Assembly (NCBI RefSeq): GCF_014287585.1
Contig: NZ_JACOOJ010000029.1
Span: 1 to 64,000, forward strand
Direction of reading: 5' to 3'
DNA: 64,000 nt
From: Parabacteroides hominis
GTDB lineage: Bacteria > Bacteroidota > Bacteroidia > Bacteroidales > Tannerellaceae
In this document: positions 1-64,000 of the stretch, piece by piece
Numbering within the stretch: position 1 is the first letter of the stretch
Layout: each line of letters begins with the position of its first letter
Made by a program: the position numbers and the translations under genes
Notes under the pieces: generated by a model
Told to the model about the DNA's origin: nothing
The model's input: only the letters and a program-made list of their open reading frames with translations
The model's database searches: none

Positions 1-350
1 TCGTATGCCAGAATGCAAATGGAAAGAACTACGTTCACAACATCAACGGTGTATTGGCAATGGGTCCGAAAGAAGATGCAGTTGTCGTAAACGTTCTTGA
101 AGTTTCTGCAGACGATGTAGTTGCTACAGACAACGAAACAATCGCAACAGCTGAAGTAGCCGTTATCGCAGGCGAAGGCCAGGTAACCATCGCTAACGCT
201 GCCGGCAAGAAGGTTGTTATCAGCAACATCTTAGGCCAGGTAGTTGCCAACACGGTTCTTACTTCCGACAACGCTGTAATCGCTGCTCCCCAGGGTGTAG
301 TCGTTGTAGCTGTCGAAGGCGAAGAAGCTGTCAAAGCAATTGTAAAATAA
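1..350 (+). CDS. C-terminal part of a secreted protein with a sorting-like domain (5' truncated)
   Basis: The reading frame is already open at the window edge (first full codon at base 3) and ends with TAA at 348-350, so only the last 115 residues are seen. They are rich in Val, Ala and Gly and end in a beta-strand pattern, with NILGQVV, then APQGVVVVAVEGEE and a final KAIVK. This resembles the C-terminal sorting-type domains of Bacteroidetes surface proteins (type IX-like, or the DUF6383 type common in Parabacteroides). The catalytic or binding part lies outside the window, so no function can be given. A strong hairpin follows 20 bases after the stop. Confidence 0.6.
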   Translation, partial: VCQNANGKNYVHNINGVLAMGPKEDAVVVNVLEVSADDVVATDNETIATAEVAVIAGEGQVTIANAAGKKVVISNILGQVVANTVLTSDNAVIAAPQGVVVVAVEGEEAVKAIVK

Positions 351-370
351 AAGAAACACACAAATTTCCC

Positions 371-396
371 TTGCCGGGGGATTGATCCCCCGGCAA
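371..396 (+). terminator. Hairpin terminator after the truncated surface protein
   Basis: Perfect 10-bp stem TTGCCGGGGG / CCCCCGGCAA with a 6-base loop, followed by an A-rich tract rather than a clean T run. It sits 20 bases past the stop codon. A near-identical hairpin occurs after mrp at 22548-22575. Confidence 0.6.
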
Positions 397-418
397 AAGA
401 AAGATATTTTATAATCAA

Positions 419-725
419 ATAATTCTAAAGTGTTTGGCCGTGTGCCGCGAAAACGGCAATTACCCTGCGACAGGCGAACAGGCGGTCAGATTTAATATTA
501 ATAATACTAAAGTATATTGAAATTAAAAGTTCAATGTAGCCTGTAGCCCTGTGAAGGACGAAAGCATACAGAAAACAAGCCCCGGAGGTGATCGACATCT
601 TCGGGGCTTCGTTGTTTTAAGATTTGAACCTAAATGCACCTTGACTGATTCAAATCCGAAAAAAGTTCATTTTTCTTTTAGGGTATTTTCGCTCCCGTTC
701 GCCCTTAATATAGAAACAGGAAAAA
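419..725 (+). other. Intergenic region before fecR; possible small RNA or leader with terminator
   Basis: No credible protein gene. At 577-609 a 14-bp stem (AAGCCCCG... / ...CGGGGCTT, with two G-U pairs) is followed by a T-rich tail, so a transcript ends here, well before fecR; a short RNA starting between 420 and 550 is possible. Bases 681-709 (GGGTATTTTCGC, then CGTTCGCCCTT) may be an ECF-sigma-type promoter for fecR, since this lies directly upstream of the gene and does not match TAnnTTTG. No sigma-factor gene is present. Confidence 0.4.
577..616 (+). terminator. Rho-independent terminator upstream of fecR
   Basis: Stem AAGCCCCG with CGGGGCTT, extended inward through G-U pairs, then TTGTTTT. 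It isolates fecR from upstream transcription. Confidence 0.65.
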
Positions 726-1655
726 ATGGAACAGAGGCTACTACATAAAATGTTTAACGGAGAGGCTACAGACAACGAGCTGACTCAGATCCGTCAATGG
801 GTAAATGCCGATAAAGCGAACAGGGAAACATTCTATCATGAACGTGCCCTGTTTGACGCGCTCCAATTAAATAGTTTTCAAAAAGAGAAGCATGTCCGCA
901 AACAGTCCGTACCACTCTGGAAATGGATCGGAGGTGCTGCCGCTGCTGCTGTTATCGCCCTATTCTTATTGTATAACGTTCCGGCATTCACCGATAAAAA
1001 CATCCAGCCTGAAATAGCTTTCAATACCATTAAAGTTCCTGCCGGACAGCGGGTTGAAGTAACGCTGGCAGACGGGACCCATATCTGGCTGAACGCCCGG
1101 TCGGAATTTTCTTACCCGGTTTCGTTTAACGGGGACACAAGGGAAGTCCGTTTAAAAGGAGAAGCATTTTTCGATGTCGCCAAGAATAAAAACAAAAAGT
1201 TTATTGTCAATACAGGCCGTTGCGAAGTGGAAGTTTTAGGAACACAGTTTAATGTGGAGGCCTATAACGAAAATGAATTTTCCACAGCCCTCATACAGGG
1301 GAGCGTAAAAGTCACCGACAGGTCACAGCCTGACGAATCAGTTGTGTTAGAACCCAATAATACCGTCAGCCTCAACAACGGAAAGCTGACGGTCACTCCC
1401 ATCACCGATTTCAATCCATACAGTTGGAAAGAGGGGCTCATCACTTTCAAGGATATCACTTTCAAGGATCTGATGAAGAAACTCGAAAAGAATTTCGGTA
1501 TCCGGATAATTATCGACAATCATACGCTCGACAATTATGCCTGTAGTGGGAAGTTCCGTATATCCGACGGGATTGAACAGGTGCTGAGAGCTTTACAACA
1601 AGATGCTCACTTCACCTTCGAGCGGGAGAGCGGAACTGAAATTCGCATTCGATAA
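726..1655 (+). CDS. FecR-family anti-sigma factor (DUF4974)
   Basis: A 309-residue inner-membrane anti-sigma factor. Residues 1-50 form the cytoplasmic sigma-binding part, about 63-88 a single Ala-rich membrane helix (WIGGAAAAAVIALFLLY), about 100-200 the periplasmic FecR domain (PAGQRVEVTLADGT, LKGEAFFDVAKN), and about 238-309 the DUF4974 domain that contacts the STN domain of a partner TonB-dependent receptor. That partner is almost certainly the SusC encoded 114 bases downstream, which carries an STN domain. In most such loci an ECF sigma gene precedes fecR; none is present here, so the sigma factor must be encoded elsewhere or has been lost. Length and domain order are normal. Confidence 0.93.
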   Translation: MEQRLLHKMFNGEATDNELTQIRQWVNADKANRETFYHERALFDALQLNSFQKEKHVRKQSVPLWKWIGGAAAAAVIALFLLYNVPAFTDKNIQPEIAFNTIKVPAGQRVEVTLADGTHIWLNARSEFSYPVSFNGDTREVRLKGEAFFDVAKNKNKKFIVNTGRCEVEVLGTQFNVEAYNENEFSTALIQGSVKVTDRSQPDESVVLEPNNTVSLNNGKLTVTPITDFNPYSWKEGLITFKDITFKDLMKKLEKNFGIRIIIDNHTLDNYACSGKFRISDGIEQVLRALQQDAHFTFERESGTEIRIR

Positions 1656-1769
1656 TCAATTAAACAGATAGCCTATGAGGAGGAGATAATTAAAATGACG
1701 GGCAAATTATGTCCAATGTAAAAAAAATGAAGTTTCAATCTAATATCATTCTTTAAATCTATCACAAAC

Positions 1770-4700
1770 ATGAAGAAAAGAAAAATTTGTGTATCTCGTA
1801 TTTTAAAGATGACATCTCTGTTCTTCCTTTCCTGTGCCATGTGTGCACAAGCAGAAACGGTAAGTTCACAGAGCATACGCATCACACTTAACAAAAACAA
1901 TGTCCGGCTGGAAAATATCCTGAACGACATTGAAAACCAAACGAATTTACTGTTCATTTACAACAAGAACGTAAATGTTAACCAAAAAGTCTCAGTGAAT
2001 GCCGAAAATACTTCTTTGCAGGAAGTATTGCAAAACCTGTTCGACAACAATGTGTCCTTCAAAATCGAAGGTTCTTACATCGTTCTTTCACCGACAGGAG
2101 CAACAGGCGGCCCACAACAAGCCACACACACAGTGAAAGGTGTGGTAGAAGATGCATTAGGCCCTATTGCCGGCGCTAATGTTGTAGAAAAAGGAACGAC
2201 AAACGGTACGATTACCGATATGGACGGTAATTTCACATTAAATGTAGCACCTAACGCCGTACTTGTTATTTCGTATATCGGCTACAAAGACCAGGAGATG
2301 CCGGTAAACAACAAGACAAACATCCAGGTCAAATTGGCCGAAGACTCACAAGCATTAGATGAAGTGGTCGTTGTCGGTTACGGTGTCCAGAAACGTGCAT
2401 CCGTAACAGGATCGGTCGCTTCACTTCAAGCCAAGGACATTGCCACTGTCAAAACACCGAATGTCAGTAATGCGCTGGCCGGCAAATTGCCAGGGTTGCG
2501 TGCCGTACAGAGAAGCGGTGCTCCGGGTGATGATGATGCAAGCATCGATATTCGTGGTTATGGTGATGCTTTAGTCATTGTCGATGGCGTGGAACGTGAT
2601 TTCAAACAAATCGACGCCAACGATATAGAATCGATCAGTATCTTGAAAGATGCTTCCGCTGCCGTTTACGGTTTCAAAGGAGCAAATGGTGTTATCCTTG
2701 TTACAACCAAAAAGGGACAAGTCGGCAAACCGAAAATCAATTATAACGGATATGTCGGCATACAAAACATCACCCGTTATCCGGAATATTACAACGGATA
2801 CGAGTATGCGACTTTGTACAACGAAGCCCAACAAAATATCGGAATAACAGCCCCCTATTCAGCTGAAGATCTGGAACGTTTCAAACAAGGAATCGGGACG
2901 ACAGACTGGTATGATGAAGTCATTCGCAAAACAGCTCCTGCCACTTATCACAATTTAAGCGTATCGGGCGGTGCGGAAAAAGTAAAATACTTCTTCTCGC
3001 TCGGTTTGACAGACCAGGAAGGTATCTACAAATCCAAAGCGTTCAATTATAAAAAATATAATGTACGTTCCAATATCAGTGCAGAAATCGTCAAAGGCTT
3101 TACCGTAGACTTACAGTTAAGCGGTCGTCTGGATACTCGAATGAAACCATACGAAGCAGAACCGTTAAGTCGTAGTATTCAGATGGCAAAACCCGTATTT
3201 CCGGTTTATGCTAATGACAATCCGGACTACTGGTCAAATCCGGGTGATAAAGGAAACCCCGTCCATCTTTCGGATATCGATAATGTCGGATACGACAGAA
3301 GAGACCGTCGCGAGTTTAACGGGTCGATCGGTTTGAACTGGGAAATGCCCTGGGTGAAAGGTTTATCCGCAAAGGCATTGTTCTCTTACGACTATAATAA
3401 CAAATACAGCAGAAAATGGTATAAAGAATATTATGAATATACCTATGATGCTGTTAATGACGTTTATAATGCTTCCGGAAGCCATACCATTTCAGAGTTA
3501 ACAACTCAGAATGACAACTATTTCAGGCCGAACGGACAAATCTCCCTGAACTATAAGAATACATTCGGCAAACATGATATCGGAGCATTGGTTTTGTGGG
3601 AATTCTATAATGACCGTACCGATATCCTGAAAGCATACCGCCAGTTTACAGTCGGAGCACTCGATCAGATAGATGCAGGAGACAAGACAAACATGGACAA
3701 CGGTGGAACAGCACGTGTTTCCGCTCATGCTGGTTTGGTCGGACGTGTCAATTACGCATACGACAACAAATACTTGGCAGAACTCAGCTTCCGTTACGAC
3801 GGTTCCTACAAATTTGCACCGGACAATCGTTGGGGATTCTTCCCTGCCGTATCTTTGGGTTGGCGTGTTTCCGAAGAAGCATTCTTCAAAGAAGCGTTAC
3901 CTATGGTCGACAACTTCAAGATCAGAGGTTCTTTCGGGAAAGTGGGAGATGAAGGTGTAACCGGTTATAGCGATGATGACGAAAAGGATGGCAAATACAG
4001 AGCCTATCAATATTTACAAGGTTACCGGTATCCTTCGGGAAGTTATGTTTTAGGAACAGGCGGCCTTACGAACGGAGCTAAAGACAGAGGTATGCCAAAC
4101 TTGGCTCTGACTTGGTATGAATCCAAAACAACCAATGTCGGATTCGAAGCATCCATATTATCAGGTTTAATCAATGTCGAATTCGATTACTTCGTCCGTA
4201 AAAGAAGTGGCCTGCTGACAAAGCGCCAGCTGACATTACCGACGACATTCGGCCAGGAACTTCCGGTAGAGAACCTGAACTCCGACAGAAACCAGGGATT
4301 CGAAATCGTTGTCGGACATCGTCATAAAATAGGAGACTTCACTTATGATGTAAAAGGAAACTTCTCTACTACCCGTATCTACAATGAACATATTGAACGT
4401 GCAGCTTCAGCCAATATGTACGACGACTGGAGAAACAACAGCAATGATCGTTATAAAGATATCCAGTGGGGTAAAGTCTGTATCGGACAGTTCCAGAGCT
4501 ACGAAGAAATTCTCAACTCACCGATCCAGGATAACAACGGTAACAAATCATTGATGCCGGGCGACTTGAAATTTCAGGACTGGAACAATGACGGTATTAT
4601 CGACGGAAAGGACGACCAGCCGATCGGACATGGAAATACGCCACGTCTGTATTATGGCTTGAACCTTTACGGAGAATATAAAGGATTTGACCTGACCGTC

Positions 4701-5153
4701 TTCTTCCAAGGGGCTGCCGGACATGAAGTATTTACAACCGGAGACTTCATGGCACCATTTATCCAACAAGGATTAGGTAATGGTATTACCCTAAACCTGG
4801 ATCGTTGGCATCGTGAAGATCCCTCTGACATGAGTAGCGAATGGATACCCGGATATATGCCGGCACTCCGTCCGACTGGTTTCTCTGCCAATTCAGGCAC
4901 AAATACCTGGACAAGACAAAAGGCCAACTATTTACGTCTGAAAACCATCGAATTAGGATACACATTCCCTAAAAAATGGATGCAAAGAGCCGGTATCGAG
5001 AACCTGCGCGTATATGTAAACAGCTTCAACACAGCTACGATTACCAGCCGCGAAGGTATCATGAAATATATGGACCCGGAGAACAAAGACGGCATGTTCC
5101 GTTACTATCCACAAATGAAAACATTTAACTTCGGTGTTAATCTAACATTCTAA
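1770..5153 (+). CDS. susC-like: SusC/RagA-family TonB-linked outer-membrane transporter with STN domain
   Basis: An outer-membrane importer of 1127 residues that passes glycans to the periplasm with its SusD lid. Visible parts: signal peptide (1-29), STN signalling domain (about 36-107), carboxypeptidase-regulatory-like domain (121-190), the typical DEVVVVGYG segment (197-205), a plug with RGYGDALVIVDGVE and ILKDASAAVYG, then a long beta-barrel ending in FNFGVNLTF. The STN domain signals to the neighbouring FecR protein, so substrate uptake should control expression of the locus. The susD gene starts 11 bases after the stop. Substrate cannot be read from the sequence; the downstream GH130 and GH2 enzymes suggest mannosides. 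Confidence 0.96.
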   Translation: MKKRKICVSRILKMTSLFFLSCAMCAQAETVSSQSIRITLNKNNVRLENILNDIENQTNLLFIYNKNVNVNQKVSVNAENTSLQEVLQNLFDNNVSFKIEGSYIVLSPTGATGGPQQATHTVKGVVEDALGPIAGANVVEKGTTNGTITDMDGNFTLNVAPNAVLVISYIGYKDQEMPVNNKTNIQVKLAEDSQALDEVVVVGYGVQKRASVTGSVASLQAKDIATVKTPNVSNALAGKLPGLRAVQRSGAPGDDDASIDIRGYGDALVIVDGVERDFKQIDANDIESISILKDASAAVYGFKGANGVILVTTKKGQVGKPKINYNGYVGIQNITRYPEYYNGYEYATLYNEAQQNIGITAPYSAEDLERFKQGIGTTDWYDEVIRKTAPATYHNLSVSGGAEKVKYFFSLGLTDQEGIYKSKAFNYKKYNVRSNISAEIVKGFTVDLQLSGRLDTRMKPYEAEPLSRSIQMAKPVFPVYANDNPDYWSNPGDKGNPVHLSDIDNVGYDRRDRREFNGSIGLNWEMPWVKGLSAKALFSYDYNNKYSRKWYKEYYEYTYDAVNDVYNASGSHTISELTTQNDNYFRPNGQISLNYKNTFGKHDIGALVLWEFYNDRTDILKAYRQFTVGALDQIDAGDKTNMDNGGTARVSAHAGLVGRVNYAYDNKYLAELSFRYDGSYKFAPDNRWGFFPAVSLGWRVSEEAFFKEALPMVDNFKIRGSFGKVGDEGVTGYSDDDEKDGKYRAYQYLQGYRYPSGSYVLGTGGLTNGAKDRGMPNLALTWYESKTTNVGFEASILSGLINVEFDYFVRKRSGLLTKRQLTLPTTFGQELPVENLNSDRNQGFEIVVGHRHKIGDFTYDVKGNFSTTRIYNEHIERAASANMYDDWRNNSNDRYKDIQWGKVCIGQFQSYEEILNSPIQDNNGNKSLMPGDLKFQDWNNDGIIDGKDDQPIGHGNTPRLYYGLNLYGEYKGFDLTVFFQGAAGHEVFTTGDFMAPFIQQGLGNGITLNLDRWHREDPSDMSSEWIPGYMPALRPTGFSANSGTNTWTRQKANYLRLKTIELGYTFPKKWMQRAGIENLRVYVNSFNTATITSREGIMKYMDPENKDGMFRYYPQMKTFNFGVNLTF

Positions 5154-5164
5154 AATAAGAAACG

Positions 5165-7012
5165 ATGAAGACAACAATTATAAAAAATATCGGATGTGGA
5201 TTGCTTTTGTTAGGTACGACAGCCTGCGCTGACTATCTTGAGAAAGAATCTTTCGACATCATAACTCCCGAACAAGTTTGGCAGGACGCTAAATTGATCA
5301 ACGGCGTAATGGTTAATTTATATGACGGCCTGAACCTGGAAGATTTCAATTACTGGTATCGCGACGCATGGCGTTTGCAAAATGCCTCTTCCATGTCTGA
5401 CGAAGCACAAGGTTCCTTCCAGAAAGACCCTCTTTTCGATAACGGAAATGCCACATACACGTATGAAGACGCCTTGTTCGAACAGAAGTTCTCGGACCGT
5501 TACAAGAATATACGGAACTGCAACGATTTCATCAGCCAGTTGCAGGAAGCTACAGCCTTATCCGATTCTGAAAAGAAATTGCTATTGGCGGAATCCCGTT
5601 TCCTGCGCGCCATGCACTACTTCACTTTAGTGAAACGTTATGGCGGCGTGCCTCTTATCGACGAACCGCAACAATATGATCCCAACAACCTGGAAGCCTT
5701 GATGGTTCCCCGTAACAAAGAAGTCGAAATTTATGATTTTATCGTAAAAGAATGCCAGGAGGCAGCACAGGATCTTCCGGATACGAGAAATGCGGATGCC
5801 AAATACCGGGCAAGCAAATATGTTGCATTGGCGTTATGCTCGCGGGCAGCCTTGTATGCCGGCTCTATTGCCCGTTACGGAAATGTCCAGTTAGACGGCC
5901 TTGTCGGAATACCGGCTACAGAAGCCGATCGTTTTTTCCAGACCTCTTATGACGCATCCAAAGCGATTATATCTTCCGGCCTTTTCAGTTTGTATAACAA
6001 GAAAGCCGACGACAAAGAACAAAACTATTGCGAAATGTTCCTAAAAGGCAACGGTGATAACGGAGAATATATTTTCCAGAAGCAATACAACGTTGCCGGA
6101 GGTAAAGGACATGACTGGGACAAACGTAACGCCCCGTTCTCTTATCGTGCCGGAGGTTGGGGATGCGGTATCGCCCCTACTTTGGAAATAGTGGAAGCAT
6201 ACGAATATATAGACGGTTCAGAAGGCACTTTGAAACTGGAAGAAAACGGTAAACCGCTTCGTTTCGACGATCCTTATGAAGTATTTGCCAATAAAGACCC
6301 GCGCCTGTTCGCTTCCGTTTATCTGCCGGGGTCTCCTTGCCAGAGCACAAAGATCGAATGGAAAAGAGGTATTATCGTTTCAGATAACGAAAAATATATG
6401 GCAACAAGTCAGCCGGATGGGGGTAATACGGTAGAAATCAATGGAGTCACCTACAGCACTTCCGGAAAAGATGGCGGAGCCGATGCCGGCGATGCTTCCA
6501 AGACAGGCTTCTATCAGAAGAAATTCTGGGACGAGACATTGACCGATATGAATATGGGTAAGTCAGAAACTCCGTGGCCTGTTTTCCGTTTAGGAGAAAT
6601 TTATCTAAATTTGGCGGAAGCTGCGATGGAGTTGAACAAATCTTCCGAAGCATTGGATGCTGTCAACAAGATTCGCGAGCGTGCCGGAATCGCCTTATTG
6701 CCAAGCATCAATATGGAAAAGGTCCGTCACGAACGCAGAGTGGAATTAGCATTCGAAGGCCATCGTTTCTGGGATATGAAACGTTGGAGAATTGCTCACT
6801 TAGATGTTGCACAAGGCGGTTTGAATGGATTCAGAGGGACGGCATTGTATCCGTGGTATGATATTCGTGATGGTAAATATGTATTCGAAAGAGGTTCCAA
6901 TCCTCCGAAACAGAAACGTATTTTCCTGGAAAAGAACTATTATACAAAGATCAACCAGACAGATATGAATTCAAATCCGAATCTCATTCAGAACCCAGGT
7001 TATACCAATTAA
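5165..7012 (+). CDS. susD-like: SusD/RagB-family glycan-binding lipoprotein
   Basis: A cell-surface lipoprotein of 615 residues that caps the SusC barrel and binds oligosaccharide. The signal peptide ends in a lipobox with Cys21 (LGTTAC). The middle has the tetratricopeptide-like helices of the family (AESRFLRAMHYFTLVKRYGG), and the C-terminal part carries the motifs RLGEIYLNLAEA, IRERAGI and RRVELAFEGHRFWDMKRWR. It lies 11 bases after susC and is followed 22 bases later by the DUF3823 lipoprotein, so the three form one transcription unit. Confidence 0.96.
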   Translation: MKTTIIKNIGCGLLLLGTTACADYLEKESFDIITPEQVWQDAKLINGVMVNLYDGLNLEDFNYWYRDAWRLQNASSMSDEAQGSFQKDPLFDNGNATYTYEDALFEQKFSDRYKNIRNCNDFISQLQEATALSDSEKKLLLAESRFLRAMHYFTLVKRYGGVPLIDEPQQYDPNNLEALMVPRNKEVEIYDFIVKECQEAAQDLPDTRNADAKYRASKYVALALCSRAALYAGSIARYGNVQLDGLVGIPATEADRFFQTSYDASKAIISSGLFSLYNKKADDKEQNYCEMFLKGNGDNGEYIFQKQYNVAGGKGHDWDKRNAPFSYRAGGWGCGIAPTLEIVEAYEYIDGSEGTLKLEENGKPLRFDDPYEVFANKDPRLFASVYLPGSPCQSTKIEWKRGIIVSDNEKYMATSQPDGGNTVEINGVTYSTSGKDGGADAGDASKTGFYQKKFWDETLTDMNMGKSETPWPVFRLGEIYLNLAEAAMELNKSSEALDAVNKIRERAGIALLPSINMEKVRHERRVELAFEGHRFWDMKRWRIAHLDVAQGGLNGFRGTALYPWYDIRDGKYVFERGSNPPKQKRIFLEKNYYTKINQTDMNSNPNLIQNPGYTN

Positions 7013-7034
7013 TCACCTAATTTAGAAATTTGAT

Positions 7035-7730
7035 ATGAAAAAGATAAGTTTATTATTAATGGCCGTTTGCTCATTATGCTTCACAAGTTGTTTGAGCGAT
7101 CTGGATAATTATGAATCTCCCGACGGAGGTATCAAAGGACAAATCTTAGATGCAGAAACGAATGAACCGATTCCTCTGCCAGTTCAGGGATCTACCGGTG
7201 TTATTATCAATATGTTCGAACAGAACACGGATGCAACGCAATCGGTCGATTTTTATGCAAAGATGGATGGTTCATACGAAAATGCGAAGTTGTTCAATTG
7301 CGATTACAAGATCGTTGTAAACGGTCCGTTTGTTTCTCCTTGCGAAGAATTTGTAACCGTAAACGGACAGACTACATTGGATCTGAAAGCAACTCCTTAT
7401 GCAAGAATCAACGCTTCGGCCCAGGTTACAGGAAAGAAAATTACCATTACATATAAGGTAACTCCGACAAGCAACAATTTCAAGGTATCGGAAGTGTACG
7501 GCTACTGGAATTTTGCTCCGGGTGTTGATAATGGAAATGCCAACCAAGCAGGCAAGCAAACCGTTAAGGAGCAGGAAGGAACGATCGTTTTCGATCTGGA
7601 AAACGATAAAACCTATCAGGACAATCTGTACAAAATACAAGGAAATGGCAATAAAATATATGTACGTGTCGGAGCCAAAACAGAAGGCGCGGTCAACTAC
7701 AGTACCATTATTGAAACGATTGTACAATAA
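7035..7730 (+). CDS. DUF3823-type surface lipoprotein of the PUL
   Basis: A lipoprotein of 231 residues with Cys19 as lipidation site (FTSC). After the signal comes a carboxypeptidase-regulatory-like beta-sandwich (GGIKGQILDAETNEPIP) and a second Ig-like half, the layout of DUF3823 proteins that usually follow susCD. Such proteins probably assist glycan capture at the cell surface (inference). A strong terminator follows 9 bases after the stop, making this the last gene of the transport part of the locus. Confidence 0.8.
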   Translation: MKKISLLLMAVCSLCFTSCLSDLDNYESPDGGIKGQILDAETNEPIPLPVQGSTGVIINMFEQNTDATQSVDFYAKMDGSYENAKLFNCDYKIVVNGPFVSPCEEFVTVNGQTTLDLKATPYARINASAQVTGKKITITYKVTPTSNNFKVSEVYGYWNFAPGVDNGNANQAGKQTVKEQEGTIVFDLENDKTYQDNLYKIQGNGNKIYVRVGAKTEGAVNYSTIIETIVQ

Positions 7731-7739
7731 ATAACCTTT

Positions 7740-7780
7740 GGCACAGATATCCTTTTTGTTTGGGTATCTGTGCCTTTTTT
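7740..7780 (+). terminator. Strong intrinsic terminator inside the PUL
   Basis: Stem GGCACAGATA / TATCTGTGCC extended by TCC/GGG, followed by six T. It ends the susCD-DUF3823 transcript only 12 bases before the ATG of the GH130 gene. Confidence 0.85.
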
Positions 7781-7792
7781 ATTCTTTAGAGC

Positions 7793-8932
7793 ATGAAAAA
7801 AAGTATCTTACTCATCAGCCTGGCAACTCTACCTCTATTCGGGTATAGCCAAAATGTATTACCGGACTGGGCTTTAGGCGGCTTTGTCAGGCCGGAAAAA
7901 GTCAATCCGATCATTACCCCCAACCCATCCAGCCAATTCGACTGTCCCATGCAGGGTAAAACAATCGGATGGGAAGAAAGCGATGTGTTCAACCCGGCAG
8001 CAACCGTAAAAGACGGTAAAATCTATGTCCTTTACCGGGCTGAGGACAATTCTGCAACAGGAATCGGTAAACGTACTTCGCGTATCGGATTAGCAGAATC
8101 CGAAGACGGCATCCACATGAAGCGCCGGAATACTCCCGTCATGTACCCGGATAAAGACAACATGAAGGAATACGAATGGCCGGGAGGTTGCGAAGACCCG
8201 CGCGTGACAATGACGGAAGACGGTCTGTATGTCATGGCCTACACTTCCTGGAACCGGAAAGTGGCACGCCTCTGCATCGCCACCTCACGAGACCTCGTCA
8301 AATGGGAGAAACACGGCCCTGCTTTCGCGAAAGCCTACAACGGACGCTTCAAAGACATCTTCTGCAAATCCGGCTCTATGGTGACAATGATCAAAGACGG
8401 AAAACAAGTGCTGACGAAAATCGGTGGAAAATACTTCATGTATTGGGGAGAACATGCGGTCTATGCAGCAACCTCCGACGACTTGGTCAACTGGACACCT
8501 ATATTGGACGAGAAAAACGAACTGGCAACTGTCATCAAACCTCGTCCCCAATACTTCGACAGTGCCTTGACAGAGTGCGGTCCTCCCGCTATCCTGACAG
8601 ACAAAGGTATCGTCTTGCTTTATAATGGCAAAAACCAGACAAACGACAGCAAACGTGACAAGCGTTTCACTGCCGGAGCTTACTGCGCCGGACAACTTCT
8701 GACCGACCCGAAGGAGCCGATGAAGGTTCTGCAACGCCTGGACGTTCCTTTCTTCCGCCCGATGGCTTCATTCGAAAAGAGCGGACAGTATGTCGACGGA
8801 ACCGTCTTTATCGAAGGTTTGGTCTTTTTCAAAAACAAATGGTATCTCTATTACGGATGCGCAGATTCCCAGTTGGGCGTAGCAGTTTATGATCCTGCAA
8901 AGAAAACACCCGGAGATCCGATTCCTAATTAA
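7793..8932 (+). CDS. Glycoside hydrolase family 130 protein, exported
   Basis: A 379-residue five-bladed beta-propeller enzyme with a signal peptide (MKKSILLISLATLPLFGYSQ), so it acts in the periplasm or at the surface. The family signature GGCEDPR is at 131-137, with WEESDVFNPA and LYRAED earlier. GH130 includes intracellular mannoside phosphorylases and exported beta-1,2-mannosidases. Export, and the glutamates in WGE (Glu220) and TECGPP (Glu261) as candidate catalytic residues, favour the hydrolase type. The GH2 gene starts 10 bases downstream. The start codon directly follows a terminator, so expression needs read-through or an unseen promoter. The exact linkage cut is not provable here. 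Confidence 0.85.
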   Translation: MKKSILLISLATLPLFGYSQNVLPDWALGGFVRPEKVNPIITPNPSSQFDCPMQGKTIGWEESDVFNPAATVKDGKIYVLYRAEDNSATGIGKRTSRIGLAESEDGIHMKRRNTPVMYPDKDNMKEYEWPGGCEDPRVTMTEDGLYVMAYTSWNRKVARLCIATSRDLVKWEKHGPAFAKAYNGRFKDIFCKSGSMVTMIKDGKQVLTKIGGKYFMYWGEHAVYAATSDDLVNWTPILDEKNELATVIKPRPQYFDSALTECGPPAILTDKGIVLLYNGKNQTNDSKRDKRFTAGAYCAGQLLTDPKEPMKVLQRLDVPFFRPMASFEKSGQYVDGTVFIEGLVFFKNKWYLYYGCADSQLGVAVYDPAKKTPGDPIPN

Positions 8933-8942
8933 AAAATAAAGT

Positions 8943-11633
8943 ATGAAAAACATTATCACTGGAATATTTTTATTCTTGTCTGCCAGCTTTATGCAAGCGC
9001 AGACACCTAACAACTACCGGAATCCGGATAAAATATATCTGGATTCGAAAGACGGACACAACGGGAACTTCACTTGGCAGATGTACAAAGCGGGAGACGC
9101 AAAAGACCCTGCGGAGAAAATCTCACAGCCGGGCTACCAAACCGGACAATGGATGCCGGCAATCGTTCCGGGTACGGTTCTGAACTCACTGGTACACAAC
9201 GAGGTTTATCCCGAACCCTATTACGGGATGAACAACAAACTGGACAAGAATATTATCCCGGACCTTGCTAAAGTAGGACGCGATTTTTATACCTACTGGT
9301 TCCGGACGGAATTCGACGTGCCGGAAAACTATAAAGACAAAATCGTCTGGCTCCAGGTAGACGGTATCAACTACCGTGCCGAGATATGGGTGAACGGTTA
9401 TCTGCTTGGCAATATGTCCGGCATGTTCAAACCGGAGTATATCAATATCACGGATTTCGCCCGTATCGGCCAGAAAAATGCCCTGGCGATCAAAGTATAT
9501 CCTGTTGATATGGCAGGAACCATCAAGCCGAAGCAATGGGGAGCCGCCGGCGAGTTTCACAATGGTGGAGACGGTAACATCGGACTGAACACAACCATGT
9601 TGATGAGTGTCGGTTGGGATTTTACTTTCAATGACGGTATCCGCGACCGGAATACCGGTATCTGGAAAAACATCAGCCTCTATGCTACGGACAAAGCGGT
9701 TATCCGCCATCCGTTCATCAAATCCGAACTTTCCAAACCAAACTACGACTTGGCAAAAGAGACTGTCAGCGTAGAAGTGACGAACCCGACACAACGGAGC
9801 GTCAAATGTACGGTCAAAGGGGAAATCGTCGGCGAGGATATAACATTCAGCAAAGACCTGGATTTGTTCAGAGGGGAAACAAAGGAAATTTGTTTTACAC
9901 CGGAAGAGTTCCCGCAGCTCACGATTAAGAACCCGCGCCTGTGGTGGCCGCTTTTCAAAGGGAAACCTGAACTGTACGAACTCAAGTTGACCGTAACCGT
10001 CGACGGCAAGGTTTCCGACGAAACAAAAACCCGTTTCGGTATCCGCGAAATTACTTCCGACCAGAATACACCGGACAAATCCCGCCAGTTCTACGTAAAC
10101 GGCAAGAAACTGTTCATCCGGGGAACCAACTGGATTCCGGAAGGGATGCTCCGTACCTCCGACGAACGCACGTATGCGGAATTGCGATACACCAAGCAAT
10201 CCGGTATCAACCTTGTCCGCATGTGGGGCGGCGGCATTGCCGAATCAGACTATTTCTTCCAGCTTTGCGATGAAATGGGACTTCTCGTATGGCAGGAATT
10301 CTGGATGACCGGCGACACCAAACATCCGCAAGATGGTGATTTATACCTGAGTAATGTAGAGGCTACGGTAAAACGCCTGCGTAACCATCCTTCACTGGCC
10401 TACTATGTTTCTTCCAACGAGAGCACAGAAATGCCGGGAGCAAAAGACCTGATCATGAAACTGGACGGGACACGCGGTTACCAGATGCAGTCGGAATGTG
10501 ACGGCGTACACGACGGCAGCCCTTACAAACAGGTAAACCCGATGCAACATTACGAAAATACGGCATCCGAACGCGGTAGCCGTGTCGATGGCTTCAACCC
10601 GGAATACGGTTCGCCCACTATCCCGACAGTCGAAACTCTCCGCGAAGTAATGGATGAGAAAGACCTCTGGCCGATCAATAAAGAAGTATGGGATTATCAT
10701 GATGGCGGAGGATTCCATCTGATGTCAACCATGTACACGGACCTTACCAACCATTATGGCCCTTCCTCATCCATCGAAGAGTTTGCCACGAAAGGTCAGG
10801 CAGTCGGTGCGATGAACTCCAAATCAATCTGGGAAGTATGGAATTATAACAAATTCGGTTATGGAGACCGCTATGCTTCGGGACTATTGTTCTGGTATCA
10901 CAACTGCCCCGTAAGTCAGGTTTGCGCCCGCATGTGGGATTATTCCCTGGAACCGACAGCCTCTTTATACCATACTCAGAACGCATTGGAGCCGCTTCAC
11001 GCACAGTTTGATTACCTGAAAAATACGGTTTCCGTTTATAATGACTACTATCAGGCATTCAAGGACTATAAAGTAGCTGCCGAAGTGTACGATTTGAACA
11101 GCAAAAAGGTATGGAGCAAAAGCCAGAAGATCGATATCCCGGAAGATGGCGTCGTAAACGATATCTTCACAATCGATTTTCCCCGGAACATCACGCAGGT
11201 TCATTTTATAAAACTACGCCTGTTCGATACGAAAGGGAAAGAGGTCGCCAATACATTCTACTGGCGTTCCAACGATAAATATGAAGGTCGCAAGACCTTG
11301 ACAGGCCCGACCTCATCCGGCTTCGAAGATCTGTCCAAATTGAAACAGGTGCAACTGAAGACTCGCTACAAAGCTTATCAGGAAGGTGACCGGCATTTCA
11401 TTAAAGCTGAAATAAAGAATCCGTCTTCAACTATAGCATTTTTCACCCAGCTTCAATTGCTCGATCAGGATAAAAAGCCCGTGCGCCCCAGTTTCTACAC
11501 AGACAACTTCTTCTCGCTCTTACCGGGAGAAAGTAAAACTGTTATCATAGAAACGGCCGCAAGCGATATGCCATCCGAACCTACATTCGTTGTGAAAGGT
11601 TGGAATATCAAATCGAACAATTTCAAATTATAA
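8943..11633 (+). CDS. Glycoside hydrolase family 2, mannosidase/glucosaminidase type, exported
   Basis: An exported enzyme of 896 residues (signal peptide ending MQAQ). Order: N-terminal galactose-binding-like domain (about 25-240, with WVNGYLLG and the jelly-roll WLQVDG), Ig-like domain (260-370, NPRLWWP), TIM barrel (from YVNGKKLFIRGTNWIPEG) and C-terminal Ig-like domains. General acid is probably Glu493 (SSNESTE) and nucleophile Glu554 (NPEYGSP). The segment MWGGGIAESDYFFQLCDEMG is typical of the GH2 branch of exo-glucosaminidases and mannosylglycoprotein endo-beta-mannosidases. With GH130 beside it, removal of beta-mannose from glycans is the best guess; beta-glucosaminidase activity is the alternative. 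Confidence 0.85.
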   Translation: MKNIITGIFLFLSASFMQAQTPNNYRNPDKIYLDSKDGHNGNFTWQMYKAGDAKDPAEKISQPGYQTGQWMPAIVPGTVLNSLVHNEVYPEPYYGMNNKLDKNIIPDLAKVGRDFYTYWFRTEFDVPENYKDKIVWLQVDGINYRAEIWVNGYLLGNMSGMFKPEYINITDFARIGQKNALAIKVYPVDMAGTIKPKQWGAAGEFHNGGDGNIGLNTTMLMSVGWDFTFNDGIRDRNTGIWKNISLYATDKAVIRHPFIKSELSKPNYDLAKETVSVEVTNPTQRSVKCTVKGEIVGEDITFSKDLDLFRGETKEICFTPEEFPQLTIKNPRLWWPLFKGKPELYELKLTVTVDGKVSDETKTRFGIREITSDQNTPDKSRQFYVNGKKLFIRGTNWIPEGMLRTSDERTYAELRYTKQSGINLVRMWGGGIAESDYFFQLCDEMGLLVWQEFWMTGDTKHPQDGDLYLSNVEATVKRLRNHPSLAYYVSSNESTEMPGAKDLIMKLDGTRGYQMQSECDGVHDGSPYKQVNPMQHYENTASERGSRVDGFNPEYGSPTIPTVETLREVMDEKDLWPINKEVWDYHDGGGFHLMSTMYTDLTNHYGPSSSIEEFATKGQAVGAMNSKSIWEVWNYNKFGYGDRYASGLLFWYHNCPVSQVCARMWDYSLEPTASLYHTQNALEPLHAQFDYLKNTVSVYNDYYQAFKDYKVAAEVYDLNSKKVWSKSQKIDIPEDGVVNDIFTIDFPRNITQVHFIKLRLFDTKGKEVANTFYWRSNDKYEGRKTLTGPTSSGFEDLSKLKQVQLKTRYKAYQEGDRHFIKAEIKNPSSTIAFFTQLQLLDQDKKPVRPSFYTDNFFSLLPGESKTVIIETAASDMPSEPTFVVKGWNIKSNNFKL

Positions 11634-11657
11634 CATCATAACGATAAACAACTATAC

Positions 11658-11698
11658 AGATAGCGTTTTTTTGCCGGTATCGGCAAAAAACGCTATCT
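11658..11698. promoter_or_regulatory. Long palindrome after GH2, enclosing the -33 box of the fic promoter
   Basis: Arms AGATAGCG-T7-GCCG (11658-11676) and CGGC-A6-CGCTATCT (11681-11698) around loop GTAT, with one extra T in the left arm. It could end the GH2 transcript, but it also holds the -33 TTTG (11670-11673) and most of the -7 element of the fic promoter, so it may be an operator as well. Confidence 0.6.
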
Positions 11699-11701
11699 TT
11701 G
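11670..11701 (+). promoter_or_regulatory. Bacteroidetes-type promoter for the fic gene
   Basis: TTTG at 11670-11673, 20-bp spacer, TATCTTTG at 11694-11701. Matches the TTTG / TAnnTTTG consensus; 33 bases before the ATG. Confidence 0.75.
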
Positions 11702-11734
11702 TTTCATATATAACACTTAAAACTTGCCGATAGT

Positions 11735-12628
11735 ATGGAATATATATCAGTAAAAGACTGGGCCAACAGACATGGTGTTTCGGAGCGGACAGCCCGAAAC
11801 TATTGCGCACAAGGTAAAATCAGCGAAGCTTTTCTTGTCGGCAAGACGTGGAATATCCCGATTGATGCTACATTGCCCAAACGTAAGAAAACAGAATCAG
11901 TGTCACCTCTGCTTAAAGTGTTGCGCGAGCAGAAAGATAGTCAAGTAAAAGGGGGCATATACCATCGCGTGCAGATCGACCTTACCTATAACTCCAACCA
12001 CATCGAAGGAAGTCGTCTGACACACGATCAAACACGATATATTTTTGAAACAAATACGATCGGGGTGACTGACAAAGCGGTTAATGTGGATGATATTATC
12101 GAAACCGCTAATCATTTTCGTGCCATAGATTACATTATCAAAGAGACTGACGGCAAACTCACCGAAACTTATATCAAGCAGCTTCATCTTATATTAAAGT
12201 CCGGGACATCCGATGAACGGAAAGATTGGTTCCGGGTCGGAAACTATAAGAAGTTACCCAATGAAGTAGGTGGCAACGACACTACAACGCCGGAAAACGT
12301 CCATAAAGAAATGAAAGCATTGCTGAAAGAATATAACAATAAAAAGAATCCGACATTTGAAGATATCCTGGATTTCCATCAACGCTTCGAGACCATCCAT
12401 CCGTTTCAAGACGGCAACGGACGCGTAGGGCGGTTGATTATGTTTCGTGAATGCCTTCGGAATAACTATGTACCGTTTATCATAACCGATGATTTGAAGA
12501 TTTTCTACTACAATGGCTTACGCAACTGGCCACACATTAAAGGTTATCTAACGGATACCTGCCTGACAGCACAGGACAATTTCAAATTCTTGCTTGACAA
12601 ATTCCGAATCAAATACAAGAATAACTGA
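11735..12628 (+). CDS. Fic-family protein with N-terminal helix-turn-helix
   Basis: A 297-residue protein. Residues 1-50 look like a MerR/excisionase-type HTH (ISVKDWANRHGVSERTARNY). The Fic core has the full catalytic motif HPFQDGNGRVGR with His222; Fic enzymes transfer AMP or a related group from a nucleotide to a target hydroxyl. An inhibitory motif of the form S/T-x-x-x-E-G is visible at 87-92 (SNHIEG, Glu91) on the N-terminal side, so this is a self-inhibited class II Fic protein. No antitoxin gene is adjacent. It has its own promoter inside a palindrome, and the HTH could bind it (inference). The target is unknown. Confidence 0.9.
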   Translation: MEYISVKDWANRHGVSERTARNYCAQGKISEAFLVGKTWNIPIDATLPKRKKTESVSPLLKVLREQKDSQVKGGIYHRVQIDLTYNSNHIEGSRLTHDQTRYIFETNTIGVTDKAVNVDDIIETANHFRAIDYIIKETDGKLTETYIKQLHLILKSGTSDERKDWFRVGNYKKLPNEVGGNDTTTPENVHKEMKALLKEYNNKKNPTFEDILDFHQRFETIHPFQDGNGRVGRLIMFRECLRNNYVPFIITDDLKIFYYNGLRNWPHIKGYLTDTCLTAQDNFKFLLDKFRIKYKNN

Positions 12629-12639
12629 AATTGTTTCCG

Positions 12640-12647
12640 TACTTTTG
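12640..12647 (+). promoter_or_regulatory. -7 element for the metallophosphoesterase pair
   Basis: TACTTTTG, 16 bases before the chosen ATG. No good -33 TTTG. Because it lies inside the upstream extension that would start at TTG 12631, it argues for the ATG at 12664. Confidence 0.5.
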
Positions 12648-12663
12648 CCGAAAATTTACAACT

Positions 12664-13755
12664 ATGCCGACATTTTTCGTTGTCCTCATTAGTATTTACC
12701 TTGCTGGGAACATTTATATATTCAGGAGAGGGGCACAGGCTTTGGTAGCTCAGCCCTTTGGCGTTAAAGTTTTATTAGCCGTACTGTTTTGGTGCGGAGC
12801 CTTGTCGTTTATCGGTAGTTTCCTGGCCCGGAATACAAAATTGCCGGTTGTCCTGGCACATACGGCCCACGAAATAGGGACGGGTTGGCTGGTTTTCACA
12901 CTTTATATGGTAATGTGCCTGGTCGTATTCGACTTGTTCCGACTTTTCAACTTCCAGTGCAAATATGGGTTCTATATATCCTTATTCCTGACACTTAGCC
13001 TGTTAAGCTACGGGTATTACAATTACCAACATCCGAAAACAGAAGTTATCAACATAGTTATCAACAAGCCGGCGGTTCATAATGAACAACCATTGAAAGT
13101 CGTTTCCGTCAGCGATATTCATTTAGGGTACGGGACAGACAAAGAAGAACTTAAACAATATGTCGAGATGATCAACGCACAGAAACCGGATCTGATCCTG
13201 ATCGGCGGCGACCTGATCGACAACAGCGTAGTTCCCCTCTATGAAGAAAAGATGATGGAGGAGTTAGCAGAGTTGAAAGCTCCTTTAGGAATCTACATGG
13301 TTCCGGGAAATCATGAATATATCAGCGGCATACGGAAGAGCATGCAATTCATAAACGAAACTCCGATCCACCTGCTGCGGGATGAAGTCGTTACATTGCC
13401 GGGCGGCATACAAATAGTCGGACGGGACGACCGCAGCAACAAAGACCGGTTATCCCTGCAAGAACTGGTGAAAAACATTGATCCGTCAAAACCTGTTATT
13501 CTTCTGGATCATCAACCGTACAATTTGCCGGAAACGGAAAATGCAGGCATCGACCTTCAGTTCAGCGGTCATACGCATCGCGGACAGGTATGGCCGATCA
13601 GCCTTATTACCGACCGTATGTTCGAACAAAGTTACGGTTACCGCAAGTGGGGAAACAGCCATGTGTATGTATCCTCCGGACTGTCGCTCTGGGGACCGCC
13701 TTTCAGGATCGGGACAGACAGCGAACTTGTCGTATTCAACATTACCTGTAAATAG
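12664..13755 (+). CDS. Membrane-anchored calcineurin-like metallophosphoesterase (first of two)
   Basis: A 363-residue protein with several membrane helices in the first 125 residues and a metallophosphoesterase domain after them. Metal-binding motifs are SVSDIHLGYG, IGGDLID, PGNHEY, LLDHQP and SGHTHRGQ. Closest known type is the YkuE/YaeI branch, hydrolases thought to act on lipid phosphates such as UDP-diacylglucosamine-like substrates; the substrate is not fixed by the sequence. A TTG-started form 11 codons longer was rejected because a promoter element lies within it. The next gene begins 9 bases after the stop and is a paralogue. Confidence 0.85.
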   Translation: MPTFFVVLISIYLAGNIYIFRRGAQALVAQPFGVKVLLAVLFWCGALSFIGSFLARNTKLPVVLAHTAHEIGTGWLVFTLYMVMCLVVFDLFRLFNFQCKYGFYISLFLTLSLLSYGYYNYQHPKTEVINIVINKPAVHNEQPLKVVSVSDIHLGYGTDKEELKQYVEMINAQKPDLILIGGDLIDNSVVPLYEEKMMEELAELKAPLGIYMVPGNHEYISGIRKSMQFINETPIHLLRDEVVTLPGGIQIVGRDDRSNKDRLSLQELVKNIDPSKPVILLDHQPYNLPETENAGIDLQFSGHTHRGQVWPISLITDRMFEQSYGYRKWGNSHVYVSSGLSLWGPPFRIGTDSELVVFNITCK

Positions 13756-13764
13756 TTTGCAGAC

Positions 13765-14892
13765 ATGAGAGTTTTTATTCAATCGATAGTTGCACAGATA
13801 TTACTGAATCCTTATATCTTCTGGCGAGGGTATCAGGCAATTCCCCCAAAAAAGAGCTGGAGGATTCCCTATGTCTTGTTTTTTATCCTTGAATTATCAC
13901 TCTTCTTCTTCGGCTTTACATTCCGCAATGTGCTGCCGGACCCCGTTATGATTGCCATCCAGTATATTTGCAATACCTGGTATATCGCTTCTATTTATAT
14001 CACGCTCTCCCTGTTGGCTCTGGAAGCGCTCCGGCTCAGCAACCGTTGTTTCCATTGGTTTCCCGGTTGGATAACAAGGCATTGGAGGCAAACGAAACTT
14101 ACTTTATTCTTTTTGATCATAGCAATCGTCACCGGCTTGATGTTCCATGCTTATCATGTTGTCACCCGTCCGGTTGTCAAAGATGTATATGTCACCCTAC
14201 CCAAAGGGAGCAGCGACCGTGACAGCATGACGATTGTCATGATGAGCGATCTCCATATCGGGGAAGTGATCGGCAAGGAACTGGTACAGCGATACGTGAA
14301 GATGAGCAACGAACAACATCCCGACATGGTTGTCCTGGTAGGCGATATCATGGATTATGAATCCCGCTTTGCCGAAAAAGCCCATATCGAAGAGGATTTG
14401 AAGCAACTGAAAGCCCCGTTAGGCGTATATGTGGTTTACGGCAACCACGAGTATCGTGCCAACCGCATAGCCAAATACCGCTGGCTGAAGAAAACAGGGG
14501 CAACCCTTCTGATCGATTCCGTTGCAAGCCCGGACTCTTCATTCTACCTGATCGGACGGGACGACCATATCAACAAGAAAAGAAAGCCGTTACATGCACT
14601 TATGGCAGGCATAGACACGACCAAGCCGATCATCGTATTGGATCATCAGCCCTGGTCGTTCGCCGAAATGACAATGAACGGTGTGGACCTCGGACTCCAC
14701 GGGCATACCCATAACGGACAGCTATGGCCCTACCCTCTTTTAATGAAACTGATCTATGAATGTCCGTACGGCTACCATAAGAAAGGGCCGACACAGTTCT
14801 ATATATCTTCCGGTATCGGGATAGCCGGGCCACCTTACCGGGTCGGTACTGTCTCGGAAATGGTCGTGCTACATATCAAGTTTGTCAACTAA
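13765..14892 (+). CDS. Membrane-anchored calcineurin-like metallophosphoesterase (second of two)
   Basis: A 375-residue paralogue of the preceding gene with the same layout: N-terminal membrane helices (PYVLFFILELSLFFFGF, then further helices to about residue 130) and a catalytic domain with MMSDLHIGE, LVGDIMD, YGNHEYR, LDHQPWS and HGHTHNGQLWP. The pair most likely arose by tandem duplication and is co-transcribed. The last 8 bases overlap the end of the convergent purU gene. Confidence 0.85.
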   Translation: MRVFIQSIVAQILLNPYIFWRGYQAIPPKKSWRIPYVLFFILELSLFFFGFTFRNVLPDPVMIAIQYICNTWYIASIYITLSLLALEALRLSNRCFHWFPGWITRHWRQTKLTLFFLIIAIVTGLMFHAYHVVTRPVVKDVYVTLPKGSSDRDSMTIVMMSDLHIGEVIGKELVQRYVKMSNEQHPDMVVLVGDIMDYESRFAEKAHIEEDLKQLKAPLGVYVVYGNHEYRANRIAKYRWLKKTGATLLIDSVASPDSSFYLIGRDDHINKKRKPLHALMAGIDTTKPIIVLDHQPWSFAEMTMNGVDLGLHGHTHNGQLWPYPLLMKLIYECPYGYHKKGPTQFYISSGIGIAGPPYRVGTVSEMVVLHIKFVN

Positions 14893-15739
14893 ATATCACG
14901 GTTTTATTCTTATAGGCCAGAATCTTCCGTTCAATATGTTTCTGAACGGCACGGGAGAGGACTATCTTTTCCAGATCTTTCCCTTTATTGACAAGATCGG
15001 TAATCGTATCTTTATGGGTGATGCGGACAACATCCTGTTCGATAATCGGTCCGGCATCCAGTTCGGTCGTTACATAATGGCTGGTGGCGCCAATGATCTT
15101 AACACCCCGTTCAAAAGCGGCATGATAAGGTTTCGCACCAACAAATGCCGGCAGGAAAGAATGATGGATATTGATAATACGATTCGGATAGGCTTCGATC
15201 ATCTTTTCGGAAATAACCTGCATATAACGTGCCAGGACAATAAAGTTCACCTTATGTTCGGCAAGTAATTCCAACTCTTTTGCCTCCTGCTCCGCTTTCG
15301 TCTCTTTCGTAACCGGGAAAAGACAGAAAGGAATACTGAAACGATCCGCCACATGTTTCAGATCCGGATGATTGCTAATAATCAAAGGTATTTCAACATT
15401 CCACTCTCCTGCCGTATAACGCGCCAGCATGTCAAACAGGCAATGCGACATCTTAGACACAAAAATAGCCATACGAGGCTTGTCATCCGAGAAATACAAC
15501 CGGAAACTCATGCTGTATTTTTGTGCATACAGCGTATCGATATATTCATAAATCTTCTCTTTCGGAATGAAGAAGTCTTTCAATTCCCACTCGATCCGCA
15601 TAAAGAAAATATTCTCGACATGATCTACATATTGATCGAGATATATAATATTCCCTTTATTTACGGTTATGAAGTTCGTCACATCAGCTAAAATCCCCGG
15701 AGTATCGGGACAATGCAATAACAGTTTTGCTGTTGTCAT
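14885..15739 (-). CDS. purU: Formyltetrahydrofolate deformylase
   Basis: Hydrolyses 10-formyl-THF to formate and THF, balancing the one-carbon pool. An N-terminal ACT-type domain (LLHCPDTPGILADVTNFI) is followed by the formyltransferase-like catalytic domain with NIHHSFLPAFVGAKPYH and the SHYVTTELDAGPIIEQD segment. I start at ATG 15739 (MTTAKLLLHCPD), which fits the family; an ORF extending to 15835 has 32 extra residues with no family resemblance. The 284-residue length is normal. Convergent with the phosphoesterase gene, sharing 8 bases; no separate terminator fits between them. Confidence 0.93.
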   Translation of the reverse strand: MTTAKLLLHCPDTPGILADVTNFITVNKGNIIYLDQYVDHVENIFFMRIEWELKDFFIPKEKIYEYIDTLYAQKYSMSFRLYFSDDKPRMAIFVSKMSHCLFDMLARYTAGEWNVEIPLIISNHPDLKHVADRFSIPFCLFPVTKETKAEQEAKELELLAEHKVNFIVLARYMQVISEKMIEAYPNRIINIHHSFLPAFVGAKPYHAAFERGVKIIGATSHYVTTELDAGPIIEQDVVRITHKDTITDLVNKGKDLEKIVLSRAVQKHIERKILAYKNKTVIFS

Positions 15740-15846
15740 AGTTGCTATTTTATCATTAGTCAATAAATCGAGCGACAAAAATAGCATATTATTATTAAAA
15801 ACAAATATAATACGACAAAAAGTTTCCCCTGCCACATAATAAGAAA

Positions 15847-16090
15847 GGCTCTCTTTTGCCGTCTGCTTCAGCAGGCGGATAGATGATTGTTCCGGCTTTG
15901 CCGGTTCCTCTGTGGGTTTTAATCCCTTTAAATATAATAATATGAAAAGGGCCTAAAGTCCACAGAGGAAGAGGCTTTGCCTCTAAATCTTTTAAACCGC
16001 CTGCTTCAGCAGACGGCAAAAGAGAGCCTGCGACATAAGGCGCAGCCTTGTCTGTTAGCTCACAGATAAATCACCATTTATGATTCACAT
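15847..16090 (-). repeat. Composite repeat copy A, module M1 (inverted relative to copies B and C)
   Basis: Non-coding. Arms of about 32 bp at 15847-15878 (GGCTCTCTTTTGCCG...) and 15997-16028 form an inverted repeat; each arm itself contains the palindrome CTGCTTCAGCAG. Inner pairs include CCTCTGTGG / CCACAGAGG. It matches the reverse complement of M1 at 44017-44310 and 44896-45187. The left end is truncated relative to those copies. Confidence 0.85.
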
Positions 16091-16102
16091 CTGCTAAAAG
16101 AT

Positions 16103-16249
16103 GAGTCTGATAGACGCAAATATAATTTTGACGCGGATTTCGCGAATAACGCGGATAAGAAATATGTATCAGGTGTTTAATTCGCCTTATCCGCGAAATC
16201 CGCGTCAAAAAATCCTGTTTATTTATTTTAATCTGCGTCTATCAGACTC
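16103..16249. repeat. Composite repeat copy A, module M2 (147-bp nested palindrome)
   Basis: Outer arms GAGTCTGATAGACGCA (16103-16118) and its complement at 16234-16249; inner arms GACGCGGATTTCGCG (16130-16144) and CGCGAAATCCGCGTC (16192-16206). Only two positions differ from the copy at 44323-44469. Confidence 0.9.
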
Positions 16250-16629
16250 AAACCTCGTATGTGAAGTTGTCCCTATAGATGCCTGCCTTTTTCCTGCTAC
16301 CCTATAGGCTTTTCCCGGACAGGCTAAAGGCTGTATTTTTTAACCTATAACCTGTATTTTATGGGACAGGAACCAATCAGATCCCTTATATGACAAAACT
16401 AAAAAACAGGGTTCACGGTGGTAAAAGGCTAATGGCCAGCGATTTGTTGTGAAGGCTGTGAAGGCTGTGAAACCGGTTTACGATCAGACAATCCTATCGA
16501 TCGATCCCGCCTTTTTTTATCTTGCATTCACAGGGTTCACAGCAACATGCTGATCTACAGAGTTTCCCGGACAGTGTGAACCCTGATTAAATAAAACAAC
16601 CAGGGGGTATTTAGAGGATAATCTAAGAA
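16250..16629 (+). repeat. Composite repeat copy A, module M3
   Basis: About 380 bases with no credible gene, matching 44470-44892 in the same orientation. Contains words around CCTATAGGCTTTTCCCGG and an internal inverted pair CAGGGTTCAC / GTGAACCCTG. Confidence 0.85.
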
Positions 16630-16678
16630 AAACTGAACCTGTAAATGGGGATTTGTCTGTGAGTCCTGAAGAGGCGGG

Positions 16679-16840
16679 ATGGATACAGCCGCTTTTCGCA
16701 AGGGTATCGAGGTCTATGCCGCACAGATTACCGAACTTGCCACCAAAGGTAAAATCCCGCTTATCAAAGGATTTCCGCACCGTGTCGTCAAGGCTTGCCT
16801 GAATGGAAGAGAGGAGGCCGATTTGCTCTTTATCAGATAA
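16679..16840 (+). CDS. Small unrecognised ORF next to the repeat (possible gene fragment)
   Basis: ATG to TAA encodes 53 residues (starting MDTAAFRKGIEVYAAQITEL), preceded by a weak GA-rich stretch. The composition is that of a real soluble protein, unlike translations of the neighbouring repeat, but I do not recognise the family. It may be the remnant of a longer gene cut by the repeat. Its 3' end falls inside the hairpin at 16811-16856. Confidence 0.3.
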   Translation: MDTAAFRKGIEVYAAQITELATKGKIPLIKGFPHRVVKACLNGREEADLLFIR

Positions 16841-16856
16841 GCAAGTTCGCCTCCTC
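16811..16856 (-). terminator. Hairpin downstream of the S41 protease gene
   Basis: Arms GAGGAGGC (16811-16818) and GCCTCCTC (16849-16856) with a second inner pairing ATTTGCT / AGCAAGT. It follows the protease stop on the minus strand but lacks a T run there. Confidence 0.45.
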
Positions 16857-16867
16857 TATTATCAGAC

Positions 16868-18568
16868 TTAGGCCTTTTCGGCAGTTTGCTGCGTTTCTGT
16901 TTTCTCAGGAGTGCCGAGTGTTTTATTATAGAGTTCGGAATCGTTCAAAATTTCCAGTGCCTTATCCAAAACTTCATCTTCCTTCAGGCTGTTTATCAAC
17001 TCGCCTTTCTGGAAATAATAGCGTTTCATGATCTCGGAAGTCAGCAGTTTCTTGATCTGGTCTTTGTTACGATCGAAATCCCGTTCCAAGTCCGGAGTCA
17101 GTTTGGCTTCCAAAGAGTTGAAGATGGTAGAGTCATTATCCATGTACCCCTCAAACTTAGCCACCTCCTTCAGGTTCTTCAATAGTTTTTCACTCTGCCG
17201 GTCGTAGGTGAAGTTCTTTTCTTTGGCATATTGCTTGAAAGCTTCAAAGTCTTCGTCCGTCACCTCGAAGTCCTCAGGCGAAGCGATTTTCTTATGCTTC
17301 TGGGACCAGTGTGCGACAAAATCAGTCAGGACAAAATCAGTCACCAAATAGAACATCATAGTCGGCATTTCCGGCTCTTCTATTTTAAAATCAGGGGTAA
17401 TACCGCCTCCATCCCGGACGGGACGCCCTTTGTCTGTATAGAAGACAGAGGTCAGGCTATCCGGAATAGCCCCGACGCTTCCATCGGCTTTCCGGTGCGA
17501 ATAGTCCATCTGCTGGATGCAACGTCCGCTGGGGATGTAATATTTACTCATCGTCACTTTCACGCTTCCGTTATAAGGAAGTTCACGGGGGGATTGCACA
17601 AGCCCTTTTCCGAAAGAACGCTGTCCGACCAACACGGCACGGTCCATATCCTGTAAAGCCCCCGAAACGATCTCGGCAGCAGAAGCAGAGCCTCCGTTAA
17701 TGAGGACAGCCATCGGGATTACCGTATCGAGCGGTTCGTTGGGCGTACGGTAGGTGCGGTCCCACTGGCTGATCTTCCCTTTTGTCGAAACCACCTCTTT
17801 TCCCTTCGGGACGAACATGCCGACAATCTGCGTGGCGCTTTCCAGCAAACCGCCGCCATTGTTACGCAAATCCAGGATCAACGATTTAATATGATGGTTC
17901 TTTTTCAGATCCTCCAACGCATTTTTAACTTCCTGTGCGCTCTTATCCGTAAACCCTTTCAAATAGATATAGCCTACCCCATCACCACGCACGCCATAGT
18001 AGGTAACCTGGTTTTCCAGAATCTGCTTGCGCACCAGTTCCACTTCACGCGGCTTTTTGTCATACGGGCTTTGTATCTTCAATACCATTTTCGTATTGGG
18101 AACGCCTTTCAGCAAGGCACTCACCTCATCCGAAGATTTGTCGGTCACATCCACCGTGTCGATCGCCAGAATGCGGTCGCCCGCTTTCAAACCGGCCAAA
18201 GCTGCCGGCATCCCTTCAAACGGCTCGATAATATAGACACCGCCCTCTTTCCGTTCGCGTATATAAGAACCGATACCGCCATATTCGCCGGTAGTCATGA
18301 ATTTCAGCTTATCCATTTCCTGCTCCGGGTAGTATTCGGTATAAGGGTCCAAGCCACCTAACATGGCATCGATCCCCCGGCGCACCGTTTTCTCGACGTC
18401 GACCGAATCCACGTAAAACATTTCCACCTCTTTTACCAGAGCGTTAAAGATATCCAGGTTTTTACTGACCTCGAAACGGTTGTCTTTCTGTGCCTGTCCG
18501 GGGATCACGCCTCCCAACAGGAGCAGCAAACTAAAAAGAGCTATTATTTTCTCTCGTTGTTTATACAT
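16868..18568 (-). CDS. ctpA: S41-family C-terminal processing peptidase
   Basis: An exported or membrane-anchored serine protease of 566 residues with a leading hydrophobic segment (IIALFSLLLLLGGVIPGQA). It has an N-terminal helical region, a PDZ domain (about 95-175, GGIGSYIRERKEGGVYII) and the S41 catalytic domain. The Ser-Lys dyad is Ser296 in NGGSASAAEI and Lys321 in RSFGKGLVQ, spaced 25 residues as in this family. Such proteases trim periplasmic or lipoprotein substrates. The gene lies 47 bases from the kinase gene upstream of it and may be co-transcribed with it. Confidence 0.93.
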   Translation of the reverse strand: MYKQREKIIALFSLLLLLGGVIPGQAQKDNRFEVSKNLDIFNALVKEVEMFYVDSVDVEKTVRRGIDAMLGGLDPYTEYYPEQEMDKLKFMTTGEYGGIGSYIRERKEGGVYIIEPFEGMPAALAGLKAGDRILAIDTVDVTDKSSDEVSALLKGVPNTKMVLKIQSPYDKKPREVELVRKQILENQVTYYGVRGDGVGYIYLKGFTDKSAQEVKNALEDLKKNHHIKSLILDLRNNGGGLLESATQIVGMFVPKGKEVVSTKGKISQWDRTYRTPNEPLDTVIPMAVLINGGSASAAEIVSGALQDMDRAVLVGQRSFGKGLVQSPRELPYNGSVKVTMSKYYIPSGRCIQQMDYSHRKADGSVGAIPDSLTSVFYTDKGRPVRDGGGITPDFKIEEPEMPTMMFYLVTDFVLTDFVAHWSQKHKKIASPEDFEVTDEDFEAFKQYAKEKNFTYDRQSEKLLKNLKEVAKFEGYMDNDSTIFNSLEAKLTPDLERDFDRNKDQIKKLLTSEIMKRYYFQKGELINSLKEDEVLDKALEILNDSELYNKTLGTPEKTETQQTAEKA

Positions 18569-18615
18569 AGAATATTTAGTTAATTAACGACGTAAATGTA
18601 TATAATAAACGCTTG

Positions 18616-19593
18616 TCAGGCCAATATACTATTTACTTTTAACTTTATTTGTTCCCATTTATCATCCGGTATCTGCGCCCCGATGACATCAATTATGTAG
18701 CCGGCCAAAAGCGAGCCTATACGGGCCGACTGCTCCAATGTTGCACCGACCGACTGACCGTACAGGAATCCGGCGGCAAAATGGTCTCCGGCCCCGGTCG
18801 TATCAACCGGTTTGCCGCCTTCAGCCGGAACAGCGATGATTTGTCCTTTGCTTCCAACCAGGGCGCCTTCCTTGCCTAAAGTGACTAAAGAAATCTCCAC
18901 CTGCTCCGAAAGCACTTTGACCGCTTCATGCGCTTTCAGCCCGGTAAAGGCTTCCGCTTCGCTTTCGTTGGAGAAAAGGATGTCTACATATTCAGGAATA
19001 ATATCTTCCAGCAAACCGCGGAAAGCATTCACTATATTGAAGTTGGAAAGATCGAGGGCGACCTTCAGCCCTAACTTTTTCGCTTTCTGCATAGTGGTGC
19101 GGACCAGTTCTTCGTTCACCAACAAATAACCTTCTATATAAATACATTGGTAAGAAGACAACATCTCTTCCGTAATTTCATCCGGTGTGATCGTCGGGGC
19201 CGGTCCGAGGAACGTACCCATCGTACGTTCGCCATCCGGTGAAATCAGAACCGTACAGCTACCGGAAATGCCGTCTGTCTTGGCAAAATAGGGAGAGACA
19301 TTTGCTTTTTTCAAGGCTTCCTCATAATATTCGCCTACGGAATCAGCACCAATCTTGCCTATAAATCCGGCATTCGCCCCCAAAATAGCCATCGCACGCA
19401 TGGTATTGCATACCGAACCACCCGGCGCCTGGCTGCGTTCAAGACCTTCCTGCGACTTGCGGATTTTAACCATCTGTTCTTGGTTGATCATATCCATTGC
19501 ACCCTTCTGTATGCCTACTTCCGCCAGTACATCATCGTTTTTAAGCCTCAGCAGAACGTCTACCAAAGCGTTTCCTAATCCAATTGTATTCAT
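18616..19593 (-). CDS. PfkB-family kinase, adenosine kinase-like
   Basis: A cytosolic ribokinase-fold kinase of 325 residues. The N-terminal substrate side has GNALVDVLLRL and APGGSVCNTMRAMAILG; the ATP side carries the PfkB signature DTTGAGDHFAAGFLYG with catalytic Asp270. The closest functional type in Bacteroidales is adenosine kinase, but a sugar kinase cannot be excluded. The start at 19593 is supported by a TATCTTTG element 18 bases upstream on the minus strand. Confidence 0.85.
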   Translation of the reverse strand: MNTIGLGNALVDVLLRLKNDDVLAEVGIQKGAMDMINQEQMVKIRKSQEGLERSQAPGGSVCNTMRAMAILGANAGFIGKIGADSVGEYYEEALKKANVSPYFAKTDGISGSCTVLISPDGERTMGTFLGPAPTITPDEITEEMLSSYQCIYIEGYLLVNEELVRTTMQKAKKLGLKVALDLSNFNIVNAFRGLLEDIIPEYVDILFSNESEAEAFTGLKAHEAVKVLSEQVEISLVTLGKEGALVGSKGQIIAVPAEGGKPVDTTGAGDHFAAGFLYGQSVGATLEQSARIGSLLAGYIIDVIGAQIPDDKWEQIKLKVNSILA

Positions 19594-19610
19594 TTTTCTA
19601 TTTTTTTTCG

Positions 19611-19618
19611 CAAAGATA
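19611..19618 (-). promoter_or_regulatory. -7 element of the PfkB kinase gene
   Basis: TATCTTTG read on the minus strand, 17 bases between it and the start codon. Divergent with the tRNA promoter. Confidence 0.6.
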
Positions 19619-19641
19619 TTGCATATTTCAAAAAGAACCTC

Positions 19642-19649
19642 TACTTTTG
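19642..19649 (+). promoter_or_regulatory. -7 element of the tRNA-Asn array
   Basis: TACTTTTG with ATTG at 19618-19621 as a possible -33 box (20-bp spacing); 52 bases before the first tRNA. Confidence 0.6.
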
Positions 19650-19701
19650 CAGTGCAATTTCAGAAAGGGGTACAATAAGTACTAAACTGAAAGAAATAAA
19701 T

Positions 19702-19775
19702 TCTTCCTTAGCTCAGTTGGTTAGAGCATCTGACTGTTAATCAGAGGGTCCTTGGTTCAAGTCCAAGAGGAAGAG
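19702..19775 (+). tRNA. tRNA-Asn (GTT), copy 1
   Basis: Acceptor TCTTCCT pairs fully with AGGAAGA; D arm GCTC/GAGC; anticodon stem TCTGA/TCAGA with loop CTGTTAA (anticodon GTT); T arm CTTGG/CCAAG. Discriminator G. A CCA follows in the DNA only in this copy. Confidence 0.97.
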
Positions 19776-19811
19776 CCAAAAAGACATCGGGAAAGACCGA
19801 AAAAGACATAT

Positions 19812-19885
19812 TCTTCCTTAGCTCAGTTGGTTAGAGCATCTGACTGTTAATCAGAGGGTCCTTGGTTCAAGTCCAAGAGGAAGAG
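19812..19885 (+). tRNA. tRNA-Asn (GTT), copy 2
   Basis: Identical to copy 1 over 74 bases, spaced exactly 110 bases from it. Followed by CGA rather than CCA. Confidence 0.97.
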
Positions 19886-19921
19886 CGAAAGAGACATCGG
19901 GAAAGACTGAAAAAGACATAT

Positions 19922-19995
19922 TCTTCCTTAGCTCAGTTGGTTAGAGCATCTGACTGTTAATCAGAGGGTCCTTGGTTCAAGTCCAAGAGGAAGAG
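19922..19995 (+). tRNA. tRNA-Asn (GTT), copy 3
   Basis: Identical to copies 1 and 2, again at 110-base spacing. Followed by a terminator. Confidence 0.97.
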
Positions 19996-20004
19996 CGAAA
20001 AGAG

Positions 20005-20036
20005 AGAGATACTTCACAAGAGTGTCTCTTTTTTTA
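20005..20036 (+). terminator. Terminator of the tRNA-Asn operon
   Basis: Stem AGAGATACT / AGTGTCTCT (one T-G pair) followed by a run of seven or more T. Confidence 0.8.
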
Positions 20037-20130
20037 TGTCCGCAAAAGGGTCGGCACTGCAAGCTCCGACAGACTGATGCCATTTGATAAATCACTGTAT
20101 ATAAGCATTAAATTCAAAATAGCATCAACA

Positions 20131-20450
20131 AAAGGACACAAAAGGACTGAAAAGGCCTTATATTGTTTTTTGGGAAAAAGGATCATAAATAAAGACCTGC
20201 CGGTCTATATTTTTCTTCCCGGACTTGATCCGGAATCGCATCCTACACGGATAATCCATAGAGCCTGCCTAAGACGAGATAACGCATCGATACACCTTAC
20301 ATTGCCTTGCAATGCCAATCAGCATAAAACAACAAAAGAACAAAGAGAATTTCAACATAAACAGCTATATATCAATAAATAGCCAAACTGCACATCCTTT
20401 TTTGCAGTCAAAAGTGTATAATACGCCTTTTCAGGCCTTTCGTGTCCTTT
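20131..20450. repeat. Element bounded by 35-bp imperfect inverted repeats
   Basis: Left arm from 20131 (AAAGGACACAAAAGGACTG...) and right arm 20416-20450 (...CAGGCCTTTCGTGTCCTTT) are reverse complements with a few mismatches. The interior has a smaller hairpin (CCGGACTTGATCCGG) and no credible gene. It fills most of the 560-bp gap between the tRNA terminator and trmB and looks like a small non-autonomous element. Confidence 0.55.
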
Positions 20451-20493
20451 TCTATGTTTCAACACTTCAAAAACATGTTTCAAGCCTAAAGAA

Positions 20494-20579
20494 GATATAG
20501 CTTTTCCGTTTGCAAGCTATAGCCTTTCCGACAAAAAGCTATAGCCTTTTGCCTGACAGGGTATAGCCTTTTTTACGCG
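20494..20579 (+). repeat. Four 22-bp tandem units upstream of trmB
   Basis: Units begin at 20494, 20516, 20538 and 20560, each with core G(C/A/G)TATAGC followed by CTTTT or CCTTT. The period of exactly 22 bp is two helical turns, and the last unit reaches the -33 region of the trmB promoter, so these may be protein-binding sites. Confidence 0.65.
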
Positions 20580-20588
20580 TAATTATAT

Positions 20589-20596
20589 TACCTTTG
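20589..20596 (+). promoter_or_regulatory. -7 element of trmB
   Basis: TACCTTTG ends only 4 bases before the ATG at 20601. Transcription should begin at or next to the start codon, which implies a leaderless mRNA. Confidence 0.65.
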
Positions 20597-20600
20597 CACC

Positions 20601-21359
20601 ATGGGAAAGAATAAATTAGCAAAGTTTGACGACATGGCGGGTTATCCCCATGTATTCCAATATCCGTTTGCAACCCTTCAGGAGAAAGGATTCGAGCTGA
20701 AGGGGCACTGGCACGAACAGTTCTTTAAGAATGACAATCCGATCGTGCTTGAATTAGGTTGCGGAAAAGGAGAATATACGGTAGGTTTGGGAAAGCTGTT
20801 TCCCGACAAGAACTTTATAGGGGTCGATATCAAGGGAGCGCGTATGTGGACAGGGGCGAAAGAATCGCTCGAGGCAGGCATGACGAACGTTGCGTTCCTC
20901 CGGACCAGCATCGAACTGATCGCCCGTTTCTTCGCTGCCGGAGAGGTGGCCGAGATCTGGCTCACCTTCCCCGATCCGCAGATGAAGAAGGTGAACAAAC
21001 GCCTTACCTCCACCCGCTTCATGAAGATGTACCGCGAGATACTGGCGGGAGACGGCATCGTACACCTGAAAACAGACAGCAACTTTATGTACACCTACAC
21101 CTGCGAGATGGTAAAAGCGAACCGCTATCCCGTACTGTTCAGCAACGACGACCTGTATCATTCAGGTTTGACGGACGACATTCTTTCTATCAAGACCTAT
21201 TACGAACAACAGTGGCTGGACCGCGGGCTGAACATCAAATACATCAAGTTTGTTTGTGAGGAACGGGAAGAACTGGTCGAACCGGAGGTGGAAATCGAAT
21301 ACGACCCGTATCGCAGTTTCAACCGCAGCAAACGGAGCGCGTTGGCTTCCGGCAAATAA
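20601..21359 (+). CDS. trmB: tRNA (guanine-N7-)-methyltransferase
   Basis: Methylates N7 of G46 in the variable loop of many tRNAs, using S-adenosylmethionine. The 252-residue protein has the SAM-binding motif [16 protein letters not shown], the acidic FIGVDIKG strand and the family motif [18 protein letters not shown]. The start [12 protein letters not shown] fits the Bacteroidales family length. The promoter element sits almost on the start codon, so the mRNA is probably leaderless. Mrp follows 31 bases downstream across an A/T repeat and is likely co-transcribed. Confidence 0.95.
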
Positions 21360-21390
21360 TTCATAAATCATAAATTATAAATCATACATC

Positions 21391-22500
21391 ATGACACTCT
21401 ATCCAAAGCTAATCATGGATGCACTGGCAAAGGTGCGTTACCCGGGAACAGGGAAAGACCTTGTGACGATGGGCATGGTAGAAGATAACATCCGGATCGA
21501 CGGCAACAAAGTCAGTTTCTCGCTCCTTTTCGAAAAGCCGAACGACCCGTTTATCAAATCGGTGGTAAAAGCTGCCGAGACAGCCATCCTTACTTATGTA
21601 GGCGAGGATGTGGAAATCAAAGGCAACATCACGGTAGACGCCAAGCAGTCAGCCCGTCCCGAACCGGACAAGCTGTTACCGGAGGTGAAAAATATCATCG
21701 CCGTATCTTCCGGAAAGGGAGGTGTGGGCAAAAGTACGGTAGCGGCCAACTTGGCGGTAGCACTGGCTTTGCAAGGTTACAAGGTCGGTTTGCTGGATGC
21801 CGATATCTTCGGTCCTTCGCAGCCTAAGATGTTCAATGTGGAAGAAGCCCGTCCCTATATGGTGGAGGTGGGTAACCGCGAACTGATCGAACCGGCTGCC
21901 AACTACGGAGTGAAACTGCTGTCCATCGGTTTCTTTGTCAATAAGGAAGACGCCGTTCTCTGGCGTGGCGCTATGGCAAGCAATGCCCTGAAACAGTTGA
22001 TCGGCGATGCCAACTGGGGAGACCTCGATTATTTCCTGATCGACCTGCCACCGGGAACAAGCGATATCCACCTGACAATGGTGCAGACATTAGCTATCAC
22101 CGGTGCCATCGTTGTCAGCACGCCGCAGGAAGTGGCGCTGGCAGATGCCCGCAAAGGGATCAGCATGTTTATGGGCGAGAAGATCAACGTGCCGGTATTG
22201 GGACTGGTCGAAAATATGTCCTGGTTCACGCCTGCCGAGCTGCCGGAAAACAAATACTATCTGTTCGGCAAAGAAGGAGGCAAACGCCTGGCGGAAGAAC
22301 TGAATATCCCGCTGTTAGGACAGATCCCCATTGTACAAAGCATCTGCGAAGGCGGAGACAGCGGGAAGCCGGTCGCCCTCAACCCGGACAGCATCACCGG
22401 CCAGGCTTTCCAGAAGTTAGCCGAAAATGTCGTGAACCAAATCGATTACCGTAACGAACATTTGGATCCGACGAAACGGGTGGTCGTTACCAAGAAGTAA
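21391..22500 (+). CDS. mrp: Mrp/ApbC-family iron-sulfur carrier ATPase
   Basis: A cytosolic P-loop ATPase of 369 residues that helps load Fe-S clusters onto apoproteins. The first 90 residues form a MIP18/DUF59-type domain; the deviant Walker A motif SSGKGGVGKST lies near 107-117, followed by LLDADIFGPSQP and DLPPGTSD. Apart from the Cys in SICEGG, no CxxC pair is visible, unlike some homologues. A strong hairpin terminator follows. Confidence 0.93.
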   Translation: MTLYPKLIMDALAKVRYPGTGKDLVTMGMVEDNIRIDGNKVSFSLLFEKPNDPFIKSVVKAAETAILTYVGEDVEIKGNITVDAKQSARPEPDKLLPEVKNIIAVSSGKGGVGKSTVAANLAVALALQGYKVGLLDADIFGPSQPKMFNVEEARPYMVEVGNRELIEPAANYGVKLLSIGFFVNKEDAVLWRGAMASNALKQLIGDANWGDLDYFLIDLPPGTSDIHLTMVQTLAITGAIVVSTPQEVALADARKGISMFMGEKINVPVLGLVENMSWFTPAELPENKYYLFGKEGGKRLAEELNIPLLGQIPIVQSICEGGDSGKPVALNPDSITGQAFQKLAENVVNQIDYRNEHLDPTKRVVVTKK

Positions 22501-22547
22501 TAAGAGAGTGAAGGAGGATGTGTCAAAAAGAAAGAGAAATCAATCCC

Positions 22548-22575
22548 TTGCCGGGGGGAATTAATCCCCCGGCAA
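22548..22575 (+). terminator. Terminator between convergent mrp and hutH
   Basis: Stem TTGCCGGGGG / CCCCCGGCAA around GAATTAAT. Same stem as the one at 371-396. Serves mrp; it may also end the hut operon from the other side. Confidence 0.7.
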
Positions 22576-22632
22576 AAGAGAAAGATGAATTTTGGCACAT
22601 CACCAAGAAATCGGAAACATCCTATCTTCTTA

Positions 22633-24123
22633 TTATAAAGCATACCGCCTCAGGAAAGCGACCGTCCGATGGATTTCGGGATACATGATGATGTCTTCGT
22701 CTATAAAGGGGACCTCCTTGCGATAGGCTTTCAGGAATTTCTCCAAGACAGGAGAAGTACGCGCCGGACGACGGAACTCGATGCCTTGCGCCGCGTTCAT
22801 CAACTCGATCGCCAGGATGTGATCCAGGTTGTCCATAATCTTAAAGAGCTTCGTCGCCGCATTGGCCCCCATACTCACATGATCTTCCTGCCCGTTGCTG
22901 GACACGATCGAATCGCTGCTGGCGGCATAACAATACATCTTGTTCTGACTCACCATGCTGGCGGCCGCATACTGCGGGATCATAAAGCCGGAGTTCAGTC
23001 CGGGGTTGGCCACCAGGAATTCGGGCAAACCCCGAAGCCCCATGATCAACTGCGCCACACGCCGTTCGGAAATATTACCTAACTCAGCCAAAGCAATCGC
23101 GAGGAAATCGTATGAGATCGCCAACGGCTGACCGTGGAAATTACCACCGGAGATGATCTTGTCCTCGTCGGGAAAGATCGTCGGGTTGTCCGTCACCGAA
23201 TTGATCTCGGTAAGCAGTACGCCGGAGACATACCGGATCGCATCTTTGGTCGCCCCGTGTACCTGCGGGATGCAACGGAACGAATACGGGTCCTGCACAT
23301 GTTCCTTCTTCCGGCTGATCAGTTCGCTGCCCTCCAATATACGGCGGAAAGCATCTCCCGTCTCGATCTGTCCGGGATGCGGGCGCATCTGTTGGATACA
23401 ATCCATAAAAGGATCAATCCGCCCGTCGAAGGCTTCGAGCGACAAAGCGGCAATCAGGTCCGCCCGCTTCGACACGGCAAAGGCGCGCATCAGGGCAAAC
23501 ACGCCGTTTGCACTCATAAACTGCGTACCGTTCAGCAACGCCAACCCCTCTTTGCTCATCAGGCGCACCGGCTTCCAGGCAAACTCGTCCAGGACACTGA
23601 TAGCCTCCCTCTTTTTTCCTTTATAATATACATCCCCCACCCCGATCAGTGGAAGGAAAAGATTCGCCAGGGGAGCCAGATCGCCCGATGCACCCAGCGA
23701 ACCCCGGTCATAAACGATCGGGAGCACGTCATTATTAAAGAAATCAAGGATACGCTGCACTGTTATCACCTGTACACCGCTATGCCCTAACGACAAAGCA
23801 TGCGCTTTCAACAGCATCATCAAGCGGACAATCACCGGGCTCACCTCATCGCCTACGCTACAGGCATGGCTCTTCACTAAGTTCTCCTGCAAGGTGCTGA
23901 GTTCGTCCGGAGAGATATTCTTATTGCACAAGGAACCAAAGCCTGTCGTGATGCCGTAAAGCGGCTCGTTCTGTGTCTCGATCTTCCGGTCCAGATAATC
24001 GCGGCAACGCTGGATGCGTTCCTTCACTTCCGGGGTCAGTTCCAGCTTCATATTTCCGGTCAGTATCTCTTCGATACGTTCGAACGTCAGCGGTTCCGCT
24101 CCCACATAATGTACATTTCCCAT
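22633..24123 (-). CDS. hutH: Histidine ammonia-lyase
   Basis: Deaminates L-histidine to trans-urocanate and ammonia. The 496-residue protein contains the Ala-Ser-Gly tripeptide (145-147, in GSLGASGDLAPLA) that cyclises to the MIO electrophile, and the conserved NGTQFMSA and QDPYSFRCIPQVHG segments. It is the last gene of the hut operon, 27 bases after fchA, although it makes the first reaction of the pathway. Confidence 0.97.
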   Translation of the reverse strand: MGNVHYVGAEPLTFERIEEILTGNMKLELTPEVKERIQRCRDYLDRKIETQNEPLYGITTGFGSLCNKNISPDELSTLQENLVKSHACSVGDEVSPVIVRLMMLLKAHALSLGHSGVQVITVQRILDFFNNDVLPIVYDRGSLGASGDLAPLANLFLPLIGVGDVYYKGKKREAISVLDEFAWKPVRLMSKEGLALLNGTQFMSANGVFALMRAFAVSKRADLIAALSLEAFDGRIDPFMDCIQQMRPHPGQIETGDAFRRILEGSELISRKKEHVQDPYSFRCIPQVHGATKDAIRYVSGVLLTEINSVTDNPTIFPDEDKIISGGNFHGQPLAISYDFLAIALAELGNISERRVAQLIMGLRGLPEFLVANPGLNSGFMIPQYAAASMVSQNKMYCYAASSDSIVSSNGQEDHVSMGANAATKLFKIMDNLDHILAIELMNAAQGIEFRRPARTSPVLEKFLKAYRKEVPFIDEDIIMYPEIHRTVAFLRRYAL

Positions 24124-24150
24124 AACTTTCGTTTTTTTAATTGTCCATTG

Positions 24151-24786
24151 TCAATTATCCTTTGTCAGTTGTACTCTCGCCCAGTCCAGTAACTTCTTTT
24201 CTATCCGAATAGCTTCAGATTCGAGGAAATCGGCTTTGTCCGACATTCGTTTGACAAATGATTCATCCTTTATGGACATAAGATTGATACGGACGTTCAG
24301 CAAAGCTCCCAACACACAGGTACGAGCTGCCATCATAGCCACACAAGCGTCGGTCAGGGCATTCCTGTTTCCTTTGTGCGCCACATAGATAATCGTCTCC
24401 ATCACCGAAGCAATCTCTTCGGCCACTTGCATCGGGACCATTGCCGCCTCTTTCGTGGCATCCTGGATCACCCGGCTGCGTTCAGCCTTTTCTTCTTCCG
24501 TGTCCTTCGGGAGCTTGAAGGCTGCAAACACACGATCGTATGCTTCGCTGTCGCGGTCTATATCGCGGATCAGGCGTTCACGGATGATGGCCGCTTCCGT
24601 TGCGATAGTCCTCATCTGGCCTTCCACGTCGGCATATTTCTTTTTCCCGATCGTCAGTTTTGCCACCATCTCGGTAAGTGCTGTCGCAATAGCCCCGTTC
24701 AAGGCCGAGATACTTCCACCCCCCGGAACAGGGGCGCTACCTGCCGTTTCGGCAAGGAATCCTTTGATTGTCAAATCTACAAGCAT
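24151..24786 (-). CDS. fchA: Formimidoyltetrahydrofolate cyclodeaminase
   Basis: Converts 5-formimidoyl-THF to 5,10-methenyl-THF with release of ammonia. The 211-residue all-helical protein shows the family start LTIKGFLAETAGSAPVPGGG and TEMVAKLTIG. In animals this domain is fused to the formimidoyltransferase; here it is a separate gene in the same operon. The C-terminus TKDN with its TGA stop is formed by a GATAATTGACAAT-type intergenic repeat. Confidence 0.93.
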   Translation of the reverse strand: MLVDLTIKGFLAETAGSAPVPGGGSISALNGAIATALTEMVAKLTIGKKKYADVEGQMRTIATEAAIIRERLIRDIDRDSEAYDRVFAAFKLPKDTEEEKAERSRVIQDATKEAAMVPMQVAEEIASVMETIIYVAHKGNRNALTDACVAMMAARTCVLGALLNVRINLMSIKDESFVKRMSDKADFLESEAIRIEKKLLDWARVQLTKDN

Positions 24787-24827
24787 AATGTCTATTTTTT
24801 AAGATTAAACATTTTGTTTTTATCCTG

Positions 24828-26078
24828 TCAAATAATATAGAGCACGCCATCCTTGATAACCGTGTCCACGATATTCATTCCTACATGATAAGGAAGGAAC
24901 TTATATGAAGGGAACTTCAACAAGATCAAGTCCGCTTTCTTTCCGACATCGATGCTGCCGATCTTCTTTTCCCGCCCCAGGGCTGCCGCTCCGTTGATCG
25001 TAAGGGCGGTCAGGGCTTCTTCGGGAGTAAGTTTCATCTGGATGCAGGCCAGGGCAAACAATAACGGGATCGAACTGGAGAAGCAACTTCCGGGATTCAG
25101 GTCGGATGCTAATGCCACGGCACAACCGGCATCTATCATCCGGCGCCCCGGAGCATACGGCTCGCCTAACGAGAAAGCGGTAAGCGGAAGCAAAGTCGCT
25201 ATCGTCCCCGAACGTGCCAGCCGCTTGATGCCGGTATCGGACACGTGCAACAGATGGTCGGCACTCACGGCTTTCAGGCGGGCTGCTAATTCGGCGCCAC
25301 CAAAAGACACAATCTCGTCGGCATGAAGTTTCAGTTTGAAACGCTGGCTGCGGGCCGCTTTCAGCAGACGTTCGCTTTGTTCGACCGAGAAAACGCCTTG
25401 TTCGCAAAAGACATCGCAGAAAGTCACGGAGCGTTCTGCACGGACATGCGGTAACACTTCTTCTATTATATAGTCGACATACGCATCCGTACGCCCGGCA
25501 AATTCAGGAGGGACGGCATGTGCCCCCAGGAAGGTAGACACCACATCCAGCGGATGGTCGTCATTAAGTTCTTTCATTACACGAAGTTGGATCAGCTCCG
25601 TGGCGAGGTCGAGACCATACCCGCTCTTTCCTTCGACGGTAGTCACACCCATATCCATCATAGAGTCGAGACGGTCATACGCATCCCCGAACAGATCATC
25701 ATAGCTGGTGCTCCGCGTCGCATTCATCGTATTGACGATCCCGCCTCCTCTTTCCATGATCGACATATAACTGTCTCCTTTCATCCGCCAGGAGAACTCC
25801 TCCTCGCGGTAACCGCCGAAGACGAAATGCGTATGACTGTCCACAAAGCCGGGAAGAAGCGCACGCCCGGAAGCGTTTACCTCCAGATAATCTTCTACAT
25901 CCACTTGCCGGAGGATTTCTTCGGTCGGCCCCACATGCGTAATAATGCCGCCCGATACGGCAACCGCCCCATCTTCGATCACCCCGACATCTGACATAGC
26001 CTTTCCCTTCTTCGCCTCGAACCCGGAACAGGTCACCACCTGGGATGCGTTCCGTATCAATATCTTTTCATCCGCCAT
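24828..26078 (-). CDS. hutI: Imidazolonepropionase
   Basis: Opens the ring of 4-imidazolone-5-propanoate to N-formimidoyl-L-glutamate. A 416-residue metal-dependent amidohydrolase with the metal motif GFVDSHTHFVFGG, then HADEIVSFGG, and ALASDLNPGSCFS. Separated from ftcD by 3 bases and from fchA by 41. Confidence 0.96.
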   Translation of the reverse strand: MADEKILIRNASQVVTCSGFEAKKGKAMSDVGVIEDGAVAVSGGIITHVGPTEEILRQVDVEDYLEVNASGRALLPGFVDSHTHFVFGGYREEEFSWRMKGDSYMSIMERGGGIVNTMNATRSTSYDDLFGDAYDRLDSMMDMGVTTVEGKSGYGLDLATELIQLRVMKELNDDHPLDVVSTFLGAHAVPPEFAGRTDAYVDYIIEEVLPHVRAERSVTFCDVFCEQGVFSVEQSERLLKAARSQRFKLKLHADEIVSFGGAELAARLKAVSADHLLHVSDTGIKRLARSGTIATLLPLTAFSLGEPYAPGRRMIDAGCAVALASDLNPGSCFSSSIPLLFALACIQMKLTPEEALTALTINGAAALGREKKIGSIDVGKKADLILLKFPSYKFLPYHVGMNIVDTVIKDGVLYII

Positions 26079-26081
26079 GGT

Positions 26082-26987
26082 CTATTCCATTATTCTGGCT
26101 TCCAACACCTGATCCATTGAAAAGTCTTCCAGTCCCAAATAATAAGAAGCCGTGTCGATCAACGCCTCCATCGGAACCAGCCCGATGATCTCGCTTCCGA
26201 CAACCGGAACACCGTAGCGACGTGCCTCGATACGTACCAGTTCGAAAGCACGGTAGAGGGCGGTACGGGTGTAATCGGTCATATTGATCGAAACCTGCAC
26301 GATGCCGCGTTCTTTCAGTTCCACTCCCATCGCTTTGCAATAACGGAGCCCGCCACCTATGAAACGGATCTTTTTGGCAATGCTGCTCGCTATTTCCAGG
26401 TTTGCCGTACCCAGATTGACGTTATAAGCCACCAACGGCATACGTGCGCCGATTGCCACGGTTCCCGCCAACGGATGCCGCTCGGCAGGCCCGAAGTCCG
26501 GTTTCCATTCCGGCTGCTTGATCTTTTCCGCCATCCCCTCGAACTCTCCTTTGCGGATAGCTGCCAGGTTCTCCCGATGCGGAGCCGAAGCCGATTTTTC
26601 ATAGAGGAAGACCGGCACTTGATAGAGAGCCGCCACCTTCTCGCCAACTTCCCTGGAAAGTGCAATCGCTTCATCCATCGTACATCCCTTGATCGGTATA
26701 AAAGGAACGACATCTACCGCTCCCATCCGGGGATGCTGTCCGGAGTGCTTCGTGAGGTCTATCAGTTCGACCGCCTGCCCGATGGCTTCGAGCAAAGCGT
26801 CCTTCAAGGCTTCCGGTTCGCCGACTACTGTTACGACCAGTCGGTTATGATCTTCGTCGTTGCTGTAATCCAACAGCTTTACACCGGCTTTGGCACGAAA
26901 TTTATCCACTATCTTTTCTATTTTCGCTAAATCCCTTCCCTCGCTGAAATTGGGGACACATTCCATTATTTTACTCCAGGTACTCAT
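26082..26987 (-). CDS. ftcD: Glutamate formimidoyltransferase
   Basis: Transfers the formimidoyl group from N-formimidoyl-glutamate to THF, releasing glutamate. The 301-residue protein has the family motifs ECVPNFSEGRD, LTKHSGQHPRMGAVDVVPF and LVAYNVNLGT. An inner Met (IMECVPNF) seven codons in is the alternative start; the 4-base overlap with hutU (26984-26987) supports the first ATG by translational coupling. Confidence 0.95.
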   Translation of the reverse strand: MSTWSKIMECVPNFSEGRDLAKIEKIVDKFRAKAGVKLLDYSNDEDHNRLVVTVVGEPEALKDALLEAIGQAVELIDLTKHSGQHPRMGAVDVVPFIPIKGCTMDEAIALSREVGEKVAALYQVPVFLYEKSASAPHRENLAAIRKGEFEGMAEKIKQPEWKPDFGPAERHPLAGTVAIGARMPLVAYNVNLGTANLEIASSIAKKIRFIGGGLRYCKAMGVELKERGIVQVSINMTDYTRTALYRAFELVRIEARRYGVPVVGSEIIGLVPMEALIDTASYYLGLEDFSMDQVLEARIME

Positions 26988-28987
26988 ACTTTGTGTTTTA
27001 AAGAGGTACGTATAATATTTTGAATCAAATCTTCTTTCGGAATAAAAGGCAGCGTGATATGATACCGGTCGCCATAGTTTTCGTTAAAGGCGGCACTGGT
27101 AGACATGGCGTTAGGATTACGAGCCCATGAACGGCGGGCCACTCCCCCCATCACATCCCAGAGCATGGCTGAACGAAGGATCTCGTCTACCCGCTCACTC
27201 CCGTCCAGCACCATCCCGAAGCCACCGTTTATCGCTTTACCGATGCCGACTCCGCCGCCGTTGTGAAGGGCTACGAGACTCATACCCCGTGCCGCATTTC
27301 CGGCAAAGCACTGGACAGCCATATCGGCCATGACGTTGCTCCCGTCATAGATGTTGGACGTTTCCCGGAAAGGCGAGTCCGTCCCGCTTACATCATGATG
27401 GTCGCGTCCGAGCATGATCGGCCCGACTTCTCCGTCCCGCACCATACGGTTGAAGCGGAGCGCGATATTCAGCCGCCCTTCCGCATCCTGGTAAAGGATA
27501 CGTGCTTGGGTTCCGACCACAAGCCGGTTCTTCTCGGCATCGCGAATCCAGTTGTAGTTATCCCTGTCCTGCCCGCGCCGGTTCGGATCGATGCAATCCA
27601 TAGCGGCCTGGTCGGTCTTCACCAGATCTTCCTGTTTCCCGCTCAGGCATACCCAACGGAAAGGCCCGTAACCGTAATCGAAAAGTTCCGGTCCCATGAT
27701 ATCTTCGACGTATGAAGGCCAGATGAAACCGTCTTTCTCATCGACTCCGTTCCGGGAAATTTCCTTCACACCGGCATCGTAGATGGCTTTCATAAACGAG
27801 TTTCCGTAATCGAAAAAGTAAGTGCCGCGAGCCACCAATTTCTTGATTACCTCGAAATGACGGTGCAGGGAACGGTCGACCAGCGAGCGGAAACGGTCTA
27901 TATCGTGGGAAAGGAGTTCCGTACGTTCGGCAAAGGAAATCCCGACCGGGCAATAGCCGCCTTCATAAACGGCATGGCAAGAGGTTTGGTCGCTCAACAG
28001 GTCGATCCGGATCGCCTGTACCCCGGCATACTCCAACAAGTCTACTATATTGCCATGATAGGCGATCGAAATCGGTTCTTTTGACCGCATAGCCTCCTGC
28101 GCCATGCGGAAGGCTTCCGCTTTATCACCGGTCACGTGCTGTACCCAACCCTGCGAGTAGCGGGTTTCGATACGGGAACTGTCCACCTCTGCAATGATGC
28201 TGGCAGCACCGGCTATAACGGCCGCTTTCGGTTGTGCCCCGCTCATTCCTCCGAGGCCGGAGGAAACGAAGAGATGCCCGCGCAAGTCCTGATCCTGCGG
28301 AATGCCCAATTTCTTTCGTCCTGCATTTAACAAGGTGTTGAATGTTCCGTGCACGATTCCCTGCGGCCCGATATACATCCAGCCACCGGCAGTCATCTGC
28401 CCGTAATTGGCCACTCCCATCTGGGCGGCTATATGCCAGTCTTTCTGGTTGTCGAACATGCCGACCATCATAGAGTTAGTGATAATCACACGAGGCGCAT
28501 CCGGCCTGGAACGGAACAGCCCCAATGGATGCCCGGACTCGATCACGAGTGTCTGCTCGTCCGTCAGTATTTCGAGGTATTGCTTGATCAGCCGGTATTG
28601 CATCCAGTTCTGGCAAACCTGTCCGGTCTCGCCATACGTAACCAGTTCGTATGGATAGAGGGCGATATCGAAACAGAGGTTGTTGTCGATCATTACCTGA
28701 AAGGCTTTTCCCTCCAGACATTGGCCTTTATATTGGTCGACAGGCCTGGCTTTCAAGTCTCCTTCCGGCCTGTAACGATATCCGTAGATACGGCCACGGG
28801 TCATCAACTCTTCCATAAACTCAGGAGCCAGCACTTCATGCAACTCTTCGGGAACGTAGCGGAGCGCATTCTTCAAGGCCGTTTCTGTTTGCGCAGGCGT
28901 AAGCGAATAGCCGCGATCAGGGGCGCGGCGAATACCGGGTACAAAAGATGGATAAACCGGCAATTGGTTACTCAGGCGTACTTCCAT
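26984..28987 (-). CDS. hutU: Urocanate hydratase
   Basis: Hydrates urocanate to 4-imidazolone-5-propanoate using tightly bound NAD. At 667 residues it belongs to the longer Bacteroidetes form; classical enzymes have about 550. Recognisable parts are YKGQCLEGKAFQVMIDNNLC, MTAGGWMYIGPQGIVHGTF, HLFVSSGLGGMSGAQPKAA (NAD site) and LHNGGGVGIGKAI. It is the first gene of the hut operon; a short dyad lies 24 bases upstream. Confidence 0.95.
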   Translation of the reverse strand: MEVRLSNQLPVYPSFVPGIRRAPDRGYSLTPAQTETALKNALRYVPEELHEVLAPEFMEELMTRGRIYGYRYRPEGDLKARPVDQYKGQCLEGKAFQVMIDNNLCFDIALYPYELVTYGETGQVCQNWMQYRLIKQYLEILTDEQTLVIESGHPLGLFRSRPDAPRVIITNSMMVGMFDNQKDWHIAAQMGVANYGQMTAGGWMYIGPQGIVHGTFNTLLNAGRKKLGIPQDQDLRGHLFVSSGLGGMSGAQPKAAVIAGAASIIAEVDSSRIETRYSQGWVQHVTGDKAEAFRMAQEAMRSKEPISIAYHGNIVDLLEYAGVQAIRIDLLSDQTSCHAVYEGGYCPVGISFAERTELLSHDIDRFRSLVDRSLHRHFEVIKKLVARGTYFFDYGNSFMKAIYDAGVKEISRNGVDEKDGFIWPSYVEDIMGPELFDYGYGPFRWVCLSGKQEDLVKTDQAAMDCIDPNRRGQDRDNYNWIRDAEKNRLVVGTQARILYQDAEGRLNIALRFNRMVRDGEVGPIMLGRDHHDVSGTDSPFRETSNIYDGSNVMADMAVQCFAGNAARGMSLVALHNGGGVGIGKAINGGFGMVLDGSERVDEILRSAMLWDVMGGVARRSWARNPNAMSTSAAFNENYGDRYHITLPFIPKEDLIQNIIRTSLKHKV

Positions 28988-29010
28988 AACATGACATTTT
29001 AAGGTGTTTG

Positions 29011-29025
29011 CTTACAATCTGTAAG
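29011..29025. promoter_or_regulatory. Short dyad upstream of hutU
   Basis: CTTACA-ATC-TGTAAG, a perfect 6-bp inverted repeat 24 bases before the hutU ATG. It may be an operator of the hut operon; no clear TAnnTTTG element was found near it. Confidence 0.3.
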
Positions 29026-29105
29026 TAAATAGCAGAAGTAAGAGGCCAACAAGATAAGCATTCTCTTTCATCTTGCCAACCGGCACAGTTATGTTTAGAA
29101 GCACA

Positions 29106-29142
29106 AAAAGGGCTATTCCTCGCGAGGAACAGCCCTTTTTTA
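29106..29142 (-). terminator. Bidirectional terminator after secDF
   Basis: Stem GGGCT(A)TTCCTCG / CGAGGAA(C)AGCCC flanked by A runs on the left and six T on the right. Placed 19 bases beyond the secDF stop; T-rich on both strands. Confidence 0.8.
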
Positions 29143-29160
29143 TCGGATTAAAATGTATTC

Positions 29161-32100
29161 TTATTTACCAGCTTCGGCAGCCGCTTTCTTATTGATCTTT
29201 TTCTTCTGCAATTCGTAAGCGATAGGAGTTGCCACGAACAGAGTAGAATATGTACCGACAACGATACCTAACAAGATAGCGAACGTAAAACTACGGATCG
29301 TCGCACCACCCAGGATGAAGATACACAACACAACAACCAAAGTCGTTAATGATGTATTGAATGTACGGGACAAAGTCGAATTCAATGCATCGTTGATCAC
29401 CTGGTAACGGTCGCGCTTCGGATACAGACCGATTGTCTCACGGATACGGTCGAACACAACCACGGTATCATTGATAGAATAACCGATGATGGTCAGGATA
29501 GCCGCAATGAAGGTCTGGTCGACTTCCATAGAGAACGGCAGCACCTTCCAAAGCAATGTGTAGAATGAAATGATACACAAAGTCGTAACAGCTACGGAGG
29601 CAAATGCCCCTACAGAGAACGAGATGTCGCGGAAACGAAGCAGGATGTAAGCCGCCATACAGAACATGGCGAATACAACTGCAAGGAATGCAGCGTTCTT
29701 GATATCGTCTGCCATACTCGGTCCCACCTTCTGCGAACTCTGGATATATTGTCCGGTGAATTGTTCCAGTGTCGTGCCTGCCGGAAGCAATGACTTCACA
29801 CCTTCAAACAATTTATTTTCGATTTCCTGGTCAATAGTCGGATCGTTGTCCTCGATCTTATAGTTGGTAGATACGCGAACCTGGTCGGGAGTACCGATCT
29901 GGATAACGCTTACGGAACCATCCAACTGTACATCCAGCATGTCACGTACTTCGTCAGTCTTCACATCCTGGTCGAAACGGATCACATAGTTACGTCCACC
30001 GGTAAAGTCGATACCGTTGTTCAAACCGATCGTCGACATGGAGATCGCACCTAAGACGATGATGGCAGCCGGGATCAGATAACCCACCTTACGGGCAGCC
30101 AAGAAGTTGACCTTCGGATTCGTCAACAGGTCTTTCGTGATAGAAGTCGTAAAGGTTACGTTCTTCAGTTTATCTTTAGCCAACAGCGCTTCGTAAACGA
30201 TACGAGTCAGGAAGACGGCAGTCAGGAAGGATGCGAACAAACCGATAATCATCGTCGTGGCAAAACCACGGATAGGACCTGTACCGAAGTAGAACAATAC
30301 GACACCTGTGATGATAGAAGTCAAGTTCGAGTCGAAGATAGCAGAGAATGCGTTGCTGTAACCGTCAGCGATTGCTTTGCCCAACGACTTGCCTGCACGC
30401 AGTTCTTCTTTCGTACGTTCGTAAATCAACACATTAGCATCGACAGCCATACCTAATGTCAACACCATACCGGCAATACCCGGCAATGTAAGAACAGCCT
30501 GGAAGGATGCGAGGATACCCATTGTGAAGAAGATGTTCAGCACCAGAGCGCCGTCGGCGATCAGACCCGGAATAATTCCGTAGAAAGCACACATGTAGAA
30601 CATCAACAGAACCAATGCCAGCGCAAACGAGATCACACCGGAATTGATAGCTTCCTGACCCAGAGACGGACCGACAACATCTTCCTGCACGATACTTACC
30701 GAAGCAGCCATCTTGCCGGATTTCAACACGTTAGCCAAGTCCTTCGCTTCTTCCGGAGTGAAGTGGCCGGTGATCTGAGAGCGTCCACCTGTGATTTCCA
30801 CCTGTACGTTAGGAGCAGAATAAACCATATCGTCCAGAACGATAGCAACCGCCTTGCCGATATTTTCTTTTGTCAGGCGAGCCCATGCTTTAGCGCCTTC
30901 TGCGTTCATAGTCATGCTAACCTGCTGTTCTGAACGGCCTGCCTGCTGAACGAAGTCTGCGTTAGCATCCGTTACAACGTCACCACCCAAAGCAGGTGTT
31001 CCGTCGCGGTTCGTCATCTTGATAGCATACAAATAGAAATATTGCTCTTTTTCATCGATAGCCTTCACGCCCCATTTCAAAGAAAGGTTGCGCGGCAGGA
31101 TGTCTTTTACCTGCTTCATGTTCAGGTATTCGTTGATCTTGGCGATGTCTTTCTTATCGGCAATACCGACAACAGGACCGGATGCCAACTGGCCGTTATA
31201 CTGGTTGATCTGCAAAAGGGCGAACAGCGGATGTTGTTTTGCAAACTCTTCCATGCTCTTCGCAGCCTGTGCCTCCGGTTTGTCTTCACCGATCTTGGCC
31301 AGCAAAGAATCTGCGTCGTTTGTTGCTTCGGCAGCAGCATTTTCTGTTGCTTCAGCAACGGCTTCTGTTTCCTCTGCCGTTTCAGCAGTTGCATCATCAG
31401 AATTCAAGACTGTAGCCAGCATATTATCGGCAGCTACCAACTGCTGGTAGATTTCCGGCAAGTTGTATGTTTCCCAGAATTCGAGGTTTGCACTGCCCTG
31501 TAACAACTTACGTACACGTTCCGGCTCTTTCACACCCGGAAGCTCGACCAGGATACGGCCTGCAGTTTCCAGACGCTGGATGTTCGGGGATACCACACCG
31601 AAACGGTCGATACGGGTACGCAACACGTTAAATGAATTATCGATAGCACTCTTCAGCTCTTCCTTCAGCACGGCGATTACCTGTGCATCCGTGCTCTGCG
31701 GAGTGATTTTGTCTTTCAATTCGAAAGTACTGAAAATAGCGGATAAACGAGCGCCATTATCTAACTTCTTATACTCTTCTGCAAATAGATCAATAAAGTC
31801 CTTCTGACTTGTAGCCTGGTTCGCATAAGCCTGCTCCAATGCTTTGTTGAAGTTCTCATCCTGGTTGTTGTTTGAAAGCGAACGGATTACATCGGCCACA
31901 TTCAACTCCAGAACGACGTTCATACCGCCCTTCAAGTCAAGTCCTAAACTGATTTCCATTTCACGGCACTGCTTGAGCGTATAGCCCAACCATACCTTCT
32001 GAGTAGATAACGAGTCCAAATAAGAACTCTCTTTTACCGGATCTCCACCTGCATACTCAGCGGCTTTGCTGTTGTAATGTCTTGTCACGAACGAGAATGA

Positions 32101-32166
32101 CAGATAAAACATACAGACAAGCGTAAGTAACACCGCAAAGACCTTTACAAATCCTTTGTTTTGCAT
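29161..32166 (-). CDS. secDF: Fused protein translocase subunit SecDF
   Basis: An inner-membrane protein of 1001 residues that uses the proton gradient to pull exported proteins through SecYEG. The SecD half (1 to about 650) begins with a membrane helix, has the LGLDLKGGMNVVLEL motif and the periplasmic P1 region; the SecF half (about 680 on) has GLNNGIDFTGGRNYVIRF and GYSINDTVVVFDRIRE. An Ala/Glu-rich stretch of roughly 50 residues near 255-305 is inserted in the periplasmic part. The fused form is usual in Bacteroidetes. The tail is Lys-rich (KKKINKKAA). Confidence 0.97.
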   Translation of the reverse strand: MQNKGFVKVFAVLLTLVCMFYLSFSFVTRHYNSKAAEYAGGDPVKESSYLDSLSTQKVWLGYTLKQCREMEISLGLDLKGGMNVVLELNVADVIRSLSNNNQDENFNKALEQAYANQATSQKDFIDLFAEEYKKLDNGARLSAIFSTFELKDKITPQSTDAQVIAVLKEELKSAIDNSFNVLRTRIDRFGVVSPNIQRLETAGRILVELPGVKEPERVRKLLQGSANLEFWETYNLPEIYQQLVAADNMLATVLNSDDATAETAEETEAVAEATENAAAEATNDADSLLAKIGEDKPEAQAAKSMEEFAKQHPLFALLQINQYNGQLASGPVVGIADKKDIAKINEYLNMKQVKDILPRNLSLKWGVKAIDEKEQYFYLYAIKMTNRDGTPALGGDVVTDANADFVQQAGRSEQQVSMTMNAEGAKAWARLTKENIGKAVAIVLDDMVYSAPNVQVEITGGRSQITGHFTPEEAKDLANVLKSGKMAASVSIVQEDVVGPSLGQEAINSGVISFALALVLLMFYMCAFYGIIPGLIADGALVLNIFFTMGILASFQAVLTLPGIAGMVLTLGMAVDANVLIYERTKEELRAGKSLGKAIADGYSNAFSAIFDSNLTSIITGVVLFYFGTGPIRGFATTMIIGLFASFLTAVFLTRIVYEALLAKDKLKNVTFTTSITKDLLTNPKVNFLAARKVGYLIPAAIIVLGAISMSTIGLNNGIDFTGGRNYVIRFDQDVKTDEVRDMLDVQLDGSVSVIQIGTPDQVRVSTNYKIEDNDPTIDQEIENKLFEGVKSLLPAGTTLEQFTGQYIQSSQKVGPSMADDIKNAAFLAVVFAMFCMAAYILLRFRDISFSVGAFASVAVTTLCIISFYTLLWKVLPFSMEVDQTFIAAILTIIGYSINDTVVVFDRIRETIGLYPKRDRYQVINDALNSTLSRTFNTSLTTLVVVLCIFILGGATIRSFTFAILLGIVVGTYSTLFVATPIAYELQKKKINKKAAAEAGK

Positions 32167-32209
32167 TTGAATCTTATGTTTATGTTATTATTCGTTTTTT
32201 CACAGGGTG

Positions 32210-32217
32210 CAAATATA
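32210..32217 (-). promoter_or_regulatory. -7 element of secDF
   Basis: TATATTTG on the minus strand, 43 bases before the secDF start. Confidence 0.6.
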
Positions 32218-32293
32218 GGCTTTTTTTCTTTGTCCAACAGTAATTAGATTAATTTATTTGTCACACTCTTAGTTTATTTCAGCCACAATTATA

Positions 32294-32301
32294 TATCTTT
32301 G
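32294..32301 (+). promoter_or_regulatory. -7 element of the DUF4468 genes
   Basis: TATCTTTG, 30 bases before the ATG at 32332; divergent from the secDF promoter. Confidence 0.6.
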
Positions 32302-32331
32302 CCCGTAAAAAAACATAAGTATAGAATAACC

Positions 32332-33333
32332 ATGAAGCAACTTTTATTATTAACACTATTTATCCCGACCCTGCTCTGGGCTCAGGACGATTCCAAGTAT
32401 TTAGCCGGCGCTGTTCCTGTCGAGAATGGTAAAGTAGTATTTGCAAAAGAAATAAACGCTCCTTCTTTTTCAAAAGATGAAGTATATGACAGAATGCTGG
32501 ACTGGGCGGACGGGTTCTTCAGTGAAGACGGCAACCGCGTTGTCTATTCGGACAAGGCGAAAGGCGACATTGCCGCCGTAGGGCAAACCGACTTGGTATT
32601 CCAGAGCACGGCCCTTTCATTGGATAAGACGGAAATGAACTATCGCGTCACGATGGAATGCGAGAACGGGAAATGTATTCTGAAAGTGGCCGGCATCCGG
32701 TATGAATATAATGTATCTTACCAGCGCGAACCGGAAAAATATACAGCCGAAGAATGGATTACAGATAAATATTGTTTGAACAAGGATAAAACCAAACTGA
32801 ACCGCGGCAACGGCAAGTTCCGTAGAAAGACAGTCGATTTTATTGACGAAATGTTCGCCTCAGCCTCCGCCGCTTTAGGCGCACAGGCAGCAGCCAATGT
32901 AGTTCCGGCAACTCCGGTCACTCCGACCCGGACTGTGACACCGGCCCAGACCGTAAAACCGGCAACTCCGGTTCCTGTAAAAGAAGGGTATGTGGCTTTT
33001 GCCGCCGACAAAGTTCCGTCTACCTTATTACAGATGCTGCCGGAAAGCGATATGCAGGTTGCATCCGCCGGCAAACCTGACACAAAAGAAACTTCTGCCG
33101 AATGGAAAGGCACGGGCAATATGTTCGGCAAATCGATCGCCTCGATCGCTATCAGCAAAGACAGCCCTGTTTATAAAGAAATAGGAAACAACGACACATA
33201 CAGCTTGTCTTTCTTCAAGAAAGGTGAAAGCGGAGACGCCTGGTTGATCATCGACTGCCGCAAACAGGGCGAAACGGCGGAAGGACAGCAGATAACCGTT
33301 ATCGGTGAAATCGTAAATGTATGGATGAAATAA
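32332..33333 (+). CDS. Exported DUF4468-domain protein
   Basis: A 333-residue protein with a signal peptide (MKQLLLLTLFIPTLLWAQ). Residues about 20-180 match the DUF4468 type (a TBP-like fold), with VVFAKEINAPSFSKDEVYDR and a Trp/Tyr-rich strand region. A linker of repeated (A/T)PV(T/K)P residues (about 200-220) joins a C-terminal domain of about 110 residues that I do not recognise. Function is unknown. I start at ATG 32332 because the longer frame from 32299 would begin within the promoter. The next gene is a shorter relative. Confidence 0.75.
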   Translation: MKQLLLLTLFIPTLLWAQDDSKYLAGAVPVENGKVVFAKEINAPSFSKDEVYDRMLDWADGFFSEDGNRVVYSDKAKGDIAAVGQTDLVFQSTALSLDKTEMNYRVTMECENGKCILKVAGIRYEYNVSYQREPEKYTAEEWITDKYCLNKDKTKLNRGNGKFRRKTVDFIDEMFASASAALGAQAAANVVPATPVTPTRTVTPAQTVKPATPVPVKEGYVAFAADKVPSTLLQMLPESDMQVASAGKPDTKETSAEWKGTGNMFGKSIASIAISKDSPVYKEIGNNDTYSLSFFKKGESGDAWLIIDCRKQGETAEGQQITVIGEIVNVWMK

Positions 33334-33338
33334 TCAGG

Positions 33339-33893
33339 ATGATGAGAAAACTGTTTTTCCTTCTATTTATCATGTTCCCTGTGCTGGCAATGGCACAGGG
33401 GCATAAAGGCGATGTCGATGAGTGTGCTCCGATGAAAAACGGGAAAGTATGCTATCGCGACACCGTCCATGTGAATGACATGAGCCAGGATCAGATATTC
33501 GAAGTCATCAACCAGTGGGCAAAGAAAAGCTATGCGAAAGATGTATTCCTGTCGAATGTCAGCTCCAAGAAGTCCAAAGGGATTATCAATGTTTCTTCCA
33601 AAGTCGAGATGCTGTTGAACGATACGGACAAAACGATCATCAAATACAAGATGAAGATTAGCTGCCATGACAATAGTTACTCGGCAGAAGTAAGCAATAT
33701 CGTTTATCAATACGATCCTCAGAACAACAAGAAGTTCAAAACATATACGGCAGAAAACGTAATTGCCAATAATGGCAAAAGCAATACGATCGCTTTGATC
33801 AAGGACCCGAAGCTGTTCTGCAATGCCACGTTCTTCTTCGTCGAGAACCTGTTTGCCGATATCCTGGATGCAGTGAACGACGCGGAGCTGTAG
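33339..33893 (+). CDS. Exported DUF4468-like protein, short form
   Basis: About 184 residues with a signal peptide (RKLFFLLFIMFPVLAMAQ) and a DUF4468-like domain resembling the N-terminal half of the preceding protein (KNGKVCYRDTVHVNDMSQDQ). It lacks the linker and second domain. Starts at ATG 33339 or 33342 just after the upstream stop; an overlapping ATG at 33321 would place six extra residues before the signal peptide. Function unknown; co-transcribed with its relative. Confidence 0.7.
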   Translation: MMRKLFFLLFIMFPVLAMAQGHKGDVDECAPMKNGKVCYRDTVHVNDMSQDQIFEVINQWAKKSYAKDVFLSNVSSKKSKGIINVSSKVEMLLNDTDKTIIKYKMKISCHDNSYSAEVSNIVYQYDPQNNKKFKTYTAENVIANNGKSNTIALIKDPKLFCNATFFFVENLFADILDAVNDAEL

Positions 33894-33945
33894 CATGAAA
33901 AGCTAATTCCATAAGCATGGGACAAAAGTTCCACCCGCATGGAAC

Positions 33946-33993
33946 AAAAGTTCCCCTATAGAGAAACTACGGTTTCCTTATAGGGGAACTTTT
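33946..33993. terminator. Bidirectional terminator between convergent genes
   Basis: Perfect 15-bp stem AAAAGTTCCCCTATA / TATAGGGGAACTTTT with an 18-base loop, between the DUF4468 pair and the flotillin gene. Just before it an 18-bp unit GCATGGRACAAAAGTTCC occurs twice (33915-33954). Confidence 0.85.
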
Positions 33994-33999
33994 CATATA

Positions 34000-35628
34000 T
34001 TATAATGTAGGAGCCGGATCATCCTTGCCTTTCTCGTCCGGCTTGATGATGTTCTTAACGGTTTCGCCGATCGGCAGTTTATCCAATACGCCGAGACTCG
34101 GAGCGACCGTCTTCACCAGTTGGTTCAGGAAGTTGCCGGTAGCGCCGTTTCCGCCATCGAATACTGTAATATTGCCGAGGTTGATATGCTCGAACGCCTT
34201 AACCTGTTCGCCTGCGATTTCTTTCCACTGGTCGACCATTTTGTACTGGATCGCAATCGCCGGATTCGATTCGGCTGCTTCGACCATCGCCCGGAAACCA
34301 TCGGCTTCGGCCAGCAATGATTTCTTCTTACCGTCGGCTTCGGCTTCCAACTTCATGCGGATGGCAGAGGCTTCGGCTTCAGCCTGTGCCAACAAGGCTT
34401 TCGCACGTGCTTCCGCCTCACGGATCGTCTTTTCGGCAACGGCATCGGCTTGCAGGATCGCTTCCTGTTTGGCGACTTCGGCTGGAACGATCTTTTGGGC
34501 TTTCAAAGCCGATTCGATCTTTTTAGCCTTTGCCTCTTCCACTTCTTTCTGGGCAACCTCACGGGCAGCCTGGACAGCAGCTTCCGAACGGGCGGCGGCT
34601 TCACCGGCCTTCTTATCGGCATCCGCCTGGGTCACGGCAAGCTCGGAATTAGAAAGTGCGATATCCTTACCGGCTTCATTTCGTCCGATAGCAGCTTTCT
34701 TCTCTGCATCGGCCTTTTTGATTTCCATATCGGAGTTCAGTTCGGCAATACGGCTTTCCTTTTCCGTATTGGCTTTCTCTATATTGATATTCTTCTCGGC
34801 TTCCGCTTTTGCAACCTGCGATTCCTTTTCGGCATTGGCAATGGCAACCTGGGAGATACGGTCCTTATCGGCATTGGCTACCGAGATCTCCTGCTGCTTC
34901 TTTGTTTCGGCAATAGCGATATCCTGGTCCTTGCGGGTTTCGGCAACCTTTGTTTCACGTTCCTTGATCTGGTTGGCTATTTTGATGGCTCCTAACTTTT
35001 CCTGTTCTTCGATGTTAGCCTGTGCCTCGTTCAGGGCCTTGCTTTCAGCTTCTTTACCGAGGTTGACGATATAGTTGGCGGCATCGCGAATATCACTGAT
35101 ATTGATATTCATCAGATAAAGGCCGAACTTGCGGAGTTCCGTATCGATATTCTCGCGTACTTTGGACAGGAATTTATCACGATCGGAGTTCAACTCCTCG
35201 ATCGTCATATCGGCAATCACCAGACGCATCTGCCCGTAAACGACATCCGTAATCAGGTTTTGTTTGTCTTCGGACAGCAACCCAAGCAAACGTTCGGCTG
35301 CGTTCTGCATCACTTCGGGATCGGTACTGATAGCAACCGTAATAGTTGTCGGCACGTCCACACGGATATTCTGCGCAGACAGGGCGCCGGTCAGCTTACA
35401 ATCGATCTGCAACGGTTTCATGGAGAGAAATTCGTATCCCTGAATGATCGGCCACACGAAAGCAGCACCACCATGATAAAGTTTGGCCGACTTTTCCCCT
35501 GAAGTCTTACCATAAACAACCAACACCTCATCACTCTTACATTTCCTGTAGCGCGAGAGGATACCGATAAACGAAACGATGACCACTACAACCAGTATAG
35601 CGATCATGATTAACATCTCCTGTGTCAT
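34000..35628 (-). CDS. floT: Flotillin-like SPFH membrane-domain protein
   Basis: A 542-residue scaffold protein of membrane microdomains. It has one N-terminal membrane helix (MLIMIAILVVVVIVSFIGIL), the SPFH/band-7 domain (about 30-200) and a long Ala/Glu/Lys-rich coiled coil (about 195-450), then a flotillin-type C-terminus. The upstream NfeD-like gene, 20 bases away, is the standard partner. Strong Ala/Glu bias produces long antisense open frames here, which are not genes. Confidence 0.92.
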   Translation of the reverse strand: MTQEMLIMIAILVVVVIVSFIGILSRYRKCKSDEVLVVYGKTSGEKSAKLYHGGAAFVWPIIQGYEFLSMKPLQIDCKLTGALSAQNIRVDVPTTITVAISTDPEVMQNAAERLLGLLSEDKQNLITDVVYGQMRLVIADMTIEELNSDRDKFLSKVRENIDTELRKFGLYLMNINISDIRDAANYIVNLGKEAESKALNEAQANIEEQEKLGAIKIANQIKERETKVAETRKDQDIAIAETKKQQEISVANADKDRISQVAIANAEKESQVAKAEAEKNINIEKANTEKESRIAELNSDMEIKKADAEKKAAIGRNEAGKDIALSNSELAVTQADADKKAGEAAARSEAAVQAAREVAQKEVEEAKAKKIESALKAQKIVPAEVAKQEAILQADAVAEKTIREAEARAKALLAQAEAEASAIRMKLEAEADGKKKSLLAEADGFRAMVEAAESNPAIAIQYKMVDQWKEIAGEQVKAFEHINLGNITVFDGGNGATGNFLNQLVKTVAPSLGVLDKLPIGETVKNIIKPDEKGKDDPAPTL

Positions 35629-35648
35629 AATTTTAATAGATTTGTTAT

Positions 35649-36143
35649 TTACTGAATATACATAATTCCCGATTCAACCTTGACGATCGTAGTCCTGTCG
35701 CCGGTCTGGTATTTCCGGTTCTCAAGCGAGCGGACATCCATTTCCCGCAAAGCTCCGTTGACGGCAATCTGCACGACATAGCGATCGCCGTCATGAGCAT
35801 AGATCGTGCACTCGCGTCCTAACAAAGCTTCCGGTTTCTCCGGCTTATTCTCTTTCTGCAATTGCCAGGCTTTCTTATACAGGAACCAGAGAACAAACAC
35901 AAAAACAAGTCCTACGAGAATACCGACTGCATAAGACGAAATATCCGTTCCCTGTGAGATATACATATACCAACCCATGCCGATACAGAAGTGCGTCAGC
36001 CCCTTAAAAGAAATAACACTGCCGATATCGGTATCCATATCGACATCCGTATCGATGTCGCCAAAAAAGATGGATACAACAAACTGGATCAGAAAGATTG
36101 CCGTAGCAACAACGGCCACTGTAAGGAAGATTGTGCTTGTCAT
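35649..36143 (-). CDS. NfeD-like membrane protein
   Basis: A 164-residue protein with three hydrophobic segments (about 1-28, 50-65 and 70-90) and a C-terminal OB-fold domain (LLGRECTIYAHDGDRYVVQI). NfeD-like proteins are encoded with flotillins and act with them in membrane organisation. It is the first gene of the pair. Confidence 0.82.
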   Translation of the reverse strand: MTSTIFLTVAVVATAIFLIQFVVSIFFGDIDTDVDMDTDIGSVISFKGLTHFCIGMGWYMYISQGTDISSYAVGILVGLVFVFVLWFLYKKAWQLQKENKPEKPEALLGRECTIYAHDGDRYVVQIAVNGALREMDVRSLENRKYQTGDRTTIVKVESGIMYIQ

Positions 36144-36287
36144 GTTCGCCGGAAATTAAATTAGGCGGGAAGATAAGGAAAAAATTAAAAACTGACAATT
36201 ATCATGGATTAATTGTTTTGAATATGAATAGTTGTCAAATCAAATACATCTTTACCGAAGTCTTTAGGAGCACTTAAAGACGCAAAC

Positions 36288-37859
36288 TCAACTTTCCACC
36301 ACCCATCTCTCGATGTTGCGGGTCCCGGAAGAAAAATTCACACCGATTTTGACAATCTTCCGGCCATCTGCGACAAAAGGCAGGGCATATTGTTTTTCGT
36401 TGATTTGCTGCAATGCCTCCTCAGCCGTTCCATTCAACTTAAACTCCATCACGTAGATATATCGATCCGTTTGTAAAACCAAGTCGATACGTCCCCGGTT
36501 CGTATGATATTCTACCTTTGTATATAATCCTATCAATCGGAAGACGATAAACAGGACGTTCTGGTAATGAAGTTCCGTGTCACGCTCAGGCTTCAAACCG
36601 GTAATCGTTTCGTAGGGCGTGTCGGCAAAGAAACTTTGCAAACGACGAAAGAATGCGTCATAATCACCGGAACGGATTTCACGAATAAAACGGCTGATTT
36701 CAAATGGCGTCTTTGAAGCGCTGACATTTGCATAATAAGGCAATAGGTATTTTACAAAACCCTCTTCGACTTCTAAATTAGGAAAGCCCAGCCGATACAT
36801 ACCAAATTCCGCGTCATACCCCTTGATCGTCAGATAGCCACTTTGATAGATGACCGGGATCGGATCGGAGTCGACCGAATCCACACCGTCAAGCGTTTCG
36901 GCATCGGTTTCTTCATGAGCCAAACGGTCGAGGTCGTAATGGTTGCGTTTCAGGAGTTCCACTAAATAGGATGGCGTGCCCGTCGCAAACCAATAGTTGC
37001 CAAATTGCTTGGCATCAAAAGTATTCAGCAGACTGAACGGGTTATAAAGCCCCTCCGTATCGGCGGCGAAGTGATAACCATCGTAACGCTGCTTCATCTC
37101 TTGGCAAACGTTACTGTAATCCATATTCATAAAGTCGCTCAATTCATGCAATTCCGGTTCCAGATTTTCATGCAGCTCATTCTCCGTAATGCCGCATACC
37201 TCAACAAACTCCCTGTGCATCGAAATGTCCTTCAAATTATTCAGGTCACTGAACACACTCACTTTGCTGAACTTGGTCACACCCGTCAGCATCGCAAAGC
37301 GGATAAAACCGTCTGCGCTTTTCATCACGCCATAGAAAGCTTTCAGCAAACTGCGGTAGGCTTCCTGCAATTCAGGTTTCCCGATTGCCTGCAACAAGGG
37401 TTTATCATATTCGTCTATCAAAATCACAACGCGCTGTCCGGTTTTCTCATAAGCCCGGCGAATCACCTGAAAGAAGCGTTCCTCCGGCTTACGGTCTCCG
37501 AACGGACTATCATATGCCTGTTCCCATATTTCAAGGTATTTATTCAATTCCTCCAAGAGTGATCCTATATTTTCATATTGACGGGCATTCAAATCGAGAT
37601 GCAATATCGGGTATCGCCCCCAATCTTTCTCCAACTGCTCGATGGCCAATCCGGCAAAGAGTTCTTTCTTCCCCTCGAAATAGGCTTCCAAAGTAGACAA
37701 CAACAAGCTCTTCCCGAAACGGCGCGGACGGCTCAGGAAATAGTAACTTCCACTTTTTGCCAGTCGGTAGACGAGAGCAGTCTTGTCTACATAAAAATAA
37801 CCGTCTCTCCGAATCTTCTCGAAGTTCTGGATGCCGATAGGGTAAATCTTCTTGCTCAT
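36288..37859 (-). CDS. AAA-ATPase-like protein with C-terminal PD-(D/E)XK nuclease domain
   Basis: A 523-residue protein of the type very common in Bacteroidetes genomes. The N-terminal AAA-like domain has KIYPIGIQNFEKIR, a modified Walker A (RPRRFGKSLLLSTL) and Walker B (VVILIDEYDKPLL). The C-terminal PDDEXK_9-type domain shows RGRIDLVLQ and VMEFKLNG (Asp, then Glu-x-Lys). The biological role of the family is not established. I start at ATG 37859 (MSKKIYPIG) rather than 24 bases earlier; a TATCTTTG element lies at 37892-37899. Confidence 0.9.
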   Translation of the reverse strand: MSKKIYPIGIQNFEKIRRDGYFYVDKTALVYRLAKSGSYYFLSRPRRFGKSLLLSTLEAYFEGKKELFAGLAIEQLEKDWGRYPILHLDLNARQYENIGSLLEELNKYLEIWEQAYDSPFGDRKPEERFFQVIRRAYEKTGQRVVILIDEYDKPLLQAIGKPELQEAYRSLLKAFYGVMKSADGFIRFAMLTGVTKFSKVSVFSDLNNLKDISMHREFVEVCGITENELHENLEPELHELSDFMNMDYSNVCQEMKQRYDGYHFAADTEGLYNPFSLLNTFDAKQFGNYWFATGTPSYLVELLKRNHYDLDRLAHEETDAETLDGVDSVDSDPIPVIYQSGYLTIKGYDAEFGMYRLGFPNLEVEEGFVKYLLPYYANVSASKTPFEISRFIREIRSGDYDAFFRRLQSFFADTPYETITGLKPERDTELHYQNVLFIVFRLIGLYTKVEYHTNRGRIDLVLQTDRYIYVMEFKLNGTAEEALQQINEKQYALPFVADGRKIVKIGVNFSSGTRNIERWVVES

Positions 37860-37891
37860 GATAACGGATTTTAATTGAAACACCAGACAGA

Positions 37892-37899
37892 CAAAGATA
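37892..37899 (-). promoter_or_regulatory. -7 element of the AAA-ATPase/nuclease gene
   Basis: TATCTTTG on the minus strand, 32 bases before ATG 37859. Confidence 0.6.
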
Positions 37900-37949
37900 C
37901 ATTTTTTTATGGATATAAGCGAACCTTCGGATGCAAATCTGGCAGATTG

Positions 37950-39071
37950 TCAATTATCCATTTTCAATTGCAAATAGCACCACAACGGATAGTGGTCGGA
38001 ATAACGGATCTTGTCGACCGTGCAGTTCATCGGCTTCATGTTGGCGGAATGCAGGATGTTGTCGATGCGGAACCAGAAGAAGTTCTCGTTATAGGTGACC
38101 CCGACACCACGGCCTGAAGCGGCATAAGCATCTTTCAGCGGTCCCTGGATCGTGCGATGAGCATAGGAAATCGGCGTATCGTTGAAGTCACCGCAGACCA
38201 ATATATAATCGGTATCGATCTTTTTAATTTCCTCGGCAACAGCTCTCGCCTGGCGTGCACGTATCTGGAATGCCGGACCCAACTTCTGTCCGATGGAACT
38301 TCTCAAGCCGTCGAGCGTCTCGGTATTCAGATTCTTGATGAATGCGGAATAATGGCTACGGTCCTCCATTGTCAGCTTGAAAGACTCCAGGTGGTTATTG
38401 ATCAAGGTCAGTTTCTTTCCGTTTATGTCCAGTTCATGGATGGACGAACCGTTAAAAGAACTCTCATATTTGATCTTGCGGGATTTAGAGATCGGGTATT
38501 TGGAGAACACGGCTATATTGAATTTGAGCGTACCGGAAGTTCCGACCGGGATAATAGAGCGATATTTGTACATCTTTAATGCATTGGCAATCTTCTGATT
38601 CGTCAAAAAGTTCTTGGAAGTACCTACCGCATATTCCTGCAGGCATACGATATCCGCACCGGAGTTCGCTATATACCGTATGATCGGATTCGGAGAGTCT
38701 TCCGTATGACCTTTATAGCCGAACCCCATTACATTATAAGTCAAGACTTTCAGCACGTTCTCTTTCGGAATCTCACTCACTCTGTTGTGGAAAGGGAAAT
38801 AACGGGTAACAGGCCCCCGGCAGATGAGGAATGAACACAACCCGATCAAGACGAACCGCCATTCCCAAAGAAACAGCCAATAAATAATAAAACAGAGGTT
38901 CAAAACGCATAACACAGGAAATCCCAACCCAAGATAAGAGAAGAATACACTCCTATCCGGAGAGATACGGTCTGAGAAGGCAGAAGCAATGAATAGCAGG
39001 ATTACTATTACATTGGCTGTACCTACTACGGATTTAAACAGGATTTTGATCGCTTTAAACTGCTCGCTCAT
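37950..39071 (-). CDS. Membrane endonuclease/exonuclease/phosphatase-family protein
   Basis: A 373-residue protein with about three membrane helices in the first 105 residues, then a DNase I-like fold. Catalytic motifs visible are LTYNVMGFG, CLQEYAVG, NNHLES, CGDFNDTP and RYSDHYPLWC. The substrate could be nucleic acid, phospholipid or another phosphodiester. It overlaps the rhomboid gene upstream by 4 bases, so both are translated together. The final residues KMDN and the TGA come from an intergenic GATAATTGACAAT-type repeat. Confidence 0.87.
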   Translation of the reverse strand: MSEQFKAIKILFKSVVGTANVIVILLFIASAFSDRISPDRSVFFSYLGLGFPVLCVLNLCFIIYWLFLWEWRFVLIGLCSFLICRGPVTRYFPFHNRVSEIPKENVLKVLTYNVMGFGYKGHTEDSPNPIIRYIANSGADIVCLQEYAVGTSKNFLTNQKIANALKMYKYRSIIPVGTSGTLKFNIAVFSKYPISKSRKIKYESSFNGSSIHELDINGKKLTLINNHLESFKLTMEDRSHYSAFIKNLNTETLDGLRSSIGQKLGPAFQIRARQARAVAEEIKKIDTDYILVCGDFNDTPISYAHRTIQGPLKDAYAASGRGVGVTYNENFFWFRIDNILHSANMKPMNCTVDKIRYSDHYPLWCYLQLKMDN

Positions 39072-39946
39072 TTTTTGCTGGCATCAAATAGTTTTTTCTT
39101 TTCTTCTGCCGAAAGGCTTTCGTAACCGGAACGTTTTAATTTGTCCAATATTGCATCCAGATCAACTGTTTCCCGATGTTTACGGGCGTTATATTCATAA
39201 TCGGTCTCCTGACGTTTATAGGTCACACGCATCTTGGGTTTCCGTTTCCCTAAATTCACCACCCGGTCGAGCAGGCGGTTCATCGGAGCCGTCAAATCTT
39301 TACCATCCTTAATCCGGGCGGCAAACCAGATACCGAACAACGCTCCGCCGATATGGGCGATATGGCCGCCGGCATTCGTAGAGGTAATTGCCAGCAAGTC
39401 GATCACAAATGTAAACAGGGCCAGATAAATCAGCTTGATCCTTCCGATCAGGAACAGGCCGATCTCCAAGTCTTTCCGGTAAAAGGAAACGGCAAACACG
39501 ATCGCCATAACCGAAGCCGACGCCCCCATCAAGTAACTATAAGCGGCAACTGTGCGGAAATAAGGGAATATGTTATATGCCACCAGGAACAAGACCGCCC
39601 CGGCAACACCTCCTAAGAGATACAAACCGCCTAACTGCCGCTCACTGAAGAAAGTGAGGAACAAACCACCGAACCAGTACAACCACAGCATATTAAACAG
39701 AATATGCAGGAAGTCGAAATGCGTGAACATATAAGTGATGATCGTCCACGGCCGGTACAGGAGCAATTCGGGAGACGAAGGCATCTGCAGATACTGCAAG
39801 AACGGGAAACCGCTCAGGTTGAACAGCATCAGGATCACACTTGTCAACCGTATAATAACGAACAGCCCGACATTGATATAAATCAGTTTCGCCAGGATGT
39901 TGCCGGAATTGAAAGTCCGTTTGAGATTAATAAAAATATCGCCCAT
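39068..39946 (-). CDS. Rhomboid-family intramembrane serine protease (second of two)
   Basis: A 292-residue membrane protein with six or more helices. The catalytic serine is in GASASVM and the catalytic histidine in GGHIAHIGGALFG. A cytosolic Lys/Arg-rich tail of about 80 residues follows, ending DASKK. Overlaps the exonuclease-phosphatase gene by 4 bases and the other rhomboid by 20. Confidence 0.9.
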   Translation of the reverse strand: MGDIFINLKRTFNSGNILAKLIYINVGLFVIIRLTSVILMLFNLSGFPFLQYLQMPSSPELLLYRPWTIITYMFTHFDFLHILFNMLWLYWFGGLFLTFFSERQLGGLYLLGGVAGAVLFLVAYNIFPYFRTVAAYSYLMGASASVMAIVFAVSFYRKDLEIGLFLIGRIKLIYLALFTFVIDLLAITSTNAGGHIAHIGGALFGIWFAARIKDGKDLTAPMNRLLDRVVNLGKRKPKMRVTYKRQETDYEYNARKHRETVDLDAILDKLKRSGYESLSAEEKKKLFDASKK

Positions 39947-40637
39947 TGCCTATATCTTTCTTTTTCCAATATCGAACCAGGAAATAACCGAAAAACATAC
40001 CGCCGAGGTGTGCAAAATGCGCCACGGAATCGCCGCCATTATTAGCGACACCCATAAACAATTCGGCCAATCCGTAAAAGATCACGAAGTATTTTGCTTT
40101 GATAGGAATCGGGATGAACATCAGATACAGCGGAACATTCGGGAACAACATGGCAAACGCCAGCAAAATACCGAATACGGAACCGGAAGCGCCAATCGTT
40201 ATCAGATAGTTCAACGAAGGATCTCCTGCGACCAGTTGTGCCAAAGTAATCCCGTTCGCACTTGCAAAGGAATGGACGGAATAAAGCCAAACCAATTCCT
40301 GCGTGATACCCGCACCGATACCCGTCACCATGTAAAAGATCAGGAAGCGTTTCGGCCCCCAGACATTCTCCAGTACACGCCCAAACATATACACACCGAA
40401 CATATTGAAAAATACGTGTGCGAACGAATGGGTATCATGCATGAACATATAGGTGACAAACTGGAAAGGATAGAAATCCTTCACACCCGGAAAGTGCAGT
40501 CCGAATAACTGGACTAAATCAATCCCGACTTTAGGTAAAACAAGGCTCGCTACCCAAAACAACAGGTTGATAATGATAAGGTTTTTCGTAACCATCGGGA
40601 TGCTACTCAGAAATCCCGAACTATTTTGATTCATCAT
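39927..40637 (-). CDS. Rhomboid-family intramembrane serine protease (first of two)
   Basis: A 236-residue rhomboid with catalytic serine in TIGASGSVFG and histidine in AHFAHLGGMFFGY; the L1 loop Trp/Arg region (ENVWGPKRFL) is present. It heads a three-gene unit: rhomboid, rhomboid, exonuclease/phosphatase. The protein substrates are unknown. Confidence 0.92.
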   Translation of the reverse strand: MMNQNSSGFLSSIPMVTKNLIIINLLFWVASLVLPKVGIDLVQLFGLHFPGVKDFYPFQFVTYMFMHDTHSFAHVFFNMFGVYMFGRVLENVWGPKRFLIFYMVTGIGAGITQELVWLYSVHSFASANGITLAQLVAGDPSLNYLITIGASGSVFGILLAFAMLFPNVPLYLMFIPIPIKAKYFVIFYGLAELFMGVANNGGDSVAHFAHLGGMFFGYFLVRYWKKKDIGNGRYFY

Positions 40638-40656
40638 ATATTTATCAATTTAAGGA

Positions 40657-40664
40657 CAAAGGTA
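40657..40664 (-). promoter_or_regulatory. -7 element of the rhomboid operon
   Basis: TACCTTTG on the minus strand, 19 bases before the start of the first rhomboid gene. Confidence 0.6.
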
Positions 40665-40736
40665 TATATATTTTGGTAGTTTTCTGACAAAACAGCACTA
40701 AAACATAGTAAATCAATAAAAAAAACTCTTTTTTTC

Positions 40737-40767
40737 TTTGCGATATATTAAAATAGAATTACATTTG
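40737..40767 (+). promoter_or_regulatory. Promoter of the HU gene
   Basis: TTTG (40737-40740), 19-bp spacer, TACATTTG (40760-40767): the clearest consensus promoter in the window. A 50-base leader precedes the ATG. Confidence 0.8.
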
Positions 40768-40824
40768 ACACCGACTTTTTAGGCTATCACAAAAATTGTT
40801 TAATATATTAATTATCAAACCATC

Positions 40825-41097
40825 ATGAACAAAACAGAATTTATCAATGCTGTATCGGAAAAATCCGGTTTAAGCAAAGTTGATGCAAAGAAAGCTGTTG
40901 AAGCTTTTGTTGAAACAGTATCCGGCGAATTAAAAGAAGGCGGCAAAGTTGCCCTTTTAGGTTTTGGTTCTTTCTCAGTCGCTGAAAAAGCTGCTCGCAA
41001 AGGTGTTAACCCGAAGACTAAACAACCGATCGATATTCCGGCACGTAAATCAGTTAAATTCAAAGCTGGTGCCGAATTGACAGAAATTATTAAGTAA
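40825..41097 (+). CDS. hup: HU-family DNA-binding protein
   Basis: A 90-residue histone-like protein that bends and compacts DNA as a dimer. Typical parts are MNKTEFINAVSEKSGLSKVD (helical base), GFGSFSV and the DNA-binding arm ARKGVNPKTKQPIDIPA. Monocistronic, with a strong promoter and terminator. Confidence 0.96.
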   Translation: MNKTEFINAVSEKSGLSKVDAKKAVEAFVETVSGELKEGGKVALLGFGSFSVAEKAARKGVNPKTKQPIDIPARKSVKFKAGAELTEIIK

Positions 41098-41118
41098 ATA
41101 GTCTTACATTCTCATAGT

Positions 41119-41154
41119 AAAAAGGCATCCCCGACTTGGGGGTGCTTTTTTTTA
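41119..41154 (+). terminator. Terminator of the HU gene
   Basis: Stem GGCATCCCC / GGGGGTGC followed by eight T, with A5 before it. Confidence 0.85.
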
Positions 41155-41236
41155 TTGCATACCGGCCACTTTACCAAATCATAGTTATGTCTTTCCTAAC
41201 TCATACCTATCCTATGGTTTTTACAAAATAAACCTG

Positions 41237-41244
41237 TACCTTTG
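41237..41244 (+). promoter_or_regulatory. -7 element of argS
   Basis: TACCTTTG, 35 bases before the argS ATG; no exact -33 TTTG. Confidence 0.55.
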
Positions 41245-41279
41245 CAGGCAAAATAAATCCGAACATATACTAAACGAAT

Positions 41280-43073
41280 ATGGTTATCGAACAACAGATT
41301 ACCGGTGCGATCATTGCCGGCATAAAAGAACTGTATGGCGCCGATGTGGCGGCCAGCCAGGTACAACTGCAAAAGACAAAAAAAGAGTTCAAAGGACATC
41401 TGACTCTGGTAGTTTTTCCCTTCCTCCGTATGTCGAAGAAATCACCGGAACAGACAGCTCAGGAAATTGGCGAATACCTGCTCCGGCATGAACCGGCTGT
41501 AGCCGAGTTCAATGTAATCAAAGGCTTCCTCAACCTGACCATCGCCTGTGCCTGCTGGATCGATTTATTAAATGGCATTAACGCCCAGCCGGCATACGGG
41601 ATCGTTCCCGTAACGGAACAGTCTCCGCTGGTCATGATCGAATATTCTTCCCCCAACACCAACAAGCCGCTCCATCTCGGACACGTGCGCAACAACCTGT
41701 TAGGCTACAGCTTGTCCGAGATCATGAAGGCGAACGGCAATAAAGTGGTAAAGACGAACATCGTAAACGACCGCGGTATCCATATCTGCAAGTCCATGCT
41801 CGCCTGGCAGAAATGGGGCAACGGCGTGACTCCCGAAACGGCCGGCAAGAAAGGCGACCACCTGATCGGTGACTTCTATGTTCTTTTCAGCAACAAACTG
41901 AAAGAAGAGACTGCCGCCCTCGAAGCCGGTGGCTTGACGAAAGAAGAAGCCGAAGCCGCTTCTCCCCTGATGGCCGAAGCACGCGAGATGCTCCGCAAAT
42001 GGGAAGCCGGTGACAAGGAGGTACGCGCTCTCTGGGAAATGATGAACAACTGGGTATATGCCGGATTCGACGAGACATACAAAAAGATGGGCGTAGACTT
42101 CGACAAGATCTATTACGAATCGCAGACCTACCTGGAAGGCAAAGGCAAAGTGCTGGAAGGACTCGACAAAGGCATCTTCTACCGCCGTGAAGACGGTTCC
42201 GTATGGGCGGACCTGACTAAAGACGGCCTGGATGAAAAACTGTTGCTCCGCGCCGACGGCACTTCCGTCTACATGACACAGGATATCGGAACTGCCAAGT
42301 TGCGTTTCGACGACTATCCGATCAACAAAATGATCTATGTGGTAGGAAACGAACAGAACTATCATTTCCAGGTATTGTCCATCCTGTTGGATAAATTGGG
42401 CTTCGAGTTCGGCAAAGGCCTTGTACATTTCTCTTACGGTATGGTCGAACTGCCGGAAGGAAAGATGAAGAGCCGCGAAGGAACGGTTGTCGATGCCGAC
42501 GACCTGATGGAAGAGATGGTGGGCACAGCCCGCGAAATCTCGCAGGAATTAGGCAAAGTGGACGAAATGACGCCGGAAGAAGCCGAAAATATCGCCCGCA
42601 TGGTCGGCCTCGGTTCCCTGAAATACTTCATCCTGAAAGTGGACCCACGCAAGAACATGACTTTCAATCCGAAGGAATCGATCGACTTCAACGGCAATAC
42701 CGGTCCGTTCATCCAGTACACATACGCCCGTATCCGTTCCGTTCTGCGTAAAGCAGCCGAGCAGGGCATCGTTTTACCGGAACAACTGCCGGCAACGACT
42801 ACGATCTCCGAAAAGGAAGAAAACCTGATCCAGATGATAGCCGACTATGCTTCTATCGTCCGCGAAGCAGGAAAGGAATACAGTCCCGCCCTCATCGCCA
42901 ACTACACGTACGACCTGGTAAAAGAATACAACCAGTTCTATCACGATTTCTCTATCCTTCGCGAAGAGAATGACGAAGTGAAGAAGTTCCGCCTTGTCCT
43001 CTCCGCCAACGTAGCCAAGATCGTCAAATCGGCCATGTCATTGTTGGGGATCGAGGTTCCGGAAAGGATGTAA
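41280..43073 (+). CDS. argS: Arginine-tRNA ligase
   Basis: Class I aminoacyl-tRNA synthetase of 597 residues charging tRNA-Arg. It has the N-terminal additional domain (1-110), the HIGH motif as HLGHVRNNLLG after EYSSPNTNKPL, the region EGKMKSREGTVV in place of a KMSKS loop, and the C-terminal anticodon-binding helices (ANYTYDLVKEYNQFYHDF). The iron-transporter gene starts 10 bases later. Confidence 0.97.
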   Translation: MVIEQQITGAIIAGIKELYGADVAASQVQLQKTKKEFKGHLTLVVFPFLRMSKKSPEQTAQEIGEYLLRHEPAVAEFNVIKGFLNLTIACACWIDLLNGINAQPAYGIVPVTEQSPLVMIEYSSPNTNKPLHLGHVRNNLLGYSLSEIMKANGNKVVKTNIVNDRGIHICKSMLAWQKWGNGVTPETAGKKGDHLIGDFYVLFSNKLKEETAALEAGGLTKEEAEAASPLMAEAREMLRKWEAGDKEVRALWEMMNNWVYAGFDETYKKMGVDFDKIYYESQTYLEGKGKVLEGLDKGIFYRREDGSVWADLTKDGLDEKLLLRADGTSVYMTQDIGTAKLRFDDYPINKMIYVVGNEQNYHFQVLSILLDKLGFEFGKGLVHFSYGMVELPEGKMKSREGTVVDADDLMEEMVGTAREISQELGKVDEMTPEEAENIARMVGLGSLKYFILKVDPRKNMTFNPKESIDFNGNTGPFIQYTYARIRSVLRKAAEQGIVLPEQLPATTTISEKEENLIQMIADYASIVREAGKEYSPALIANYTYDLVKEYNQFYHDFSILREENDEVKKFRLVLSANVAKIVKSAMSLLGIEVPERM

Positions 43074-43083
43074 GAAACGGATC

Positions 43084-43956
43084 ATGAATATAGATCAACA
43101 GACATACGATGCTCTCCTGCGATTTCAGCGTAATGAAATCACGGAGAGCATTGTTTATACAAAGCTGGCGGCAATCGAGAAAGATCCGGATAACAAGAAT
43201 GTGCTGCTCCGTATTTCTGCCGATGAAAAAGGACATTACGGTATCCTGAAGAAATATACCGGACGGGATGTAGCACCTTACAAATGGAGAGTACTTAAAT
43301 ATTATCTTCTGGCCCGTATATTAGGCATTACTTTCGCCATCAAGCTAATGGAAGGCAGTGAAGAAGGTGCAAAAAACGGCTATGCTGCTTATAAAGACTA
43401 TCCGGACTTGCTTCAGATTGCCAAAGACGAAGACGAGCATGAAGATAAACTCATTGCCCTGATCAACGAGGAAAGGCTCGAATATATGGGTTCCGTCGTG
43501 TTAGGTTTGAATGACGCTTTGGTTGAGTTCACGGGAGCCTTAGCCGGCTTCACACTTGCATTGAGCGACTCGAAATTAATAGCTTTAACGGGGAGCATCA
43601 CAGGTATTGCCGCCGCGCTCTCGATGGCTTCGTCTGAATATCTCTCCACAAAATCGGAAGGCGGAGAAGGGAAACATCCGGTAAAAGCATCTGTCTACAC
43701 GGGTATAGCTTATATTTTTACTGTCGTTGCATTGGTAGCACCCTTTATCTTTATCAGCAATGTATTGGCAGCATTAGGTCTCATGTTGCTTTCCGCCTTA
43801 TTGATCATTGCCTTATTCAATTACTACTATTCAGTAGCCAGAAGCGAAAGTTTCCGCAAACGATTCACGGAAATGGCCGTTTTGAGTTTCAGCGTTGCCG
43901 CTCTAAGTTTCCTGATCGGTTATGCGCTGAAAGAGTTTACAGGGATAGATGTATAG
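43084..43956 (+). CDS. Rubrerythrin-VIT1 fusion iron/manganese transporter
   Basis: A 290-residue fusion. Residues 1-130 form a ferritin-like four-helix domain whose metal ligands are visible in FQRNEITES, SADEKGHYG and AKDEDEHEDK. Residues 135-290 are a VIT1/CCC1-type membrane domain (VVLGLNDALVEFTGALAGF, then ALSMASSEYLSTKSEG) with about five helices. Such Er-VIT proteins export iron or manganese and protect against metal and peroxide stress. Only 10 bases separate it from argS, so it is likely transcribed with it. Confidence 0.88.
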   Translation: MNIDQQTYDALLRFQRNEITESIVYTKLAAIEKDPDNKNVLLRISADEKGHYGILKKYTGRDVAPYKWRVLKYYLLARILGITFAIKLMEGSEEGAKNGYAAYKDYPDLLQIAKDEDEHEDKLIALINEERLEYMGSVVLGLNDALVEFTGALAGFTLALSDSKLIALTGSITGIAAALSMASSEYLSTKSEGGEGKHPVKASVYTGIAYIFTVVALVAPFIFISNVLAALGLMLLSALLIIALFNYYYSVARSESFRKRFTEMAVLSFSVAALSFLIGYALKEFTGIDV

Positions 43957-44016
43957 ACCATGATCCAGTGTAGCCAGAAGCATAGGATAATGACCAATAT
44001 GCCAATAATAAGAAGA

Positions 44017-44310
44017 TTTGAACCACAAATAATGATTTATCAGTGAGCTAACAGACAAAGCTGCGCCTTATGCCGCAGGCTCTCTTTTGCCGTCTGCTTC
44101 AGCAGACGGCAAAAGAGAGCCTGGAGGCTAAGCCTCTTCCCTTGTGGGCTTTAGCCCCTTTATGGATTATATTTAAAGGGGTTAAAAACCACATAGGAAC
44201 CAGCAAAGCCGGAACAATCATCTATCCGTCTGCTGAAGCAGACGGCAAAAGAGAGCCTACGGCACGCCATCCATATTATACACCGGTAAATCATCATTTC
44301 TGGTTCAAAT
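44017..44310 (+). repeat. Composite repeat copy B, module M1
   Basis: Ends are inverted repeats (TTTGAACCACAAATAATG at 44017 and CATTTCTGGTTCAAA near 44296-44309). Inside, 44078-44121 is a perfect 21-bp hairpin (GGCTCTCTTTTGCCG...), and CCGTCTGCTGAAGCAGACGG recurs at 44226-44245. Non-coding. Opposite orientation to the copy at 15847-16090. Confidence 0.85.
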
Positions 44311-44322
44311 CTGCCAAGATAT

Positions 44323-44469
44323 GAGTCTGATAGACGCAAATATAATTTTGACGCGGATTTCGCGAATAACGCGGATAAGAAATATGTATCAGGTGTTTAA
44401 TCCGCGTTATCCGCGAAATCCGCGTCAAAAAATCCTGTTTATTTATTTTAATCTGCGTCTATCAGACTC
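44323..44469. repeat. Composite repeat copy B, module M2 (147-bp nested palindrome)
   Basis: Same length and order as 16103-16249 with 145 of 147 positions identical by eye. The two differences (C and G at the inner right arm) improve pairing with the left arm in this copy. Confidence 0.9.
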
Positions 44470-44892
44470 AAACCTCGTATGTGAAGTTGTTCCTATAGAT
44501 GCCTGTCGCTTCCTGAAAAGACAGGCATCGGTTGCCGGATAGATGCCTACCTTTTTACTGCTACCCTATAGGCTTTTCCCGGATAGGCTAAAGGCTGTAT
44601 TTTTTAGCCTATAACCTGTATTTTATGGGACAGGAACCAATCAGATCCCTTATATGACAAAACTAAAAAACAGGGTTCACGGCGGTAAAAGACTAATGGA
44701 CAGCAATTTGTTGTGAAGGCTGTGAAACCTGTGAAACCTGTTTACGATCAGACAATCCTATCGATCGATCCCGTCTTTTTTTATCTTGCATTCACAGGGT
44801 TCACAGCAACGTGCTGATCTACAGAGTCTCCCGAACAGTGTGAACCCTAATTAAATAAAATAACCAGAGGGTATTTAGAGGATAATCTAAGA
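44470..44892 (+). repeat. Composite repeat copy B, module M3
   Basis: Matches 16250-16629 in the same orientation, with about 43 extra bases near 44507-44550 that look like a local duplication of the GATGCCTG area. Non-coding. Confidence 0.85.
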
Positions 44893-44895
44893 ATA

Positions 44896-45187
44896 TTTGA
44901 ACCACAAATAATGATTTATCAGTGAGCTAACAGACAAAGCTGCGCCTTATGCCGCAGACTCTCTTTTGCCGTCTGCTTTAGCAGACGGTTTAAAAGGCCT
45001 GGAGGCTAAGCCTCTTCCCTTGTGGGCTTTAGCCCCTTTATGGATTATATTTAAAGGGGTTAAAACCCACATAGGAACCGGCAAAGCCGGAACAATCATC
45101 TGTCCGTCTGCTGAAGCAGACGGCAAAAGAGAGCCTACGGCACGCCTCCATATTATACACCGGTAAATCATTATTTATGTTTCAAAT
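44896..45187 (+). repeat. Module M1, copy C
   Basis: A further M1 directly after M3-B, same orientation as M1-B, giving the order M1-M2-M3-M1. Arms CCGTCTGCT(TT)AGCAGACGG and CCGTCTGCTGAAGCAGACGG, ends TTTGAACCACAAATAATG and CATTATTTATGTTTCAAA. Confidence 0.85.
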
Positions 45188-45581
45188 CTGCCAAAAGGCG
45201 ACTACTATGATAGATTTGAAAAACAACTATCATACTATCATGTTTCTTGTGTGAAGATTGAATATCATAAATCAGCTGTTTAACCATCATTTTAGCCGTT
45301 TTACCCGAAATAGAAGCACTCAGAAAGTGTTAAAAACAGACTGTTTTCCGGAAAGCATAAGGCTTTTTTGCCGGAACACGTTACTTTTTTAACAAAAAGA
45401 CGTTAGATCTTCTCCCTGAAATACCCGTATCAGAGCCTTTTACACCTCCATCTGACGGATATCGACACCCGGGTCTGCAGGTGGCCGACATCCGGGTCTC
45501 AATAAAAATATGTAGTTATTCTTATGAAAATAAGCTATATAGAACGCGTAAAAAAGATACTGTCTTTATGTAAGTCTTTTG
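45188..45581. other. Intergenic region downstream of topA
   Basis: No gene seen. Contains a possible hairpin TTCCGG...CCGGAA (about 45339-45375) and a direct repeat CGACA(C/T)CCGGGTCT at 45463-45476 and 45486-45499. No standard T-run terminator for topA was recognised. Confidence 0.4.
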
Positions 45582-47930
45582 TCAGGCTTTCTTTTTACGC
45601 GTCGTCTTCTTTGCGCTTGCCGGTTTTTCACCTGCTTCGGCTATGATCTTTTTGCAATCTTCCAGCGTCAAGGTTGCCGGATCGGTTACCGTCTTCGGAA
45701 TACGATAGTTTGCTTTCTGATAAGAAATATAGGGGCCGAAGCGGCCTTTCAGTATTTCCATCTCCGGATCCTCTTCGAACTTCTTGATAAAACGTTGTTC
45801 GTCTTTCTCCCTTTTCCCTTCGATCAAAGCGATTGCTTCCTCAGCCGTGATCGTCAGCGGATTCAAGTCTTTCGGGATAGAGACGAATTTACCGTCATGA
45901 CGGATAAACGGCCCGAAACGACCGACAGCGGCCACCATCACCTTACCCTCATATTCACCGACCGTACGGGGAAGGTCGAAAAGTTTCAAAGCCTCTTCCA
46001 ATGTGATCGTATCGATAGACTGGCCTTTCATCAGAGAGGCGAACTGAGGTTTCGGCGCCTCTTTGTCGTCGGCATGTGAAACCCCGATCTGAACGACAGG
46101 GCCGTAACGGCCGATCTTCACAAACACCGGATTGCCACTCTTCGGGTCGACACCGAGTTGACGCTCTCCTACTTTGTGTTCGGTCTTAACGGCAGCCGTA
46201 GCCTCTACGATCGGATGGAAAATCTTATAAAATTTATCGATAGCCTTCGTCCAGACCAATTCACCATCCGCCACCGAGTCGAATTCCTTTTCAACGCTGG
46301 CCGTAAAGTTATAATCCAACACATCGGGAAAATACTCCATCAGGAAATCGTTTACCACCGTACCGATATCGGTCGGCATCAGTTTATTGCGGTCGGCCCC
46401 GACGATCTCAGTCTTCTCCGTCTCCTTGATTTTTCCTTTGGACAGCGAAACGACCGTGTAAGTACGTTCCGTGCCTTCCTTATCCCCTTTCACCACATAT
46501 TCGCGATTCTGGATCGTCTGGATAGTCGGTGCATAGGTAGACGGACGTCCGATACCTAATTCTTCCAGGCGGCGAACCAGGCTGGCTTCCGTATAGCGCG
46601 GAGGACGCTGCGTGAAACGTTCTGTCGCCACGATATCTTTCAAAGACAAAACCTCATGAAGTTTTACCGGAGGAAGCAGGCCGTTTTCCTGTTCTTTCTC
46701 CACATCGTCGTCATTGCTTTCCATGTAAACCTGAAGGAAACCTTCGAAACTGATCACTTCGCCGACAGCAACAAAACGTTCTGTCTGCCCGCTGACACCG
46801 ACCGAGATAGTCGTGCGTTCCAATTCGGCATCCGCCATCTGGCAAGCGATCGTACGTTTACGGATCAGTTCATACAACTTCTTTTCCTGCGGAGAGCTTC
46901 CCGCCTCCACATTACTGATATAAGTCGGGCGAATCGCTTCGTGCGCTTCCTGTGCCCCCTTGCTCTTGGTATGATATTGGCGGAACTTATAATATTTCTC
47001 ACCGTATGTCTCGAAAATAGCCTCTTTTGCCGTGCCTAATGCCAGGTCGCTCAAGTTCACGGAGTCGGTACGCATATAAGTGACCAACCCGGATTCATAT
47101 AAACGCTGTGCGATCATCATCGTCTGCGAAACGGAGTACCCTAACTTACGGGCAGCTTCCTGCTGCAAAGTGGAAGTCGTAAAAGGAGGGGCAGGCGATT
47201 TCTTCACCGGTTTCGTCGTGATATCGTTAATCGTAAACGAAGCATTCTTGCAGGATTCCAGGAAGGTTTCCACCTCTTTCTTATCCTTCAGGCGGCGATT
47301 CAGCTCGGCTTTCAACACCGTCGTACCGTCAGGCAGGATAAAATTGGCGATCACACGGAAAGCCGCTTCACTTACAAACTCATTGATCTCCCGCTCCCGT
47401 TCCACAATCAGACGGACAGCGACCGACTGCACACGCCCTGCCGATAAAGCAGGTTTTACCTTACGCCACAAGATCGGCGAAAGTTCGAACCCCACGATAC
47501 GGTCCAGCACACGGCGCGCCTGCTGGGCGTTCACCAGGTTGATATTGATATCGCGTGGCGTTTCAATAGCATGCAGAATGGCATTCTTGGTAATTTCATG
47601 AAAGACGATACGTTTGGTATTTTCGGGTTTCAGGCCCAGCACTTCATACAGATGCCAGGATATTGCTTCTCCCTCACGGTCCTCATCGGAAGCGAGCCAT
47701 ACCTGTTCGGCAGACTTGGCTGCGGACTTCAGTTCGCTGACCAGCTTCTTCTTATCGGCGGGTACCACGTACTGGGGAGCGTAGTCGTGTTCAACATCGA
47801 CACCAAACTCTTTCGTCTTCAGATCGCGGATATGACCATAGCTCGACATAACCTTATACTCTTTTCCGAGGAACTTTTCAATGGTTTTTGCCTTAGCGGG
47901 TGACTCCACTATTACCAGATTCTTTTGCAT
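45582..47930 (-). CDS. topA: DNA topoisomerase I (type IA)
   Basis: Relaxes negative supercoils. The 782-residue enzyme has the TOPRIM domain (NLVIVESPAKAKTIEKFLG, then ASDEDREGEAISWHL), the strand-passage domains, and the active-site Tyr in GLVTYMRTDSVNLS. The C-terminus has three TopoI C-terminal repeats (GRYGPVVQIG, GRFGPFIRH, GRFGPYISY) in place of Cys4 zinc fingers, and a basic tail (KKTTRKKKA). Its promoter is at 47961-47968. Confidence 0.97.
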   Translation of the reverse strand: MQKNLVIVESPAKAKTIEKFLGKEYKVMSSYGHIRDLKTKEFGVDVEHDYAPQYVVPADKKKLVSELKSAAKSAEQVWLASDEDREGEAISWHLYEVLGLKPENTKRIVFHEITKNAILHAIETPRDININLVNAQQARRVLDRIVGFELSPILWRKVKPALSAGRVQSVAVRLIVEREREINEFVSEAAFRVIANFILPDGTTVLKAELNRRLKDKKEVETFLESCKNASFTINDITTKPVKKSPAPPFTTSTLQQEAARKLGYSVSQTMMIAQRLYESGLVTYMRTDSVNLSDLALGTAKEAIFETYGEKYYKFRQYHTKSKGAQEAHEAIRPTYISNVEAGSSPQEKKLYELIRKRTIACQMADAELERTTISVGVSGQTERFVAVGEVISFEGFLQVYMESNDDDVEKEQENGLLPPVKLHEVLSLKDIVATERFTQRPPRYTEASLVRRLEELGIGRPSTYAPTIQTIQNREYVVKGDKEGTERTYTVVSLSKGKIKETEKTEIVGADRNKLMPTDIGTVVNDFLMEYFPDVLDYNFTASVEKEFDSVADGELVWTKAIDKFYKIFHPIVEATAAVKTEHKVGERQLGVDPKSGNPVFVKIGRYGPVVQIGVSHADDKEAPKPQFASLMKGQSIDTITLEEALKLFDLPRTVGEYEGKVMVAAVGRFGPFIRHDGKFVSIPKDLNPLTITAEEAIALIEGKREKDEQRFIKKFEEDPEMEILKGRFGPYISYQKANYRIPKTVTDPATLTLEDCKKIIAEAGEKPASAKKTTRKKKA

Positions 47931-47960
47931 AATAACGTCTTATCTTTTTGAAATCGGGTG

Positions 47961-47968
47961 CAAACTTA
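47961..47968 (-). promoter_or_regulatory. -7 element of topA
   Basis: TAAGTTTG on the minus strand, 30 bases before the start codon. Confidence 0.5.
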
Positions 47969-48100
47969 CACAAATAATCAACGTAACCGTATATTAGCCA
48001 CAAAAAAACAGTTTTTTTAATCTGTATTATAACGGGATGTACGCCAAAGTCCAATGCGTGCGCCGAATTCTTTCATAGTCGGAAAAAATTCTATTTAATT

Positions 48101-50452
48101 TTAAATAAGAATCAAGCTACGTGCCAAAAGAGTCGTTATCTTGCCTTTAAGCATCGTCGCATTGATCGGTTTAGAGGTATAGGCATCGAAACCGCTGTGA
48201 AGTATCTTCTGCTCATCCTGTTCAAAAGCATAAGCGGTGACAGCAATGATCGGTACGACCGTAGACAGTTTACGTATCTGCTCCACCGCCTCATATCCAT
48301 TCATCACCGGCATATTTATATCCATCAGTATCAAATGCGGCTCGTGCTCCCTGAACATCTCCACGGCTTCCTGTCCGTTACGGGCATGAAGAAGCTGGTA
48401 GTCTTTCATGAGGATGGTCTCGAAAAGGCGGTAATTGCTATCCGTATCCTCCGCGATCAGGATCTTGAGTTTGCTTTGCTCCACAACCCTTCGTTCCGAG
48501 AGAAGCAAATTCTTTTCGGCCGCTTGCTGGGAAGGGTCGATCGATACCGGATTATAAGGTATCGTAAACCAGAACCTGGAGCCGGAACCTTCGACCGAGT
48601 CTACCCCGATACGTCCTCCCAGCTTATTTACGATCGTCTCGCAAATGGAAAGCCCCAAGCCCGTCCCTTGCTGGAAAGAGTTCAGCTTGATAAAACGTCC
48701 GAAGACCATCTCCTTCTTATCCTGGGGAATACCGCAACCCGTGTCCGTGACATAAAAATACAACATGCCATCCTGTTGCTCCCGGTATCCCAGGCTGATA
48801 CTTCCCTGCTCGGTAAACTTAACCGCATTGGTCAACATATTGATCAACACCTGCATCAAGCGGTTCTTCTCCGAATGGATATGGCAGAAAGGCAACGAGA
48901 TCTCGCAGATAATCTCGATAGGCTTATCTTTCACACGCAGGCGGAACGTTTGTTCCAACTCGTACATCATGTCATTCACGTTAAAATCGGTATAGATGAA
49001 TTCCAACGTGCCCGCCTCTATCTTAGAAATATCAAGGATATCATTGATCAATTGCAACAACAACGTATTATTATTCTCAATAATCGCCACATACTCTTGT
49101 TTTTCCTCTAACTTGTCAGTCGAGGAAAGGATATTCGAGAACCCGACGATGGCATTCAACGGAGTACGTATCTCATGGCTCATATTCGCCAGGAACGCGG
49201 ATTTCAAGCGATTGCTTTCTTCCGCACGATTTTTAGCAGAAAGCAATTCAAGTTCCATTTTCTTGCGCCGCGTGATAACCACCGACGAACCCACCAATGT
49301 CAACGGACGCCCGATCTCGTCGCGGGCATCTATGGTAGCTTGCGCCTCCACCCATTCAAAGTTCGTATGGTTATCCTCCCTGTACAAGACTCGATATTCC
49401 TCACGCACCTTCTTGACATTCCCTTGAATAAGATTCGCGTAAGCCTGCTCCACACGCTGGCGGTCGTCTTTGTGTATCTTGGAGAAATAGTCTCTTTCCG
49501 GAACAGATAACGCCTCCTCTACATTTTGAGGCTCCTCGGATTGGATCTCAAGCGGACGCTTCACGTCGCAAAGGATCGTATGCCGGACCAAATCCCACTT
49601 CCACGGAACGATATTGGCGACATCCAAAGCCATAGCCAGCTTATGGTTGATAGACTCTACCAATGCTTGGGTATTATGCAGCTTGGTGGTCTCAATCGCA
49701 TATACGTCCACTACATCCGGCTCGGAAGCCGGCGTCACCTTAAATTCATAATAACTGTTATTCGCCTTCAAATGGTACTCGAAGGAATAAGGCTTATTGC
49801 AACGCAACACCTCCTGATACATCTTCAAATACTCATCAAAGCCCGGATCCGACGAATTGCCCTGGCTGCCTACCGGATTTCGCTGTCCCAATAAGGAATT
49901 TGAGTAAAGCGCATTCGCGTCTTCAACCACATAACCAGTCACATTCCCTTTCTCGTCTTTCAGCAACCGGTGCTTGAAATAAGCGATAGGCATATTATTG
50001 AATAACATCTTATATTTGCCGAACAAGGCCATCTCTTTTTTGCGATGCTTAGTGCTGTTCCAATAGAAGAAAACGAGAACGGCCGAAATAGAGAAAAGCA
50101 ATATGCCCCAGTATTGCTCCAGGAACGTCGGCGGAGCGAACAGATAGACAGCATCGTCTGGATAACGCGAATCGGGGATGCCCGACATCTGGAGAACGTT
50201 GTAGCACAGCCACGTTTCCGCAGGCCCCACATTAATCCACGGGATATCTGTCGGTTTGCGGCCTTTCAGCACCTCCTCGACGACCTGCCCCATGGTACGC
50301 CCCAAGTCCTTGCCTAAATAGAAACAACCGCCCGCCATTTCTCCCGAATGGATATTCACATCCATCAACGAGAAAATAGGATTCGAGGCAAGCCCGGTCA
50401 TTATCTTATAATTATTGGCATATATATAGCTGTTCCCCAATTGCTCATTCAC
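48101..50452 (-). pseudogene. Hybrid histidine kinase, 3' part (kinase and receiver) of a frameshifted gene
   Basis: Codes for 783 residues from GTG 50452. It begins inside a periplasmic ABC-substrate-binding-like domain (residues 1 to about 105), then has a membrane helix (about 112-130), two PAS-type domains, HisKA (FLANMSHEIRTPLNAIVGFS), HATPase (GTGLGLSICETIV) and a receiver domain (LILMDINMPVMNGYEA). It lacks a signal peptide because the sensor domain starts in the other frame upstream. The two frames overlap in GTGA (50449-50452). Either a single frameshift has split one gene, or the two pieces are translationally coupled; the fold crossing the junction favours the frameshift. A sequencing error is also possible. 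Confidence 0.75.
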
Positions 50453-51213
50453 CTGGATCCATGAATAAAATAAAGGATTCCCGTGGTATGATCGTAGGAA
50501 CGGATCGAATCGAGCACCTGGTCCATCGTAAAAGAACCGTTAGTCAAATGGCTCACTTTTATATCGGGGAATTTACGAGTCACCACCTCTTCCACCTCAT
50601 GCCTCACTTGGGCGCATACATAACGCCGATCCGAGATCAAAACCAGCCGTTCCATTTCCGGCAATAATTCTTTCATGGTCTTCACGGTTTGCTCCACATA
50701 GATAGGACACTTAACGATCGTCAGGTTCATGCCTTTCACCGCCTCTGCCAAAGGTTCCTCCTTTTGGGGATCAAGGTCTTGTTTAGAAATACAAGCCTCA
50801 ATGCTACTGACATTGTCATTATCGGCACACAATACCACAGGTATGTCGCGCCAACGCCCCTCCAGTTCCTCCCGGAAAAGGATAAAGGCCGAGTTTCCCA
50901 ACAACACGATGGCATTAGGTTCCTCTTCATCATAAGGCTCAAGGATACGTCTTTTTCTTGCATCAACATCCTCCTGGGAATTAAATAATTGCATATTCAG
51001 GGGCTGAGTCGTCACCTTTACTGACCGGCCAACCTCACCCAAATGGTCAATAATACCATTATATGCGGCATTGAACCAGATATAACTCTCCGTATATCCG
51101 TTTATCACCAAAACCCTATCTTCATCATTCTCTCCAGCGAAAGATAATTGAACATAAAATAAAAAAAACAAGAACAAGCAGAACAGCTTGTTCATTACCC
51201 GAAAACTCCCCAT
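50449..51213 (-). pseudogene. Hybrid histidine kinase, 5' part (sensor domain) of a frameshifted gene
   Basis: Codes for 254 residues: a signal peptide (LFCLFLFFLFYVQLSFAG) and the first lobe of an ABC-type substrate-binding sensor domain (VLVINGYTESYIWFNAAYNG). It ends abnormally at TTGILYFIHGSR. The second frame, read backward past its GTG, gives LFYSWIQVNEQLG, which continues this domain naturally, so the break lies in the short T-rich stretch near 50464-50475. The unbroken protein would have about 1030 residues and sense a periplasmic ligand. Confidence 0.75.
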
Positions 51214-51340
51214 AACAATTTTAATTTCAAGGATTAGACCCTATCCGGTACAAATTACGTCATTCTTTTTAACACTGGCAAGAATTCCAACGAAAAAGGA
51301 ATAAGCAAATGTAAAATCGCCCAGTCCCGGTTTTATTTTT

Positions 51341-51348
51341 TATCTTTG
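51341..51348 (+). promoter_or_regulatory. -7 element of the TPR protein gene
   Basis: TATCTTTG, 39 bases before the ATG at 51388. Confidence 0.6.
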
Positions 51349-51387
51349 CCGGACAGCATCCATAATTATTACCTCATAATTCTTAAA

Positions 51388-51651
51388 ATGGAAACTATTA
51401 AACAACTCATTACCGACGGCAGGACAGACGAAGCCATCCGCTTACTGGACGATTATATAGAAAAAAACGTTTCGTCCGATGAAGCGTACTACTTACGTGG
51501 CAATGCCTACCGTAAACAAGGGGATATCCGGCAAGCCCTCAACAACTATCTTACGGCGATGGACCTGAACCCCGACAGCCCCGCACACATCGCCCACGAC
51601 CAACTGATCTCGATCATGAACTTCTATAATAAGGATATGTTCAACCAATAA
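51388..51651 (+). CDS. Small TPR-repeat protein
   Basis: An 87-residue cytosolic protein made of about two tetratricopeptide units (GRTDEAIRLLDDYIEKNVSS and DEAYYLRGNAYRKQGDIRQA). TPR helices bind other proteins; the partner is unknown. A frame from TTG 51346 is rejected because the promoter overlaps it. Confidence 0.8.
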   Translation: METIKQLITDGRTDEAIRLLDDYIEKNVSSDEAYYLRGNAYRKQGDIRQALNNYLTAMDLNPDSPAHIAHDQLISIMNFYNKDMFNQ

Positions 51652-51652
51652 A

Positions 51653-51690
51653 AAAGGCTGCATCTATCACAGACACAGCCTTTCGATTTT
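51653..51690. terminator. Bidirectional terminator between TPR gene and nagB
   Basis: Stem AAAGGCTG / CAGCCTTT, T run on the minus strand and TTTCGATTTT on the plus strand; genes on both sides converge. Confidence 0.75.
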
Positions 51691-51720
51691 AAATCAAAAC
51701 TATTATGAATAATAAAAAAA

Positions 51721-52533
51721 TCACTTCAATAAAGAACAAGGACAAAGATTGTCTTTCTCTATATCTTTGAAATAGTTGTATGTACCGACTTTAAGATCTG
51801 CGCAAGCAGCCTCGTCGGCAACAATAATGCCTTTCGGATGCATCTGCAAAGCCGTGATAGTCCACATCTGGTTTACCGCGCCTTCAACAGCCTGCTGCAA
51901 AGCACGGGCTTTGTTGTGACCGTTCACCATGATCAGCACCTCTTTCGCATCCAGCACCGTAGCAACGCCAACCGTAACGGAAGTCTTCGGAACCTTGTTG
52001 ACATCGTTGTCGAAGAAACGGGAGTTTGCGATGATCGTGTCGGTAGTCAAAGACTTGACACGGGTACGGGAAGACAAAGAAGAACCCGGTTCGTTGAAAG
52101 CGATATGCCCGTCAGGACCGATACCGCCCAGGAACAGGTCCACGCCACCGACAGCTTTCATCTTTGCTTCGTAAGCAGCACATTCGGCTTCCAGATCTTC
52201 TGCGTTTCCATTCAGGATGTTCACATTCTCCGGCTTGATATCGATATGGCTGAAGAAGTTGTTCCACATGAAAGAATGATAGCTTTCAGGATGGTCTTTC
52301 GGCAAACCTACATATTCGTCCATGTTGAAAGTTATGATATTCTGGAAAGAGATCACACCTTGTTTGTTCAGTTCGATCAGATTCTTGTACATGCCCAGAG
52401 GAGAAGAGCCGGTAGGCAAGCCCAATACAAATGGTTTCTCTGCTGTCGGATTCGCTTTCTTAATCTTGGCAGCCACATAATTAGCAGCCCACTTTGAGAG
52501 TTGCTCGTAATTAGGTTCAATAATTAGTCTCAT
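51721..52533 (-). CDS. nagB: Glucosamine-6-phosphate deaminase
   Basis: Converts glucosamine-6-phosphate to fructose-6-phosphate and ammonia, the last step of amino-sugar use. The 270-residue enzyme shows [39 protein letters not shown] and the signature [20 protein letters not shown]. It stands alone here, with a terminator at its 3' end. Confidence 0.97.
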
Positions 52534-52608
52534 ACGCTTTTTTTTAATTTAGTTCTTTCGTTCCTAAAAGTAATATCTTTATTCTTTCCGACCAAGAATT
52601 TTCCATTC

Positions 52609-53805
52609 TCAATCTTCGGTTTTCAATTTCTTGGCCATTTCTTCTCCCAAAGCCCAGCATTCTTCGTACTTATCTGCTTTCAGAGCTTGTTTCTGCTCGA
52701 CCGGAGCGCCTACAACTTCCCATTTCATCTTCTCGCCGAATGCCGCTAAGTTTTTCACCGCAGCTCCCGCCCAGGTGAAAGAGCCGAAGTAACCGTACAA
52801 ACGATGCTTCACCTCACGCGTCTCGATCTTATCCAGAATCGATTCGATTTCCGGGAACAGACGGTTGCTGTAAGTCGGACTACCGATAATCAGGCCCTTA
52901 TACTTGAAAATATCTTTCAAGACATAAGACGCGGGGCTTTTGCTGACATTGTGCATAACGATATTCTTCACTCCGTTTGCAGCCAAAGATGCCGCAATCG
53001 CTTCTGCCATCTGCTCGGTATTGCCATACATGCTGCCGTACACGATTGTCACACCTTCTTCACCTTCATAACGGCTCATGCGGTCATAAATATCGATCGC
53101 CTTCGCTGCATATTCGCGCCAAACCGGGCCGTGAGTCGAACAGATCGTCCGGATATCCAGAGCCGACAATTTCTGCAAAGCACGCTGCACCGGATTTCCA
53201 TATTTACCGACAATATTGGAATAGTAACGGATCATTTCCTCCCAATAATGCTCCACATTCATTTCAGAGTCGATCACACCGCCATCCAACGTTCCGTAAG
53301 TACCGAAAGCATCGGCAGAGAACAGAATCTTATCAGTCGAATCGTAAGTGACCATTACTTCCGGCCAGTGTACCATCGGAGCCATATAGAAAGACAGTTC
53401 GTGACGCCCCACGCTCAGGGTGTCTCCTTCCTTCACTTCATACAATCCCGTTGAAATACCGTGATATCCGTCCAACATGCCGAAAGTCTGCTTGTTCCCG
53501 ATGATCTGCACATCCGGATACTGCTGGCGCAACAAACGGATACTACCCGCATGGTCCGGTTCCATGTGGTTTACAACCAAAAAATCCAAAGGACGCCCAT
53601 CGAGAGCATCTGCTATTTTTTTCAGGAAGATATCGGAATAACACACATCCACCGTATCGACCAGGACCGTTTTTTCATCCACGATCAGATAGGAATTATA
53701 AGATACGCCGTAAGGCAAAGGCCACATATTCTCAAAAAGAGCTTTTTGCCGGTCGTTTACACCTACATAGTAAACTTTATCTGCTATTTCTTTTAACTTA
53801 TACAC
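52609..53805 (-). CDS. FprA-family A-type flavoprotein (flavodiiron protein)
   Basis: A 398-residue cytosolic enzyme that reduces O2 to water (or NO to N2O) in anaerobes. The metallo-beta-lactamase-like half holds the diiron ligands in NHMEPDHAG (His80, Glu82, Asp84, His85), with further ligands in STHGPVW; the C-terminal flavodoxin domain has YGSMYGNTEQMAEAIA. No rubredoxin or NADH-oxidase domain is attached. Lgt lies 36 bases downstream across a short A/T repeat. Confidence 0.93.
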   Translation of the reverse strand: MYKLKEIADKVYYVGVNDRQKALFENMWPLPYGVSYNSYLIVDEKTVLVDTVDVCYSDIFLKKIADALDGRPLDFLVVNHMEPDHAGSIRLLRQQYPDVQIIGNKQTFGMLDGYHGISTGLYEVKEGDTLSVGRHELSFYMAPMVHWPEVMVTYDSTDKILFSADAFGTYGTLDGGVIDSEMNVEHYWEEMIRYYSNIVGKYGNPVQRALQKLSALDIRTICSTHGPVWREYAAKAIDIYDRMSRYEGEEGVTIVYGSMYGNTEQMAEAIAASLAANGVKNIVMHNVSKSPASYVLKDIFKYKGLIIGSPTYSNRLFPEIESILDKIETREVKHRLYGYFGSFTWAGAAVKNLAAFGEKMKWEVVGAPVEQKQALKADKYEECWALGEEMAKKLKTED

Positions 53806-53841
53806 TTTGAAAATTAAAAATTAAAAGTTGGAAATTAAAAA

Positions 53842-54675
53842 TCAATTCTTCTTCATCGCTTTTCCAAGCCGCATGGCACGCCATACGAAGTAGATACCGG
53901 CTAAAACGAACGGAATACTGAGCCATTGCCCCATATTCAGCATCATATCAGCTTCGAACTCTTCCTGGTTATTTTTCAGAAATTCAATGAAGAAACGCGA
54001 ACCGAATACGCAAATCATAAAGACACCGAAGATAAGCCCCTCCTTTTTCCAGGCATCTTTCTTAAAATAAAGCCACATACAAATAGCGAAAGTCACTAAA
54101 TAGCTGAGAGCTTCATAGAGTTGTGTCGGATGGCTGGGAACGGTAAAGATGGGAGCTGCCCCTCTTTTCCAAGCGTGCAGGTTCTCTATAAACCGGAATC
54201 CCCAGGGTAAGTCTGTCGGATGTCCGTATATTTCATGATTCATCAGGTTCCCTAAACGGATCATAGCAGCCACAAGGCCGGTAGGAACCACCAGCTTGTC
54301 GAATGTCCAAAGCATACTCCGGTGGCTAACCCGCTTAGAGTAAAAATAGACGGCGATAATTATGCCTAACGTTCCACCATGGCTGGCCAATCCGCCTTCC
54401 CAGACTTTCAATATTTCGACCGGGTGGGCCAGGTAATAGTCCGGCGCATAAAACAGGCAATGTCCCAAACGGGCGCCGATCACCGTTCCCAGCATCGTAT
54501 AAATCAGCAGGGAATCGATCCATGCCGGATTGAGTTTTTCTCTTTTCCACATCTTCTCCACGATCTTGTAACCGATCAGGAAACCGATGGCAAACGCCAG
54601 TCCGTACCAGCGTATCTCACGCGAACCAATGGAAAAGATGGCGGGATCAGCCGTCCAGGTAATAAAATCAAGCAT
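53842..54675 (-). CDS. lgt: Prolipoprotein diacylglyceryl transferase
   Basis: Inner-membrane enzyme that adds diacylglycerol to the lipobox Cys of prolipoproteins, such as the SusD and DUF3823 proteins encoded here. The 277-residue, seven-helix protein has REIRWYGLAFAIGFLIGY, the HGGTLG loop and RLGNLMNHEIYG. I start at ATG 54675 (MLDFITWTADP) rather than at 54687. Confidence 0.95.
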   Translation of the reverse strand: MLDFITWTADPAIFSIGSREIRWYGLAFAIGFLIGYKIVEKMWKREKLNPAWIDSLLIYTMLGTVIGARLGHCLFYAPDYYLAHPVEILKVWEGGLASHGGTLGIIIAVYFYSKRVSHRSMLWTFDKLVVPTGLVAAMIRLGNLMNHEIYGHPTDLPWGFRFIENLHAWKRGAAPIFTVPSHPTQLYEALSYLVTFAICMWLYFKKDAWKKEGLIFGVFMICVFGSRFFIEFLKNNQEEFEADMMLNMGQWLSIPFVLAGIYFVWRAMRLGKAMKKN

Positions 54676-54719
54676 AAGTACTATCAATTGTCAATTGTCA
54701 ATTATCCATTGCCAATTTA

Positions 54720-55616
54720 TTAAACCAATTTTTTTATTAAGTCTTCTCTTTCGCCATAAAGCATATCGATCACCGGCAATTCGATCATCGTGTAAGCGCC
54801 AGGCTGCTGCTTGAAACTTGCACGGGCAACACAAACCAGAATCTGCGCCGTCAGAGCCGGATTGTTGATCTTCATGTCGAATTCGATCAACTGGTTCTGC
54901 GTTTTACCGGAAACGCCTTTACGAACAAGGTTCACGCCATGTCCCATATCTTTCAGGTCGTCCACACAGTCAACCTGTATCACATGCGTTTCGTCGTGAA
55001 CAAAATAGTCGTCCGCCTTGATAGCTGCGGCTACTTTATCGAAATCATATCCTTCTTTCACTTCGATATAAACCATACGGCGATGAACGCCTGTTCCCAT
55101 CGGGATTGTCATAGACAAAGCCGCCTTTACACCTTCGATGGCTTTAACGGCAACGGTATGTCCCATGCTCATGCCCGGTCCGAAGTTTGTATATGTAATT
55201 CCTTTCGGAACGATTGCCTGCAACAAAGCACGCACGATAGAGTCGCTTCCCGGATCCCATCCGGCAGAGATTACGGCCACCGTATTATGAGCTTTAGCAA
55301 CTGCATCGAGCGAACGGCGCAGATCGACAATACCTCCGTGGATATCGAAACTATCCACCGTATTGATGCCTAAAGAAAGTATTTCTTTGGCGTAAGTCTC
55401 TACGCTACGGGTCGGGGTTGCCAGAACAGCTACATCTACTTTTTCCAACTTTATGATATTATCAGTGACGGTATATCCTTTCAACTCATCCGGAATATCA
55501 TTCGGATTACGACGTACAACACCTGCTACTTCAAAATCGGGAGCAGCTTCCAGGGCCTCCAATACATACTTTCCAATATTGCCATATCCGACAATGGCAG
55601 CTCTAATCTTTTTCAT
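54720..55616 (-). CDS. ddh: meso-Diaminopimelate D-dehydrogenase
   Basis: Makes meso-diaminopimelate from tetrahydrodipicolinate, ammonia and NADPH in one step, for peptidoglycan and lysine. The 298-residue protein has an N-terminal Rossmann fold (IRAAIVGYGNIGKYVLEAL), the SAGWDPGSDS motif and the substrate loop GPGMSMGHTVAVKAI. Lgt follows 44 bases downstream across a repeat of the AATTGACAATTGAC type. Confidence 0.95.
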   Translation of the reverse strand: MKKIRAAIVGYGNIGKYVLEALEAAPDFEVAGVVRRNPNDIPDELKGYTVTDNIIKLEKVDVAVLATPTRSVETYAKEILSLGINTVDSFDIHGGIVDLRRSLDAVAKAHNTVAVISAGWDPGSDSIVRALLQAIVPKGITYTNFGPGMSMGHTVAVKAIEGVKAALSMTIPMGTGVHRRMVYIEVKEGYDFDKVAAAIKADDYFVHDETHVIQVDCVDDLKDMGHGVNLVRKGVSGKTQNQLIEFDMKINNPALTAQILVCVARASFKQQPGAYTMIELPVIDMLYGEREDLIKKLV

Positions 55617-55644
55617 ACTTTAGTTTTTACTTTTTCTTCAGCCA

Positions 55645-55652
55645 CAAAAGTA
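55645..55652 (-). promoter_or_regulatory. -7 element of ddh
   Basis: TACTTTTG on the minus strand, 28 bases before the start codon. Confidence 0.55.
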
Positions 55653-55775
55653 GTTATAATTAGGGGATTGACAAAAGAGGGGTATGTTGTTTTTGTTTAA
55701 AATGAAATGAGGTTCCCTCATCCTATGTCATATAGGATGTTTTTATTATCTTGCTCTCTGAAACAAAAAAGGAAA

Positions 55776-56447
55776 ATGACGAATAGCAAACTCATATACA
55801 TCGAAGACGATCAGATCTTAGGGAATTTGATTACACAAGCCTTGGTTGACAATGGATTTGAAGTCGATTTCAGGACAACATTAAACGGGCTTCAAGAGAG
55901 TTTGGCTTCCATGCTGCCGGATTTACTGATATTAGATATTGAGGTAAACAATCAAAGCTGCCTCGACATTCTTCCGGCTATCCGCTCACAATACCCGCAA
56001 CTACCAGTCATCATAGCCTCCTCACATACGGACGGAACCGAGATCATCCGCAGTTATGACGCCGGAGCCAACCATTACATCAAAAAGCCGTATGACATTA
56101 CGGAATTGGTATTTCAGATTCAAAACCTATTGCAACAGTCCGAAAAACAACTGGCAGCGATGTGGAGAATCGGCACTTATCAGGTAGACACAGCCAAACA
56201 TCTTCTGATTTATCCGGATAAAAGAATTGAAAAATTATTTCCGAAAGAATTTCAGGTTTTGCAAAAACTATACTCCAATAAAGGACAGGTAGTCACACGC
56301 AAACAACTGCTCGAAGAAATATGGGGAAACGATTCGAGTGAAGAAAGCCTGAACAATATTATCTCGCAACTCCGCAAAAAATTCATGCAGGATAAATGTA
56401 TTAGCATCCAAACATATCCATGTATCGGATATCAACTTGGTTTCTGA
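55776..56447 (+). CDS. OmpR-type response regulator
   Basis: A 223-residue two-component regulator. The receiver domain (1-115) has the acidic pocket YIEDD, phospho-acceptor Asp54 (LLILDIEV) and Lys104 (IKKPYD). The C-terminal winged helix (about 130-223, KEFQVLQKLYSNKGQVVTRK) binds DNA. I start at ATG 55776, which has an AAAAAAGG stretch before it; a frame from 55707 adds unlikely residues. No partner kinase is adjacent. The first 180 bases of the gene are duplicated at 59843-60021. Confidence 0.9.
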   Translation: MTNSKLIYIEDDQILGNLITQALVDNGFEVDFRTTLNGLQESLASMLPDLLILDIEVNNQSCLDILPAIRSQYPQLPVIIASSHTDGTEIIRSYDAGANHYIKKPYDITELVFQIQNLLQQSEKQLAAMWRIGTYQVDTAKHLLIYPDKRIEKLFPKEFQVLQKLYSNKGQVVTRKQLLEEIWGNDSSEESLNNIISQLRKKFMQDKCISIQTYPCIGYQLGF

Positions 56448-56456
56448 CGGACAACC

Positions 56457-56497
56457 CAACCGGGAGAAACCGAACCCGATCCAGCCTCTCCCGGTTG
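56457..56497. terminator. Terminator between convergent regulator and lipoprotein genes
   Basis: Stem CAACCGGGAGA / TCTCCCGGTTG, 19-base loop. Lacks a long T run. Confidence 0.6.
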
Positions 56498-56510
56498 TCA
56501 AATCCGCCCA

Positions 56511-57470
56511 TCAGAAATGAAACCGTACTCCGGCGTCAAAGTGCAAACGAAAGATTCCGGTATGTTCCTCATCTCCATAACCCGCAGCGTCCTGCTTCGG
56601 CAAAGAGCCGCCGATGTATCCAAGGTTTGCTCCGATCCCGACATGGTCAGACAGGTAATATTCCGCTCCAAACAGGAAATCATATCCCACACCCGAAAGA
56701 GAAGCACTCGTGCCTTTCGCCGACTCCCGATACTTGAAATAGCCGATACCGAATTTTTCCTCAATCCCCCAACGGCCTACTTTTTGTTTCATCACAAACT
56801 GAGGCGCCACGTATACAAGCCCCACTTTCACATCCACATTCGAATACGCATAGGACGACTTATAGCCCGAATACATCAACCCGGCTCCAAAACCGCTCCT
56901 TGACACCCAATCATACCCTAATTGCCAATCCATACCGTTCTTGGGATTGCCCGATGCACCCGACGGTAAATAATACTTACTGGTTATAAAAGCATAACCG
57001 ACATTAGCATAGAACGTGCTGTGCCGGAAAGCACTTTTAACCACACCGGTGGTATTTTTATCACCAACCGGAGCAGACAAATCAGCAACCGTCCCCGTTT
57101 CCCAATTTGCCGTGTCGCCGATCCAAAGCATATCGCCGGCGATCTGATGGCAACTGCTACCCAGTAGCGACGGCTTCCGGTGATCCGTCAATGCCAAAGC
57201 ATTTCCGCCACTCTTCGCCGTCTCCTGTTTGGCCAATGCCACAACCTGTTCGTAGTTACACTTGGTGGATGCCCCGCCATCCACCACTCTTACACTTCCG
57301 ATCCGCTCTGCCGTCTCCGGCACGGTTTGCCCGACTCCATACAAATGGACTTCATCCGCAGCAATACGGGAAGGATACTTCTTTTCTATGTATGTCAACA
57401 CTTTGGGGGCGCAACTGCCTAAAAAGAGAGGCAGAAGCAGCGACAATATTAATCTTTGCATTTTTATCAT
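56511..57470 (-). CDS. Outer-membrane beta-barrel lipoprotein
   Basis: A 319-residue exported protein with a lipobox (LFLGSCAPK). The first third (to about 120) resembles a small lipoprotein domain with NALALTDHRKPSLLG; the rest has alternating Tyr/Gly-rich strands (YANVGYAFITSKYYLP, FGAEYYLSDHVGIGANLGYI) and ends in Phe (GVRFHF), as outer-membrane barrels do. Start could be Met1 or Met4 (57461). Function unknown. Degenerate pieces of this gene occur at about 58497-58582 and 59650-59760. Confidence 0.75.
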   Translation of the reverse strand: MIKMQRLILSLLLPLFLGSCAPKVLTYIEKKYPSRIAADEVHLYGVGQTVPETAERIGSVRVVDGGASTKCNYEQVVALAKQETAKSGGNALALTDHRKPSLLGSSCHQIAGDMLWIGDTANWETGTVADLSAPVGDKNTTGVVKSAFRHSTFYANVGYAFITSKYYLPSGASGNPKNGMDWQLGYDWVSRSGFGAGLMYSGYKSSYAYSNVDVKVGLVYVAPQFVMKQKVGRWGIEEKFGIGYFKYRESAKGTSASLSGVGYDFLFGAEYYLSDHVGIGANLGYIGGSLPKQDAAGYGDEEHTGIFRLHFDAGVRFHF

Positions 57471-57699
57471 ATTAAAAATTAATAACTACATCACTTCCAA
57501 ACGTATGCTCATCCAGAGAAATACAAAACTCCTTTCTTGTTTCCTGTATAAGCAGATAACACGTAATGCTCCTATTATAAAAAGGATTATCCATTACATA
57601 CAGACGAGCCAATGGCTTTTTTGAATTATTTTGCATATAAAATTCACATTCAACCTAAATATACATTTAAGTAATTGCTAAATTGGTATTACAATCATG
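57471..57699. other. Intergenic, nothing recognised
   Basis: A/T-rich stretch between two minus-strand genes. No gene, promoter match or clear hairpin was found. Confidence 0.5.
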
Positions 57700-58410
57700 C
57701 TAATCTTCTCTTTTTAGATCAAACCTCCAATCTTCTGCCAATGGCATAGTTATATTATCTATAGCAAACGATTTTATATCAGCACTAAATACACATTCCA
57801 TATCTAAATCCTGAAAATATAGAATATTATGTTCACGAAACCATTTGCCTCGTGAATACCCTGTTATAAACTCTTTTTCATAAGGCTTCATACCGTTACC
57901 CGGAAATACAAATCGAGTTTCACTAATAGACAATTCATACCTATTATCGGGATGTATAACGATCTTTAATCCTGAAGCCGTATAATATGCCCCGAATCGT
58001 AAAGGTATCAGTTCCTGACTCATGTCACGAGTACATGTTTCCAAAACATCTTTTGGTTCAGATTCAGAAATAGAACCATACTTTTGGAAAACAAATTTCA
58101 TTTGTTTTAATCCCACATACGTTCTAATTGGAATGATACAATCATCCTTTTTCTGAAAAGTCATTACACATCCATTTCTTTCTTTTAAAAATAGACTATC
58201 ATGTTTCATACTGAACCTGCCATATGACAACGGCCTGGATTCTATCATATCTAAACTTTTCTGTTTTATCATTTCTATATAATACTGATCTTTTCCCGAC
58301 AAAACTAATATTACATCTGTACCATTATTAGAATAGACATACACTAATTTTTCCGTAGCTACCAAAGAAAAATTGCAAAAAAACAAAAGAGCCAATATAA
58401 ATAGATTCAT
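57700..58410 (-). CDS. Secreted hypothetical protein (A)
   Basis: A 236-residue protein with a signal peptide (MNLFILALLFFCNFSLVATE) and no family I recognise. The mature part is mixed strand, with a repeated theme of short strands ending in Asp/Asn turns, and may be a beta-sandwich. The codon use is more A/T-rich than the housekeeping genes, consistent with acquired DNA. A decayed copy of its 3' end lies at 59361-59550. Confidence 0.6.
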   Translation of the reverse strand: MNLFILALLFFCNFSLVATEKLVYVYSNNGTDVILVLSGKDQYYIEMIKQKSLDMIESRPLSYGRFSMKHDSLFLKERNGCVMTFQKKDDCIIPIRTYVGLKQMKFVFQKYGSISESEPKDVLETCTRDMSQELIPLRFGAYYTASGLKIVIHPDNRYELSISETRFVFPGNGMKPYEKEFITGYSRGKWFREHNILYFQDLDMECVFSADIKSFAIDNITMPLAEDWRFDLKRED

Positions 58411-58496
58411 ACTAATATATTTTAGATAAAAATGAAAATGGTAATTTATAAGAGACTTCGAATAGATCCGATCCTACTTCATACAAGCACGTCATT

Positions 58497-58582
58497 TGCA
58501 GCTATTCAAAAAGAATCTCTTTTCTATGCACGCCAACACTTTTGGGAGAACAACTATCTAAAAAGAAAAAAGCTGCAACCAT
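58497..58582 (-). pseudogene. Remnant of the 5' end of the outer-membrane lipoprotein gene
   Basis: Similar by eye to about 57366-57440 (signal peptide, Cys and the YIEKKYPS region), with many changes and no usable frame. Confidence 0.4.
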
Positions 58583-58583
58583 T

Positions 58584-59330
58584 TTAAAAACCGATAGTCA
58601 AACTATCTGAAATAACAGTTCCACACTCCAATCTATATCCATTCTTTCGTTCTTCAAAATGGAAGTTATATACCCCATCTTTATCAACAACGCAAGTTTC
58701 GCAAGGTATTTTACCATAATAAAATGTATATTTTCCCCGAAGCATTTCAAAAGCAATCAAATCGTACTTTTCCACAATAACTTCTCCCGGATTAAAAAAA
58801 AGGAATCTATCTGGATCATCCATTTTCTCTTTGTTTGATAAATAAACCTTTGCCTGATAGGAAAATCCATTCTTCTGAGCAATAAACCGATAAATTTGTT
58901 CCAAACTCCGATTATAAAAATCAAAGGATTCTATCTCATCACAATCTGTATGTTTATTTACGAACAATGTATTTTCAAAAAAATCCAATTGAATATCAAA
59001 CTTTTCTTCATCTGAATATTTCCGATATGTACTTAACATTGTTTCCAGATCATCCAAATTCTTTATCTCTGTTATTTTTGGGTATTCCCATGATAATATC
59101 AACGGTAATTCCCTACAACCATAAATTGTTTTAGGCATATAAACAGAATCCTGCGTAAGGTTCGAATATGTCACACATAAATAAGGATGTTTGATCGTAT
59201 CAAACTTTTCCGATATATTCACCAGACTCCTTGACCAAGATAGAGATAAGTCAATAGCTATATTTTGGGACAGTAGAGACTGAATATTAAGAAATAACAT
59301 AAATAAGAATATCAAGCAAATGTTCTTCAT
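58584..59330 (-). CDS. Secreted hypothetical protein (B)
   Basis: A 248-residue protein with a signal peptide (MKNICLIFLFMLFLNIQSLLSQ). The mature part is strand-rich and A/T-rich in codon use, like protein A, with two Cys in CETCVVDKDG. No family recognised. It overlaps none of its neighbours and lies between gene remnants. Confidence 0.6.
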   Translation of the reverse strand: MKNICLIFLFMLFLNIQSLLSQNIAIDLSLSWSRSLVNISEKFDTIKHPYLCVTYSNLTQDSVYMPKTIYGCRELPLILSWEYPKITEIKNLDDLETMLSTYRKYSDEEKFDIQLDFFENTLFVNKHTDCDEIESFDFYNRSLEQIYRFIAQKNGFSYQAKVYLSNKEKMDDPDRFLFFNPGEVIVEKYDLIAFEMLRGKYTFYYGKIPCETCVVDKDGVYNFHFEERKNGYRLECGTVISDSLTIGF

Positions 59331-59360
59331 ATTAAAATAGATATTTAAATATAGTCATCT

Positions 59361-59550
59361 TAATCTTTTCAAATCAAACCGACAATCTTTAGCTAAAGGA
59401 ATATTTACACCATCTATTGCCATAGATTCTATATTAGCACAAATATATATCCCATATCTATATCCTGAAAATATAAAATATTACCTTCACGGAACCATTC
59501 ACCTTGTGAATATTTCGTTGCGAACTCTTTTTCGTAAAAGTAAGAAATAG
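59361..59550 (-). pseudogene. Remnant of the 3' end of the secreted protein A gene
   Basis: Aligns by eye with 57701-57889 over about 190 bases (for example TATCCTGAAAATATA versus AATCCTGAAAATATA, and the AACTCTTTTTC block) but has indels and no open frame. Confidence 0.6.
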
Positions 59551-59649
59551 TACACCTATATCACTAACTTTTCTTGCTTTTTTCCCAAACAGCTATCTTT
59601 CTGTACAAAACAGATTATAACACATAACAAAAACGTCTTTCAACAAAGA

Positions 59650-59760
59650 CCGTTTCCTGTGTTCTTTCAAAGACAAAGTATTTCCACCATCCGCTGTTAT
59701 CCGAGAAAGCTACTCCTTTTTCTATGTGTGTCAAGACTCAGAAAGGTGCAATCCATAATG
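59650..59760 (-). pseudogene. Second remnant of the lipoprotein gene
   Basis: Pieces resemble 57186-57226 (AAAGTATTTCCACC versus AAAGCATTTCCGCC) and 57370-57410 (TTTTTCTATGTGTGTCAA). No open frame. Confidence 0.4.
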
Positions 59761-59815
59761 ATACCAATAAAAACTATTTTCATTTTTCTACCAGACACAT
59801 CATCAAGGTGAAGAC

Positions 59816-60061
59816 ATGAATAACGAACTGTTTCAAAAGGAAATGACAAACAGCAAACTCATATACATCGAAGACGATCAGATCTTAGGGAATTTGATTA
59901 CACAAGCCCTGGTCGGCTATGGATTTGAAGTCGATTTCAGGACAACATTAAACGGGCTTCAAGAGAGTTTGGCTTCCCTCCTGCCGGATTTGCTGATATT
60001 GGATATTGAGGTAAACGATCGTAGGTTACAGGCAAAGATTATCACTTCTACAAAAATTTGA
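59816..60061 (+). pseudogene. Truncated duplicate of the response regulator
   Basis: The first 60 codons from ATG 59843 are almost the same as the regulator at 55776 (MTNSKLIYIEDDQILGNLIT, Asp54 kept) but the sequence departs after IEVN and stops at 60061. It lacks the rest of the receiver and the DNA-binding domain. An upstream in-frame ATG at 59816 adds nine residues. Its end overlaps the convergent receptor gene. Confidence 0.8.
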
Positions 60062-62666
60062 AACGTACCCGCAATAAGACTTCTCCAGGACGCAAACCAT
60101 ATTCAGTATAATAACGTCCCGTTTCATTAAAAACAGTCGAGATATAATGACGGGTGTTAAACAAGTTCGTACAATCCAAACGAATTTCCGTATTTTTCAG
60201 TGTATAAGACAAATTCAAGTCAGCAAACCACATATTCCGACTACCGGAACGGATTGCATCATTATAAAAATGTTCGCATGAAACCCCAAGCATCCACTTT
60301 TCGACCGGTAGCCAATTAAATAAAAGCTGCTGGGAAAGTAACCAAACCGGATTGACCGGCAATTCAGTCTCCTGAAATAAACTTTTATTCCAACTTCCCC
60401 GTATTTTATAATCCAATATAATTTTCCGGCTAATTTTTGTATGGAGCTTTCCGCCTACAGACAATGAATGAGACTTATAGCTGGAGATCACTCTCTGCAG
60501 TATCTGCAACGAACGGTTGTAATTATAATCTGCGTTTAAAGAAAAAGACGATTTTATAGTCTCCAGATCTTTTCCCAACATCAGGCTGGAAAACAACGAC
60601 TGAGTATTATTGGGATACTGCAATGTGGACTTTCGAGCTAAAATTCCTTCATACAAATACTCGCTCAATAGACGAGCACGTGTATGAGTATAAAAAGTGG
60701 TAAATGAACCAAACAAAGAAGAAAACGGGCTTTTATATCCCAATATCCACCAGAGGTTATGTATTTTATACCGGTCCCGTTCACCGTCATTCCGTAAAAG
60801 ATTCCGGTATGAAGTCATGACATTTCCTGTATATGCATTTTCTATTCCCGACACCTCCTGCGTAAAGGAATAATTTAATGAAGAAGACAGATAGGCCGAA
60901 AGTCGCTGTTCGAATACTAAAAACGGATCAACAAACAAATAATGCGAAGTATGTTGCTCACGAACCAGCAAATAACGGATCGGACAAAATAAGTGAACAT
61001 TTACATTATCCCCTAAAGCTAAACTATGCGAGACATGTAATTTCCATTCATAATGTTCACGTTTCAAATCGTTTGCAAGCGAATCACCCCCTGTCACCTC
61101 GATCCCTCTATCCATCAGCAACAAATCAGTTTGCAAATGCTGAACATGAGCATTAAAATCCAACGAATAATTTTGTGTCACCTTTCCCTTTCGTCCATAC
61201 GTCAACGAATTCGTTGTCGTAAAATCCTTCATCCGCGCTTTCTGTCTCATCCAAGCCATTAACGAGGTAGCCGGAGGCAACAGCGCGTCATATAAAACGG
61301 GATAAATGTCCAATGTCTGAGTCATATCCTTATAACCGGCAAATGAAGCGACCTTAAACATATTCCTTTCATTTGTTGTCACCCATTCGAATTGGTTACT
61401 AATTCCATATACCGGATTATCCAAATGTTGCCGGATCGAATCACCCGTAAAAACACGTCCGTTTTCTTTATCCCAACGCCCCTCCATCTTAACTCTGTTT
61501 TTCAGGAAAAAATCATCCGTATTGGCACTCAGTTCAATATTTGCCCCCATACGATTCTGATATAGCTTAGAAACATTTTGCTCACAAATTTTTAAACTAC
61601 TATCACCCGGTAAATAATAATCTGTTTCCGCATTACTCTCTCTTTTCGGTTCGTCATAAGCATAATATATATTCGTACTCAATACATACCGGTTCTTCAA
61701 TGCCAGTAAATGATTGACCGTACCAATATGCGCATCATTGAACAAATAGCGTTGAAGACTTACAGCCGGTTGCCGTGGTTTTAAAACAGCCAAGATATCA
61801 AGATCACGAACCTTCGGCTCCGGATTATACAAACTATTTAACTCGCCCAGAATATCCCGTCCCGAATTGTCACCTTTGTAAACAACCATATCTTGCATTT
61901 TTTTAGAGAAATACATCCCCACCAGCTCATTACTAAGCAATAACGGGGAAATCCCCGCTCCCAGTTGTGCCGTAGCCAGTACGACACCTTTCGACGATTT
62001 TTTTAGTTTCAGGTTTATGGCTGCGTCCGACGATGTCTCGTAATCTTTCAAAGCTTTTACAGGTTGATGTTTCTGAAGGACTTGTACAGTCGCTATATCA
62101 TTGGGATTGATATTATTTGTTGCTATTCCATACCGGTCTTTCAGCAAATCCATATCTTCTATATAAAAACGATTGATTGGTTTATTCATATAGAGAATCA
62201 TACCATTTTCCAACACCTGTATCCCAGGCATTTTTCCAAGTACATCCTTTAGAGTCCGATCCGTTTCGTCCGTAAATCGTTCGACATTGTAATTCAATGT
62301 ATCTCCAACCTCATTAATCTTAGGGGCTACGACAATCACTTCCTTAATCGAAATCATCTCATCTCCTACCACAAAATCAATAGTCTGACTTTTATTCGCA
62401 ATATCTTTCACTACTTTCTTCAGATTGAAACCGGTAACTGCCAAAGTAAGGCTGTCTTGTTTCCCGTTAAAAAGAATCCGATATTCTCCATTCTCTCCTG
62501 ATTGTGTATAAGCAATAATCCGGTTGCTCCGAAGTGCATAGAGGCTAACTGTGGCAGCTTCTACAGCTTGTCCGGTTTTCTTATCTGTAATATTCCCATT
62601 TAAAATGGTTTGGGAAGATAAAGATGATACCAGAAAAAGGCTATATAACAAAAAACAGAGCTTCAT
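60048..62666 (-). CDS. TonB-dependent-receptor-like outer-membrane protein
   Basis: An 872-residue protein with a signal peptide (MKLCFLLYSLFLVSSLSSQ), a carboxypeptidase-regulatory-like domain (ILNGNITDKKTGQAVEAATV), a plug-like part (KDVLGKMPGIQVLENGMILY) and a long barrel ending RVRFKFL. It is the type often encoded right after GLPGLI proteins, and here the two overlap by 4 bases, so they are translated together. The substrate is unknown; a peptide is possible given the ABC exporter remnant next to the pair. Confidence 0.85.
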   Translation of the reverse strand: MKLCFLLYSLFLVSSLSSQTILNGNITDKKTGQAVEAATVSLYALRSNRIIAYTQSGENGEYRILFNGKQDSLTLAVTGFNLKKVVKDIANKSQTIDFVVGDEMISIKEVIVVAPKINEVGDTLNYNVERFTDETDRTLKDVLGKMPGIQVLENGMILYMNKPINRFYIEDMDLLKDRYGIATNNINPNDIATVQVLQKHQPVKALKDYETSSDAAINLKLKKSSKGVVLATAQLGAGISPLLLSNELVGMYFSKKMQDMVVYKGDNSGRDILGELNSLYNPEPKVRDLDILAVLKPRQPAVSLQRYLFNDAHIGTVNHLLALKNRYVLSTNIYYAYDEPKRESNAETDYYLPGDSSLKICEQNVSKLYQNRMGANIELSANTDDFFLKNRVKMEGRWDKENGRVFTGDSIRQHLDNPVYGISNQFEWVTTNERNMFKVASFAGYKDMTQTLDIYPVLYDALLPPATSLMAWMRQKARMKDFTTTNSLTYGRKGKVTQNYSLDFNAHVQHLQTDLLLMDRGIEVTGGDSLANDLKREHYEWKLHVSHSLALGDNVNVHLFCPIRYLLVREQHTSHYLFVDPFLVFEQRLSAYLSSSLNYSFTQEVSGIENAYTGNVMTSYRNLLRNDGERDRYKIHNLWWILGYKSPFSSLFGSFTTFYTHTRARLLSEYLYEGILARKSTLQYPNNTQSLFSSLMLGKDLETIKSSFSLNADYNYNRSLQILQRVISSYKSHSLSVGGKLHTKISRKIILDYKIRGSWNKSLFQETELPVNPVWLLSQQLLFNWLPVEKWMLGVSCEHFYNDAIRSGSRNMWFADLNLSYTLKNTEIRLDCTNLFNTRHYISTVFNETGRYYTEYGLRPGEVLLRVRFKFL

Positions 62667-63550
62667 TCTTGTTCCAGTTCGTCAAATATACGTTTATCAG
62701 CTTCGAAACTCATTGAAAAGATGCCATCTACTCCTAAAAAGCGCCGCTTATTGTTTTTCTTAAACGCCAACTTCCTTATCTGTTTTCTATCAGTCGTCAC
62801 ATATTGATCTTTATTCATCGCAATGGGAAAAGACTCCAATTGTTGTATTCCAATGGCTTTGAAGACGAACAGACCGTCATCAACCACAACTTGGAGTATT
62901 AATCCCGGCAATCCATATAACTTCCAGGGTCCATCTTGTAATGGAATATCCGGTGCGAACCAAGCGACATAGCTTCTCCCTCGAAAAACAGTCTCGGCCT
63001 TCTGGGATACATATCCTAAAATGGTCATTGTATCTTCTCTCAACTCCCATGACTGAGGAGGTACTTCATCTATACATTTATACATTTCAGTAATAGTTCC
63101 ATCAATAATAATTATTTTTTGCTTTTTCCGGTCTTTATACAACACTGCAGTCTCCCCCCTACTCAACAACTCTTGATAACTTCCACCGCCCTGTTCACGT
63201 AAAGCATCAATCTCCGCTTTTGTCATATGCTGCCTTATCAATTTAACACGAGGCCTTAATCTTTCACCTTCAACCCTATCAGCAGAATCACGCATTATGC
63301 GATTTTGATCATAATACATCGAACATTTCAGTCCTATGTCCAATGTAAAAGTATCAACGACCTGTTCTTTTATCCCTTCATTCGAGCAGTATTGAATAAA
63401 TTCATACCAACAACGGAGAGACGCTTTATCCAAAATTTCTTTTTTCAGCTTTCCCTCCATTCTATCTGACGCACTTTTAGATATCACAAATTGGGAGTAC
63501 AAGTTATTATTTGTGATCACCAGAAAAAACAACAAAAGTATGTTTTTCAT
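62663..63550 (-). CDS. GLPGLI-family protein
   Basis: A 295-residue exported protein (signal MKNILLLFFLVITNNNLYSQ) carrying the defining motif as YGLPGLILQV, preceded by the typical WFAPDIPLQDGPWKL. Role unknown; the family is found with TonB-type receptors in Bacteroidetes. Coupled to the receptor gene by a 4-base overlap. Confidence 0.9.
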   Translation of the reverse strand: MKNILLLFFLVITNNNLYSQFVISKSASDRMEGKLKKEILDKASLRCWYEFIQYCSNEGIKEQVVDTFTLDIGLKCSMYYDQNRIMRDSADRVEGERLRPRVKLIRQHMTKAEIDALREQGGGSYQELLSRGETAVLYKDRKKQKIIIIDGTITEMYKCIDEVPPQSWELREDTMTILGYVSQKAETVFRGRSYVAWFAPDIPLQDGPWKLYGLPGLILQVVVDDGLFVFKAIGIQQLESFPIAMNKDQYVTTDRKQIRKLAFKKNNKRRFLGVDGIFSMSFEADKRIFDELEQE

Positions 63551-63551
63551 A

Positions 63552-63867
63552 TTATTCCAAATTTACGATTTCTCCGTAAATATAATAATAATGAATTGAT
63601 AAACAACAATAAAAGATTATTTTATTTAAATTACCTAATTCCAATTGATTCCGTACCAAGTTGCAATAAGCGCCCTTTCGCTTTATCAAAGAAGTATGGT
63701 TTCCAGCCTCTACAATCCACCCTTTTTCTAAAACGACAATCTGATCAACTTCCCGAACCGTACTCAATCAATGTGCTACAATTATAATCGTCTTACCCTC
63801 ATTAAAGCCGGCAAGATTTTTCCACAATAGCCCGTTCATTATTCGCATCCAATGAATTATATGCCAT
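63552..63867 (-). pseudogene. C-terminal fragment of an ABC exporter ATPase, inactivated
   Basis: Read on the minus strand, the pieces are NSLDANNERAIVEK (D-loop), FNEGKTIIIVAH-stop-LSTVREVDQ (H-loop) and VVLEKGWIVEAGNHTSLIKR, the end of an ABC-exporter nucleotide-binding domain. A one-base insertion before FNEG and a TGA in place of the Arg after VAH break it. Walker A and membrane parts are absent. Such ATPases often belong to peptidase-containing peptide exporters. Confidence 0.8.
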
Positions 63868-64000
63868 ATTTTTATTATCTTGCCCTCTGAAATAAAAAGA
63901 AAATACATCTACAATCATTTCTAATATAACTGTAATATAGGTCTTATCAAAACAGGAACTATTACAAGTAAAGACACGCACAAAAAAGTAAATACAATTG
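63868..64000. other. Window end; resembles the regulator leader
   Basis: A/T-rich with no gene. The stretch TTTTTATTATCTTGCCCTCT near 63870 copies the sequence just before the response regulator (55740-55760), suggesting another duplication remnant. Confidence 0.45.

Follow-up and report, generated by a model that had tools for sequence, protein, structure and literature searches.

Do the two palindrome-rich blocks in this stretch of Parabacteroides hominis DNA represent one element, and to which class do they belong? Both blocks lie in the 64-kb window (the whole stretch of DNA that was analyzed), at about 15846-16626 (copy 1) and 44014-44890 (copy 2), and contain three unlike modules, named M1, M2, and M3. 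A first, sequence-only reading had described them as a single composite family, either a non-autonomous mobile element or a structured RNA, of no known class. The reading that we favor, with a probability of roughly 0.7, is that gene-less derivatives of mobile elements, nested together, make up the blocks, with M1 of IS200/IS605 type, M2 of GxxExxY type, and M2-M3 duplicated as one piece.

Structure of the two repeat blocks

The features of the blocks and of their surroundings are as follows.

15846-16094, minus strand: copy 1 M1; M1a positions 1-245 match 16092-15846 on the minus strand at 86.3%
Within 15846-16094, minus strand: M0 outer repeat at the M2-side end of copy 1 M1, from the alignment
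16101-16255, plus strand: copy 1 M2, 9-bp CGCGGAT-type units in inverted arrays, 98.7% identical to copy 2
16256-16626, plus strand: copy 1 M3, non-coding module, 94.9% identical to copy 2 over 352 bp
16630-16662, plus strand: likely M0 outer-end remnant directly after copy 1 M3, score 26 against locus L300
44014-44045, plus strand: left M0 outer repeat of copy 2 M1a, from an inverted-repeat search
44046-44280, plus strand: copy 2 M1a core, a quasi-palindrome, by homology best read as a transposase-less IS200/IS605-type derivative
44281-44312, minus strand: right M0 outer repeat of copy 2 M1a, from an inverted-repeat search
44317-44475, plus strand: copy 2 M2, arrays of probable GxxExxY-type units without a gene, from BLAST and arm comparison
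44476-44890, plus strand: copy 2 M3, from BLAST to copy 1
44893-45195, plus strand: copy 2 M1b, repeating M1a in direct orientation and bounded by M0, from BLAST and core alignment
45196-45570, plus strand: M4, dispersed repeat with its right terminal repeat apparently missing in the window; also found at the same place in genome G017
45212-45220, plus strand: second AGATTTGAA (the first is at 44014-44022), bordering the block that is absent from G017

BLAST comparison bears out the presence of three unlike, inverted-repeat-rich modules at two places, with 98.7% identity over 155 bp for M2 and 94.9% for M3. Across M2-M3, 506 of 526 aligned bases are identical, a likeness far beyond chance, and the copy 1 stretch is a net 44 bp shorter. 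The claim that both copies share one module order holds for the order itself, but copy 1 carries M1 the other way round and without one end. The identity of this M1 to the M1 copies of copy 2 is 86-88% by BLAST and 82-84% in the aligned core; the cores of M1a and M1b, which lie in direct orientation within copy 2, are 95.5% identical. Since M1 is both inverted and more diverged than M2-M3, the modules do not share one common history. The extent of the blocks also had to be revised, as copy 2 continues past M3. Its order is M1a - M2 - M3 - M1b - M4, spanning 44014-45570. In copy 1, an inverted M1 that lacks one end is followed by M2, M3, and what is likely an M0 outer-end remnant, the whole spanning 15846-16662. 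The remnant scores 26 against an M0 end of G017 (L300), which 0 of 1000 shuffles reach, and 18 against the M0 of copy 2, which 1 of 1000 shuffles reaches.

Open reading frames of at least 80 aa that touch the blocks are found at 44070-44324 on the plus strand (84 aa) and 16517-16780 on the minus strand (87 aa); the 44-bp length difference between copies argues against coding in M3. A short open frame at 16673-16843 on the plus strand, between M3 and the S41 peptidase gene, has no relative in the fetched loci. Neither a Y1 transposase nor a GxxExxY protein is encoded within the 64-kb window.

M1 as a likely derivative of an IS200/IS605-type element

The M1 core, a quasi-palindrome, measures about 210-235 bp and has inverted arms of 33-39 bp; it is nested inside the outer M0 repeats, which are about 32 bp long and inverted to each other. 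The family is dispersed, with at least 40 distinct places in genome G039 (40 of 67 candidates scored). Mean pairwise identity among the 30 of these copies that were aligned is 88%; compared with them, the window copies show 78-82% identity. Of the 30 aligned G039 copies 28 could be anchored, and TTCA occurs at a fixed place to the left of 16 of these 28 (background 7.3%). The window copies carry M0 at the edge where the G039 copies have the TTCA junction.

The single PF01797 match in G039 (77.2 bits, cut-off 23) is a Y1 transposase gene of 141 aa (L216 1423-1848, minus strand), in whose protein HVH and YIRKQ motifs are visible. This gene is bracketed by M1 arms at L216 1304-1403 (80%) and 1930-2021 (78%); the same locus also contains a solo M1 at 386-633. 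The arms around the gene (L223) form an inverted pair with a score of 108, compared with at most 36 in 100 shuffles. A transposase sharing its end sequences, which the sequence-only reading had suggested looking for, was thus found for M1. With 60.2 bits, the G039 protein exceeds the cut-off of 55 for the IS200/IS605 model NF033573, and with 27.6 bits it stays below the cut-off of 80 for the REP-associated model NF047646; this failure rules against M1 as a REPIN of RAYT/TnpAREP. Because the same arms enclose an HUH/Y1 transposase of IS200/IS605 type in G039, M1 is best read, from its sequence relationships, as a transposase-less derivative of such an element, arranged like a REPIN. We class M1 as a new family within a kind already known, and the earlier statement that no known class could be named does not hold for it; as far as we could find, it does hold for the element behind M2.

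Flanking inverted repeats were tested at six Y1 loci and rose above shuffles at three of them (G039, G004 with a different hairpin, and G035), with none above shuffles at the other three (G018 and two of G016). Three further loci lay outside this test, including G011 L224, where the Y1 gene, a 52% relative, has by eye inverted CCGTCGGTTTTAACCGACGG hairpins on both sides. A second IS200-type gene, the one tested in G004 (L217/L225), is flanked by this other hairpin family (AGCCCTGTAAGGGCGGCAGATC...), whose inverted pair scores 105 compared with at most 32 in shuffles. The G016 Y1 matches at C4:328455, C2:313931, and C2:206386 each contain one internal stop codon. No PF01797 match was found in G017, G014, or G023, though all six searched genomes matched the combined M1 and M2 query.

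Among known systems, M1 is close to IS200/IS605 elements and the PATEs of Haloquadratum walsbyi, which are described with near-terminal palindromes like those of M1 (PMC3119063); the Y1 protein of the M1 relative has a comparable length of about 140 aa. As in the account of PATEs, gene-less copies far outnumber the gene-bearing one, and small elements are inserted in or beside one another. Unlike PATEs, which that source says lack terminal inverted repeats, M1 has arms that are long mutual inverted repeats, and its family occurs in Bacteroidota rather than in Haloquadratum walsbyi. The arrangement also resembles that of REPIN/RAYT systems, as these are outlined in PMC6006769 and PMC3733652: inverted hairpin pairs are scattered over a genome whose single matching Y1 gene has the same hairpins at its sides. 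M1 differs from REPINs in its unit of about 210-235 bp, and its linked protein differs from RAYT/TnpAREP in the model that it passes; REPIN hairpins of RAYT/TnpAREP are described with a GT[AG]G foot at their base (PMC6006769). At the metal-binding place, for which PMC6006769 gives N in E. coli TnpAREP and Q in IS608, the G039 protein reads YIRKQ.

M2 as a probable gene-less miniature of a GxxExxY element

Built from 9-bp units in two inverted arrays, M2 forms a palindrome of about 155 bp. Each half contains one ACGCAAAT-like unit, an AT-rich spacer, and three CGCGGAT-type units, and the halves, separated by a loop of about 23 bp, are near mirror images. The M2 copies of G023 have an identical layout and a similar loop, and shortened or rearranged forms are present in G014, G016, G011, and G029.

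In G029, one M2 match (C2:149981-150017) lies 35 bp from the only PF13366 match of that genome (C2:150052-150381), a GxxExxY gene. M2 matches the left arm of this gene at 35 of 37 bases, with a score of 64 where 1000 dinucleotide shuffles reach no more than 35, and its score of 41 with the right arm is barely above the shuffle maximum of 38; M2 and the arms share the 1+3 unit layout. Five further places in G029, namely three clean 3+3 palindromes, one degenerate, and one single-sided, have no gene inside. These G029 arms and gene-less look-alikes, together with the inverted repeats found at 25 of 30 GxxExxY loci (see below), point to M2 probably being a gene-less miniature of a GxxExxY element. 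M2 resembles the arrays beside the G029 gene of this family (TIGR04256, PF13366) but has no gene itself: comparison of 30 GxxExxY proteins with the window revealed none between the M2 arrays, and M2 is therefore termed a derivative and not a member. Against this reading, PF13366 gave no match in G016 or G023, both of which carry M2, and the sole GxxExxY gene of G014 has CGCAGAT arms, not CGCGGAT. Searches for M2-M3 in plasmids and for the exact M2 pattern in viral contigs gave no match. For M1 and M2, the proposal of a non-autonomous mobile element and not a degenerate gene is supported, as each resembles the ends of a gene-bearing unit in relatives.

GxxExxY genes between inverted repeat arrays

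The GxxExxY family is named after a motif. Its models (TIGR04256 and PF13366; PD-(D/E)XK nuclease) give no function, and a literature search covering few subscription papers and no bioRxiv preprints found no description of GxxExxY as a mobile-element gene, with passing mentions only in two papers, as a neighbor gene in one and in a gene table in the other. Of 123 genomes of the taxonomic family, 34 have a PF13366 match, which exceeds the cut-off in 33, and the proteins retain the G..E..Y and D...E.K pattern.

We tested the flanks of 30 GxxExxY loci for inverted repeats (of 38 PF13366 match rows, eight came without a locus), and at 25 loci the best repeat exceeded all 200 shuffles; the remaining five loci have no such arms. 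In the same test, control genes gave 0 of 77, comprising 0 of 38 purU loci (hand-picked from 80 for flank length) and 0 of 39 S41, topA, and leuD loci (borders taken from locus lengths, which may be off at contig ends). An earlier motif-based ORF-finder pass, which handled 23 of the 30 loci and found 20 above all 100 shuffles, was superseded by this test on search coordinates for all 30. Among plasmid records from several phyla, inverted repeats were found at 3 of 8 loci (Bacteroides finegoldii, Bernardetia, and Sphingomonas), and the five loci without arms indicate that the rule is not universal or that arms decay. By eye, most arms consist of tandem 9-10-bp units that vary by locus; the units seen are CGCAGAT, CACAGAG, CACAGAT, CGCGGAT, CACGAATT, CGCAAATT, and GTGATT.

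GxxExxY genes are scattered between genes of operons. In a chosen, not random, sample of 12 genomes, such a gene is present 3' of leuD in five and absent in seven; at this site the gene is found in G039 and is missing from G015, whose next gene is very similar. The borders at leuD, compared for target duplications, have diverged. We lean, by a little better than even odds, towards GxxExxY genes being at the heart of a class of tiny mobile elements, about 450-500 bp long and so far undescribed, in which one PD-(D/E)XK nuclease gene would lie between inverted arrays of 9-10-bp units, the unit sequence varying between lineages and the layout staying constant.

M0, M4, and the genomic sites of the blocks

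The outer repeats M0 are dispersed terminal inverted repeats without a gene, as expected of a MITE. They surround the M1 core in the window and in G017, and stand alone without it at one place each in G014 and G017. M0-like ends also surround CGCAGA unit arrays at three places in G004 (L292-L294); in sequence, this is nesting of the window's kind with another filling. The G004 arrays enclose a short AT-rich remainder that by eye resembles both ends of the gene region, and thereby resembles what an internal deletion of a GxxExxY gene region would leave. M4, likewise dispersed and without a gene, has terminal matches on opposite strands, again as expected of a MITE. It matches six places in G017, with inverted end matches; one is equivalent to its place in the window (95% over 308 bp), and at another (L300) M1 again adjoins M4.

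Copy 2 is situated between convergent genes, in the order VIT, ATATGCCAATAATAAGAAGATTTGAA, M1-M2-M3-M1 block, AGATTTGAAAAACAAC, M4, topA. In G017, a decayed VIT gene is followed by M4 and topA; ATATGCCAACAATAAAAAAATTTGAAAAACAAC stands at the left border of M4, and the M1-M2-M3-M1 block is absent. A comparison of boundaries with a strain lacking a copy, as had been suggested earlier, could therefore be made at this locus. As M4 is common to G017 and the window and the block is not, about 1.2 kb appears to have been gained in the window lineage; loss in G017 is rated less likely, given the clean edge. The 9-bp AGATTTGAA on both sides of the block (44014-44022 and 45212-45220) may represent a target duplication or else a portion of M0. 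In G004, only 100-150 bp separate VIT and topA, with none of the repeats. The VIT-family gene is intact in the window (43084-43956), with only fragments in G017 (L148 1223-1409). Between topA and argS, G014 (L147) has about 2.3 kb, far more than other relatives, and from its sequence this stretch looks to hold a transposase gene. The compared genomes G014, G016, and G017 belong to the same genus as G001, the source of the P. bouchesdurhonensis locus L022, and are 94-96% identical to the window in the S41 peptidase and 96-97% in topoisomerase I. The names sufC, sufD, leuD, purU, topA, and VIT rest partly on Pfam and partly on reading of the translations.

At the copy 1 site, purU (formyltransferase and ACT domains) adjoins the S41 peptidase gene in the window (14885-18568). 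In G016, G017, and G014, purU is missing from this position: next to S41 come the genes found on the far side of purU in the window, immediately in G016 and after about 1.2 kb of other sequence in G017 and G014. None of these three genomes offers a clean unoccupied site by which the insertion of copy 1 could be dated; the block may mark a rearrangement.

Alternative explanations

The strongest competitor, which we nonetheless consider improbable, is a single composite non-autonomous transposon bordered by M1 and M0, with M2-M3 as cargo. M0 or M1 sequence does lie on both sides of M2-M3 in both copies, and the entire block that separates VIT from M4 is missing in G017 and has AGATTTGAA at either border, but this 9-bp sequence may simply belong to M0. 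M1 is inverted and 12-18% diverged between the copies, compared with less than 4% at aligned bases for M2-M3, and M1, M2, and M4 occur separately from one another in other genomes. The search of relatives for each module, proposed together with the idea of one composite family, found M1, M2, and M4, but yielded only pieces of M3, which is 415 bp long in copy 2: pieces of at most 58 bp in two of six genomes, and of at most 56 bp in three of 123 genomes, a search of limited sensitivity that scored up to five candidates per genome. A further M3 copy was found neither in the genomes searched nor in phages. These results speak against one composite family.

Less probable still is a role of the modules as REP/BIME-like sequences that are retained because they serve transcription termination, mRNA stability, or nucleoid binding. 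On this view, any mobility lies far in the past, and the connection with transposase and nuclease genes is coincidental. Such a role would suit intergenic, palindromic blocks, one of them between convergent genes, and REPs are reported from such places in PMC3733652. It fits poorly with blocks that differ among close relatives at the same place, with the recent duplication of M2-M3, and with arms that enclose genes in relatives. The modules may, even so, have acquired a function after insertion.

A structured non-coding RNA, in M3 or the whole block, is very improbable: M3 folds better than dinucleotide shuffles (z of -3.15 on the plus and -3.93 on the minus strand), but the signal is as strong on the opposite strand, as expected of palindromic DNA, the two near-identical copies allow no covariation test, and Rfam gathering thresholds are reached in the whole window only by three distant tRNAs, with no family at the blocks. 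At loose thresholds, Rfam gave 34 matches, nearly all to microRNA hairpin models and all below their own thresholds. The three tRNAs are tandem tRNA-Asn genes at 19702-19996. This part of the earlier proposal therefore received no positive support.

Model and implications

Under the favored reading, nests of gene-less derivatives would have gathered in intergenic gaps of the Parabacteroides chromosome. Y1 transposases are described as acting on single-stranded hairpins (PMC6006769), and we infer that an HUH/Y1 transposase made elsewhere would recognize the hairpin arms of M1 and move it via single-stranded DNA. The parent of M2 would be a one-gene element whose GxxExxY gene has inverted arrays of 9-10-bp units on both sides, and the nuclease that this gene encodes may bind the arrays and act on the M2 miniature in trans. 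M3 would have traveled with M2, the two being duplicated as one piece, and at the topA-side locus the M1-M2-M3-M1 block would have been placed at the edge of the older, MITE-like M4. According to PMC3119063, gene-less IS605-type derivatives in Haloquadratum likewise multiply and serve as targets for other small elements. The BrickBuilt MITEs of Porphyromonas gingivalis, whose cited title speaks of a minisatellite within a MITE (PMC5771137), are also intergenic, gene-less repeats of Bacteroidales, a likeness drawn from their description only.

For Parabacteroides, M1 would add a case in which gene-less copies form a REPIN-like population alongside an IS200/IS605-type transposase, and the nesting would illustrate how such repeats pile up into what appears to be a single composite element. 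If the proposed class of GxxExxY elements is real, miniatures like M2 would account for the CGCGGAT, CGCAGA, CACAGA, and CACGAATT intergenic repeats in Bacteroidota, giving this class of short repeats a parent. As the gene of a miniature element, GxxExxY would gain a testable role, and its patchy presence at leuD a reason.
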